From NCBI GenBank assembly GCA_018883865.1, contig JAHLFI010000100.1, forward strand, positions 1 to 44,068: a stretch of 44,068 bases of DNA, given 5' to 3'. The DNA is from Candidatus Oceanisphaera merdipullorum (GTDB lineage: Bacteria > Pseudomonadota > Gammaproteobacteria > Enterobacterales > Aeromonadaceae). The translations under genes and the position numbers were made by a program. The notes below the pieces were generated by a model. The model did not search any database, was not told the origin of the DNA, and saw nothing but the letters and a program-made list of their open reading frames with translations. Positions 1 to 44,068 of this stretch are shown piece by piece (the stretch's first letter is position 1; the number at the start of each line of letters is the position of its first letter).

Positions 1-2
1 AA

Positions 3-281
3 ACCAAAATGCACGGCGCCGTTGCCGCCTGCGGCCTAGCCGGTGGCGTGGCGTTAAATACCACCGTCATGCCGTTTATTTTGCGCGGTGTGCAATTACT
101 GGGTATCGATTCGGTATATATCTCAAAAGAGCAGCGTATTAGCGCATGGCAGCGACTACAGACCAGCCTACCTGCGGATTTTGAAGAGCAGTCAGCGGTT
201 TACACACTGGAGCAAAGCATTACTGCCGCACAGGATCTACTAAACGGCAAACTCAAGGGCCGAGCGCTGATACAACCTTAA
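3..281 (+). CDS. acuI: Acrylyl-CoA reductase / YhdH-type zinc-free alcohol dehydrogenase, C-terminal part
   Basis: The frame is open from the left edge, so only about the last 92 residues are visible. The segment with TTVMPFILRGVQLLGIDS is characteristic of the C-terminal catalytic/NADPH-domain end of the AcuI/YhdH branch of the medium-chain dehydrogenase/reductase superfamily. AcuI reduces acryloyl-CoA to propionyl-CoA with NADPH. YhdH in enterobacteria is the same family with a less settled role. The gene ends at a TAA and is followed after about 30 bp by a hairpin terminator. The family call is fairly secure; whether it acts in acrylate/DMSP metabolism here is inference. Confidence 0.8.
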   Translation, partial: TKMHGAVAACGLAGGVALNTTVMPFILRGVQLLGIDSVYISKEQRISAWQRLQTSLPADFEEQSAVYTLEQSITAAQDLLNGKLKGRALIQP

Positions 282-313
282 CTACAGCTGACAGCGGATG
301 CCGTACCGCTAGG

Positions 314-344
314 TGCGGGTTTGTATGACAAGCCCGCATCTTTT
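314..344 (+). terminator. Rho-independent terminator after acuI
   Basis: The arms TGCGGGTTTGT and ACAAGCCCGCA pair over 11 positions with one G-T wobble and a 3-nt loop, followed by TCTTTT. The U-tract runs directly into the Zur-box-like palindrome at 341-361. Confidence 0.75.
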
Positions 345-361
345 GTTATAAAATAACAAAA
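341..361. promoter_or_regulatory. Candidate Zur operator
   Basis: A perfect 9-bp inverted repeat, TTTTGTTAT and ATAACAAAA, is separated by AAA. The core TGTTATAAAATAACA differs at one position from the TGTTATANTATAACA pattern usual for gammaproteobacterial Zur boxes. It lies 27 bp upstream of the ATG of a COG0523 GTPase, a family often repressed by Zur. The resemblance is seen in the sequence; binding by Zur is inferred. Confidence 0.6.
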
Positions 362-388
362 CTATTGCGAACACTAGCGGACCTGATC

Positions 389-1384
389 ATGAGCACTGCT
401 GTTATTACCCACCTCGTCATGGGCTTTCTCGGCACCGGTAAAACCACATTGCTGCGCCATTTATTAGCCAATAAACCAGAGCATGAACGCTGGGCAATTT
501 TAGTAAATGAATTTGGCGAAGTCGGCATAGATGGCGCCCTGTTAACCGAACAAGGCGCCACTATCAAAGAAATTCCGGGCGGCTGCTTATGTTGTGTCTC
601 CGGCCTGCCTTTTCAAATTGGCCTCAATGCGCTACTGCATAAAGCCAAGCCGGATCGTTTATTTATCGAGCCTAGTGGCTTAGGCCACCCCAGCCAGATC
701 TTAAAAACCCTGACGAATGAGCATTATCAAAATGTACTGCAACTGGGTGCTACCTTCTGCGTGGTCGACCCACGCCAATGGGCGAATGCTCGCTATCAAG
801 AACACGAGACTTATCAAGACCAACTAGCGTTAGCAGATGTATTAGTGCTTAACAAAGCCGATCTCAGCACGCCCCTGCAAGTAGCTAATTTAGAAACCGC
901 CATCAGCAAAGGGCTGTTTACCGACCAAGCGGCACAGCAGTGCGTAACCGTCAGCCAAGGCCAGCTCGACCCAAGATGGCTGCACGCACCACACAATACC
1001 GAGCGTAAAGCCGCCAGTCCTCAAGCGCATGCTAATAACAGCCCTCGCGCGTTGATCGCCAGCCCAGAGCCGCGCTTAAGCCGCGCTCAGCCGTGGCGGC
1101 GTTACAGCAATCTAGGCCAAGATCATTATTCGGTGGGTTGGCGCTTTTTAGATGAAGTCTGCTTTGATTTAAGTAAAGTCGAAGACTTTTGCCGCTCGCT
1201 AAACGTGACGCGGCTAAAAGCCGTATTACGCACTGCAGATGGTTGGTGGGCCTTTAATAAGGTGGACGACCAGCTCAGCGTATATCGCATAGCGGCACAA
1301 CAAGAAGGTCGCCTTGAGCTTATCGATCTCGCGCCTCTGCCTGCCCAACAACTGCAGCAAGCACTACTGGCGACATTGAACTAA
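389..1384 (+). CDS. COG0523/CobW-family GTPase, probable zinc metallochaperone
   Basis: This is a 331-residue G3E-family GTPase. The P-loop GFLGTGKTT is at residues 12-20, the metal-binding CxCC motif of COG0523 proteins (GGCLCC) at 64-69, and an NKAD guanine-specificity motif follows near residue 150. A CobW C-terminal domain closes the protein (WWAFNKVDD region). Proteins of this family insert or deliver zinc or other metals to client enzymes (ZigA/YeiR/YjiA types). An in-frame TTG at 365 would add eight residues, but the ATG at 389 places the P-loop at the usual distance from the N-terminus. The Zur-box-like palindrome just upstream argues for induction under zinc shortage. The client is unknown. 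Confidence 0.85.
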   Translation: MSTAVITHLVMGFLGTGKTTLLRHLLANKPEHERWAILVNEFGEVGIDGALLTEQGATIKEIPGGCLCCVSGLPFQIGLNALLHKAKPDRLFIEPSGLGHPSQILKTLTNEHYQNVLQLGATFCVVDPRQWANARYQEHETYQDQLALADVLVLNKADLSTPLQVANLETAISKGLFTDQAAQQCVTVSQGQLDPRWLHAPHNTERKAASPQAHANNSPRALIASPEPRLSRAQPWRRYSNLGQDHYSVGWRFLDEVCFDLSKVEDFCRSLNVTRLKAVLRTADGWWAFNKVDDQLSVYRIAAQQEGRLELIDLAPLPAQQLQQALLATLN

Positions 1385-1457
1385 CGATACGTTTTTAAGC
1401 GCTACGCTATCCGTAAGCACCACGGCAAAACCATGCGGCTTGGCAGCACCAGCAGCG

Positions 1458-1487
1458 AACGCCCTAGACTACAGGGTAGCGTTTTTA
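1458..1487 (+). terminator. Probable terminator after the COG0523 gene
   Basis: AACGCCCT pairs with AGGG-TA-GCGTT across a short loop with a 2-nt bulge, followed by a T-rich run (TTTTTATTCTTT). The bulge makes this weaker than the other terminators in the window. Confidence 0.5.
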
Positions 1488-1601
1488 TTCTTTATTCTTG
1501 GCTGACTGCTTAGCGCTTCTGGCTGAAAGCTGTGCTTATCATAAAACTGTCACTTCTATGACTTACCTTAGCCGGCAACTTCGCTTATTAAGGTCTGGCT
1601 A

Positions 1602-3533
1602 ATGAAAGTGTCGGTTTTTTCTTGGGTGTCCTCATTATTATTGACTGCACTGGCGCTGATTTTTGCCGCCAGTTTATATATGGCCGATAACAGATTACGC
1701 CAAGCTGAAGAGCTGAGAGCCGAGGTCGAGCAACTAAGCCGTAGTGCCAATATCGACTTATATCGCACCATTAGCCGTTATTTAACGACCGGTGATAACA
1801 GCTTACTGACTACCGCCGGGCAGCAAGTTGGCGCCATCAGCGAAGAGCTAGAGAAATATACCTATGCCCAAGCGGCACAACAGGCGGTGGCTCATCTGGC
1901 ACAACAGCTGGATCAAGACTTTAGGGCCGCAGGTAAACTGTCTGCGAATAGCCAGCAGTTACTGCAACACGCAGAGCAAGAACTGGCCGATCAGCTCAGC
2001 GCCCTGCTGCGCTACGCCAGCCAAGCCGAACTCTCAGATAGCACTACTAGCCAGGGGTTGGGTACCCAATATCAAAGCCAGGCCTCAGCCATGCTAGCGG
2101 CACTGCCTAAGCTTATTCATTTGCGGCAAAGTTATATCAATAATCCCAGTGATCCGCTTAAAGCCGCACTCGACTTTCAACTCAAGGAGCTCAATCAAGC
2201 TGCCAGCAAACTGGCCGCCCTACCCTTAATCGGCATTTATGAAGCTGCCGAAGTAGACGAGTTTGCACTGCGTAAACCTAAGCCCATCGAAATAGGCGAA
2301 GCGCCAAAGAGAGAGGCACTAAGCCTGCTTAATCGCTATCCAAAAGAGTTGCAAAATACCAGCGACAATCTGGCGCTGCTAGACCAAGCCGCCACTGCAC
2401 TGAGCGCCAGCTTAAGTGCCATAGAGCAAGAATTAGAGCAGCTGGTTGCGGCCCAAGAAAGCGAACGCCTCAATCAATATCACCAGCTGAGCCTATTATT
2501 ATTTGGCCTGTGTGTGGCGCTGCTGCTGTTTGCACTGCTGAGCTATGCTTTTCAACGCCAATTAGTGGTGCAGCGGCTACATCAACTCAGTGACGCCTTT
2601 GCCCGATTGCTGCACACCGGCCAGTTAACGCCACTCATAGTTAGCCATCCTAACAGCGAGCTGGGCCAAATTTCCGACAGCTTTAATGGCTTAATCAGCC
2701 AACTGCAAACTCAGCAACACGCCAGAGCCGAGCAGCTGCGCCATGTGTCCGGCGCCTTAGAGCACATGGTAAAAGAGGTGCAAGATATTCAGCAGCACAC
2801 GCAAACGACCGATCACACTATGAGCGGCAGCGTGCACATGGTGGATGAACTAAATCGCCTTGCCCAGCAGATGCGCCAAGCCAGCGATCAGATAGCGCTG
2901 ACCGCGCGCGATAATCTACAAGCCATGAGCGTGAGTAAAGACAAGGTGGAACAACTGGTGCACACCGCCCAACAAAGCCAGGACGCCGCCCACAGTGGCC
3001 AACAAGCCATAGACTCGTTAACGCATTCGGTGAATGATGCCGCAGCCATCATTGGCGTGATCCAGCAGATTGCCGAGCAAACTAACTTACTGGCTTTGAA
3101 TGCAGCAATAGAGGCGGCACGCGCCGGCGTTCATGGCCGTGGCTTTGCGGTGGTCGCCGATGAAGTGCGCAAATTATCTGGCAACACCCAAGGCTCCTTG
3201 AGTGAAATAAGTGCGATTTTGGATCGCTTACGTCTGGCGAGTAATCAGCTCAATCACACCATCAGCAACATGATGCAAGGCGCACAAACTCAACATCAGC
3301 AAGCCCAAGCCTTAATGGCCGTAACCGAGCAAGTGCGCACCACCTCACAGGCCACCACACTCGTTGCCGAGCAAGGCGCCGGCCATGCCGACAGCCAAGC
3401 TGCAGAGCTGAACCGTTTTATGGGGCTAATGGATGAACTTAAGCTGCAATCTACGCAAGTGTCTCAGCGGGCCGGCCAAGTGGTAGATCGCATTCGTGGC
3501 CAAGCCAGTACCATTACCGAGATGCTGAGCTAA
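1602..3533 (+). CDS. Methyl-accepting chemotaxis protein
   Basis: This is a 643-residue inner-membrane chemoreceptor. A transmembrane helix at about residues 8-27 is followed by a long, mostly helical periplasmic domain, a second transmembrane helix near 295-316, a HAMP linker, and a cytoplasmic signalling domain. The conserved hairpin tip [18 protein letters not shown] occurs at about residue 492, followed by [14 protein letters not shown], the receptor-CheW/CheA contact region. The ligand cannot be deduced. The gene stands alone, with a bidirectional terminator downstream and no chemotaxis genes adjacent. Confidence 0.95.
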
Positions 3534-3545
3534 GCCGCAAACAAA

Positions 3546-3576
3546 AATGCCGAAGCGTGAGCTTCGGCATTGTTTG
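3546..3576. terminator. Bidirectional terminator between the convergent MCP and dps genes
   Basis: AATGCCGAAGC and GCTTCGGCATT form a perfect 11-bp stem with a GTGA loop. A T-rich stretch lies on the right and an A-run on the left, so it can serve both converging genes. Confidence 0.8.
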
Positions 3577-3615
3577 ACTGAACACTAACGGTTTAAAACT
3601 AGCCGCCCTTCATCT

Positions 3616-4107
3616 TTATTTATTGGTGGTCACGGCCACGTTAGCGCCAATAAACCAAGCGTCTTTATCAATAATACGACTGGCTTCGGTAAAGAGGTCC
3701 GCCGTGTCTTGATCACCGACTTTGTCGGCCACGTCTATGGCTTCGCGTAGCGTTTCGGCCACTATTTTATAGCGTTCGGTCAAGGCTCTCACGTGATCAT
3801 TCACTGCCGTAATGCCCGTGGGGTAAGCGGGCAGCACAGTGTCTTTGGCAACCCGAGCCGCCAAACCATTGGGTTCACCACCTAAGATAACCACGCGCTC
3901 GGCAATGTTGTCTGAAATTTCCAAGATACGAACGGTAGTTTCATCGAGTAGCTGATGCACGCCAATAAAACCGGCGCCTTGTAGGTTCCAATGGCACTGC
4001 TTGCCGGCCAAGGTCAAGTCGATGACGCTGGCCAAGTTGGCATTAAGGAGTTCGATCATTTTTTTGGCAGTTTTGTCGTCTAGTCCGCTTGCGTAACGTT
4101 CTCTCAT
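3616..4107 (-). CDS. dps: Dps-family ferritin-like DNA-protection protein
   Basis: The 163-residue protein carries the Dps ferroxidase signature: HWN at about 39-41, H51, D55, and the D-x-x-A-E-R segment near 66-71, ending in LGGEPNG. Dps dodecamers oxidise and store iron using hydrogen peroxide and protect DNA in starvation or oxidative stress. The start is supported by GGAG at a good distance upstream. Its N-terminal tail is short and holds only a few basic residues, so DNA binding may be weak. It is monocistronic, with about 270 bp of upstream DNA that contains a short tandem repeat and the rsmJ terminator. No clear OxyR site was recognised. Confidence 0.92.
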   Translation of the reverse strand: MRERYASGLDDKTAKKMIELLNANLASVIDLTLAGKQCHWNLQGAGFIGVHQLLDETTVRILEISDNIAERVVILGGEPNGLAARVAKDTVLPAYPTGITAVNDHVRALTERYKIVAETLREAIDVADKVGDQDTADLFTEASRIIDKDAWFIGANVAVTTNK

Positions 4108-4203
4108 TTTTACACTCCGTCTTAACTAGTGGTAATGAAGTAGTGATGAAATTGATGTCGTTTGCTGCTTTATCTGTACGTAAACTGTGAGCCTTAACCT
4201 TTG

Positions 4204-4229
4204 TTACTTAACTTGTATTACTTAACTTG
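4204..4229. repeat. Two tandem copies of TTACTTAACTTG
   Basis: The 12-mer TTACTTAACTTG occurs at 4204-4215 and 4218-4229, a 14-bp period, in the dps upstream region. It could be paired binding sites for a regulator or a chance duplication. Confidence 0.5.
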
Positions 4230-4267
4230 TTACCTGATGTATTTGGCACTTATTGATACTAGCAGCT

Positions 4268-4295
4268 TAAAAAGCCCTGTTAACCCCTAACAGGC
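4268..4295 (-). terminator. Terminator of rsmJ
   Basis: Read on the minus strand, CCTGTTA pairs with TAACAGG around a GGGGT loop and is followed by a GC-containing junction and TTTTT. It lies about 80 bp beyond the rsmJ stop codon. Confidence 0.65.
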
Positions 4296-4376
4296 AAATA
4301 TTGTGATCGCCCTGTCAGACTCGGTCGTAACCTACCCTCTGAATTTTCAGATCACGCTTCTCGTCTCATCCGAGCT

Positions 4377-5159
4377 CTAAAGTGCCTGCTTAATATATAA
4401 GTCGAAGCGGTTGTTCTTGGTTTCTATTTGCGCCATGGGTGACACTTCATTTAAAAAGCCCGCATAACCCGGCCGCTTTACCACCACTCTGGCGCGGGCC
4501 AGTAGCAGCGCTTGGGGTAGCAAAGCATCTGCGTCTAAATCCGGCCCCACTAAGGAGTGAAACACGCGCATTTCTTTTTTCACTAAGGCGGCTTTTTTCT
4601 TGTGCGGAAACATAGGATCTAAATAGACCACATCGATGGCATCACCCGTCAAGCCACTGATCTCCGCCAAATTGGTGCCGAGCGGTAGCAACTGCATGCG
4701 CTCACTTACCCAATCGCCGATTTCAGGATCCAAAGCGGCGCGGCGAAGACCATCAGCTAAGAGCGCGTGCACCACAGGATGGCGCTCACATAGCCAGACT
4801 TTGCAACCCAGAGAGGCCAACACAAAGGCATCTCGACCGAGTCCTGCGGTACCGTCTACTAGGGTCGGGTTATGACCTTTCTTTAAGCCCACGGCTTTGG
4901 CAATCGACTGATTACGGCCGCCGCCAAACTTGCGCCTATGCGCCACGGCGCCTTCAGCCAAGTCTACATATACGCCGCCTAGTTTTGGCTCATCGAGCTT
5001 TTGTAGCTCAACGCGACCTTGGGTTAATACCAAGGCGAAGGGTGCTAGGCTGCTCACGCCCGCCAGCGCTTGGGTAAGCCGCTCGGCCTCCACCGTTAAG
5101 CTGTCATCTTCTAAAATAATTTGCAGTGGGATCAAAGGTGCTGTCATTCGCTTTACCAT
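4377..5159 (-). CDS. rsmJ: 16S rRNA (guanine(1516)-N(2))-methyltransferase
   Basis: The protein is 260 residues and is recognisable by its likeness to E. coli RsmJ (YhiQ): [17 protein letters not shown], then [15 protein letters not shown] as SAM-binding motif I, and [20 protein letters not shown] as the catalytic-motif region. It methylates G1516 of 16S rRNA using SAM. Order and orientation relative to prlC are as in enterobacteria. The start is uncertain. The first ATG lies only a few bases after the U-tract of the prlC terminator, so the next in-frame ATG at 5147 (MTAPLIPLQ) is a serious alternative. Neither has a strong Shine-Dalgarno sequence. Confidence 0.93.
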
Positions 5160-5187
5160 TAAAAACGGCTGGCACTGGGCCAGCCGT
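5160..5187 (-). terminator. Terminator between prlC and rsmJ
   Basis: On the minus strand ACGGCTGGC and GCCAGCCGT form a perfect 9-bp stem with a 5-nt loop, followed by TTTTA directly before the rsmJ ATG. It would attenuate readthrough from prlC into rsmJ. Confidence 0.75.
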
Positions 5188-5230
5188 AGGCTGTATTACA
5201 TGTGGATATACAGAGAGTTACACCGGTGCT

Positions 5231-7273
5231 TTACGCAGTGATCCCAGAATGACGCAGTAATGCATCTATCTTTGGCTCGCGGCCACGAAACTGCTTAAAC
5301 AATTCCATCGGCTCTTTAGCACCGCCCTGCTCAAGAATAGCGTGCAAGAAATCACGGCCCGTTTTAGCGCAGAAGATGCCTTCTTCTTCGAAGCGCGAAA
5401 ACGCATCGCTAGACAGCACTTCGGCCCACTTGTAGCTGTAATAACCCGCCGCATAACCGCCGGCAAAAATATGGGCAAAGCCATGCTGAAAACGGTTAAA
5501 GCTTGGCGGGGGCAATACGGCCACTGACTTGCGCACTTCATCCAAAATCCTTTGCACTTGGCCCGGCTTGGCCGCATCCGCACTCATGTGCAGTTTAAAA
5601 TCAAACAGCGCGAATTCTAATTGGCGCAGCATCATAAGTGCCGAATGATAGTTACGGGCCGCCAACATGCGCTCCAGCAAATCCGCCGGCAAGGGCTCGC
5701 CGGTTTGATAATGGCCAGAGATAAAGGCCAAGGCCTCGGGCTGCCAGCACCAGTTTTCTAAGAACTGACTCGGCAATTCAACCGCGTCCCAGGGCACGCC
5801 GTTAATGCCGGCCACACCAGCCACGTCGACCTTGGTCAGCATATGATGAATGCCATGACCAAACTCATGGAACAAGGTTTCCACTTCGCCGTGTGTAAAC
5901 AACGCCGGCTTATCGCCCACTGCGCCGTTAAAGTTACAAGTGAGATAAGCGACCGGCTTTTGCAGGCTGCCATCTTCACGGTAACGGCGGCCCATGCAGT
6001 CATCCATCCAAGCGCCGCCACGTTTATTCGCGCGAGCATAAAGATCTAAGTAAAAACTGCCGCGCAGCTCGCCATCTTCGCCATAAATATCGAAGAAGCG
6101 CACATCTGTGTGCCACACCTCTACGCCAAAGCGCTCGGTGACTTTTACGCCGAATAAGCGTTTTACGGTTTCAAATAAGCCGTGGATAACTTTGTTAGCT
6201 GGGAAGTAAGGCCGCAACTCTTCGTCTGAAATGGTGTATTTATGCTGCTTGAGCTTTTCACCATAATAAGTCACGTCCCAGGCATTTAGCTGATTTATGC
6301 CGTGATGCTCGCGAGCAAACTCGGTTAATTCCGCTAAATCAGCCTGACCTTGCGGATAAGAGCGCTCGGCTAGTTGATCTAAAAAGTCCAACACCTGCTG
6401 CTCATTTTCGGCCATCTTGGTCGACAGCGATAATTGCGCGTAGTTTTCAAAACCCAATAGCTCGGCTAATTCGTGCTTCAGTGCCAGCGTTTCTTCAATC
6501 ACTTGGGTGTTATCAAACTCACCAGCATTCGGCCCTTGGTCTGAAGCACGGGTGCTGTAGGCGCGATACACTTCTTCACGCAAAGCTGCATCGTCTGCAT
6601 ACATCATCACCGGCAAGTAAGACGGAATATCCAGCGTAAATAACCAGCCTTCAAGCTCACGCGCTTCGGCTTGCGCCTTGGCTGCCGCTTGAGCGGACTC
6701 TGGTAAACCGGCTAACTGGGCCTCATCGGTAACCTGTTTAGTCCAGGCTTGAGTGGCGTCTAATACTTGGTTAGAAAAGCGTGAGCCTAAGTCAGACAAA
6801 CGAGATTTAATCTCTCCAAAGCGCTGCTTTTGGGCAGGCTCTAAGGCAATGCCCGACAAGCGAAAATCACGCAGCGTGTTATTCACCTCTTTTTGCTGGG
6901 CCAAGCTTAATTTTTTAAAGTTGTCGCGCGCGGCCAAGCTTTGATAGGCATCAAACAAGCCTTGGTGCTGGCCCATCCAAGTGCTGTATTCAGATAACAG
7001 CGGCAAACATTCTTCGTAGGCAACGCGCAATTCATCACTGTTGAGCACGCTGTTTAAATGACTGGCCGGCGACCAAATGCGCGATAAGCGATCGCCCACT
7101 TCTTCTAATGGCGCCACAAGGTTGTCCCAAGTGAAGTCTTCATCGCGCGCCAACACGTTTGCTACGCGCTTTTTGCAGTCGGCAATGGCATGCTCGAGCG
7201 CCGGCTTAATGTGCTCTGGCTTGATCTGGCTGAACGGCGGTAAGCCATCCATCGTCAGTAGCGGATTAGTCAT
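5231..7273 (-). CDS. prlC: Oligopeptidase A (M3 family zinc metallopeptidase)
   Basis: The protein is 680 residues, as in E. coli PrlC/OpdA, and starts MTNPLLTMDGLPPFS. A longer reading frame extends upstream, but this ATG has AGAGG about 8 bp upstream and matches the known N-terminus. The zinc motif HEFGH lies near residue 468, with the second glutamate ligand further on. The surrounding FNGAVGDKPALFTHGE and GVPWDAVELPSQF blocks are typical of the family. It degrades short peptides, including signal-peptide fragments, in the cytoplasm. Upstream is a sigma-32-like promoter, consistent with heat-shock control described for enterobacterial opdA. Confidence 0.97.
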   Translation of the reverse strand: MTNPLLTMDGLPPFSQIKPEHIKPALEHAIADCKKRVANVLARDEDFTWDNLVAPLEEVGDRLSRIWSPASHLNSVLNSDELRVAYEECLPLLSEYSTWMGQHQGLFDAYQSLAARDNFKKLSLAQQKEVNNTLRDFRLSGIALEPAQKQRFGEIKSRLSDLGSRFSNQVLDATQAWTKQVTDEAQLAGLPESAQAAAKAQAEARELEGWLFTLDIPSYLPVMMYADDAALREEVYRAYSTRASDQGPNAGEFDNTQVIEETLALKHELAELLGFENYAQLSLSTKMAENEQQVLDFLDQLAERSYPQGQADLAELTEFAREHHGINQLNAWDVTYYGEKLKQHKYTISDEELRPYFPANKVIHGLFETVKRLFGVKVTERFGVEVWHTDVRFFDIYGEDGELRGSFYLDLYARANKRGGAWMDDCMGRRYREDGSLQKPVAYLTCNFNGAVGDKPALFTHGEVETLFHEFGHGIHHMLTKVDVAGVAGINGVPWDAVELPSQFLENWCWQPEALAFISGHYQTGEPLPADLLERMLAARNYHSALMMLRQLEFALFDFKLHMSADAAKPGQVQRILDEVRKSVAVLPPPSFNRFQHGFAHIFAGGYAAGYYSYKWAEVLSSDAFSRFEEEGIFCAKTGRDFLHAILEQGGAKEPMELFKQFRGREPKIDALLRHSGITA

Positions 7274-7334
7274 TTGGGTACCTCTTGGTGTTTTGGCCAT
7301 CGACTTGCGGTTAAGCAATCGAGGAATACCTCTA

Positions 7335-7363
7335 AGATGGTGATAGCGGCGGCAATGTTCAAG
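7335..7363 (-). promoter_or_regulatory. Candidate sigma-32 (heat shock) promoter of prlC
   Basis: On the minus strand CTTGAA (7358-7363) and CACCATCT (7335-7342) are separated by 15 bp. The consensus is CTTGAA then CCCCATNT, and the -10 agrees at all but one of its specified positions. It sits about 60 bp upstream of the prlC ATG. The opdA-yhiQ operon of Salmonella is known to be sigma-32 regulated. Confidence 0.55.
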
Positions 7364-7512
7364 CATTTACTGGCTATAAAGGCCAAATTTCGCCGATAAC
7401 GCTTATAAAGTGAGCACATTATTCTACCGTTCTTGGTGTACAATCGCCGATAGCTTAGGTTAGTCTCTATTCTTGCCTCAGATTTTCTCATCTTCCCGTT
7501 AGGAGCATAGAC

Positions 7513-8865
7513 ATGGCACAGCATTTTGATTACATCGCCATCGGTGGCGGCAGCGGCGGTATCGCCTCGGCAAACCGCGCCGCCATGCACGGTAAAAAAG
7601 TCGCTTTAATTGAAGCCAAAGACTTAGGCGGCACCTGTGTAAACGTAGGCTGCGTACCAAAAAAAGTGATGTGGTATGGTGCTCAAGTAGCCGATGCCAT
7701 TAAGTTATATGCCAAAGATTATGGCTTCGACGTGGATCTTAAAGGCCATAGCTGGACCAAGTTAGTGGAAAACCGCCAAGCCTACATTGGCCGTATTCAT
7801 GACTCTTATGACCGCGTACTCGGCAATAACAAGATCACAGTGATCAAAGGCTTTGGCAGCTTTAAAGATGCCAATACCGTATTGGTTAACGGTGAAGAAT
7901 ACACAGCTGACCACATTACCATTGCCACCGGTGGCGAGCCGGTAATTCCACAAATTCCGGGCGCCGAGCACGGTATCAACTCCGACGGTTTCTTCGCGCT
8001 TGCTGAGCAACCAAAACGCGTGGCCGTAGTGGGTGCCGGTTATATTGCAGTAGAGCTGGCCGGTGTATTGAACGCACTGGGTTCAGAAACTCATTTATTA
8101 GTGCGCAAGCACTCACCACTGCGCGAATTTGACCCTATTTTGGTCGAGACCTTGGTCGACGCCATGAAGACCGAAGGCCCACAACTTCATACCGAGTCTG
8201 TGCCTAAAAGTGTTGAAAAGAACAATGATGGCAGCCTAACGCTGCACTTAGAGAACGGCGAGCAAATCACGGTAGATTGCCTGATCTGGGCCATCGGCCG
8301 TCGCCCGCTGACTGCCAAGCTGAATTTAGAAGCCGCCGGTGTAGAAACCGATGAGCGTGGTTACATTAAGGTCGATGAATATCAAAACACCAGCGCCAAG
8401 GGCGTGTATGCGGTGGGTGATAACATTGGTTACGTTGAACTCACGCCGGTGGCCGTTAAGGCTGGTCGCCTGTTGTCTGAGCGCTTATTCAACGGCCAAA
8501 CCAAAGCCAAAATGGATTACAGCTTGATCCCAACCGTGGTGTTTAGCCATCCGCCCATTGGCACGCTGGGCTTAACTGAGCCAGAAGCTAAAAAGCAATA
8601 TGGTGACGACCAAGTAAAAGTTTACACCTCTACCTTTACCTCCATGTACACAGCCGTTACCGCGCACCGCCAGCCTTGCAAGATGAAGCTGGTATGCGTG
8701 GGCGATAACGAAAAAGTGGTCGGCGTACACGGCATCGGCTTTGGTATGGACGAAATTTTGCAAGGCTTCGCGGTGGCCGTAAAAATGGGTGCCACCAAAG
8801 AAGACTTCGACGCTTGTGTCGCGATACACCCAACGGGTGCCGAGGAATTCGTGACTATGCGCTAG
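7513..8865 (+). CDS. gor: Glutathione-disulfide reductase
   Basis: The 450-residue flavoprotein has the usual glutathione reductase length. It has an N-terminal FAD-binding GGGSGG motif, the redox-active pair C42/C47 in GGTCVNVGC, an NADPH-binding Rossmann motif ([13 protein letters not shown]), and the C-terminal active-site HPTGAEE with H439 and E444. It reduces oxidised glutathione with NADPH in the cytoplasm. AGGAG lies 7 bp upstream of the ATG. It is divergent from prlC with about 240 bp between the two starts, the same neighbourhood as in E. coli. Confidence 0.97.
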
Positions 8866-9015
8866 AGATAGCGCTAGATATGGCGTTAAGTCATGTACGA
8901 CCAGCCAACGTAACAAATTAAGAAAGCGAGTTGGAATTATGATTATCGAGAGCAATTATTCTTTGGTTGATATTTAAACAGAGTATGTTCCCGCACTGGA
9001 TAAGGGGATAACAAT

Positions 9016-9046
9016 AAAAAAGCCCGCTATAAAGCGGGCTTTTTAA
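9016..9046. terminator. Bidirectional terminator between gor and the small lipoprotein gene
   Basis: AGCCCGCT and AGCGGGCT form an 8-bp stem with a 4-nt loop, flanked by an A-run on the left and TTTT on the right, which extends the stem and gives a U-tract on each strand. Confidence 0.8.
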
Positions 9047-9064
9047 AAAAATCATACAAGATGA

Positions 9065-9235
9065 TTATTTTGCTTGATATGAATCACAAGCACCAATCAT
9101 TGCAGGAACTGAGATAGCAGGGTGCAGCAAATAATCTGTACCACAGGTTTTTTCTTTGTTGTATGAAGTACCAGAACAACCAGCAGTCATTGCTAGAATT
9201 GAGAAAATAGCAGCAATTTTACAGATGTTTTTCAT
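9065..9235 (-). CDS. Small YhfL-like lipoprotein (56 aa)
   Basis: This short minus-strand frame starts MKNICKIAAIFSILAMTAGC and ends with CDSYQAK. It has a basic n-region, a hydrophobic core and a lipobox-like TAGC with C20 as the lipidation site. The mature part contains TCGTDYLLHPAISVPAMIG, which strongly resembles enterobacterial YhfL (DUF4223 family, DYLLHPAIS motif). Function is unknown in the family. GGGA lies about 8 bp upstream of the ATG, a good promoter is at 9270-9298, and a terminator follows the stop. All the elements of an independent small gene are therefore present. Confidence 0.8.
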   Translation of the reverse strand: MKNICKIAAIFSILAMTAGCSGTSYNKEKTCGTDYLLHPAISVPAMIGACDSYQAK

Positions 9236-9269
9236 GTTAAATCCCGTTTGATGTTATTTTAAAAAGAAG

Positions 9270-9298
9270 ACTATAACTATTTTCTAAACTAATCTCAA
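9270..9298 (-). promoter_or_regulatory. Sigma-70 promoter of the YhfL-like gene
   Basis: On the minus strand TTGAGA (9293-9298) is followed by a 17-bp spacer and TATAGT (9270-9275), 34 bp upstream of the ATG. Confidence 0.6.
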
Positions 9299-9353
9299 TT
9301 AGTTATTTATAAAACTAAAATAACCGCTCGCAATTTATACCTCTTAGGTCTTA

Positions 9354-9785
9354 TCATTTATTTTTTTCAAAGCTAAACTCTATTATTTCTTGGGCTCTGC
9401 TGGTCCCGTTATAAAAATATTTAGTATTTTGTGATACAAAATCGGAGTCCAACCCGTGATCCGTAAGGCGCTGATATTGATCGATGCCATAACAGAGCAC
9501 GCACAGGGCGTAATTTACCCCGCCGCCGGTGGCGTAACAATCGACCAATTGTTCACACGCAGTCATGGCATGTTCGAAGCGTTGCCTGCGACTGGTCAGG
9601 CTAATTTTGAGCAGTACCGTGGTGTGTTTACCTAACACTTGGCGGTTAATATGCACGCCCTAGCCTTCGATAATACCGGTCTTTTCTAGGCGCTTAACCC
9701 GTTTCTAGCAGGAGCTAACCGATAAGTTAATGGCTTGGCAAAGTCGGTTTTAGTGATGCGACCTTATTTTTATATGATCAATCGT
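9354..9785 (-). pseudogene. Decayed Lrp/AsnC-family regulator
   Basis: A frame starting with GTG at 9656 encodes about 100 residues that match the Lrp/AsnC ligand-sensing domain (AMTACEQLVDCYATGGGVNYA). Reading further upstream in the same frame gives RVKRLEKTGIIEG and INLSVSSC, the recognition helix and linker of this family. They are interrupted by TAG at 9660-9662 and TAG at 9705-9707. A one-base frame change near 9735 then leads into GRITKTDFAK, and the start of the helix-turn-helix domain is shortened. At least three lesions are present, so this is a pseudogene rather than a short gene. The intact ancestor would have been about 150 residues. Confidence 0.85.
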
Positions 9786-9854
9786 TAATTTTTAGCCACT
9801 AATAATGATGAGCGGATAGAAAATAAGCTCATAACTCACAACGCTAATATTGGC

Positions 9855-10211
9855 TTAGCGAACGACTTTCCACTCGCCGGCTTTGTTTTTCTTAAAGCTA
9901 ACTTCTTGCATATTGGTTTGCTGCATTCCCATTACTGTCATGGTGGCTTCAACGGTACAGTTATAAATATCGTTGTCCGCCTTCTCACAGCCTTGAGATG
10001 AAATATTGTCAATTTTCGGCATCATGCCATCCATAGCGCCATCAAGACCCGTTCCTTTTAGGCTGCCCGTCACTTGATTCATATCGCTTTGGATCTGCTC
10101 TTCCAACGCCTTACGGACGTCTTCATCTGAAGGCGCGCCACCGCAAGCGCTCAGCACTGCAGCCAGACCAAAAACCAACCCTAGTTTGGTAACCTTGTTT
10201 GCCACTTTCAT
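9855..10211 (-). CDS. Hypothetical lipoprotein
   Basis: The protein is 118 residues from the ATG at 10211 (MKVANKVTKLGLVFGLAAVL), with AAGGAA 8 bp upstream. A longer frame begins further upstream but would bury the signal peptide. A lipobox LSAC at about residues 20-23 predicts lipid attachment, and the +2 residue is Gly. The mature part is acidic, with two cysteines (QGCEKADNDIYNC) likely to form a disulfide, and ends with a beta-rich EVSFKKNKAGEWKVVR segment like small periplasmic domains. No family was recognised and function is unknown. Confidence 0.8.
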   Translation of the reverse strand: MKVANKVTKLGLVFGLAAVLSACGGAPSDEDVRKALEEQIQSDMNQVTGSLKGTGLDGAMDGMMPKIDNISSQGCEKADNDIYNCTVEATMTVMGMQQTNMQEVSFKKNKAGEWKVVR

Positions 10212-10452
10212 AATAATTCCTTGTGAGGTCCGATGCGGATTACAACATGATGTTAACAATGCCCAGAGCATAAGCAGTTCGCTTATCCCATTCAACCATT
10301 GTGGACTAAGGTTTCTGCGGATAATTCAAGATAGGTATCGACCTACGGTAAAGAACGAGCCTGCTGTTTAAGCTGAATCTTACTCACAAAAAGAAGATGG
10401 AAAACTGATAATAATAGAAACATTTATTTAACTAATAGAATTTATTTTTATC

Positions 10453-11436
10453 CTATTGCCAAAAAGGATCGGTGAACCAATCTATAGGCAATCCCATGGC
10501 CCGATTTGATATTTCAGGAAACTCTTGAAACATTTCGAACAATCGTTGGTGCCATAGAGTGTTAGGACTCACCTGACGCATTAAATGATGTAAGGCAGCC
10601 AGCACAACGGCGATCCGAGTATGCTGCACTGGTTTACTAAGATGACTAGGCCAACTGAAGTTAGTGCTTTTAGGCAACTCTGGCTTGATGCCTAACTCTC
10701 GATTCCAAAGACGCGAATGATGGGCACAGATATTACGCACCGTCGTTAAGGTGTGGAGCCAAGAGGCCAGTAATGGAGCAGATACGGCAAGCTCTTTCGC
10801 TATTTTTTTCTTATCGCTATCTTTAGCTAGACCTTTATAGAGGTGAGAAAGCTCACCTAAGGTTAATTCTTCTAACATTGCCCATCCGGGCATTAACGTA
10901 GGCTCTTCATAGGTCAACGAATAATGACGCGCATAGCTTTCTTGAGCTCTTTTTTGCTGCAGCAATCCACGCTTTTCAACGTCAGAGTGAACAATTCGCT
11001 TTATTTCCTGCTGATAGTCTTGCTTAGCTTTCTGTTGCTTTTTTTCGATTGAGTTAAGTAACCGAGCATGATCATAGTGATCTTTGAAAAGATTTCTGTC
11101 GAGGTACCAATGCGAACCATAAACTGGGCCGAGCTGATTAGAGAGTGTGGCTCTTACAGCGACTTCAACTCTCCCAATAGCATCAATAACCAAGAGTCGT
11201 AGGCGGCGATCAAAATCATAAAGACGACTGAGCTGACGAAAATTAGCGTCAGGTCTAAATAAATGTTTAGGATCATTTGCAACCTGAAATGGTCGCATGT
11301 AAGGCGTTAAGCGGAAAAAGCTGACCGCTTCAAGGAACAACGTAGCACGCGCTTCATCTTGTATTCTTAGGCCTCTCGTTTTAAGAAGTTGCAGCTGCTC
11401 CCCTACTGTAATCGCAGGCTTGGCAAAAGGCTTCAT
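10453..11436 (-). CDS. Abi_2 / AbiF-type abortive-infection HEPN protein
   Basis: The 327-residue protein starts MKPFAKPAITVGEQLQLL, with GGAGAG just upstream. An upstream ATG in the same frame at 11475 falls inside the small-RNA terminator stem and is rejected. The family is recognised from the N-terminal Q-L-x-L-L-x-x-R-G-L block, FFRLTPYMRPF, YDFDRRLRLLVIDAIGRVEVAVR, and RNICAHHSRLWNR at about residue 233. This last is an R-x4-H HEPN ribonuclease motif. Abi_2 (AbiD/AbiF) proteins abort phage infection, presumably by RNA cleavage. A structured small RNA with its own promoter and terminator lies directly upstream on the same strand, as reported for AbiF loci, so this could be a toxin controlled by an RNA antitoxin. 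Confidence 0.85.
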   Translation of the reverse strand: MKPFAKPAITVGEQLQLLKTRGLRIQDEARATLFLEAVSFFRLTPYMRPFQVANDPKHLFRPDANFRQLSRLYDFDRRLRLLVIDAIGRVEVAVRATLSNQLGPVYGSHWYLDRNLFKDHYDHARLLNSIEKKQQKAKQDYQQEIKRIVHSDVEKRGLLQQKRAQESYARHYSLTYEEPTLMPGWAMLEELTLGELSHLYKGLAKDSDKKKIAKELAVSAPLLASWLHTLTTVRNICAHHSRLWNRELGIKPELPKSTNFSWPSHLSKPVQHTRIAVVLAALHHLMRQVSPNTLWHQRLFEMFQEFPEISNRAMGLPIDWFTDPFWQ

Positions 11437-11462
11437 ATCTCTCCGCACGAAGAAAAGGCAAT

Positions 11463-11522
11463 AAAAAACCCGCACGATTTGAGCGTGACTACCGAGGCAG
11501 ACATAGGCTTGGCGGGTATATT
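11463..11522 (-). ncRNA. Candidate AbiF-associated small RNA
   Basis: Read on the minus strand, an RNA of about 60 nt would start near 11522 and end in T6. Its frame is an outer stem ACCCGC (11512-11517) with GCGGGT (11468-11473). Inside are a small hairpin CTGC-CTCG-GTAG and a second hairpin CACG/CGTG with a 7-nt loop. The outer stem followed by TTTTTT acts as the terminator. A promoter with 17-bp spacing lies at 11530-11558. The RNA ends 26 nt before the Abi start codon. Position and architecture fit the abiF-type RNA motif known from comparative genomics; a covariance-model match was not run. Confidence 0.65.
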
Positions 11523-11529
11523 GCTAACG

Positions 11530-11558
11530 ATATTAGGAGAATTTTATCCTAAGGGCAA
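11530..11558 (-). promoter_or_regulatory. Sigma-70 promoter of the small RNA / Abi gene
   Basis: On the minus strand TTGCCC (11553-11558), a 17-bp spacer, then TAATAT (11530-11535). Predicted transcription starts near 11522, just before the structured RNA. Confidence 0.6.
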
Positions 11559-11724
11559 GTTTTGATTTCGCATGAAACAAATCGCAATACAAAACAGAAG
11601 CGCCGTTGTTCCGAGTTTAATATTGAGCTAACGGCCTGATGCTCGAGCTGCATTTAAATTAAGCATTCCCGTTATTCACGCTCTATTCTCAGGCACAATA
11701 GCGTTATTACCGCAACACTTTGGA

Positions 11725-13164
11725 ATGCTTGTGACTGATCAAAATTCAAACTTACAAACACTCTGGCTCTGCGAAGCCGTGCGGCTACGCGAAGAGCACA
11801 CCGGCCTGTTAGAAGACAGCGAGGCCTGCCGTAAGGCGCGTGCCACTCAAGGTTCATTGGCGGAGCGCCTTACCGTGCGCGGCTTATTTTTAGCCAAACG
11901 CGATGGTCTACTGACGGCGCTGCAGCACTGGCTGCAAGGCGCTCGGTTGGCGTTATGGCTGTTAATTTTCAGCGCTATTTTATCTGGTGTCATACTGGCA
12001 AAAGCCGCTCTCAGTGGTAACCCAGAAGCCATCAATATTTTTTGGGCGCTGTCGGGCTTAATCGGCTTAAACCTACTGAGTCTATTGGCTTGGTGTATCA
12101 GCCTGCTATTTACTAAACAAAGCCGCTCACCACTCAGCCATGCATGGCTGTGGCTGAGCAATAAACTGGCGCGCGATGCCAAGGCGGCACAATTAGCACC
12201 TGCATTATTAGTATTATTACAACGCCACCATCTATTACGCTGGGGCTTAGGCCGCTTGCTACACGGCTGGTGGCTGATTACGTTAAGCACAGCCCTATTC
12301 ACGATGATTGCGCTATTAGCGACCCGTCGTTATGGCTTCGTGTGGGAATCCACCATTGTGGCCAGCGATTCCTTCGTAATGCTGGTGACTAGCTTAGGCA
12401 CGCCGGCCTCTTGGCTCGGCTTTGCGCTGCCTAACAGCGAACTCATCCAAGTTAGCGGCCAGCATGCCTTAGGCGACGAACAAGCCAGACAGATTTGGGC
12501 CAGCTGGTTGCTGGGCATGCTGTTAATTTACGGCGTGTTACCGCGTTTAGTGTGCAGCCTATGGTGCGAATGGCGCTGGCGCCGAGGTGTTCAGTCCTTA
12601 ACCTTTAACGCCGATGATGCGGTGTGGCAGCCATTACATGAGCGAGTACAACCCAGCAGCGAGCGCTTAGGCATAGTAGATGAGGCGCCCGCCACCTTGC
12701 CGAGTAGCAGCGCGGGGGCGCAACTCGTTGGCCAAGCGAGCGTGTTAGTCGGCATTGAGCTGGACGACAGCATTAGCTGGCCGCCAGTGCAGTTGAGCTC
12801 TAGCGCTGAGATCCAAAATGCCGGCGTCATTGATACCCGCGAACAGCGCCACCAAGTGTTGGAGCAACTAAGCAAGCATACTCCCGCTCGCCTACTGATT
12901 GCCTGTAATCCCCAGCGTTCGGCGGATCGCGGCACCTTGCATTTAATTGCCGAGCTCTCGCGCACCGCAGCAGAAACTCGGGTGTGGTTACTGGATTTGG
13001 AGGCACCCATTGAGCGCCTGACTATCTGGCAACAACAGCTAGATGGGCTAAACATTGCGCATAGCCGCAACGCCCCTTGGGCTTGGCTGGAGCAAGCATC
13101 GGAGCAAAAGCCGAAGCAAGAATTGGAACAAAAGCAGGAACAAGAGCTGGGAGCAAACGAATGA
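11725..13164 (+). CDS. DUF2868 membrane protein
   Basis: The protein is 479 residues. The N-terminal block (EAVRLREEHTG, ERLTVRGLFLAKRDGL) is typical of DUF2868. About four to five transmembrane helices follow: two near residues 73-127, one near 175-195, and one near 255-275. A soluble C-terminal domain then ends in a Gln/Glu/Lys-rich tail (low-complexity repeats of GAA/CAA codons). The stop overlaps the next gene's start by 4 bp (ATGA), so the two are translationally coupled and very likely form one membrane-GTPase system. The function of this widespread proteobacterial pair is not established. Confidence 0.85.
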   Translation: MLVTDQNSNLQTLWLCEAVRLREEHTGLLEDSEACRKARATQGSLAERLTVRGLFLAKRDGLLTALQHWLQGARLALWLLIFSAILSGVILAKAALSGNPEAINIFWALSGLIGLNLLSLLAWCISLLFTKQSRSPLSHAWLWLSNKLARDAKAAQLAPALLVLLQRHHLLRWGLGRLLHGWWLITLSTALFTMIALLATRRYGFVWESTIVASDSFVMLVTSLGTPASWLGFALPNSELIQVSGQHALGDEQARQIWASWLLGMLLIYGVLPRLVCSLWCEWRWRRGVQSLTFNADDAVWQPLHERVQPSSERLGIVDEAPATLPSSSAGAQLVGQASVLVGIELDDSISWPPVQLSSSAEIQNAGVIDTREQRHQVLEQLSKHTPARLLIACNPQRSADRGTLHLIAELSRTAAETRVWLLDLEAPIERLTIWQQQLDGLNIAHSRNAPWAWLEQASEQKPKQELEQKQEQELGANE

Positions 13165-14534
13165 CAGAGCAAACCGCACCCTTAACATTAGCGGTGGTGG
13201 GCCACACCAACGTGGGCAAAACCTCATTGCTGCGCACCCTCACCCGTGATGTGGGCTTTGGCGCTATTTCCCATCGCCCTAGCACTACTCAACATGTAGA
13301 AGGCGCGCGTCTGTCGGTGGATGGCGAAGCGCTGATTGAGCTGTACGACACGCCGGGCTTTGAAGATGCGGTGGCGCTTTATGAATACATAGAACAACTG
13401 CCCCAATCCGAACGGCGCTTAGATGGCCCAGAGCAAGTGGCGCGCTTTTTAAATACCAGCGAAGCCCGCCAGCGCTTTGAGCAAGAAGCCAAAGTGCTAC
13501 GCCAGCTTTTAAAATCCGATGCCGGCTTTTATGTGATTGATGCCCGCGAGCCGGTATTGGCGAAATATCGCGATGAGTTGGCGATTTTAGCCATGTGCGG
13601 CAAACCGCTATTGCCGGTCTTAAATTTTGTAAACGCCCCCGAGCAACGCGAAGCAGCTTGGCGCGAAGTGCTGGCCCGCTTAGGTTTGCATGCGGTAGTG
13701 CGCTTCGACAGCGTGGCGCCGCCTGCCGATGGCGAGCAACGATTGTATGAAAATTTAAGCTTGGTGTTAGATAGCCAACGCCCCCGCCTGCAACGCTTAA
13801 TCGACCACAATCTTGCCCAAGTAAAAGTGCGCCGCAAAGCCGGTTTTCGCCTAATCGCCGAGCTGTTGATAGACGTAGCTGCCGCTCGGCGCAGCGTGCA
13901 CCCCGACTTATTAGAAGAAGCCATTCAGCAGTTGCATGACGATGTGCGAAAGCGGGAGCAACAATGCGTAGAAGCGCTATTAAAGCTGTATGCGTTTCGT
14001 AAAGACGACGCCGAGGCACAAGACTTACCGCTAGAAGAAGGCCGGTGGGGCGAGGACTTATTTAACCCCGCCACCATGAAGCAGTTAGGCGTAAAAGTCG
14101 GCGGTGGCATGGCCGCAGGAGCCGCCACCGGTGCAGGTATCGACTTGTTTACAGGTGGTTTAAGCTTGGGAGCCGCCACAGTGCTGGGTGCCGCCATTGG
14201 CGGCTTCACCCAGACCTTTCGCAACTACGGCGAGCGCATAAAAGGCAAATGGCGCGGCGAGCGCGAACTCACGGTGAATGACGCTACCTTACGTTTATTA
14301 GCCATTCGCCAACAGCGTTTACTTAATGCATTAGAGCTACGCGGCCACGCGGCCCAAGATCGCATTCAAATGGACACACCGCTCGAGCAACAATGGCGCA
14401 AAGGCGAGTTAGCCGAACAGCTCGTTACCGCCCGCGCTTATCCTGAATGGTCGAGTTTAAATGGCCGTAAGCCTAAGTTAGATCATGAGCGCACTAGTGC
14501 TATTGAGAGCTTGGCAGCCAGTTTGGCGAGGTAA
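13161..14534 (+). CDS. DUF3482-family GTPase
   Basis: The protein is 457 residues from the ATG at 13161, which overlaps the DUF2868 stop as ATGA. The open frame extends 28 codons further upstream but only through the low-complexity end of the previous gene. The G1 motif GHTNVGKTS is at residues 14-22 and the G3 DTPG at 63-66. A glycine/alanine-rich hydrophobic segment (GGGMAAGAATGAG and following, about 313-348) looks able to insert in or lie on a membrane, as in Era/dynamin-like GTPases. It is probably anchored by its DUF2868 partner. A hairpin terminator follows. The role is unknown. Confidence 0.87.
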   Translation: MTEQTAPLTLAVVGHTNVGKTSLLRTLTRDVGFGAISHRPSTTQHVEGARLSVDGEALIELYDTPGFEDAVALYEYIEQLPQSERRLDGPEQVARFLNTSEARQRFEQEAKVLRQLLKSDAGFYVIDAREPVLAKYRDELAILAMCGKPLLPVLNFVNAPEQREAAWREVLARLGLHAVVRFDSVAPPADGEQRLYENLSLVLDSQRPRLQRLIDHNLAQVKVRRKAGFRLIAELLIDVAAARRSVHPDLLEEAIQQLHDDVRKREQQCVEALLKLYAFRKDDAEAQDLPLEEGRWGEDLFNPATMKQLGVKVGGGMAAGAATGAGIDLFTGGLSLGAATVLGAAIGGFTQTFRNYGERIKGKWRGERELTVNDATLRLLAIRQQRLLNALELRGHAAQDRIQMDTPLEQQWRKGELAEQLVTARAYPEWSSLNGRKPKLDHERTSAIESLAASLAR

Positions 14535-14576
14535 GACGCTAGTGTTTAATGATTTTAAAAAGTAATGGTTGGTAAC

Positions 14577-14603
14577 ATGCCGAGTAGTCATTCGGCATTT
14601 TTG
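14577..14603 (+). terminator. Terminator of the DUF2868-DUF3482 operon
   Basis: ATGCCGA pairs with TCGGCAT around an 8-nt loop, followed by TTTTTG. Confidence 0.7.
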
Positions 14604-14651
14604 TCAGATCTAAAACCTTAAACAAATATCTTATGCTGGCTCGTTGCAAAG

Positions 14652-14889
14652 GTCGGATGAAGGTCTGCTCCTCCGACGCGCCTAAATAAGGCCACTCATC
14701 ATTTCAGCCCACTGCGAACATTCACTGGATGTTCGGTTAGGCTGAAATGATTCGTCTCGGCGAGACGAGCTCGCCCCATGCACGCTCAGCACATAACATC
14801 TGACCGCCAAGGATGGCGGGAATGCCGAAATGGCAGGAGCACTTTTCGGCCCTGTTATGTGCTGGTCGATTGAGCAGAACCCTTCATCC
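14652..14889. repeat. Large multi-hairpin intergenic element (left flank of the AT-rich island)
   Basis: A closing stem joins GGATGAAGG (14655-14663) with CCTTCATCC (14881-14889), extended by CTGCTC/GAGCAG. Inside are an arm of ATCATTTCAGCC (14698-14709) with GGCTGAAATGAT (14740-14751) topped by GAACAT/ATGTTC; a short CGTCTC/GAGACG hairpin (14753-14767); and an arm AGCACATAACA (14788-14798) with TGTTATGTGCT (14853-14863) that holds CCGCC/GGCGG and GCCGAAA/TTTCGGC. No gene was recognised here. It could be a dispersed palindromic repeat, a MITE-like element or a structured RNA. Confidence 0.7.
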
Positions 14890-15352
14890 TCTTTGATGCT
14901 ATGAAGTAATTTGCTAGTGCTATTTACAGATAAGCAGAACCTATCGCCGCAATACCCTGATAACACTCGCCCTACATTGGCCAGCGTTCTAATGACGAGT
15001 TTATGGCATACGATGTGAAGCTACTTACTCGGACGAATGGTAAACTTGCGCATAGTTGACAATCCGAGATTCTAAGCTTCAGATGCTTCCTGTAGACCAA
15101 AGGAGTAACTTTGCTTACAATAACCACCGATTTTTTCACTCTATTACGGTCTTAACATGGCACAAATCAATGTATTAAATAAGATCGACATTTGCTCCAT
15201 GAGTTCTGTTTACATGATACATTTATATAATTCATGGGTAACCTCGCTAATCGAAAGTTTTAAACCTGCTAATTTAAAAAATTATAGCAAAACTTAACTT
15301 ATATATTATAATTCACTGAAAATTCTATAAATATTTTAGAGGAGAGCTTGAG
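14890..15352. other. Non-coding stretch before the island nuclease gene
   Basis: No convincing gene was found. Base composition drops to AT-rich over the last 200 bp. A TATAAT at 15307-15312 could be the -10 of the next gene, but no matching -35 was seen. Confidence 0.5.
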
Positions 15353-16117
15353 ATGGAAAAAGCTAACGCTGAAAGATTATTAGAAACAGAAATAAAATCA
15401 CTAGTACTTACTCACTTAATTACCAAGGGAATTCTGACCTCTACTGATACTATTTTCAATGAATTCACAGTCGACAACGCTTCTCGCAGGGTTGACTTGG
15501 CTATTACCAAAGGAAATGAACTGTGGGCCTTTGAAATAAAAAGTGAGGCCGATACACTAGTCAGACTTAAGGGGCAAATAGAAACTTATTCAAAATATTT
15601 TGATAAGGTTTTTGTTATTGTCGCAAGTAAGCATACCGAGTCAGCACTTAAATTTGTTTCTAAATCTATAGCTCTTTGGGAAATAAACGGAAAAGAATTA
15701 ATAATAAAACAAAAAGGTCAAAAGAAATTAATAAGAAACCCAAGCAGCTTTATTGACATGATGAACATCCCTGACCTAGTAAAAGTAGCAAATAACAATG
15801 GATTGAAACTTAAATCTAAACGAAGGGAAGACTTAGTAAATGTTTTAATAAAAATAAATGCTAGTATATTAAGAAAAGCCGCCTTAAAAGCAATAATTAA
15901 TAAGTATCACTTCTCTTCAAAAGTTTTTTTCGATCGAGTAATTGACCGCACGATAACATCAGATGACATAAGCCTATTAAGTAGATTCAAGATACAGAAT
16001 AAAAAGAGCTTAATAGAGGCTGACAATATCGATGACATTATCAATAGCATCAATAAAATTGTATTTGATCAGCACTCAGTAGTTAATAAGAAAAATTTTG
16101 AACTATCAAGGATATAA
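15353..16117 (+). CDS. sce7726-family protein, PD-(D/E)XK nuclease-like
   Basis: The 254-residue protein starts with AGGAG 9 bp upstream. The N-terminal half has the order seen in restriction-like nucleases: E13, D48 in RRVDLAI, E61-x-K63 in FEIKSEADTL, and Q75-x3-Y79 in GQIETYSKYF. It then follows the sce7726 pattern (DKVFVIVASKH, later EINGKELIIK). The C-terminal half is lysine-rich and helical with no recognised domain. The gene is markedly AT-rich with AGA/ATA/AAA codons unlike its neighbours, which points to horizontal transfer. It converges on the beta-protein operon with a 12-bp gap. sce7726 genes are often found in defence or mobile regions; the biochemical role is not known. Confidence 0.75.
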   Translation: MEKANAERLLETEIKSLVLTHLITKGILTSTDTIFNEFTVDNASRRVDLAITKGNELWAFEIKSEADTLVRLKGQIETYSKYFDKVFVIVASKHTESALKFVSKSIALWEINGKELIIKQKGQKKLIRNPSSFIDMMNIPDLVKVANNNGLKLKSKRREDLVNVLIKINASILRKAALKAIINKYHFSSKVFFDRVIDRTITSDDISLLSRFKIQNKKSLIEADNIDDIINSINKIVFDQHSVVNKKNFELSRI

Positions 16118-16129
16118 CTCATCTTCTTT

Positions 16130-17284
16130 TTAATCGTTCCAATCTTCGTCTGTGTCCAGATCTTCTATAACATCACTATAATGAAGTTGCTGGTAGAGGT
16201 GTAAATTTATTCTTACTGCAGTCGCTCTATTTGGTGAAGTTATTCCATAAACATCCCCTTCTGCAGTTTTTTCAATCATCTGAATCCCCCATAACTTAAG
16301 CTCCTCAATCCAGTAATCACTATTCATCATCTCTACAGCAGCGTCTTGATAAAGTTTTTCTTTTTCTCCTAGAGCTATATTTCGAGGGTCGTCAAATTCT
16401 TTACGAATAAAACGCCAATCATTCTTTAATGCATAGTCTATCCGAGGAGGAGGAACCGAACCGCCGCCACTAATTTTAGATGCTCTCGCGCCACCTCTAT
16501 CAGAATAGAGCATAGTAATGTTAGCAGAACAATGTTTGAATGTTCTATTAAAAAGTAGCCTCTCATATATAGGAATTTCCCCTCGATATGAGCCTGCAAA
16601 GCTTGATGGAAAAGAAGCAGATGAAATAGAAAAAATAGCTTTAGGAAAAATACGATGCATACTTTCTATTAGTTTTGCGTGCTTGTCTCCTTCTAGTGTT
16701 TCAACTCTACCAACATCTTCATGATCGAAAATAAACAATAATTGATTTATTTTTTTTCCTAAAATAGCTCTAGCCACAGTATTAAACAACTCAGCTGAAC
16801 TGCTTTTCATTTTAAACCTAACAACTAACCCTCGATTTAGAGAAGCCAATAAAACTATTTGTTCATCAAGTTCATTTATATCATAAAGTTGCAGTGTAGG
16901 TATTGCTTTAGGGGTGTCATTAATAAATTCGAACCAATTACGATAGCCATCATTAGGCATAAGCAGTTCATTAATTTGTTCATGAACTCGTCTAGGATAA
17001 TGTCCATTAAACTTATAATCTTTATTTTCGAAGAGAAATTCTTTATCAATATCAGCAATAAAACTTCGATCGCCAATAGATTTCTCTATTCTTTCTATAG
17101 AGCTGTTTAAATTTTTAGCTGTAGTCCACCCCTTCAAAGAAAAAAATGGTAATATTTTGTCTTTATCTTTACTTGGCAACTGCTCAAGAGCCGTCATCTC
17201 TGAAGGATTCAGAGCAAGAATGGGTGCATATTGAAAGATTAATTTTCCATCTATAAAAAACAAATTAGCCTCTATATTTTTCAA
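16130..17284 (-). CDS. Beta-family protein (PF14350-like)
   Basis: The protein is 384 residues. The opening YAPILALNPSEMTALEQLPS followed by KILPFFSLKGW matches the N-terminus of the 'beta family' proteins (usually YVPILK.K.GE..AL..L... I.PL.E). The central region (FIADIDKEFLF, LVVRFKMKSS, PRRVHEQINELL) and FASSYRGEIPIYERLLF-like segments also fit. The fold is probably a TIM-barrel-like domain. It overlaps the end of the ImmA/IrrE gene by 20 bp, so it is the last gene of a three-gene operon. It is AT-rich like the rest of the island. Function is unknown; such genes recur in phages and defence islands. Confidence 0.65.
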   Translation of the reverse strand: MKNIEANLFFIDGKLIFQYAPILALNPSEMTALEQLPSKDKDKILPFFSLKGWTTAKNLNSSIERIEKSIGDRSFIADIDKEFLFENKDYKFNGHYPRRVHEQINELLMPNDGYRNWFEFINDTPKAIPTLQLYDINELDEQIVLLASLNRGLVVRFKMKSSSAELFNTVARAILGKKINQLLFIFDHEDVGRVETLEGDKHAKLIESMHRIFPKAIFSISSASFPSSFAGSYRGEIPIYERLLFNRTFKHCSANITMLYSDRGGARASKISGGGSVPPPRIDYALKNDWRFIRKEFDDPRNIALGEKEKLYQDAAVEMMNSDYWIEELKLWGIQMIEKTAEGDVYGITSPNRATAVRINLHLYQQLHYSDVIEDLDTDEDWND

Positions 17285-17765
17285 GTTGATATTTTAAAGA
17301 TGTTAGTGAAACCTCAAAATCTTCTGCAAGTTTTTCATATAACACTTCTCCTTTGATTTCTATCTCACACTCCTTCTTATGCATGGCTAACAAATGCATT
17401 GGCATAAGAATATCTGCGGCTAAACTATTAGCTTCAGACTCAATAGACGAAGACAACTTTGAACGAAATAACGCATCATCAGTTATACCATCACCGATAT
17501 ACTTGCGGTGTAGTAAATAATGAGAAATCTCATGGGCCAGAGTAAATCTCTGCCTATATTTCACGTCATGCCTATTAACTCGAATAACAATTTCACCACA
17601 TGTTTCTTTTATTTCACCAGAAATATTACCCGGTAATGTTGAAGACTTTACTATCAACCCGAAATCTTTCGCAATAGCACCCACCTTTATAGGAAAAGTG
17701 AATTGATGAGCTTTTATTATTGAAACTTGCTCATCAGTGAGCTTGCGCCATTCTTTTGAAGTCAT
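17265..17765 (-). CDS. ImmA/IrrE-family metallopeptidase
   Basis: The protein is 166 residues with the zinc motif HEISH at 78-82 and the third-ligand region ESEANSLAADILMP at 109-122 (E111), the ImmA/IrrE (COG2856) signature. No helix-turn-helix domain precedes it and no repressor gene is adjacent, so its substrate is not obvious. ImmA cleaves the ImmR repressor of ICEBs1, and IrrE cleaves DdrO on DNA damage. Its ATG overlaps the stop of the upstream membrane-protein gene by 4 bp, and its own end overlaps the beta-protein gene. It is therefore tightly coupled to both and a likely proteolytic switch for this system. Confidence 0.88.
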   Translation of the reverse strand: MTSKEWRKLTDEQVSIIKAHQFTFPIKVGAIAKDFGLIVKSSTLPGNISGEIKETCGEIVIRVNRHDVKYRQRFTLAHEISHYLLHRKYIGDGITDDALFRSKLSSSIESEANSLAADILMPMHLLAMHKKECEIEIKGEVLYEKLAEDFEVSLTSLKYQLEKYRG

Positions 17766-18505
17766 GATTTACCACCTTGCTTCTTGATATTATCAAGATT
17801 TTCAATAAGATCGTCCCAATCGATAGACTCATCTAACTCAGACCAATTTATATCTTTCTCATCACTTTTATTTCTTAAGATAAAAGTATCTACTACGTCT
17901 TCTAAATGTTTTGTAAATCTACCTTCATCAATAAGCTCTTTCAACTTACATTTAACTACATCATCTATTTTATTCTCTGTCGTTTCTCCAGCAACTTTTT
18001 CAGCAACATTTCTAGCACTACTTTCCGTTTTACTTATTATATTTTTATAACCCCAAAATGAAAGAACTGCGATTACAATACCAATAATTGTAATCAGAAC
18101 GGACACACTAGTAATAGCTATAGCTGCAAAATCAGCATAAGTGAAATAACTTTGATTTTTATATAATGCATCTACTCTTTCTTTTAAATTTGAACCATCA
18201 TTACTAGAATAAATATTATTTTCATTAACTAGATAGTCTTGAGCAATGGTTTCATTAAGCAAAGCAATACTTTTCAATACTTCCACATGCAGTTCTTTAT
18301 ATTTATCGCTAAAAGCATGGTCCGATGTAGATAACTGAACGGTTGTGTTAGCCAAAGTATCAAGAGATTCTGAAATAGATGTTAATGGACCAATAAAATC
18401 ATTGTCGATACCGTCTTGCAAAAACGCTTTGCTGTAGCTAAGCTCAGAAGCATAAGTAGGTACAGACAAAAATAATACAACCATAATTTTTACGAAAATT
18501 TTCAC
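17762..18505 (-). CDS. Single-pass membrane protein of the island operon
   Basis: The protein is 247 residues from the GTG at 18505 (AGGAA 7 bp upstream). A TTG at 18526 would add seven residues and hide this ribosome site. A signal peptide ends near VPTYAS. About 105 residues of helical periplasmic domain follow, then one transmembrane helix (FAAIAITSVSVLITIIGIVI, around residue 130), and a cytoplasmic tail of about 90 residues that is lysine-rich near the membrane and acidic at the end (INWSELDESIDWDDLIENLD). The topology is that of a sensor or signalling anchor. No family was recognised. It is first in the operon with ImmA/IrrE and the beta protein. Confidence 0.75.
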   Translation of the reverse strand: MKIFVKIMVVLFLSVPTYASELSYSKAFLQDGIDNDFIGPLTSISESLDTLANTTVQLSTSDHAFSDKYKELHVEVLKSIALLNETIAQDYLVNENNIYSSNDGSNLKERVDALYKNQSYFTYADFAAIAITSVSVLITIIGIVIAVLSFWGYKNIISKTESSARNVAEKVAGETTENKIDDVVKCKLKELIDEGRFTKHLEDVVDTFILRNKSDEKDINWSELDESIDWDDLIENLDNIKKQGGKS

Positions 18506-18816
18506 ACTGCGGTTCCTAGCGGTCAAATATTATTATTTATAGTACAGCATAAATAACCTTTCTCTATCCATTATTCTGTACTTATTCATTCCACTTGACA
18601 ACCACTATAAGTTTTAAAATTAAATTATCTGAAATATTAATCCACGATAAATTTATCCTTATTTTACTGCCATACGCTCTACAGTACACATCACTGCTAA
18701 ATTATGAATTAATAGCATTATCCCATTAATAGGAAATAGGACTGCACCAACAAGCCCTCCCTGTTAGTTGGCCACCTTTGGCTTTTAGACCCCACCGACA
18801 ACTCCATAGCGATGAG
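18506..18816. other. Non-coding upstream region of the island operon
   Basis: This AT-rich stretch contains no gene. It should hold the promoter for the minus-strand operon, but no convincing -35/-10 pair could be fixed. It ends at the second multi-hairpin element. Confidence 0.5.
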
Positions 18817-18924
18817 AGAGCCAGCAGGGATTGCTGGAGCCGACCATCACATGCCATGGATGGCATGTGTGAGCTTACAGGGATGTACTTGCAGCGTGTC
18901 GGCGTAAGCAACCCTGCTGGCTCT
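18817..18924. repeat. Branched palindromic element (right flank of the AT-rich island)
   Basis: The 13-bp outer stem is AGAGCCAGCAGGG (18817-18829) with CCCTGCTGGCTCT (18912-18924). It continues inward through TTGC/GCAA and GCCGAC (18839-18844)/GTCGGC (18898-18903). Two hairpins sit on top: CACATGCCA-TGGA-TGGCATGTG (18848-18869) and TACA-GGGA-TGTA (18876-18887). The compact three-way-junction shape with GGA-containing loops resembles dispersed intergenic repeats I associate with marine gammaproteobacteria, but copy number cannot be judged here. Confidence 0.75.
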
Positions 18925-18949
18925 TGGCACATTAGCTTCATCAGCCAAC

Positions 18950-18979
18950 AAAAAGCCGAGCATCTGCTCGGCTTTTTTA
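18950..18979 (-). terminator. Terminator of slyD
   Basis: AAAAGCCGAGC and GCTCGGCTTTT form a perfect stem with an ATCT loop, with A- and T-runs on the two sides. It is placed about 35 bp beyond the slyD stop. Confidence 0.8.
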
Positions 18980-19012
18980 TTTTTCTTAAAGCTTATCGCT
19001 CAAGGTTCGAGC

Positions 19013-19495
19013 TTAGTGGTGATGACCACCTTCGCCGTGGGCATGGCCGTGCTCAAGTTCTTCTTCGGTGGCCGCGCGAACGCTCACTACTTCCAGATCA
19101 AAAATCAGCGTTAAACCAGCCAATGGGTGGTTCATGTCTACGTCAGCCATAAACTTACCCACTTTAGCGATAGTTACTTGGCGCTCACCTTGCTCGGTGT
19201 GCACAGTCGCCATCATGCCGGCTTTCCAGTTTTTAGCACCGTGCAAATGCTTAACCGGTACACGCTGGATCATGTCGTCTTTGCGCTCGCCATAAGCATC
19301 TTCTGGCGCCAAAGTAACGCTGAAGCTTTCGCCTTCTTCTTTACCCGTTAACGCGGCTTCAATACCTTCCAGCATGCCATTATGGCCATGCAAATAGGCC
19401 AACGGCGCGTTGCCTACGTTGGTGTCTAGCGTATCACCTTCTTCACTTTTTAAGGTGTAGTTGAACTGTACTACTGTGTCGTTAGCAACTTGCAT
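19013..19495 (-). CDS. slyD: FKBP-type peptidyl-prolyl isomerase SlyD
   Basis: The protein is 160 residues from MQVANDTVVQFNYTL. The open frame extends about 43 codons further upstream, but the family N-terminus fixes this start; an ATG four codons earlier is also possible. FKBP elements (YLHGHNGMLEGIEAAL, PEDAYGE, QRVP) flank an inserted IF chaperone flap, followed by NHPLAGLTLIFDLEV and a histidine-rich tail (HGHAHGEGGHHH). The tail is much shorter than the metal-binding tail of E. coli SlyD and lacks its cysteines, so nickel handling may be reduced. The protein folds proline-limited cytoplasmic proteins. Confidence 0.93.
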   Translation of the reverse strand: MQVANDTVVQFNYTLKSEEGDTLDTNVGNAPLAYLHGHNGMLEGIEAALTGKEEGESFSVTLAPEDAYGERKDDMIQRVPVKHLHGAKNWKAGMMATVHTEQGERQVTIAKVGKFMADVDMNHPLAGLTLIFDLEVVSVRAATEEELEHGHAHGEGGHHH

Positions 19496-19786
19496 CTGCA
19501 GTCTCATTAGTTGGGTAATAGATTTAGGCCGAATAATAGCAGATGGTAAGACGCGATTCACTGCTAAGGCGTAACCCTGAAGGGTAAAGTGCGCAGAGTG
19601 AAGCGGGCTAACTAAGCAAGACACATTATCCGCCGTGTGCCACGCTAAAGAACAAGTATCGGCACGAGCCGAATATAACGACTCTGTTTTCCTCTTCCCT
19701 CCTTAACTCTTCACACGCTATTTTGAGCATAATGAGCCTTTGGGATACACTGTTTGTCACAATAGATGGTTAAGAAGCTGGGTCGT

Positions 19787-20371
19787 ATGTCAAATTCGCC
19801 GGACCATGTCCGTATTATCAAGAAATATCCGAATCGTCGTCTGTACGATAGCCACACCAGTAGCCATGTTACTTTGGTGGATATTCGTCGCCTAGTACAA
19901 GAGCAAGAGCCCTTTCAGGTAGTGGACGCCAAAAGCGGTGAAGACATTACTCGTAGTATTTTGCTGCAGATCATTCAAGAAGCCGAAAGCGATGGCGACC
20001 CGATTTTTTCCAGCACCATGCTGAAAAACATCATCTGCTTTTATGGCCCTTTTCAAGGCGTGCTGGGTAGCTACTTAGATGAAAGCATTCAGTCGGTAAT
20101 CGACATTCAAACGCAAACCGGCTCGCAATCGTCACAGGCCTGGACCGATTTTATGCAAAGCCAAGCGCCTATCATGCAAGACATGATGCGCCAGTATGTA
20201 GAGCAATCCCGCGACTTATATATGAACACCCAAAACATGTTTGGCCTGTTCGGCGGTTTTGCGGGCAGCAGCACTAAGCGTAAAGACGCGCCAAGCGACG
20301 CTCAGTCTGATAACGATAACAATGCCGACCAAGATACCGACCACACTCCTGACACAGACACTAAAAAATAA
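19787..20371 (+). CDS. phaR: Polyhydroxyalkanoate synthesis repressor PhaR
   Basis: The protein is 194 residues from the ATG at 19787; an ATG at 19766 would add seven residues and neither has a clear Shine-Dalgarno. The N-terminal RIIKKYPNRRLYDSHTSSHVTL is the PHB/PHA accumulation-regulator DNA-binding domain, followed by the PHB_acc repeat region (VVDAKSGEDITRSILLQII). The C-terminus is acidic low complexity. PhaR binds both DNA and PHA granules and represses phasin genes until polymer accumulates. The phasin gene is convergent, 78 bp away, and carries two palindromes in its promoter. Confidence 0.92.
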   Translation: MSNSPDHVRIIKKYPNRRLYDSHTSSHVTLVDIRRLVQEQEPFQVVDAKSGEDITRSILLQIIQEAESDGDPIFSSTMLKNIICFYGPFQGVLGSYLDESIQSVIDIQTQTGSQSSQAWTDFMQSQAPIMQDMMRQYVEQSRDLYMNTQNMFGLFGGFAGSSTKRKDAPSDAQSDNDNNADQDTDHTPDTDTKK

Positions 20372-20373
20372 GC

Positions 20374-20406
20374 AAAAAAAAGCGATAAGGAATCATCCTT
20401 ATCGCT
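20374..20406 (-). terminator. Terminator of the phasin gene
   Basis: AGCGATAAGGA and TCCTTATCGCT pair perfectly with a 4-nt loop. On the minus strand the stem is followed by T8. It abuts the phaR stop codon. Confidence 0.8.
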
Positions 20407-20449
20407 TAAGCAGTTACCGCTATTTTTAATAGTTAACTAGTGGAGACTA

Positions 20450-21079
20450 TTAGTTAGCTTTAGTGGCGTTACGTGCGCCTTTAACTTGCTGTTCTGCTGC
20501 AGCTTTGGCTGTAGCAATGTTCTTTTCGGTAGCTTGAGCTACTTCACGAGCGGCTTTCTCAGACTGCTCAGTAGCTTGCTTTACCGCTTGCTCAGCAATA
20601 GTAGTGGCATCTTTAGTAGCAGCTTGTGCCTGACCAAATACTTGGTTGGCGTTAGTTACGGCTGATTTGAATGCTGTTACTGCGTGCTCGCTGCCTGCTG
20701 GCGCTTGACCGGCAAACTTTTCAACTGCTTCATTAATCTGCTCGCTGCCTTTAGCTACTTGCTCTTCAGCAAACTGGCTAACTTGCTTGTGGCTGTCAGT
20801 TAATACGGCCAACACTTCGCGGTTAAAGCTCAGTTGCTGGTCTAACACGGCAGTTGGGCTAAAGAATTCATTTTGCAATTCAGCAAAATCTTTAGCATCA
20901 CGTGCGGCGAACAATTTGTTTGTAAACTCAAACTGGCTGTTTACTAACTGAGTGAAGGCATTTTGCTGCAGCTGACCCAGTTTAGTCGCGCTGGCGATTA
21001 GGCCATTCGTTAAGTTTTGTACTACCTGCAAATTTTCTTTTTGAGTGGCTTGCAGCTGTTCGGTGTTGAATAATGACAT
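20450..21079 (-). CDS. phaP: Phasin (PHA granule-associated protein)
   Basis: The 209-residue protein is almost entirely helical. It starts MSLFNTEQLQATQKENLQVVQ and contains a Phasin_2 core (LFAARDAKDFAELQNEFF) and an alanine/lysine/glutamate-rich C-terminal half with heptad character that suits oligomerisation. Phasins coat polyhydroxyalkanoate granules and control their size. The Shine-Dalgarno GGAG lies about 8 bp upstream. Two palindromic operators 94-144 bp upstream suggest tight control by PhaR. No PHA synthase lies in the window. Confidence 0.92.
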   Translation of the reverse strand: MSLFNTEQLQATQKENLQVVQNLTNGLIASATKLGQLQQNAFTQLVNSQFEFTNKLFAARDAKDFAELQNEFFSPTAVLDQQLSFNREVLAVLTDSHKQVSQFAEEQVAKGSEQINEAVEKFAGQAPAGSEHAVTAFKSAVTNANQVFGQAQAATKDATTIAEQAVKQATEQSEKAAREVAQATEKNIATAKAAAEQQVKGARNATKAN

Positions 21080-21171
21080 TTTATATCTCCAGAAGAATAG
21101 GGAGGCGTTAAGCCTAATACGCCTGCAAGAAAAACATCATTTCGCTACTTTCTTGGCTAAGGCGTGAAATG

Positions 21172-21223
21172 ATTGTGCACTGCACAAAAGACATTGGCAA
21201 GTTTTTATTTGTGCACTGCACAA
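21172..21223 (-). promoter_or_regulatory. Phasin promoter with two PhaR-like operators
   Basis: TTGTGCACTGCACAA occurs twice (21173-21187 and 21209-21223), each a perfect palindrome around one base, 36 bp apart. On the minus strand a -35 TTGCCA (21195-21200) and a -10-like CACAAT (21172-21177) have 17-bp spacing. The first operator thus covers the -10 and spacer, and the second lies just upstream of the -35. The TGC-N3-GCA core matches reported PhaR sites. Confidence 0.65.
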
Positions 21224-21249
21224 AAAGATTAAAAGCAGCGATGAGTCTT

Positions 21250-21471
21250 CAGCATTAAGCGGTCAGTGAAAGCTCTAGACTCTGGAGGAATCTGCTACCT
21301 CAGAGCCTGCTGCGCAGGCTTTCGCGGCTAAAGCGCGCGACTACATACTAGTGTACTTTCTGACAGCTGACGGCTTAACGCTGACTACCCCGCTTATTTC
21401 TTTCTAACGGCTGACGGCCTAAAATTGATAGCTCTTATCGTGTATATCTGACAGCTGACCGCTTAACGCTG
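21250..21471. repeat. Inverted/tandem GCTGAC repeat cluster
   Basis: A 24-nt unit CTGACAGCTGACGGCTTAACGCTG occurs at 21360-21383, with a degenerate copy at 21404-21427 and a near-identical copy at 21448-21471. CAGCATTAAGCGGTCAG at 21250-21266 is an inverted copy of the last one with one mismatch. The 222-bp segment is therefore bounded by inverted repeats. A related copy is at 41210-41233. It also contains AGCCTGC-TGC-GCAGGCT at 21304-21320. Confidence 0.6.
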
Positions 21472-21827
21472 ATAACCCCCCACAGGGGAATAGGTTAGCA
21501 GTAGGTTGATATAGCGCTAACAAACTATAGATTTTAATGAGCAAATTGTTCACACACTTGTAATCAAAATACGCAGTGAATGTGCATTTTGTCAGTTTAT
21601 TGCTATGCTATGCCCCGTAGGTTTTGTTCGCCCTCTGCTTTATCACTCAATTTGCTATTCCACCTAAGCGCTACCGATACCCATCGGCTCCGTAAAAAGT
21701 GCAGCCTTATTGATGCAAGACAGACTGAGTCGCAAGACGCTGCCATAGAATTTACATAATGATGGTACAAAATAGCCTGAACTCGCCATTTGGACATTTC
21801 GACAATTCCACATTGTAAAAATGATTT
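21472..21827. other. Long gcl upstream region
   Basis: No gene, tRNA or recognised riboswitch was found. Small open frames on the minus strand here show no family features. Confidence 0.5.
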
Positions 21828-21866
21828 CCAAAAATTGGTTGATCGTCACAGTATTTTTTGTATGAT
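21828..21866 (+). promoter_or_regulatory. Candidate gcl promoter and operator
   Basis: TTGATC (21839-21844), a 16-bp spacer and TATGAT (21861-21866) form a reasonable sigma-70 promoter about 105 bp ahead of gcl. A short palindrome CCAA-AAA-TTGG (21828-21838) ends at the -35 and could be a regulator site, possibly for the IclR-family protein at 30.4 kb. The operator is weak evidence. Confidence 0.4.
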
Positions 21867-21976
21867 CTCGCTAAGGGTTGCTGATTTATCTCCGCTTTTA
21901 CCCGCGGCCCAGCAACTACTATCCCTAGATTAATAACCATGGTGCCGAGAGCACCTCAGATGAGTGGATACCGATT

Positions 21977-23755
21977 ATGGCTAAAATGAAAGCAATCGAG
22001 GCAGTTGCCAAAATCCTTGAGCTTGAAGGTGTAACTAAAGCCTTTGGCGTTCCCGGCGCCGCGATTAACCCTTTCTACGCAGCATTGCGTGGCTTAGGTT
22101 CAATTGAACACGTACTGGCTCGCCACGTTGAAGGCGCGTCACACATGGCTGAAGGCTACACCCGTGCAAACCCAGGCAATATCGGCCTGTGTATTGGTAC
22201 TTCTGGCCCTGCCGGTACCGATATGATCACTGGTTTGTACTCAGCGATGGCTGACTCGATTCCAATTTTGTGTATCACTGGCCAAGCGCCACGTGCTCGC
22301 ATGCACAAAGAAGACTTCCAAGCGGTAGACATTGAAGCTATCGCTAAGCCAGTAACTAAGTGGGCTATCTGCGTAATGGAGCCCGCTCAGTTGATCGGTA
22401 CTTTCCAGCAAGCATTCCACATCATGCGTTCTGGCCGTCCAGGTCCTGTTCTTATCGACATGCCGTTCGACGTACAGATGGCTGAGATTGAATTTGACGC
22501 CGAAGCATACGTACCCATGATCCCGTACAAGCCAGCTGCAACTCGTATCCAAATCGAGAAAGCGCTGACTATGCTGAACGAAGCTGACAAGCCGCTGTTG
22601 GTATCTGGTGGTGGTGTTATCAACGCCAACGCAGACAAGCAACTGACTGAGTTTGCTGAGCTGGTAAACGTGCCAGTAATTCCTACTCTGATGGGCTGGG
22701 GCACTATTGCCGACGACCACGAGTTGATGGCTGGTATGTGTGGTCTGCAGACTTCACACCGTTACGGTAACGCTAACATGCTGGCATCTGACTTCGTGTT
22801 GGGTATTGGTAACCGTTTTGCTAACCGTCACACAGGTTCAGTTGAGGTTTACACCAAGGGCCGTAAGTTCGTCCACGTAGACATCGAGCCTACTCAGATT
22901 GGTCGCGTATTCTGCCCAGACTTGGGTATCGTATCTGACGCAGGCGCCGCTCTGGACTTGTTCTTAGAAGTTGCTAAAGAGTGGAAAGCTGCAGGCAAGT
23001 TGAAAGACCGTTCTGCTTGGGTTGCTGAGTGTAAAGAACGTAAGAGCACCATGCAGCGTAAGACCAACTTCGACAACGTTCCAGTTAAACCACAGCGTGT
23101 TTACCAGGAAATGAACAAAGTATTTGGTCGCGATACTACTTATGTATCTACCATTGGTTTGTCACAAATTGCCGCGGCTCAGTTCCTGCACGTATACAGC
23201 GCACGTAACTGGATCAACTGTGGTCAAGCTGGCCCTCTGGGTTGGACTATTCCAGCGGCTCTGGGTGTGGTTGCTGCAGACAAGTCTCGCAACGTGGTAG
23301 CTATCTCTGGTGACTACGACTTCCAGTTCATGATCGAAGAATTGGCCGTTGGCGCACAGTTTAAACTGCCGTACATCCACGTACTGGTAAACAACTCTTA
23401 CCTGGGTCTGATCCGTCAGGCACAGCGTGGCTTCGACATGGACTTCTGTGTTCAGTTGTCATTCGAAAACATCAACTCTCCTGAGCTGGGCGAGTACGGT
23501 GTTGACCACGTTAAGGTTGTTGAAGGTCTGGGCTGTAAAGCAATCCGCGTTTACAAGCCAGAAGAAATCGCTCCTGCACTGGAACAAGCTAAGAAATTGA
23601 TGGCTGAATTCTCTGTACCAGTAGTAGTTGAAGTGATCCTTGAGCGTGTAACAAACGTTTCTATGGGCGTTGAAATCGACGCAGTTAACGAGTTTGAAGA
23701 ATTAGCAGCTAAAGGCGTTGATGCCCCAACCGCTACTATCTCTCTGCTTGATTAA
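21977..23755 (+). CDS. gcl: Glyoxylate carboligase (tartronate-semialdehyde synthase)
   Basis: The 592-residue ThDP-dependent enzyme is nearly the length of E. coli Gcl. It has the family features in order: the N-terminal pyrimidine-binding domain ([31 protein letters not shown]) with Val in place of the usual catalytic Glu as known for Gcl; a central FAD-binding domain; and the C-terminal pyrophosphate domain ([15 protein letters not shown]). It condenses two glyoxylate molecules to tartronate semialdehyde and CO2. Codon use is strongly biased towards C-ending and CTG/GGT-type codons compared with flanking genes, which suggests high expression. hyi and glxR follow. Confidence 0.96.
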
Positions 23756-23766
23756 TTAATACCTTA

Positions 23767-23796
23767 AAGCCCAGCCGCTCGGCTGGGCTTATTTTT
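23767..23796 (+). terminator. Terminator between gcl and hyi
   Basis: AAGCCCAGCC and GGCTGGGCTT form a perfect 10-bp stem with a GCTC loop, followed by ATTTTT. It would reduce transcription of hyi and glxR relative to gcl or protect the gcl mRNA end. Confidence 0.75.
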
Positions 23797-23823
23797 GCCC
23801 CCACATTAATGAAGGACATTGTT

Positions 23824-24609
23824 ATGCCTAAATTAGCTGCCAACTTGTCTATGCTGTTTACCGAAGTGGCCTTTATGGACCGCTTTGCCGCCGCCGCTAA
23901 GGCTGGCTTTAAGGGCGTAGAATATCTGTTCCCTTACGCTGAAACCGCACAAGACATTAAAGCCCAACTGGATGCCAATGGTCTGACTCAGGTATTGTTT
24001 AACCTGCCAGCCGGTAACTGGGACGGCGGCGAGCGTGGCATTGCTTGCCATCCTGACCGTGTTGAAGAGTTTCAAGCCGGTGTTGATAAGGCTATTGAAT
24101 ACGCTAAAGTTTTGGGCAACACCCAAATCAACTGCTTAGCTGGTATTCAGCAAGCTGGCGTGTCTTATGACCAAGCTGAAGCGACCTTTGTTGCTAACCT
24201 GAAATTTGCTGCTGACAAACTGGAAGCTGCCGGTATCAAGTTGGTAATGGAAGCGATTAATACTATCGACATTCCAGGCTTCTTCTTGAACAACACCACT
24301 CAAGCGCAATCTATCCGCGAAAAAGTGGGTAGCGCTAACCTGTATTTGCAGTATGACATTTACCACATGCAAATCATGGAAGGCGACTTGGCTCGTACTA
24401 TTAAAAACAACTTGGGCAACATCAACCACGTACAGCTAGCTGATAACCCAGGTCGTAACGAGCCAGGCACAGGTGAGATCAACTACGAGTTCTTGTTTAA
24501 GTACTTGGACGAAGTAGGCTACGACGGTTGGATTGGCTGCGAATACAAGCCAGCTACCACCACAGAAGCCGGTCTGACTTGGTTGAAGAACTACGCAAGC
24601 CTGAACTAA
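23824..24609 (+). CDS. hyi: Hydroxypyruvate isomerase
   Basis: The protein is 261 residues from the ATG at 23824 (MPKLAANLSMLF), with AAGGA at proper distance; an ATG five codons earlier lies before this ribosome site. It is a TIM-barrel of the xylose-isomerase-like family. NLSMLF, FNLPAGNWDGGERGIAC, LQYDIYHMQIMEGD, DNPGRNEPGTGEINY and GCEYKP match Hyi, with the metal-binding Glu/Asp/His residues in these blocks. It interconverts hydroxypyruvate and tartronate semialdehyde. It lies in gcl-hyi-glxR order. Confidence 0.95.
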   Translation: MPKLAANLSMLFTEVAFMDRFAAAAKAGFKGVEYLFPYAETAQDIKAQLDANGLTQVLFNLPAGNWDGGERGIACHPDRVEEFQAGVDKAIEYAKVLGNTQINCLAGIQQAGVSYDQAEATFVANLKFAADKLEAAGIKLVMEAINTIDIPGFFLNNTTQAQSIREKVGSANLYLQYDIYHMQIMEGDLARTIKNNLGNINHVQLADNPGRNEPGTGEINYEFLFKYLDEVGYDGWIGCEYKPATTTEAGLTWLKNYASLN

Positions 24610-24703
24610 ATCTGGACTGTGTTGCACAGCGACACGGCACTCTTTAAGGTGTGAGAGGCGCATAGCGCATCTACTATCCCCATAAGTTAACAAGGAATTT
24701 ACG

Positions 24704-25591
24704 ATGAAAATTGGTTTTATCGGTACTGGTATCATGGGCAAGCCAATGGCTGCCAACCTGCAAAAAGCGGGTCACACCCTGTATTTCTCTGAGCATTTCA
24801 ACAAGGCGCCTGCCGACTTGTTAGGTGACAACGGTATCGCTCTGCCAACGCCGAAAGCCGTTGCTGAAGCTGCTGAAGTGATCATCACCATGGTGCCAGA
24901 TACCCCACAGGTTGAAGACGTACTGTTCGGTAAAGATGGCGTGGCTGAAGGCCTGTCTGCTGGCAAAATCGTAGTAGACATGTCTTCTATCTCTCCTATC
25001 GCTACTAAAGTTATCGCTAAGCGCGTTAACGAAACAGGTGCCGATTTCTTGGACGCTCCAGTATCTGGCGGCGAAGTGGGTGCGATCAACGCAACGCTGA
25101 CCATCATGGTTGGTGGCGAGCAATCAGTATTCGACAAAGTTAATCCTTTGTTCGAAATCATGGGTAAGAACATTACTCTGGTTGGCGGTAACGGCGACGG
25201 TCAAACTACTAAAGTAGCGAACCAAATCATCGTTGCACTGAACATTGAAGCCGTTGCAGAAGCACTGGTATTCGCTTCTAAAGCCGGTGCAAACCCAGCC
25301 AAGGTACGTGAAGCTCTGATGGGCGGTTTCGCTTCTTCTAAGATTTTAGAAGTGCACGGCGAGCGTATGGTTAAGGGTACTTTTGACCCAGGTTTCCGTA
25401 TTGCTTTACACCAGAAAGACCTGAACTTGGCTCTGACTGGCGCTCGTGAACTGGGTGTTTCTCTGCCTAACACTGCTGGCGCACAAGAGTTGTTCAACAC
25501 TTGTAACGCTCTGGGCGGTGCTGGTTGGGACCACTCTGGTTTGATCAAGGCGCTTGAGCACTTGGCTAACCACAACATTCGCGGCGAGTGA
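24704..25591 (+). CDS. glxR: Tartronate semialdehyde reductase (2-hydroxy-3-oxopropionate reductase)
   Basis: The protein is 295 residues, a beta-hydroxyacid dehydrogenase. It has the N-terminal NAD(P) motif GFIGTGIMGKPMA, the substrate-binding DAPVSGGEVGA, and the catalytic lysine in GQTTKVANQI. It reduces tartronate semialdehyde to D-glycerate and completes the glyoxylate-to-glycerate route begun by gcl. AAGGAA lies 8 bp upstream. GarR has the same fold and reaction; the operon position favours the name glxR. Confidence 0.94.
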   Translation: MKIGFIGTGIMGKPMAANLQKAGHTLYFSEHFNKAPADLLGDNGIALPTPKAVAEAAEVIITMVPDTPQVEDVLFGKDGVAEGLSAGKIVVDMSSISPIATKVIAKRVNETGADFLDAPVSGGEVGAINATLTIMVGGEQSVFDKVNPLFEIMGKNITLVGGNGDGQTTKVANQIIVALNIEAVAEALVFASKAGANPAKVREALMGGFASSKILEVHGERMVKGTFDPGFRIALHQKDLNLALTGARELGVSLPNTAGAQELFNTCNALGGAGWDHSGLIKALEHLANHNIRGE

Positions 25592-25600
25592 TATTGCCGT

Positions 25601-25629
25601 TTGCCCGCTAACCTAACGGTGGCGGGCAA
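25601..25629 (+). terminator. Probable terminator of gcl-hyi-glxR
   Basis: TTGCCCGC pairs with GCGGGCAA, and ACC with GGT further in. The following U-tract is poor (TTAAG), so termination may be partial or the hairpin may protect the mRNA end. Confidence 0.5.
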
Positions 25630-26127
25630 TTAAGAATCGGGGCAGGCAAAGATAAGTACGAGCTTTCACTCAGGGGGCTTTGTGTAAGATCTTAATTATC
25701 GCTGTGCTGCCCCACCTTCTTAAAACACAGCCGTAAGCTGCCGGTTAAAGAAGAAGTTCCTCTGCTAATGTTTTACCTCCACTGCTCCCCACTCCAGATT
25801 TACCCTCCTGTTTTACCCTCTTTTTAAGAAACCTAGAATCCTTAAACCATCAAAAGCGATTGATATTTAAGCAGTTATACGTTTTATAACTTCATATAAT
25901 TCAATTTAATGCTAGCAATAATAGTCAAATTTTTAACCCCAGTTCCAAAAATACCCACACCTCCTTTTTTGTTGTTGCCAGCTTGTTAACGATTATTTAC
26001 TAATAGTGCTGAGCTTCGGACTCGCAACGAAGCCTCGCTAACGAATGAGTTAACAAATTTTACGTTCGCTCATTCCTTAACGCCAAAACTGGTTTTGCAC
26101 AGTGCTTGATGCAGGAAGGGATAAATT
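25630..26127. other. Intergenic region upstream of the YfcC transporter
   Basis: No gene was recognised. CAAAAC-TG-GTTTTG at 26085-26098 is a palindrome close to the transporter start, and GAATGAG/CTCATTC (about 26043-26075) is a further inverted repeat. Either could be operator DNA; nothing stronger was seen. Confidence 0.4.
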
Positions 26128-27579
26128 ATGGAACCAATCACTCACAAAAATCAGCCGGCTTCGATGACGACGGAAAAGCAAAAAAAGCCATTCGAGATGC
26201 CCCATATCTACGTCATCTTATTTGTATTTATCGCCATTGCCGCCTTACTGACCTACATAGTGCCCGCCGGTCAATACGAGCGCGTGCCCGGTCCTGACGG
26301 CCGTACCACTATCGATCCCGGCTCTTATCAGGTAATCGAATCTACCCCCGTCGGTCTGGTCGACTTTATGTTAGCCATTCCCGAAGGGCTGATGGATGCG
26401 GGCTCGGTAGTATTTTTCACCTTTATGATTGGTGGCATGTTTATGGTGTTGCGTCGCACCGGCATCATTGAGATCGGCGTAGACAAACTCACCCGTCGCT
26501 TTGCTAATAACACCATAGTGATTATTCCGGTATTGATGACCACGTTCGCGGTGATCGCTACTCTGATCGGCACCCAAGAGCTCGCCTTAGTCTATGTGCC
26601 TGTTATCTTGCCCTTGATGATAGCGCTGCGCTTCGACTCAATCACTGCAGCCGGCGTAGCACTGGTTGCCACTACCGCCGGCTTTACCACGGGTATACTT
26701 AATCCCATTAATACGGGGTTAGGCCAACAACTGGCCGACTTGCCTGTTTACTCCGGTATGCTATTACGCGCCGTGGCTTTTGTGCTTTTCTTGGTGGTCG
26801 GCATTTTCTATGTCACTCGCTATGCGCTTAAGGTGCGTAATAATCCATCCCTAAGTCTGATGGGCGATGATGCCAAGGAACAGGAAAAACGTGCCCGGTA
26901 TCTGCACAGTGCCAGTGAGAAGACGCTGACCGCCAGCACTCGTCAAAAATGGGCGTCTCTGGCCACCCTCGGCTTCTTCGCTCTGCTAGTGTGGGGGGTA
27001 ATGACACGCGGCTGGTTTATGATGGAAATGGCCGGTCTTTTTATCATCATAGGCGTGGTAGTCGGTTTGGTTGCCGGTCTTAAAACAGAAGAGATAAGCG
27101 AAGGTTTTAACGAAGGTTTTCGAGACGTGTTAGTCGGCGCCATGATCTGCGGTATTGCTCGAGCCGTGGCCGTGGTGTTAGAAGATGGCCAAATTATGGA
27201 TACGCTAGTCTATGCCTTGGGGAATCTGGTGGGTGGTTTTCCTGCCATATTCTCGGCAATTGGCATGTTCTTCGCCCAGCTCGGCTTTAACTTTGTTATT
27301 CCATCCGGCAGTGGCCAAGCATTGGTGACCATGCCAATTATGGCTCCGCTGGCAGATTTAGTCGGTGTTACTCGCCAAACTTCGGTACTGGCTTACCAGC
27401 TGGGTGATGGTTTGGGTAATATCCTTTATCCGACCTCAGGCTATTTCATGGCCACGCTCGTCTTAGCTGGCGTGTCTTGGAATAAATGGGTTAAGTTCTT
27501 TCTGCCCCTGTTCGCGGTCTGGGTTACCATTTCGATGGGCTTTCTAATTTTTGCCCAAGCCACCCAATGGGTTGGCTAA
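26128..27579 (+). CDS. YfcC-family transporter (DcuC / C4-dicarboxylate anaerobic carrier superfamily)
   Basis: The 483-residue integral membrane protein has about 11-12 hydrophobic helices. The first is IYVILFVFIAIAALLTYIVP, followed by the family's periplasmic PAGQYERV segment. Conserved blocks such as GGMFMVLRRTGIIEIGV, GTQELALVYVPVILPL and NFVIPSGSGQALVTMPIMAPLAD fit the YfcC/ArcD-like branch (PF03606). Related members carry arginine/ornithine or dicarboxylates. AAGGGA precedes the ATG. It stands between the glyoxylate operon and two polyamine genes, so a basic amino acid or amine precursor is a possible substrate, but this is only inference from position. Confidence 0.82.
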   Translation: MEPITHKNQPASMTTEKQKKPFEMPHIYVILFVFIAIAALLTYIVPAGQYERVPGPDGRTTIDPGSYQVIESTPVGLVDFMLAIPEGLMDAGSVVFFTFMIGGMFMVLRRTGIIEIGVDKLTRRFANNTIVIIPVLMTTFAVIATLIGTQELALVYVPVILPLMIALRFDSITAAGVALVATTAGFTTGILNPINTGLGQQLADLPVYSGMLLRAVAFVLFLVVGIFYVTRYALKVRNNPSLSLMGDDAKEQEKRARYLHSASEKTLTASTRQKWASLATLGFFALLVWGVMTRGWFMMEMAGLFIIIGVVVGLVAGLKTEEISEGFNEGFRDVLVGAMICGIARAVAVVLEDGQIMDTLVYALGNLVGGFPAIFSAIGMFFAQLGFNFVIPSGSGQALVTMPIMAPLADLVGVTRQTSVLAYQLGDGLGNILYPTSGYFMATLVLAGVSWNKWVKFFLPLFAVWVTISMGFLIFAQATQWVG

Positions 27580-27597
27580 GGCTCTCAGCACTTATTT

Positions 27598-27621
27598 AGG
27601 CCTCCTAACGGAGGCCTTTTT
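27598..27621 (+). terminator. Terminator of the YfcC-family gene
   Basis: AGGCCTCC and GGAGGCCT form a perfect 8-bp stem with a TAAC loop, then TTTT. It separates the transporter from the polyamine genes. Confidence 0.8.
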
Positions 27622-27787
27622 CGTTATTTTGCGAGGGAAAACACGATAAATCAGCCCCAAAGTCGGCAATAAGGCTCACTAGGCCGATTTAGCTCGAAGC
27701 AGTCGACCCTTTCTACTATAATTATGCGCTTTAAATTTCCCGTGCTCTCGCCGGGTGGGTAAACGCAGTTAAGAGGGTATGACCTAG

Positions 27788-28891
27788 GTGATAAAAACAC
27801 CGTACTATCTCATCGATAAAGCCGCATTGTTGCGCAATATGGAAAAGATCGCCTATGTACGCGAGCATTCCGGCGCCAAAGCTTTGCTGGCCTTAAAATG
27901 CTTTGCTACCTGGTCGGTATTTGACTTAATGAGTCAATACATGGACGGCACTACCTCGTCTTCACTCAACGAAGTCAAACTGGGCAAGCTTAAGTTTCCT
28001 GGCGAAACCCATGCCTACAGCGTGGCCTATTCAGACGATGAAATAGCCGAAGTACTAGCCCACAGCGATAAAATTATTTTTAACTCTATCGGCCAGCTCA
28101 CTCGCTTTGCCGATGAGTCAGCTCACCATGTGCGTGGTTTGCGCTTAAACCCTGGCGTGTCTAGCTCCGCCTTTTTAATCGCCGATCCGTCTCGCCCCTT
28201 TAGCCGCTTAGGCGAGTGGGATGCCGACAAAGTCGCCGACGTTATTGAGCAAATCTCCGGCTTTATGTTGCACAACAACTGTGAAAACAATGACTTTGCC
28301 TTGTTTGATCATATGTTAACTGACATAGAAACTAAATTTGGCGACTTGCTTAAGCGCCCTAATATCACTTGGGTGAGTTTAGGGGGCGGCATTCACTTTA
28401 CGGGCGATGATTATCCTATCGATCACTTCTGTGCGCGTCTTAAGGCTTTTAGTGAGCGCTACGGCGTGCAGCTTTATCTTGAGCCAGGTGAAGCTTCTAT
28501 TACCCAGACCACTACACTAGAAGTCACAGTGCTAGATACTCTTTATAACGGTAAGCAATTGGCGATTGTCGACAGCTCCATTGAAGCGCACATGCTGGAC
28601 CTGCTGATTTATCGCGAATCGGCGAAAATGGCGCCTAATGACGGCACGTTAGAGTACATGGTCTGCGGTAAGTCTTGTTTGGCCGGCGATATTTTTGGAG
28701 AGTTTAACTTTGAAAAACCGCTCAAGGTCGGTGATCGGTTGTCGTTTATCGACGCCGCCGGTTACACCATGGTGAAAAAGAACTGGTTTAATGGCGTGAA
28801 TATGCCTGCCATTGCCATACGTCAGCTCGACGGCAGCGTTGAGTTGGTTAAGGAGTTTAGTTTCGACGACTTTGTAAACAGCCTCTCCTGA
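27788..28891 (+). CDS. nspC: Carboxynorspermidine / carboxyspermidine decarboxylase
   Basis: The 367-residue fold-III PLP decarboxylase starts at GTG. The Schiff-base lysine is K37 in LLALKCFA. Family blocks RLNPGVSSS, NNCENNDF, SLGGGIHFT and LEPGEASI are present, and CGKSCLAGDIFGEF carries the dimer-interface active-site cysteine. It decarboxylates carboxynorspermidine to norspermidine or carboxyspermidine to spermidine. The next gene, 52 bp downstream, supplies its substrate. Norspermidine governs biofilm signalling in Vibrio; which polyamine is made here cannot be told from sequence alone. Confidence 0.93.
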   Translation: MIKTPYYLIDKAALLRNMEKIAYVREHSGAKALLALKCFATWSVFDLMSQYMDGTTSSSLNEVKLGKLKFPGETHAYSVAYSDDEIAEVLAHSDKIIFNSIGQLTRFADESAHHVRGLRLNPGVSSSAFLIADPSRPFSRLGEWDADKVADVIEQISGFMLHNNCENNDFALFDHMLTDIETKFGDLLKRPNITWVSLGGGIHFTGDDYPIDHFCARLKAFSERYGVQLYLEPGEASITQTTTLEVTVLDTLYNGKQLAIVDSSIEAHMLDLLIYRESAKMAPNDGTLEYMVCGKSCLAGDIFGEFNFEKPLKVGDRLSFIDAAGYTMVKKNWFNGVNMPAIAIRQLDGSVELVKEFSFDDFVNSLS

Positions 28892-28943
28892 GGCATGAAT
28901 CAACTATAACAGAGCCTTTTAAGGAGGCGGTTAGAGGAAAAAA

Positions 28944-30185
28944 ATGAAAAGAAACGTTCTGATTATTGGTGCCGGGGGTGTTGCCCAAGTTGTTGCTCAT
29001 AAATGCGCACAACATAATGATGTTCTGGGTAACATCCACATCGCCTCGCGCACCGTCGATAAGTGCCAACAAATTGTCGACAGCGTACAGGAAAAGGGCA
29101 GCTTAAAAACTGCCGGCGACTTGGAAGCTCACGCATTGGATGCGCTAGATATAGAAGCCACCAAAGCGTTAATTAACAAAACACAGTCGCAGATGGTGAT
29201 CAATGTCGGTTCGCCTTTCATTAATATGTCGGTATTACAGGCATGCATCGAAACCGGTGCTGCTTATATGGATACCGCCATTCACGAAGACCCCGATAAA
29301 ATTTGTGAAAATCCACCTTGGTACGCTAACTACGAGTGGAAACGCAAACAGCTGTGTGCCGATAACGGCGTAACCGCCATCTTGGGTGTCGGTTTCGATC
29401 CTGGCATGGTGAATACCTATGCCGCAGCAGCTGTTAAAGAAAGCTACTTCGACCACGTTGAGTCCATCGATATTATCGACATCAATGCCGGTAACCACGG
29501 CCATTATTTTGCCACTAACTTTGACCCAGAAATTAACTTCCGTGAATTTACCGGTCGAGTTTGGACTTGGCAGAATAATGCTTGGGTAAAGAATAAAATG
29601 TTCGAAGTGCAGCGCACCGACGACTTACCCGTAGTTGGCATGCAAACCAGCTACATGACGGGACACGACGAAATACACTCTTTGTCGCACCACTTAGACG
29701 TGCCGACCGTACGTTTTTGGATGGGCTTTAGCGAGCACTACATTAACGTATTTAACGTGCTTAACAGCCTAGGTTTGTTATCTGAACAGCCCGTTAAAAC
29801 CGCCGAAGGCCTAGAAGTAGTGCCGTTAAAAGTAGTGAAAGCCATATTGCCGGATCCTGCTTCTTTGGCACCTAATTATACCGGTAAGACCTGTATTGGT
29901 GACTTGGTTAAGGGTAAGAAAGACGGTAAAGACAAAGAAATCTTCATCTATAACGTCAGCGACCACAAAGCGGCTTATGAAGAGGTTGGCAGCCAAGGTA
30001 TTTCGTATACCGCAGGCGTACCACCGGTCGCCGCCGCCATCTTAATCGCTACCGGCGAGTGGGATGTATCGCGCATGGTGAACGTTGAAGAGCTTCCGCA
30101 CCGTCCCTTCATTAACCTGCTGAATGAAATGGGTATGCCAACGCGTATTAAAGACGAACAAGGCGATCGCCCACTGAGCTTCTAA
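28944..30185 (+). CDS. Carboxynorspermidine / carboxyspermidine dehydrogenase (saccharopine dehydrogenase family)
   Basis: The 413-residue protein has a Rossmann motif (VLIIGAGGVAQVVAHKCAQH) and family blocks (INVGSPFINMSVLQACI, YMDTAIHEDPD, LGVGFDPGMVN, YTAGVPPVAAAILIA). It reductively condenses aspartate semialdehyde with 1,3-diaminopropane or putrescine using NADPH, giving the substrate of the preceding gene product. AGAGGA lies about 7 bp upstream. The last codons and the stop form one arm and the loop of a 16-bp perfect inverted repeat. The 2,4-diaminobutyrate decarboxylase gene that supplies diaminopropane in Vibrio is not in the window, so the putrescine-to-spermidine route is equally possible. 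Confidence 0.92.
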   Translation: MKRNVLIIGAGGVAQVVAHKCAQHNDVLGNIHIASRTVDKCQQIVDSVQEKGSLKTAGDLEAHALDALDIEATKALINKTQSQMVINVGSPFINMSVLQACIETGAAYMDTAIHEDPDKICENPPWYANYEWKRKQLCADNGVTAILGVGFDPGMVNTYAAAAVKESYFDHVESIDIIDINAGNHGHYFATNFDPEINFREFTGRVWTWQNNAWVKNKMFEVQRTDDLPVVGMQTSYMTGHDEIHSLSHHLDVPTVRFWMGFSEHYINVFNVLNSLGLLSEQPVKTAEGLEVVPLKVVKAILPDPASLAPNYTGKTCIGDLVKGKKDGKDKEIFIYNVSDHKAAYEEVGSQGISYTAGVPPVAAAILIATGEWDVSRMVNVEELPHRPFINLLNEMGMPTRIKDEQGDRPLSF

Positions 30186-30199
30186 GCTCAGTGGGCGAT
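30166..30199 (+). repeat. 16-bp perfect inverted repeat across the stop codon
   Basis: ATCGCCCACTGAGCTT (30166-30181) and AAGCTCAGTGGGCGAT (30184-30199) are perfect complements with only CT between them. The TAA stop is at 30183-30185. A strong terminator hairpin follows 7 bp later. Confidence 0.9.
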
Positions 30200-30206
30200 A
30201 ACTAAA

Positions 30207-30236
30207 AAGGCCAGTCCCACCGGACTGGCCTTTTTT
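30207..30236 (+). terminator. Terminator of the polyamine operon
   Basis: AAGGCCAGTCC and GGACTGGCCTT form an 11-bp stem with a 4-nt loop, followed by TTTT. Confidence 0.9.
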
Positions 30237-30434
30237 ATGCATTTAAGCAACTTTAAGTCATGATACCCAAAGAGCATTTTTTGCCACACCTCTTTACTAC
30301 GAAAAGCACAGAAATCACGGACGAATAAAAAATAGGTAGAAAACCCTTATCTTGTCAGGCCGAGGTTATGATTCAGTGAACATTCGCCCTAATATTTATC
30401 TCAACTTTCAGTGGGTTCCGTGGCGAAGATATTT

Positions 30435-31265
30435 TTATTTTTTAGGAACTTTACCGCCAATCGCCAGCGTCACTTCTTGTGCCGCATCCACCACGAGCAG
30501 GCTTAAGCTCTCTAAGCGCTCGCGTTTTACGCGTACTGCTGGGCCGGAAATTGAGATGGCCGCCACCGCTTCGCCGTATTCGTTATAGATATTGGCTGCG
30601 ATACAGCGTAACCCTTCAAATTGCTCTTCGTCGTCTAACGAGTAGCCTTGTTGCTTGATATGCTGCAACTCTGCCGCGAATTGATCGGCATTGGTAATAG
30701 TGTGATCGGTAAAGGCCACCATATTGGTTTGCTGAATTAAGGCCATCGCATCTTTAATCGGCACGACCGAGAGCAGCGCTTTGCCCACACCCGAGGCATG
30801 CAAAGGCGAGCTGCTGCCTAACGACACCACCATGCGCATGGTTTGCGGCGATTCCACTTGGCCCACATAAACCACTCTGTCTTGTTCAAGAATAGCCAGA
30901 TTAGAGGTTTCCCCTGTCTCAGCCACTAAGCGCTTCATAAAGGGGCGCGACTGAGCAATCACATCGCGTTTTTTCAGGTAGGCGTTGCCTACCGCAAAGG
31001 CATTCACGCCTATGCTCCACAAGCCTTGGGTGTCGTCTACGTCCACGAAGTCGTGACTGCGCAAGCTATTAAGCAGACGATGCGTGGTAGATGGCGCCAA
31101 ATCTAGGCTATTAGCCACTTCTGTAAGTGACAGGCCCATATCTGAGGCCGCCAAGCATTCGAGTAACAATAAGGCACGCGACAGCGATTGCACCTGAGTG
31201 GCACTGGTCGGCTTATTGGTTTTGGTTTTGGTTTTGGTTTTTTTTATGTTTACTTCTTCGGTCAT
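30435..31265 (-). CDS. IclR-family transcriptional regulator
   Basis: The protein is 276 residues. The winged helix-turn-helix is at about residues 25-85 (SRALLLLECLA, GLSLTEVANSLDLAPSTTHR), followed by the IclR effector domain (SLGSSSPLHASGVGKALLS, GYSLDDEEQFEGLRCIAANI, AAISISGPAVRV). The N-terminus carries an unusual (Lys-Thr)n stretch from a hexanucleotide repeat. AllR, of the same family, represses gcl in E. coli with glyoxylate as inducer, so this is a candidate regulator of the gcl operon 5 kb away. Control of the closer polyamine genes cannot be excluded. Confidence 0.9.
   Translation of the reverse strand: MTEEVNIKKTKTKTKTNKPTSATQVQSLSRALLLLECLAASDMGLSLTEVANSLDLAPSTTHRLLNSLRSHDFVDVDDTQGLWSIGVNAFAVGNAYLKKRDVIAQSRPFMKRLVAETGETSNLAILEQDRVVYVGQVESPQTMRMVVSLGSSSPLHASGVGKALLSVVPIKDAMALIQQTNMVAFTDHTITNADQFAAELQHIKQQGYSLDDEEQFEGLRCIAANIYNEYGEAVAAISISGPAVRVKRERLESLSLLVVDAAQEVTLAIGGKVPKK
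31218..31245. repeat. GGTTTT hexanucleotide repeat plus T8 tract
   Basis: Four GGTTTT units run from 31218 to 31241 and the last extends into T8 (31238-31245). On the coding (minus) strand they encode alternating Lys-Thr near the N-terminus of the IclR protein. Changes of whole units stay in frame; slippage in the T8 run would not. Confidence 0.85.
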
Positions 31266-31539
31266 GATATTGCCATGATCTACAGAGACTTAGGCCATTG
31301 TAGGGCTATTCGGCCACTAAGTCCTGTTTGTAATGAAAAGCTGCGCAGAGCTAAAGACTGGCATAGGTTTTATAGGTGTCCGTCTTCTTAGATAAAGAGG
31401 AATTCGGTGCGGTTTGATCGAGATTTAACACATCCCACGGCCCAAGAGCGTCAAACAACAAGTTGATGGCTACAAAAGAGCGTAACCACATAACTACCAA
31501 GCTGCTATGTGTGTCTGTAGTTTAGGTAAACCGTAGACG

Positions 31540-31565
31540 AAAAAAAACCAGTCGTTAGACTGGTT
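31540..31565 (-). terminator. Terminator of the tRNA operon
   Basis: AACCAGTC and GACTGGTT with a 4-nt loop; on the minus strand the stem is followed by a run of seven to eight T. It is 9 bp beyond the last tRNA-Pro. Confidence 0.85.
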
Positions 31566-31573
31566 TTTTTAAT

Positions 31574-31650
<77 letters not shown>

Positions 31651-31711
31651 TAAAACTGTGCTACTTAACTCTAAACCAACCGCGTCTATTTCACACGTCT
31701 GATTTCTTAAT

Positions 31712-31788
<77 letters not shown>

Positions 31789-31843
31789 TATAACTTTATG
31801 TATCGTACTCCGCTAGAGCACAATTACAAACTTATTGAAGTAG

Positions 31844-31928
31844 TGGTGCGAAGGGGGGGACTTGAACCCCCACACCCGAAGGCACTAACACCTGAAGCTA
31901 GCGCGTCTACCAATTCCGCCACCCTCGC
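31844..31928 (-). tRNA. tRNA-Leu (anticodon CAG)
   Basis: 85 nt with encoded CCA and a long variable arm. The acceptor GCGAGGG pairs with CCTTCGC (one G-T), and the anticodon loop is TTCAGGT. It corresponds to E. coli leuT. Confidence 0.97.
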
Positions 31929-31966
31929 ACATTTTTCTTTACTACTTCCAGGCCGTAACCTGAAAC

Positions 31967-32043
31967 TGGGGTGACTGACGGGGCTCGAACCCGCGACAAC
32001 CGGAATCACAATCCGGGACTCTACCAACTGAGCTACAATCACC
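31967..32043 (-). tRNA. tRNA-His (anticodon GTG)
   Basis: 77 nt including the encoded G(-1) opposite C73 and CCA. The anticodon stem-loop holds GATTGTGATTC. It corresponds to E. coli hisR. Confidence 0.97.
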
Positions 32044-32133
32044 ATTAAACCTGACTAACTTTCTTTTTGCTTCGGCCTAGTCTACCAAGCTTTTTCTATT
32101 CTTTCATGTACTAAATTGTCTTTATGCACTAGA

Positions 32134-32210
<77 letters not shown>

Positions 32211-32229
32211 TCGCATTTGGACGATGCGG

Positions 32230-32258
32230 ATATTAAGACCCTCGCCTCTTCTTGTCCA
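32230..32258 (-). promoter_or_regulatory. Promoter of the Arg-His-Leu-Pro-Pro tRNA operon
   Basis: On the minus strand TGGACA (32253-32258), a 17-bp spacer and TAATAT (32230-32235). The following discriminator CCGCATCG is GC-rich, as in stringently controlled stable-RNA promoters. Confidence 0.65.
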
Positions 32259-32397
32259 GCACTATTTCATAATAAAAGATTGGTTGCTTATTTTGTCGGC
32301 AAAATGCTGACTTTCTGCCTTATGATATAAATATGCCATACAGTTAAGTTGCTCCTTGAGCGATTGACTTATTAAGGAAAAGACCTAAACTCCTCGA

Positions 32398-32419
32398 AAT
32401 GAATGAACGTTCATTCATT
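32398..32419. promoter_or_regulatory. Perfect 22-bp palindrome, probable TetR-family operator
   Basis: AATGAATGAAC is followed immediately by its exact complement GTTCATTCATT, 32 bp upstream of the TetR-family start codon. The fully symmetric TGAACGTTCA core is typical of operators for regulators of RND pumps, so autorepression is likely. Confidence 0.75.
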
Positions 32420-32451
32420 ATTCTTTATATACTGCAAGCGGTAACTATTTA

Positions 32452-33018
32452 ATGGCGGATAAACGCGAACGTATTCTAAGCTCAGCAGAGGTTTTGATTG
32501 CCCGACGCGGCTTCCATGGTATTTCGATGCAACAAGTAGCGCAACACGCTAATGTAGCGACGGGCACTATCTATCGTTATTTTGCAGATAAAGAAACGCT
32601 GTTGCGCTGTGTCCATGAAGAAAGATTACGCGATGCCGCTGTCGCTATTTTAAAAGAGGTAGATACCGCAGAGCCTAACTACACTCAGTTTCGCCAACTC
32701 TGGCTGAATACCATGCATTATCTACAAGCCAGCCCAGACAGCTTGTGTTATCGCGTGCAGTACGAAGCCTCTCCCCTGTTTAATCAGGAAGAAGAGCGGC
32801 AAATGGATGAACGTTACTTTAAGCCAATACATGTGTTTTTTGAGTGTGGTCGTAGCAAGGGCTTATTTCGCGATATGCCCGCCGAGTTGCTCGGTTTTTT
32901 AGCGCTCGAAAACCTAATGTTACTGACTCAAAAATGTACCAAGGCGGGTATCGAGCTGGATGAGACTTTACATGAACAGCTGCTTGAAGCCAGCTGGAAC
33001 GCTATTCTAAAACGTTAA
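32452..33018 (+). CDS. TetR/AcrR-family regulator of the RND operon
   Basis: The protein is 188 residues. The N-terminal helix-turn-helix (ILSSAEVLIARRGFHGISMQ, VATGTIYRYFADKETLL) is at residues 8-52. The ligand-binding domain is all helical with no recognisable effector signature. The gene starts 32 bp after a perfect palindrome and is followed after 29 bp by the membrane-fusion protein gene, so regulator and pump appear to be one autoregulated transcript. Confidence 0.92.
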   Translation: MADKRERILSSAEVLIARRGFHGISMQQVAQHANVATGTIYRYFADKETLLRCVHEERLRDAAVAILKEVDTAEPNYTQFRQLWLNTMHYLQASPDSLCYRVQYEASPLFNQEEERQMDERYFKPIHVFFECGRSKGLFRDMPAELLGFLALENLMLLTQKCTKAGIELDETLHEQLLEASWNAILKR

Positions 33019-33047
33019 TATATAACCAAAGTTGCGGGAGCAAACTA

Positions 33048-34187
33048 ATGAAAAAATGGACACTGTCCATGTTGTTGCTGGTAGTGATCATCTTCGGCAG
33101 CGTCATTGGCTTTAATTTATTTAAGCAAAAGATGATGGGCGAGTATTTCGCCAATATGCCGATACCTAGCTTTCCGGTCACCACCACTGAGATTATCGCG
33201 CAAGATTGGACGCCCCGTATTGCGGCCATAGGTTTTATTGAGCCGATTCAAGGTGTCGCGATTAGCAACGAAACCCCAGGCGTGGTGCGTGCCATCCTTT
33301 TTGAGTCTGGGCAACAGGTGTCCAAGGGCGATACGTTACTGGAACTGGATGCAGAAGTAGAAAAAGCCAACCTACGCAGTGCGCAGGCTAATTTACCTGC
33401 CGCGCAAGCCAATCTAAAGCGTATCCGTCAGCTGTTTAGCCGTGGCGCCATTGCTCAAAGTCAAGTAGATGACACCGAAGCTAAATATAAAGAGCTGGTC
33501 GGCCAAGTGGACTCTCTTAAAGCCACCATAGCGCGCCGTACCATACGCGCACCGTTTGACGGCGTTATGGGTATTCGTAATGTGTTTGTGGGGCAGTACC
33601 TGAATGCAGGCTCAGATATCGCGCGTTTAGAAGATATACACCAATTCCGCATTCGCTTTACTGTACCGCAGACCCGCCTCGCCGATATTGCCGTGGGACA
33701 GTCATTGAATATTTTTGTCGATGCTTACCCAGAAACGCCCTTTGAGGGAAAAATTACCGCCATTGAACCGCAGGTGAATCCCGGTTCGGGTGTGGTGCCC
33801 GTTCAGGCCAGCATTCCTAATAAAGATGGCAAGTTACGCTCAGGCATGTTTGCCAAGGTAGACGTACAGCTGCCCACCCAATCCGGACAAATATTGGTGC
33901 CGCAGCAGGCCATCAACTTCACCCTCTACGGCCAAACTGTATTTGTAGTTGAAGAGCAGGCGCCAGCAGAAGGTAAAGACACAGCAGATGCCGAGCCGAT
34001 ACTGGTGGCTCAACAGCGAGTGATCGAAGTCGCCGAGCGCGAAGATGATTATGCACGGGTCGTCAAAGGCTTAAAGCCCGGCGAAACCATAGTGACTTCA
34101 GGCCAGGTGCGTTTGTCTAACGGCAGTCATGTGAAGCCAGTAGAAGACGATGCGCTGGATACCCCAGCGTCAGCGCCCCAGCTGTAA
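33048..34187 (+). CDS. RND efflux periplasmic adaptor (membrane fusion protein)
   Basis: The protein is 379 residues. An uncleaved N-terminal anchor (MLLLVVIIFGSVIGFNLF) with no lipobox is followed by a split lipoyl domain (ISNETPGVVRAILFESGQQV and RTIRAPFDGVMGIRNVFVGQ), a short coiled-coil hairpin (SAQANLPAAQANLKRIRQLF), a beta-barrel domain and a membrane-proximal domain. It links the pump to an outer-membrane channel. Its stop is 12 bp before the pump gene. No TolC-like gene is in the operon, so it must use one encoded elsewhere. Confidence 0.94.
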   Translation: MKKWTLSMLLLVVIIFGSVIGFNLFKQKMMGEYFANMPIPSFPVTTTEIIAQDWTPRIAAIGFIEPIQGVAISNETPGVVRAILFESGQQVSKGDTLLELDAEVEKANLRSAQANLPAAQANLKRIRQLFSRGAIAQSQVDDTEAKYKELVGQVDSLKATIARRTIRAPFDGVMGIRNVFVGQYLNAGSDIARLEDIHQFRIRFTVPQTRLADIAVGQSLNIFVDAYPETPFEGKITAIEPQVNPGSGVVPVQASIPNKDGKLRSGMFAKVDVQLPTQSGQILVPQQAINFTLYGQTVFVVEEQAPAEGKDTADAEPILVAQQRVIEVAEREDDYARVVKGLKPGETIVTSGQVRLSNGSHVKPVEDDALDTPASAPQL

Positions 34188-34199
34188 GCGGAGAATCTG

Positions 34200-37100
34200 A
34201 TGCGTTTTACTGATATTTTTATCAACCGGCCGGTGCTGGCTATATCGATAAGCTTGCTTATCGTGCTGCTTGGGCTGCAGGCTCTGCAAAAACTGCAGGT
34301 GCGTGAATACCCAGAAATGACCAATACCGTGATCACTGTGAGTACGGGTTACTTCGGTGCCAGTGCTGATCTTATCCAAGGGTTTATTACTCAGCCTTTA
34401 GAACAGGCCATAGCACAGGCCGATAACATCGATTTTATGAGTTCGAACAGCAGCAATGGCAGCTCGACCATAACGGTGCAAATGAAGCTGAACAGCGACT
34501 CTAACGCCGCCCTGTCCAATATTTTGGCGCAGGTTAACTCGGTGCGTTCGCAGTTACCGCGCGAGGCCGAAGATCCCAGTCTGAATATGACCACGGGCTC
34601 TTCTACTTCCATCATGTATATTTCGTTCAGCAGTGAAGAGCTGAACGCGCCCCAGATCAACGATTATCTGGAGCGAGTGATACAGCCGCAATTTTACTCG
34701 GTAGATGGGGTTGCTAAGATCAACCTGTTTGGTGGTGCTCAGTTTGCGCTCCGTATCTGGCTAGATCCACAGCGTATGGCCGCACACCAGCTGACTGCCC
34801 CCGAGGTGGTGTCTGTGTTGCAGGCTAACAACTATCAGGCTGCTACCGGTCAGGTGACCGGTTACTACATGGTGTACAACAGTGATATCAATACCCAGAT
34901 AGAAAACCCCGAAGAGCTGGAATCTTTGGTAGTGGCCACCCGTGAAGACGGTATAGTACGGCTGCGCGATATTGCGCAAGTGTCACTGGAAAAAAGCCAC
35001 GACGTAGTGCGCGCCTTGGCTGACGGTAAACCGGCGGTTGTGATAGGCGTGGACCCCACCCCTTCAGCTAACCCGCTGAGTGTGGCTGAAAATGTACGCA
35101 AGCTGTTGCCCGAACTGCAACGCAACATGCCCGACACCATTCAGATGAAGTTACTGTACGACGCCACCGATGCCATTAACGAGTCCATCAGTGAGGTGAT
35201 TAAAACCATCATCGAAGCCTCGTTAATCGTAGTAATAGTGATCACCTTGTTCTTAGGCTCGTTCCGCGCGGTACTGATCCCCATAGTCACCATACCTTTG
35301 TCATTGATTGGCGTGGCCATGTTGATGCAAGTGTTTGGTTTTAGTATCAACCTGATGACCTTGCTGGCCATGGTGCTAGCCATAGGTCTGGTGGTGGATG
35401 ACGCCATAGTGGTCGTGGAAAACGTCGACCGGCATATTAAGGCGGGTGAAACGCCCTATCGCGCCGCCATTATCGGTACCCGAGAAATTGCGGTGCCGGT
35501 GATTACCATGACCATCACCTTGGCGGCAGTGTATGCGCCCATCGCCTTGATGGACGGCATTACCGGCTCACTGTTTAAAGAGTTTGCCCTCACCTTAGCC
35601 GGTGCGGTATTTATCTCAGGGATAGTGGCGCTGACACTGTCGCCCATGATGTGCTCTAAGTTGCTTAAAGCCCACACCAACCCTAACCGCTTCGAACGCA
35701 GCGTGGAAAATACCTTCGACAAGGTCACACGCGGTTATAGCCGCATGCTGGATGCAGTATTAGCTAAGCGCCCAGTGGTGATCATGTTTGCAGTATTGGT
35801 GTTTGCCTCCATGCCGGTGTTGTTTGCCTTTATTCCCAGCGAATTGGCACCCAGTGAAGATAGGGGCGCCTTCTTGATGATGGCCAAGGCGCCGAACTCG
35901 GCTAACTTGGACTACATCGAAAACAACATGCTGAAGGCGGTGGATGTACTCAATAAGGAAGATGGCCTAGCGACTTCGCTAACCATAGCGGGCGTACCCA
36001 ACGCCAACCAAGGCTTGGCCGTGGCCGTGCTCAAACCTTGGAGTCAGCGCGATGGCCAAAAGGATGTGATCAAACGCCTGACGCCGGGCTTACAAGCCAT
36101 ACCTGCGGTAGCCATCAGTGCCTTTGAGTTCCCTGAGTTACCGGGTGCTTCCAGTGGTTTGCCGGTGCAATATGTACTGACCACGCCTAACTCCTTTGAA
36201 AGCCTGTATGAAGTGGCGGCAGATGTACTGAAAAAAGTCAGCCAAAGCCCACTGTTCGTCTATAGCGAGCTGGACTTAGCTTTCGACTCGGGCACCATGA
36301 AAATCAAGGTCAATCGCGACCAAGCAGGAGCTTATGGCATTACCATGCAAGACATAGCGGTGACGCTGTCGACCATGATGAGTGATGGCTATGTAAACCG
36401 TGTTGACCTAGATGGCCGTAGCTATGAGGTGATACCCCAAGTTTATCGTAAATACAGGTTAAACCCAGACTCGATCAAAGATTACTATGTGCGCGCTCAA
36501 AACGGCGACATGGTGTCTCTGGGCAGCTTGGTGTCCATTACCATGGAAGCTCAGCCGAGATCCTTGCCACACTTTAACCAGCTAAACTCCGCCACCATAG
36601 GGGCCGTGCTCTCGCCCGGCGTGTCCATGGGTGATGCCATCAACTTCATGGAACAGGAAGTATCGGCCAATCTGCCGAACGGCTATAACCACGACTACTT
36701 AGGCGGCGCACGTCAATTTGTTACCGAAGGTAACGCGCTCTACATGACCTTTTTACTGGCCTTATTCATCATCTTCTTGGTGTTGGCATCGCAGTTTGAA
36801 AGTGTGCGCGATCCCTTAGTGATCATGGTATCTGTACCACTGGCTATTTCCGGTGCTCTGATTGCCTTGGCATGGGGGCTCGCCACCATGAACATTTATA
36901 CTCAGGTGGGCCTGATTACCTTGGTGGGTGTTATTACCAAGCACGGTATCTTGATGTGTGAAGTGGCCAAAGAAGAGCAGCTCAATCATGGCGCCAGCCG
37001 CCATGAAGCGATCCGCACTGCCGCTCGTATTCGCTTACGCGCCATCTTGATGACCACTGCCGCCATGGTGGCTGGCTTGATCCCGCTGCTGTTTGCGGTG

Positions 37101-37277
37101 GGTGCAGGTGCTATTTCACGCTTTGGTATGGGTATAGTTATCGTATCTGGCTTGAGTATTGGTACGCTATTTACCCTGTTTGTGTTGCCGGTGATTTACA
37201 CCTTCTTGGCCTCACAGCACAAGCCGTTGCCGGTGTTTGACGAAGAGCAAGCGCCTAAGATAATAGAAAACCATTAA
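34200..37277 (+). CDS. RND multidrug efflux pump, inner-membrane subunit
   Basis: The 1025-residue protein belongs to the HAE-1 (AcrB/MexB-like) family by length. An N-terminal helix (INRPVLAISISLLIVLLGL) is followed by the first large porter domain, the helix-4 proton-relay motif GLVVDDAIVVVENV with the Asp-Asp pair near 404-405, a second porter domain, and the C-terminal helix bundle. It exports drugs or other amphiphiles using proton flow. The VexD/VexH or MexI-type proteins are close in character. The substrate is unknown. Confidence 0.95.
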   Translation: MRFTDIFINRPVLAISISLLIVLLGLQALQKLQVREYPEMTNTVITVSTGYFGASADLIQGFITQPLEQAIAQADNIDFMSSNSSNGSSTITVQMKLNSDSNAALSNILAQVNSVRSQLPREAEDPSLNMTTGSSTSIMYISFSSEELNAPQINDYLERVIQPQFYSVDGVAKINLFGGAQFALRIWLDPQRMAAHQLTAPEVVSVLQANNYQAATGQVTGYYMVYNSDINTQIENPEELESLVVATREDGIVRLRDIAQVSLEKSHDVVRALADGKPAVVIGVDPTPSANPLSVAENVRKLLPELQRNMPDTIQMKLLYDATDAINESISEVIKTIIEASLIVVIVITLFLGSFRAVLIPIVTIPLSLIGVAMLMQVFGFSINLMTLLAMVLAIGLVVDDAIVVVENVDRHIKAGETPYRAAIIGTREIAVPVITMTITLAAVYAPIALMDGITGSLFKEFALTLAGAVFISGIVALTLSPMMCSKLLKAHTNPNRFERSVENTFDKVTRGYSRMLDAVLAKRPVVIMFAVLVFASMPVLFAFIPSELAPSEDRGAFLMMAKAPNSANLDYIENNMLKAVDVLNKEDGLATSLTIAGVPNANQGLAVAVLKPWSQRDGQKDVIKRLTPGLQAIPAVAISAFEFPELPGASSGLPVQYVLTTPNSFESLYEVAADVLKKVSQSPLFVYSELDLAFDSGTMKIKVNRDQAGAYGITMQDIAVTLSTMMSDGYVNRVDLDGRSYEVIPQVYRKYRLNPDSIKDYYVRAQNGDMVSLGSLVSITMEAQPRSLPHFNQLNSATIGAVLSPGVSMGDAINFMEQEVSANLPNGYNHDYLGGARQFVTEGNALYMTFLLALFIIFLVLASQFESVRDPLVIMVSVPLAISGALIALAWGLATMNIYTQVGLITLVGVITKHGILMCEVAKEEQLNHGASRHEAIRTAARIRLRAILMTTAAMVAGLIPLLFAVGAGAISRFGMGIVIVSGLSIGTLFTLFVLPVIYTFLASQHKPLPVFDEEQAPKIIENH

Positions 37278-37303
37278 TTGAGTTGGAAAGTAAAACAACC
37301 ATC

Positions 37304-37329
37304 AAAGGGCTGCGTTTGCAGCCCTTTTT
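37304..37329 (+). terminator. Terminator of the RND operon
   Basis: AAAGGGCTGC and GCAGCCCTTT with a GTTT loop, then TT; the stem runs into the U-tract. Confidence 0.85.
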
Positions 37330-37464
37330 ATTAGCTAAATGCGTTTATTCACGGCTCACCCAGAGCCGAACAAAGGCAGGCAGCCCTCGACTCAAGCACA
37401 GTTCACCTTTCGCTAACGAGTATTTTGTCTTAACGTGATGGCTACAAAAATAAGGAGCACATAG

Positions 37465-37671
37465 ATGCTAGGCATTATCTTATTAGGGCTGGCCATCGCC
37501 GCCGTGTTACTGCTGCTTAATCACAGCCGTAACCAAGCGGATCGACTCGCGCAATTAGAGACGCAAAATTTACACCTGCACGAGCGGGTGCAAATACTGG
37601 AAGCCTTGGTATTAGAAAAAGAAAAACGACGTCCTTTTGCGGTACTCGAATCGCCAAATGCTGAAAACTAA
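37465..37671 (+). CDS. Small membrane protein, PspB-like in layout
   Basis: The protein is 68 residues with AGGAG upstream. An N-terminal transmembrane helix (MLGIILLGLAIAAVLLLLN) is followed by a charged coiled coil (LAQLETQNLHLHERVQILEALV). PspB of the phage-shock system has the same arrangement and a similar ERVQILE-type segment, but no psp genes are nearby, so orthology is doubtful. Function is unknown. Confidence 0.7.
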   Translation: MLGIILLGLAIAAVLLLLNHSRNQADRLAQLETQNLHLHERVQILEALVLEKEKRRPFAVLESPNAEN

Positions 37672-37865
37672 CGTATTCATAAAAAATAAACAGCATGAAA
37701 AACTAAAAAAAAGCATATCTCTAGGGCTTAGGTGTCGTCGATCCACGCCATAAACCGCCACGTTTTGCTAACGCTAAGCGGGCAGCGTAAAGTGACCTAT
37801 TTGCTGAATTTTGCTCTCAAAGACTGGTCTTATTTTTTACTATTAAATTCTCATTAGGAGCCCAC

Positions 37866-39656
37866 ATGCCTCACGCTCAACGTCTCGCGGCGATCCGTCA
37901 CACCATGGCCGCCCAACATCTGCAGGCGTTTATTGTGCCCCACGATGACGAACATCTGGGTGAGTATATTCCGCCCTATGCGGAGCGTTTGGCCTGGCTC
38001 ACCGGTTTTACTGGCTCGGCCGGTGTTAGCCTAATATTGCCTGAACAAGCGGCCATCTTTGTGGATGGCCGCTATACGGTGCAAGTCCGCCAGCAATGTG
38101 CGGCTACTTTATTTAATTATCATCACTTAATTAGTGAGCCTTATCTCGATTGGCTGCTCAGCCAGCTGGGTAACAGAGATAGCGTGGGCTTTGATGCCCA
38201 TTTACACAGCCAACAGTGGTATCAAAATGCGCAACCTAAGTTAGCGGCCAAAGGCATCTCCTTAGTGCCAGTATCCGAGAACTTAATCGATGCCCACTGG
38301 CACGACCGCCCACAGCCCACGACCAATCCTGCTTTATTACTCAGCCAAGATTACAGCGGCCAGCACAGCCAAGCCAAACGCAGTCGCATCGCCCAAGATT
38401 TAGCGGCCAGCCACATAGACGCGCAATTATTTACTCAAGCCGAGCCCATTAACTGGCTGCTCAATATTCGCGGCCGCGACATTCCCTGCTTGCCCGTGGT
38501 GTTGAGCTTCGCGCTCTTGCATCAAGATGGCAGCCTGCAATTATTCGCCGATCCCGCTAAATTTTCCGGTTTAGATTTAAGTGGCCACTGCGGTTCTGAT
38601 GTGACTTTACAGCCGATGGCAGCGCTCACTGACGCACTGCAGGCACTCGGTAAAAAAGGCGCACGCGTGCAGTTAGATGCCACTACCGCCAACGCTTGGA
38701 GCACATTGACATTAAGCGAGGCCGGCGCCGAGTTAGTGTATGGAGAAGATCCTTGCATGCTGCCCAAAGCCTGTAAAAATCCAGTAGAAGTCAACGGCAG
38801 CCGCGCCGCTCATTTGCGCGATGGCGCCGCCATGTGCCGTTTCTTGGCTTGGTTAGATGAGCGCGTCCGCCAAGCCAATCCCGAACTGGAAGACGAAGGC
38901 AGTTTGGCCGATAAACTTGAAGCATGCCGCGCCGCCAACCCAGAGTTCGTCGAGCCCAGCTTTAGTACTATTTCCGCTTTAGGCCCTAATGCCGCCATGT
39001 GCCATTACCATCATCTAAACGGTACGCCGCGACGCCTAGGCCAAGATGCCATTTATCTCGTGGACTCAGGCGGCCAATATTTGGATGGCACCACCGACAT
39101 TACCCGCACCGTGGCGGTAGGCGTGCCAGATGCGGAGATGAAAAAACTGTTTACGCTGGTGTTACGCGGCCATATGGATTTAGCGAGCGCCCGTTTTCCG
39201 GCTGGCACCTGTGGCCAGCAGCTTGATGTGTTGGCGCGACAGCCCTTGTGGCAAGAAGGCTATAACTTCGATCACGGCACCGGCCATGGCGTGGGCCACT
39301 ATTTAAGTGTGCACGAAGGGCCGCAGCGCATTTCCCCCAAAGGCAGCCAAACTGCCCTCACCACCGGCATGATAGTGTCTAACGAACCAGGTTATTATCG
39401 GGAAAATGCCTTCGGTATTCGCTGTGAAAACCTACAAGTCGTGCGCCCGGCCCAATTAGACGGTGACATTCCGGTTTTTGAATTTGAGACCCTCACCTTT
39501 GTGCCGTTTGATCGACGGCTAATTGATACGGCTTGGCTGGAACCCAAGCATATCGACTGGCTGAACCAGTATCATGGCCAAGTATGGCAAAAGATCAGTC
39601 CACAATTAAAAGAGGCGGATCGAGAGTGGTTAGAGCAGGCCACTCAAGCCTTATAA
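37866..39656 (+). CDS. Xaa-Pro aminopeptidase (aminopeptidase P2-type, M24B)
   Basis: The 596-residue, three-domain protein has two creatinase-like N-terminal domains (AFIVPHDDEHLGEYIPPYAE, LTGFTGSAG) and a pita-bread catalytic domain. The dinuclear-metal ligands lie in LVDSGGQYLDGTTDITRTV (two Asp), HGTGHGVGHYLSVHEGP (His), SNEPGYY (Glu) and FGIRCENL (Glu). A C-terminal aminopeptidase-P extension (FVPFDRRLID) follows. It removes N-terminal residues preceding proline. AGGAG lies 7 bp upstream of the ATG. It is longer than E. coli PepP (441 aa), so it is the P2/eukaryote-like class. Confidence 0.93.
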   Translation: MPHAQRLAAIRHTMAAQHLQAFIVPHDDEHLGEYIPPYAERLAWLTGFTGSAGVSLILPEQAAIFVDGRYTVQVRQQCAATLFNYHHLISEPYLDWLLSQLGNRDSVGFDAHLHSQQWYQNAQPKLAAKGISLVPVSENLIDAHWHDRPQPTTNPALLLSQDYSGQHSQAKRSRIAQDLAASHIDAQLFTQAEPINWLLNIRGRDIPCLPVVLSFALLHQDGSLQLFADPAKFSGLDLSGHCGSDVTLQPMAALTDALQALGKKGARVQLDATTANAWSTLTLSEAGAELVYGEDPCMLPKACKNPVEVNGSRAAHLRDGAAMCRFLAWLDERVRQANPELEDEGSLADKLEACRAANPEFVEPSFSTISALGPNAAMCHYHHLNGTPRRLGQDAIYLVDSGGQYLDGTTDITRTVAVGVPDAEMKKLFTLVLRGHMDLASARFPAGTCGQQLDVLARQPLWQEGYNFDHGTGHGVGHYLSVHEGPQRISPKGSQTALTTGMIVSNEPGYYRENAFGIRCENLQVVRPAQLDGDIPVFEFETLTFVPFDRRLIDTAWLEPKHIDWLNQYHGQVWQKISPQLKEADREWLEQATQAL

Positions 39657-39727
39657 AAGGTACGATAAGGTAAATCACGCGGTAATTTGCCGCTCACGGC
39701 TAAAGTTCGCTAAACTGCAACCGCATA

Positions 39728-39757
39728 TTGGCGCTTAAGTATGGTCTTGAGCGCCAA
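39728..39757 (+). other. Leader hairpin upstream of pssA
   Basis: TTGGCGCTTAAG pairs with CTTGAGCGCCAA (one G-T wobble) around a 6-nt loop, ending 19 bp before the pssA ATG and lacking a U-tract. It may be the mRNA end of the peptidase gene or a leader structure of pssA. Confidence 0.6.
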
Positions 39758-39776
39758 CCATTAAACGGATTCATTT

Positions 39777-41126
39777 ATGCCCTTAGCTCATCATTACCGC
39801 ACCCTATTGCACCGCCTGCCAAGCTTGGCGGTAGATGCAGACCAAATACAAGTTTTGTATTCGGCGCAAAGCTTTAAGCAAAGGTTGCTGGAACTCATTG
39901 CTAACGCACAACAACGCATCTATTTAGTGGCCCTGTATTTACAAGATGATGCCGCCGGCCGCGAAATTTTGACCGCCCTCTATGAAGCCAAACAAGCCAA
40001 ACCGGATTTGGATATTTGCTTGTTCGTGGACTTTCACCGCGCTCAACGGGGCTTGATTGGCCAGAAAGGCCAAGGCGGCAACCATAAGATGTACCAAGAA
40101 TTTGCCGAGCGTTACGCCGAGCAAATTAATATTTACGGCGTGCCGGTTAAAGGCCGAGAAATACTGGGCGTACTGCATTTAAAAGGCTTCGTGTTTGACG
40201 ATACTTTGCTCTATTCCGGCGCCAGCCTCAATGACATTTACCTGCATCAAGATGAGCGTTACCGTTTCGATCGTTATCACCAATTTAGCGATGCGCACTT
40301 GGCAGATAGCATGGTGGATTACATGACGCGGCTGTTTATGCAGAATCCGGCCGTGCCCTCTTTACTGGCGCCAGCTATCCCCTCGGCTCGGCAATTACGC
40401 GGTGTGATCCGCCAATTTAAACCGCAGATGAAGCGTACTCAATATCAGTTTGCCGATGAAGAACGTAAAGCAGGTCAAGTGTCCGTTACACCTTTAGCGG
40501 GGTTAGGTAAAAGAGGTAATCGACTCAACCGCATGATACGTACCGTATTGCGCAGCAGCGAACAACAGCTGTTTATTTGTACGCCTTATTTCAATTTGCC
40601 CAAACCGCTAGCCAAAGACGTGCGCACCCTATTAAAGAAAGGCGTGACCGTTACCCTAGTGATTGGCGATAAAACCGCCAATGACTTTTATATTCCACCC
40701 AATGAGCCATTTCGTACCATAGGCGGCTTGCCTTACTTGTATGAAACTAACTTGCGCCGCTTTGCTCGGGCTCATCAAACGGCGATTTATCAGGGTAAGT
40801 TGAATATTATGCTCTGGCGCCACGAGCGCAATTCTTATCACCTGAAAGGCATTTTTGTTGACGACGATTTGGCGATCATCACAGGCAATAATCTTAATCC
40901 TCGCGCTTGGGGTCTAGATCTAGAAAACGGCCTGTTATTGCAAGATCCTGAGCAATTATTGCAACCCAGCTTTGCAGCAGAAAAAAACAATATTCTCGAA
41001 CACTGCCAGCGTATCGAGCATTTCTCAGAAATCGAAGAAATGAGCGATTATCCGCTACCCGTCCAAAAGTTGCTCAAGCGAGTACAACGCACCCGAGCCA
41101 ATGTGCTGCTGAAAAGATTGCTTTAA
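39777..41126 (+). CDS. pssA: CDP-diacylglycerol-serine O-phosphatidyltransferase
   Basis: The 449-residue protein is close to E. coli PssA (451). It is a phospholipase-D-superfamily member with two HxK motifs: LHLKGFVFDDTLLYSGASLND near residue 134, and YHLKGIFVDDDLAIITGNN near 355. It makes phosphatidylserine from CDP-diacylglycerol and serine, the first committed step to phosphatidylethanolamine, and is a peripheral membrane/ribosome-associated enzyme. The basic C-terminus (KLLKRVQRTRANVLLKRLL) fits lipid or ribosome binding. Monocistronic, with its own terminator. Confidence 0.96.
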   Translation: MPLAHHYRTLLHRLPSLAVDADQIQVLYSAQSFKQRLLELIANAQQRIYLVALYLQDDAAGREILTALYEAKQAKPDLDICLFVDFHRAQRGLIGQKGQGGNHKMYQEFAERYAEQINIYGVPVKGREILGVLHLKGFVFDDTLLYSGASLNDIYLHQDERYRFDRYHQFSDAHLADSMVDYMTRLFMQNPAVPSLLAPAIPSARQLRGVIRQFKPQMKRTQYQFADEERKAGQVSVTPLAGLGKRGNRLNRMIRTVLRSSEQQLFICTPYFNLPKPLAKDVRTLLKKGVTVTLVIGDKTANDFYIPPNEPFRTIGGLPYLYETNLRRFARAHQTAIYQGKLNIMLWRHERNSYHLKGIFVDDDLAIITGNNLNPRAWGLDLENGLLLQDPEQLLQPSFAAEKNNILEHCQRIEHFSEIEEMSDYPLPVQKLLKRVQRTRANVLLKRLL

Positions 41127-41165
41127 AAAAGCGGAAAGCTGTTAGATAAAATCCAGAGCCCATCT

Positions 41166-41200
41166 AAAAACACCGAGCTAACAAAGTTCGGTGTTTTTTT
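41166..41200 (+). terminator. Terminator of pssA
   Basis: AACACCGA pairs with TCGGTGTT, with A-run/T-run extension, followed by T7. Confidence 0.8.
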
Positions 41201-41209
41201 GGCTGTTCG

Positions 41210-41233
41210 CTGACAGCTTAAGGCTTACCGCTG
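41210..41233. repeat. Dispersed GCTGAC repeat copy
   Basis: CTGACAGCTTAAGGCTTACCGCTG agrees with the unit at 21360-21383 at 21 of 24 positions, 20 kb away. Confidence 0.55.
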
Positions 41234-41297
41234 CCTTTACTGCCTTTTTAATCTCGGCTTTGCTATTCTCTGTACATATTTACAGGGTGAGACCGTT

Positions 41298-43370
41298 ATG
41301 AATCTGGAGAAGATGTCGCTCAGTCTGCTCAAGGGCGTAGGCAATAAGATGTTAGAAAAGCTGCAACGGCTCGGTTTGAGCACGGTGCAAGATTTGCTAT
41401 TCCATCTGCCGCTGCGCTACGAAGACCGCACCCAAGTTCACGCCATAGGCGACTTAATGCCCGGCATGCACGTGTCTGTGATTGGTGAGATCGTCGACAG
41501 CAACATTAGCTATGGCCGCAAGCGCATGTTGTTATGCCGCATGCGCGACGATAGCGGCAGCCTGACGCTGCGCTTTTTCAACTTTGCCGCGGCCCAAATG
41601 AGCAACCTGACCGCCGGCACTAAAATTCGCGCCTTCGGCGAAATTCGCCCGGGTCAGCATGGCCTTGAAATTATTCACCCCGAATACAGCCTGCAGCTGG
41701 GCGATCTGGCGATGACGGGCGAAGCTAATCTGACGCCCGTTTATGGCGCGACCGAAGGCTTGCGCCAAATTACCCTGCGCCAACTCACCGATCAAGCGCT
41801 GGCGTTACTTGCGCAAACGCCATTACAAGAATGGTTACCCAGCGGCTTATATGACAAACAAATTAGCTTAAATGAAGCGCTGCAGTTATTGCATCGCCCA
41901 CCGGCAGGTGTGGATCTATTCACCCTAGAGCAAGGCACACATCCTGCTCAACAACGGCTGATCATGGAGGAGCTACTGGCTCATAATCTTTCTGTACTTA
42001 AGGTGCGAGAGCAAAGCCAGGCTCATCAGGCGCGGAGCATGCGCTACCCCGAGCAACTCATTAGCGATTTTTTAGCACAACTGCCTTTTACGCCTACGAA
42101 TGCCCAGCAAAGAGTCGTAGCAGAAATTGCCAGCGACTTAGCCAAACCAATACCCATGATGCGTCTAGTACAAGGTGACGTGGGCTCAGGTAAAACGCTA
42201 GTGGCGGCATTGGCCGCACTGCAGGTTATAGGTAATCAGGGCCAAGTCGCGCTCATGGCGCCCACCGAGTTGTTAGCCGAACAACACACCAATAATTTTG
42301 CCGCTTGGTTGGCGCCATTAGGCATTCAAGTGGGTTGGCTGGCCGGCAAGGTAAAAGGCAAAGCGCGCGCCGAACAGCTAGCGCGCTTAGCCAGTGGCGA
42401 GTTGGGCATGATAGTCGGCACCCATGCACTGTTTCAGGAACAAGTACAATTTGATGCACTGGAACTGGTGATTATTGATGAGCAACATCGTTTTGGTGTG
42501 CATCAGCGCTTGGCACTGCGTGAAAAAGGCAGCCAAGGGGACTTTTACCCACACCAATTGATCATGACCGCCACCCCCATACCGCGCACCTTGGCCATGA
42601 CCGCCTATGCAGATCTCGACACCTCAATTATCGATGAACTGCCGCCAGGTCGTACCCCCGTTACTACCGTCGCCATGCCCGATACCCGACGCGAAGACAT
42701 CGTCGCTCGGGTACGCCAAGTGTGTCGCGAACAAGGCCGACAAGCCTATTGGGTGTGCACCCTGATTGATGAGTCGGAAGTATTAGAATGCCAAGCCGCT
42801 GAAGACACAGCCACCGAGCTCACCGCGCAATTGCCCGAATTAAAAGTAGGCCTAGTACATGGCCGTATGAAGCCCGCAGAAAAGTTAACAGTAATGGCTG
42901 ACTTTAAGGCCGGCAAGATTGACTTGTTAGTGGCGACCACCGTCATAGAAGTCGGCGTAGACGTACCTAATGCTTCTTTGATGATCATCGAAAACCCCGA
43001 GCGTTTAGGCTTGGCGCAACTGCACCAATTGCGTGGCCGCGTCGGCCGAGGCGCGGTCGCTTCCCACTGCGTGCTCTTGTATCACGCACCCTTAACTAAA
43101 ACCGCTGGCCAACGCTTGGGCGTGCTGCGCGACACCAACGACGGCTTTATTATTGCCCAGAAAGACTTAGAAATTCGCGGTCCCGGCGAGCTTTTAGGCA
43201 CCAAACAAACCGGCCTCACCGACTTAAAAATTGCCGACCTAATACGCGACCAACATCTATTACCAGAAATCCAACGCCTCGCCCGCTATTTAGCCGACAA
43301 ACATCCAGAAATCACGGCACCGCTGATCCGCCGCTGGCTCGGTGAAAAAGAACATTATGGGAAGGTTTAG
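41298..43370 (+). CDS. recG: ATP-dependent DNA helicase RecG
   Basis: The protein is 690 residues (E. coli 693). The N-terminal wedge/OB domain (LPLRYEDRTQ, LRFFNFAAAQMSNL) precedes two RecA-like domains: Walker A GDVGSGKT near 296, the DEQH box in IIDEQHRFGVHQR, motif III TATPIPRTLAM, and motifs V/VI (VATTVIEVGVDVPNA, QLRGRVGRG). The C-terminal TRG translocation motif region (KDLEIRGPGELLG) is intact. It reverses stalled replication forks and processes branched DNA. The sequence is very close to the enterobacterial protein. Confidence 0.98.
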   Translation: MNLEKMSLSLLKGVGNKMLEKLQRLGLSTVQDLLFHLPLRYEDRTQVHAIGDLMPGMHVSVIGEIVDSNISYGRKRMLLCRMRDDSGSLTLRFFNFAAAQMSNLTAGTKIRAFGEIRPGQHGLEIIHPEYSLQLGDLAMTGEANLTPVYGATEGLRQITLRQLTDQALALLAQTPLQEWLPSGLYDKQISLNEALQLLHRPPAGVDLFTLEQGTHPAQQRLIMEELLAHNLSVLKVREQSQAHQARSMRYPEQLISDFLAQLPFTPTNAQQRVVAEIASDLAKPIPMMRLVQGDVGSGKTLVAALAALQVIGNQGQVALMAPTELLAEQHTNNFAAWLAPLGIQVGWLAGKVKGKARAEQLARLASGELGMIVGTHALFQEQVQFDALELVIIDEQHRFGVHQRLALREKGSQGDFYPHQLIMTATPIPRTLAMTAYADLDTSIIDELPPGRTPVTTVAMPDTRREDIVARVRQVCREQGRQAYWVCTLIDESEVLECQAAEDTATELTAQLPELKVGLVHGRMKPAEKLTVMADFKAGKIDLLVATTVIEVGVDVPNASLMIIENPERLGLAQLHQLRGRVGRGAVASHCVLLYHAPLTKTAGQRLGVLRDTNDGFIIAQKDLEIRGPGELLGTKQTGLTDLKIADLIRDQHLLPEIQRLARYLADKHPEITAPLIRRWLGEKEHYGKV

Positions 43371-43481
43371 AAAAGTTTTCCGCACTTTGGTGGTGAAAAA
43401 CACCAATCCAATGATATATATCAACCGATATGTAGCAACGCATGGCTTTCAGGCAGTGGCGTAACGAGTATCCATATGTTT

Positions 43482-43512
43482 AGGGCGGCCGCATAATATT
43501 GTGCGCCGCCCT
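43482..43512 (-). terminator. Probable terminator of the TauD-family gene
   Basis: On the minus strand AGGGCGGC pairs with GCCGCCCT, continued by GCA/TGC across a one-base bulge. The tail TAAACAT is only moderately U-rich. Confidence 0.6.
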
Positions 43513-43522
43513 CATACCTTTA

Positions 43523-44068
43523 TTAGACGGGTACATCACCCAAAATAGTCGCCCTTTGCATTACCCGTCGCTGTGGACGATAGTCGTCTACAGCATAATG
43601 CTGGGTGATGCGGTTATCCCAGAAGGCGATATCGTTAGTTTGCCAGCGCCAACGCACGGTAAATTCTGGACGTACGCTGTGGGCGAATAAGAAACGCAGC
43701 AGAGCATCACTTTCATCGGCTTCCAGCTCGTTGATCCGGGTGGTAAAACCCTCGTTAATGAAGAGTCCCTTACGCCCAGTGACGGGATGAGTTCGCACGA
43801 CAGGATGCGAAAGCGGCGGGTATTGGCGCTGCACCTGATGGTAAGTCTCTAACGCTTCTGGGGTGTTACCATAGCGCTCAAGAGGGAAAGACCGAGTAAA
43901 GTCATGGGTAGCGGTTAGCCCGTCAAGCATCAACTGTAACGGTTTAGACAGAGCTTCAAACGCCGCGCTGTTACTAGCCCATAAGGTATCGCCACCAAAG
44001 GGAGGTAACAGCTTCGCGGATAACACGGCACCCATGGCCGGAGTCGGCAGGAAGGTCACATCGGTATG
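43523..44068 (-). CDS. tauD: Taurine dioxygenase-family (TauD/TfdA) enzyme, C-terminal part
   Basis: The frame remains open to the right edge, and the first visible residues [13 protein letters not shown] contain the HxD iron ligands. A GTG inside this block is not the true start. [21 protein letters not shown] and [14 protein letters not shown] (third ligand His) follow, and the gene ends [10 protein letters not shown]. These are TauD-type Fe(II)/2-oxoglutarate dioxygenase features. TauD releases sulfite from taurine. About 180 residues are seen and roughly the first 90-100 lie outside the window. Other alkylsulfonate or 2,4-D-type substrates cannot be excluded. Confidence 0.9.

Follow-up and report, generated by a model that had tools for sequence, protein, structure and literature searches.

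An AbiF toxin gene with a single-motif abiF-type RNA in Candidatus Oceanisphaera merdipullorum, and related phage RNAs that may mimic the antitoxin

The AbiF gene and the RNA before it

The window, the whole stretch of 44,068 nucleotides analysed here (contig JAHLFI010000100.1 of Candidatus Oceanisphaera merdipullorum), carries on its minus strand a small structured RNA followed by a toxin gene, with one promoter-like site before the RNA, an order that, by sequence, would fit a type III toxin-antitoxin system. The gene (10453..11436) codes for a predicted HEPN ribonuclease toxin of the AbiF/Abi_2 type, 327 aa long and with an RNxxxH motif, recognised through PF07751, PADLOC, the sequence of 8VZ6 and the protein alignment A2. 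Its product reaches 171.4 bits with PF07751 (Abi_2; curated cut-off 25.6) and 217 bits with the PADLOC AbiD profile. Its sole PDB sequence match at E 0.01 is 8VZ6 (E 3e-42, both halves matched and the whole length aligned), which represents PbAbiF with its RNA (PMC12737573; PMC12373285). The RNxxxH motif occupies residues 234-239, with R234 and N235 invariant and H239 nearly so among the 17 sequences of A2; the preliminary description, which had recognised an Abi_2/AbiF protein with an R-x4-H motif from the letters of the DNA, was thus right on this point. The genome holds one Abi_2 gene.

Directly upstream lies an abiF-type antitoxin RNA with a conserved segment of 63 nt (11462..11524, minus strand), identified by its match to the Rfam family RF03085, by the RNA alignment A1 and by covariation. 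The 5′ arm of its closing stem, CCCGCC (11511..11516), pairs with 11475 and 11473-11469, and these pairs change by compensation in the phage copies described below; the 3′ arm (11469..11475) consists of a G, a bulged U and GCGGG, as defined by the Rfam alignment and covariation. Within the closing stem follow an inner stem AGC/GCU with a variable apical hairpin (11482..11509), helices 2 and 3 of which covary, and, on the 3′ side, the single-stranded CAAAUC (11476..11481) conserved in A1. The RNA has the shape of a single irregular hairpin made of closing stem, 3-bp inner stem, apical hairpin and 3′ bulge, so that the earlier picture of a roughly 60-nt RNA with a closing stem holds, but its "two internal hairpins" describe the inner part only loosely. 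The predicted fold has −16.7 kcal/mol (z −2.34) and was equalled in stability by 3 of 200 shuffled sequences. There is one RNA motif at this locus, without the tandem repeats of classical type III antitoxins. We discarded the reading of the RNA as a CRISPR-like guide, since inspection of A1 revealed neither a variable spacer nor an array.

The Rfam search proposed in the preliminary description did find the abiF model (cmscan, 11516-11468 on the minus strand), with all 28 aligned consensus positions identical and no broken pair marked, but at 34.6 bits (E 0.012 when the whole window is searched, 1e-4 when the search covers 371 bases) the match stays below the curated gathering cut-off of 37 bits, and we therefore call the RNA abiF-type and not a formal member of RF03085. 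Nine apical positions of the model are skipped, their place being taken by a 20-nt stretch with a longer hairpin. At E 0.001 this RNA is the sole RF03085 match in its genome, and none of 14 control genomes has one.

The RNA is preceded by a −35-like hexamer TTGCCC (11553..11558), for which comparable pairs exist in homologues, and, after a 17-nt spacer, by a −10-like hexamer TAATAT (11530..11535), which would place the transcription start near 11523. The 17-bp spacing claimed for this promoter is indeed there, yet the two hexamers match the consensus at 8 of 12 positions and are absent from the list of a consensus promoter scan. Within the leaders of the window and 25 homologues, where the −10 was sought 8-24 nt from the CCCG of the closing stem, 20 of 26 have their best −10 ending 13 nt ahead of this CCCG, 17 of 26 have a spacer of 17, and the mean best promoter score is 7.85 versus 6.57 after mononucleotide shuffling (sd of the set mean 0.17). 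Likewise, the T6 terminator of the preliminary description is present as a tract immediately after the closing stem (11463..11468), but a simple terminator scan that permits loops of 3-8 does not list stem and tract. As neither element is listed by the generic scans, we used conservation across homologues instead of these as support. By its position, the terminator-like tract would set the ratio of RNA to mRNA. The ribosome-binding site GGAGAG (11439..11444) and the ATG follow, the latter 26 nt from T6 as first described. Equally correct was the warning about a naive start call: the mechanical ORF (340 aa) begins at GTG 11475, within the RNA.

Conservation and history of the unit

The RNA is a regular companion of this type of gene, as the preliminary description had stated for AbiF genes in general. 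It occurs just upstream in 30 of 32 homologous loci, which were confirmed by tblastn in genome contigs, mostly of Pseudomonas and other gammaproteobacteria, with six from distant groups; 29 of these 30 were used to build the covariance model R1 and so match it by construction, the RNA left outside the training set (L046) scoring 26.8 bits. The two loci without it are a remote one (L049) and a close homologue from Vreelandella (L041). At the latter, the reading of the DNA (L041:5001-5950) reveals a Vreelandella andesensis AbiF pseudogene that is frameshifted and has lost its start and catalytic Arg along with the RNA, a single case in which antitoxin and toxin appear to have been lost together.

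Covariation, whose absence the first description had named as grounds for refutation, is also seen. In the 26 distinct sequences of A1, 95.0% of the cells are paired (86.0 when shuffled), 7 of 16 pairs are changed on both sides (3.9 in shuffles) and the covariation score is 0.234 versus 0.101. All but one of the six closing pairs are invariant here.

At class level, Abi_2 is present in 28 of 274 genomes, and 19 of the 29 Abi_2 loci given to R1 have the RNA just upstream, all of them among the 24 full-length ones (domain of at least 165 bits); before the remaining five full-length genes R1 detected no RNA. Neither R1 nor Rfam detected one at L007-L011, five more remote Abi_2 genes from relatives of this genome. 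Their products are 33-38% identical to the window protein across the matched parts; the RNAs there may have diverged, or else there are Abi_2 genes that do without one. Seven chosen plasmid AbiF loci all have the RNA upstream (30.5-70.3 bits). At L069 a single Abi_2 gene is preceded by two tandem abiF RNA motifs, at 2177-2227 (52.0 bits) and 2330-2387 (25.9 bits), an arrangement like that of RCd22, the antitoxin RNA of Clostridioides difficile, and the RNA of a Nitrosococcus plasmid (L265:1398-1475) has an apical hairpin with an apparent internal duplication. A blastn survey of plasmids with the window RNA was abandoned as too insensitive, having returned two records.

One might regard such an RNA simply as a cis-acting attenuator or leader of the abiF mRNA that never acts in trans. 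Its location between promoter and gene and its end in a stem with T6 agree with this, and control through a 5′UTR has been described for AbiD1 (PMC12373285). However, the internal parts that do not belong to the terminator (GCCU..., CAAAU) are conserved in A1 and the variable hairpin covaries, stand-alone copies of the RNA exist in phages, and RCd22 acts in trans (PMC12373285), so that we hold a leader function of this kind to be highly improbable.

In its own genome, the AbiF unit (1.3 kb) lies between a DUF2868 gene and a lipoprotein gene. The DUF2868 gene occurs in 5 of 23 same-genus genomes, and all four others that hold both flanks lack the unit and have the two genes side by side, with a gap of 181 nt at L269 versus about 1450 nt here; at L271 the lipoprotein frame is broken. 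In three of these four genomes (G005, G011, G018), a more distantly related Abi_2 gene is encoded at a different place. Because the best homologues come from Halopseudomonas and a Nitrosococcus plasmid (69%), the unit was probably gained horizontally.

Two other parts of the window deserve mention. An AT-rich block 4 kb from the AbiF unit (14682-18530; GC 0.33 at 15300-18530 versus 0.48 for the window) holds a PADLOC cll-like gene (15353-16117), a Beta protein (16130-17284), an ImmA/IrrE peptidase (17265-17765) and a further frame (17762-18526), and may be a PD-Lambda-2-like defence cassette. An Rfam match to Ysr141 (42363-42109, 86.9 bits, cut-off 196) lies antisense to a long frame resembling recG (41298-43370) and probably reflects coding conservation.

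A predicted RNA-regulated toxin

Taken together, the Rfam match just under its cut-off, the covariation, the linkage of RNA and Abi_2 in most close homologues and the full-length homology to 8VZ6 bear out the proposal of an RNA-regulated AbiF unit. The small structured RNA directly 5′ of the gene, also part of that proposal, stands on the RF03085 match, the covariation and the short distance to the ATG. We conclude that the locus very probably encodes a one-gene AbiF toxin with an RNA antitoxin. Its role in abortive infection would follow from characterised relatives (PMC12373285).

Among these, the best comparison is AbiFCd-RCd22 of the C. difficile prophage phi027 which, according to PMC12373285, also has an Abi_2/AbiF HEPN toxin with RNxxxH, an abiF-type RNA directly upstream, a promoter before the RNA and a terminator between RNA and gene (terminator-like in the window). 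AbiFCd is toxic in C. difficile and E. coli, its Arg/His mutant is non-toxic, and RCd22 co-purifies with the protein, inhibits it by direct binding and acts both in cis and in trans (PMC12373285). RCd22 differs in its length of about 100-132 nt, its two abiF motifs, its separate terminator hairpin and its place in a prophage lysis module (PMC12373285), whereas the window has one motif of about 60 nt in which the closing stem doubles as the terminator-like stem, outside any prophage lysis module. PbAbiF-AbiFr (8VZ6) is alike in the whole length of the protein, and each PbAbiF monomer reportedly binds one RNA (PMC12737573). PbAbiF is inhibited by a single-stranded bulge of AbiFr, according to PMC12737573, and if the window CAAAUC corresponds to it in position, this is likely the segment that contacts the toxin. 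In comparison with PbAbiF, the window family has about 27-30 additional residues around positions 140-165.

By analogy with AbiFCd/RCd22 and PbAbiF for toxicity, termination, read-through and binding, and with type III systems for the trigger, the unit could work as follows. Transcription from the promoter before the RNA would mostly end at the closing stem and T6, yielding an abundant RNA of about 60 nt, and partial read-through would supply the toxin mRNA. One RNA would bind each AbiF monomer and block its HEPN RNase site. A phage infection that stops transcription or degrades the RNA would then free AbiF, which would cut RNA and halt growth.

The folds of the ToxIN protein and RNA are unrelated to those of AbiF and its RNA. 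ToxIN does share the arrangement of an RNA antitoxin before an RNase toxin (PMC3475682), and its structure differs from that of the AbiF-RNA complex (PMC12373285). The window RNA, with its single motif, also departs from the repeated make-up of RCd22 and of classical type III antitoxins. AbiF is a proposed ancestor of Cas13, and for this reason the window locus is a useful addition, an AbiF module described part by part whose antitoxin has one motif.

Stand-alone abiF-type RNAs in phages

Three overlapping pattern scans of IMG/VR viral contigs, with patterns that required a T tract, gave 4, 44 and 104 stretches, together 111 loci (L103-L213). We scored them with R2, a covariance model built solely from Abi_2-linked RNAs. 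Of the first 97 loci, 93 reach at least 44.6 bits; of the last 14 (L200-L213), 13 reach at least 45.1 bits and the remaining one 39.2. The Abi_2 profile found a gene in 6 of the 97 and in none of the 14. Strong RNA matches are therefore accompanied by no Abi_2 in the stretch examined in 100 of 106 contigs, a pattern that was unexpected and that the preliminary description had not noticed. Of these, 87 belong to the first 93 strong loci, and 74 of the 87 have at least 1000 nt downstream; the Abi_2-free RNAs score 44.6-69.6 bits. When 50 whole records were searched, the six known carriers were recovered and the other 44 gave one sub-cut-off match (15.7 bits); as IMG/VR records are mostly fragments, absence of Abi_2 from them is not absence from the virus. 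Clustering of the first 93 loci by their flanks produced 38 clusters, five with and 33 without Abi_2, the latter amounting to 32 lineages after two contig ends of the same sequence were merged (L200-L213 stand outside this clustering). Of 17 viral loci scanned with RF03085 itself, 10 reach its cut-off. Beside nine of the viral loci, ten chosen neighbour proteins could each be assigned to a PHROGs family (major head protein, portal, tail sheath, head closure, dUTPase, T4-like single-strand binding protein, two endolysins and, at two loci, the large terminase subunit), and at L127 the RNA lies just after the gene for the T4-like single-strand binding protein.

Bacteria offer a different picture. 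R2 has matches at 1e-4 in 66 of 398 Pseudomonadota genomes, and among 29 loci examined, one per genome (39.7-69.4 bits, apart from the window), 23 have Abi_2 beside the RNA, in three of them (L229, L237, L247) a weak or partial Abi_2 or one 1 kb off. The difference from the viral loci (6/93; Fisher 4e-14) or viral lineages (5/37; 7e-8) is large, although these values are limited by the different routes by which the two sets were found and by the non-independence of the loci. With one shared search pattern, the 398 genomes yielded three matches including the window, all beside Abi_2, versus 4 of 44 in viruses (p 0.002). Weak bacterial matches of around 30 bits, which frequently occur on both strands, resemble ordinary terminators and were left uncounted.

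The six bacterial loci without Abi_2 are L233, L234, L235, L238, L251 and L252. In two genomes, at L238 and, from the class-level set, at L087:1501-1552, the RNA comes at most about 20 nt before a type I restriction gene, hsdR. Both closing stems read CCGCC/GGCGG, and a further RNA copy lies at L087:1288-1340. At L251 the RNA lies beside a T7-like capsid-like frame identified by eye. At L082:1501-1552, an abiF-type RNA is followed after about 15 nt by a small ORF and then by a Fic gene; a type I N6-methylase gene lies upstream, an hsdS-like frame (by eye) downstream, and the genome has no listed Abi_2. At L081:168-230, near a contig end, a near-consensus abiF RNA (73 bits) is found about 190 nt before an AbiEi-like/AbiEii pair. 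These RNAs before hsdR, Fic and AbiE genes may represent exchanges of the gene behind the RNA, since complete AbiF modules also occur within restriction operons (L106, by eye; L261, L262 and L264, by annotation). The replacement of Abi_2 in such bacteria would suit the view that what the phage RNAs regulate, in phage or host, is not AbiF but, for instance, a host RNase or a phage gene. We consider this unlikely: no downstream gene is shared among the phage lineages whose neighbours were inspected, and AbiF is the experimentally known partner of the abiF RNA family in the literature examined.

Related RNAs are also found in named phages. A blastn search of a phage collection with four phage RNAs listed many records, from which we chose 15; searches with the viral RNAs L105 and L103 gave no match in this collection. 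Twelve of the 15 reach the RF03085 cut-off with the Rfam model: Acinetobacter Acj61 (58.0 bits), Synechococcus S-SZBM1 (55.7), S-CREM1 (L219; 52.2) and S-SRM01 (49.3), Aeromonas T7-Ah (50.7), PZL-Ah8 (50.1) and vB_AhaP_PT2 (44.4), Roseobacter CRP-143 (50.8), Salicola CGphi29 (50.1), and Mycobacterium Redno2 (47.5), Lolly9 (45.3) and Beem (39.7). R2 gives 32.7-61.7 bits for most of them and less for S-SRM01 (28.9), Redno2 (25.2), Beem (22.7) and Lolly9 (18.9), because their closing stems and tails differ. Bacillus SBSphiJ4 and Grass, which were BLAST half-matches (R2 14.9 and 14.8 bits, no Rfam match), were dropped, and Sulfurimonas SNW-1, at 33.3 bits with RF03085, stays outside the twelve. 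Abi_2 was detected in none of the 15 records, including all twelve at or above the cut-off, so that these twelve phages carry an antitoxin-like RNA without the toxin gene, as in the pseudo-ToxI type. The RNA lies between portal and scaffold genes in the Aeromonas T7-like phages and between scaffold and capsid genes in CRP-143. Plasmids of some hosts of the named phages, or of the kin of such hosts, contain AbiF (39 records in Acinetobacter, 20 in Rhodococcus, one each in Synechocystis and Mycolicibacterium), and every such locus looked at has the RNA before AbiF.

The secondary structure of the phage copies is maintained. Alignment A4 has 63 rows (62 distinct), from 51 orphan IMG/VR loci, 11 named phages (SNW-1 being included, Beem and Lolly9 left out) and one short doubtful extra match; its 97.7% of paired cells (86.3 shuffled) are to be read in the knowledge that it was fitted to the R2 structure, which biases toward pairing. 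Ten of 13 pairs are changed on both sides (4.2 shuffled), the covariation score is 0.224 (0.049 shuffled), and shifting the pair partners by 1 to 3 columns destroys the signal. Whereas A1 has an almost invariant closing stem, five of the six closing pairs vary by compensation in the phage copies: CCCGAC/GUCGGG in PT2 and T7-Ah, CCAGCC/GGCUGG in Acj61, CCCCC/GGGGG in S-CREM1 and S-SZBM1, and CCUCC/GGAGG in S-SRM01, all of which keep the core GCCUCU...AUGC. The pair at which Acj61 departs is also altered in Acinetobacter plasmid AbiF RNAs, where it is compensated differently.

These data bear on the possibility that the phage RNAs are strong intrinsic terminators that merely look alike. Many do lie close behind a gene end, the IMG/VR copies have a T tract, as the patterns demanded, and short palindromic terminator-like hairpins score near 30 bits with R2 on both strands. 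Against this, the Abi_2-free IMG/VR RNAs score well above that level, RF03085 itself recognises the twelve named phages at 39.7-58.0 bits, and the internal core is kept while the closing pairs change by compensation. Moreover, the T tract is missing in the cyanophage and mycobacteriophage copies, which are therefore not kept as terminators. An explanation by termination is thus very doubtful. The phage RNAs could also be functionless remnants of AbiF modules that have lost the toxin gene, as AbiF modules do occur in viral records (6 of 111 IMG/VR loci) and AbiF is found in C. difficile prophages (PMC12373285), but compensatory changes maintain their structure, they sit among core genes, between portal and scaffold genes or after the single-strand binding protein gene, and they recur in 32 flank lineages, which makes this origin quite unlikely.

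We find it most likely, by analogy with known systems, that the antitoxin RNA found without AbiF in many phages is a mimic that would neutralise host AbiF during infection. In its broadest form, in which unrelated phages (T7-like, T4-like, cyanophages, mycobacteriophages and some thirty uncultured lineages) would make a structure-conserved AbiF-antitoxin RNA that keeps host AbiF silent, this is a reading towards which we lean modestly. Phage PhiTE provides a precedent: its pseudo-ToxI is likewise an antitoxin-like RNA, which becomes effective after repeat expansion or recombination in escape mutants (PMC3475682), whereas the abiF-like RNAs are single, intact and spread over many lineages. Racrs, too, are stand-alone viral copies of the RNA of a defence ribonucleoprotein; they mimic CRISPR repeats and not the antitoxin of a toxin, and have been tested experimentally (PMC10651486), while the phage abiF RNAs are known from sequence. 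The available part of that paper leaves abiF unmentioned (PMC10651486). Among the 15 named records, S-CREM1 alone has an abiF annotation; in the accessible text of PMC9964418 its describers assign this sRNA no function beyond a high possibility of one during infection, and that single, functionally unassigned annotation compares with many phage lineages here, without Abi_2 and with compensatory changes. We found no proposal of abiF RNA as a phage antitoxin mimic in the open-licence literature searched. The phage copies, of more consequence than the window locus, raise a testable question about the function of abiF RNAs in phages. If the mimicry is real, the imitation of antitoxins by phage RNA, a device known from a single phage that acts against ToxIN, would be a general counter-defence, and one directed at the toxin family that presumably gave rise to Cas13.

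A tRNA gene adjoins the RNA in S-CREM1, S-SZBM1, S-SRM01 and Lolly9, lies within 300 nt of it in Redno2 and Beem, and is about 1.9 kb away in Acj61. A general association with tRNA arrays was rejected: a tRNA lies within 500 nt in 3 of 32 IMG/VR lineages, and when each lineage is represented by one member, the count of 2.5 versus 1.13 expected is not a significant excess (213 of 2000 random placements were as high). One contig with a stand-alone abiF RNA also encodes a permuted tmRNA (L164:8096-8364; RF04321, 93.6 bits).
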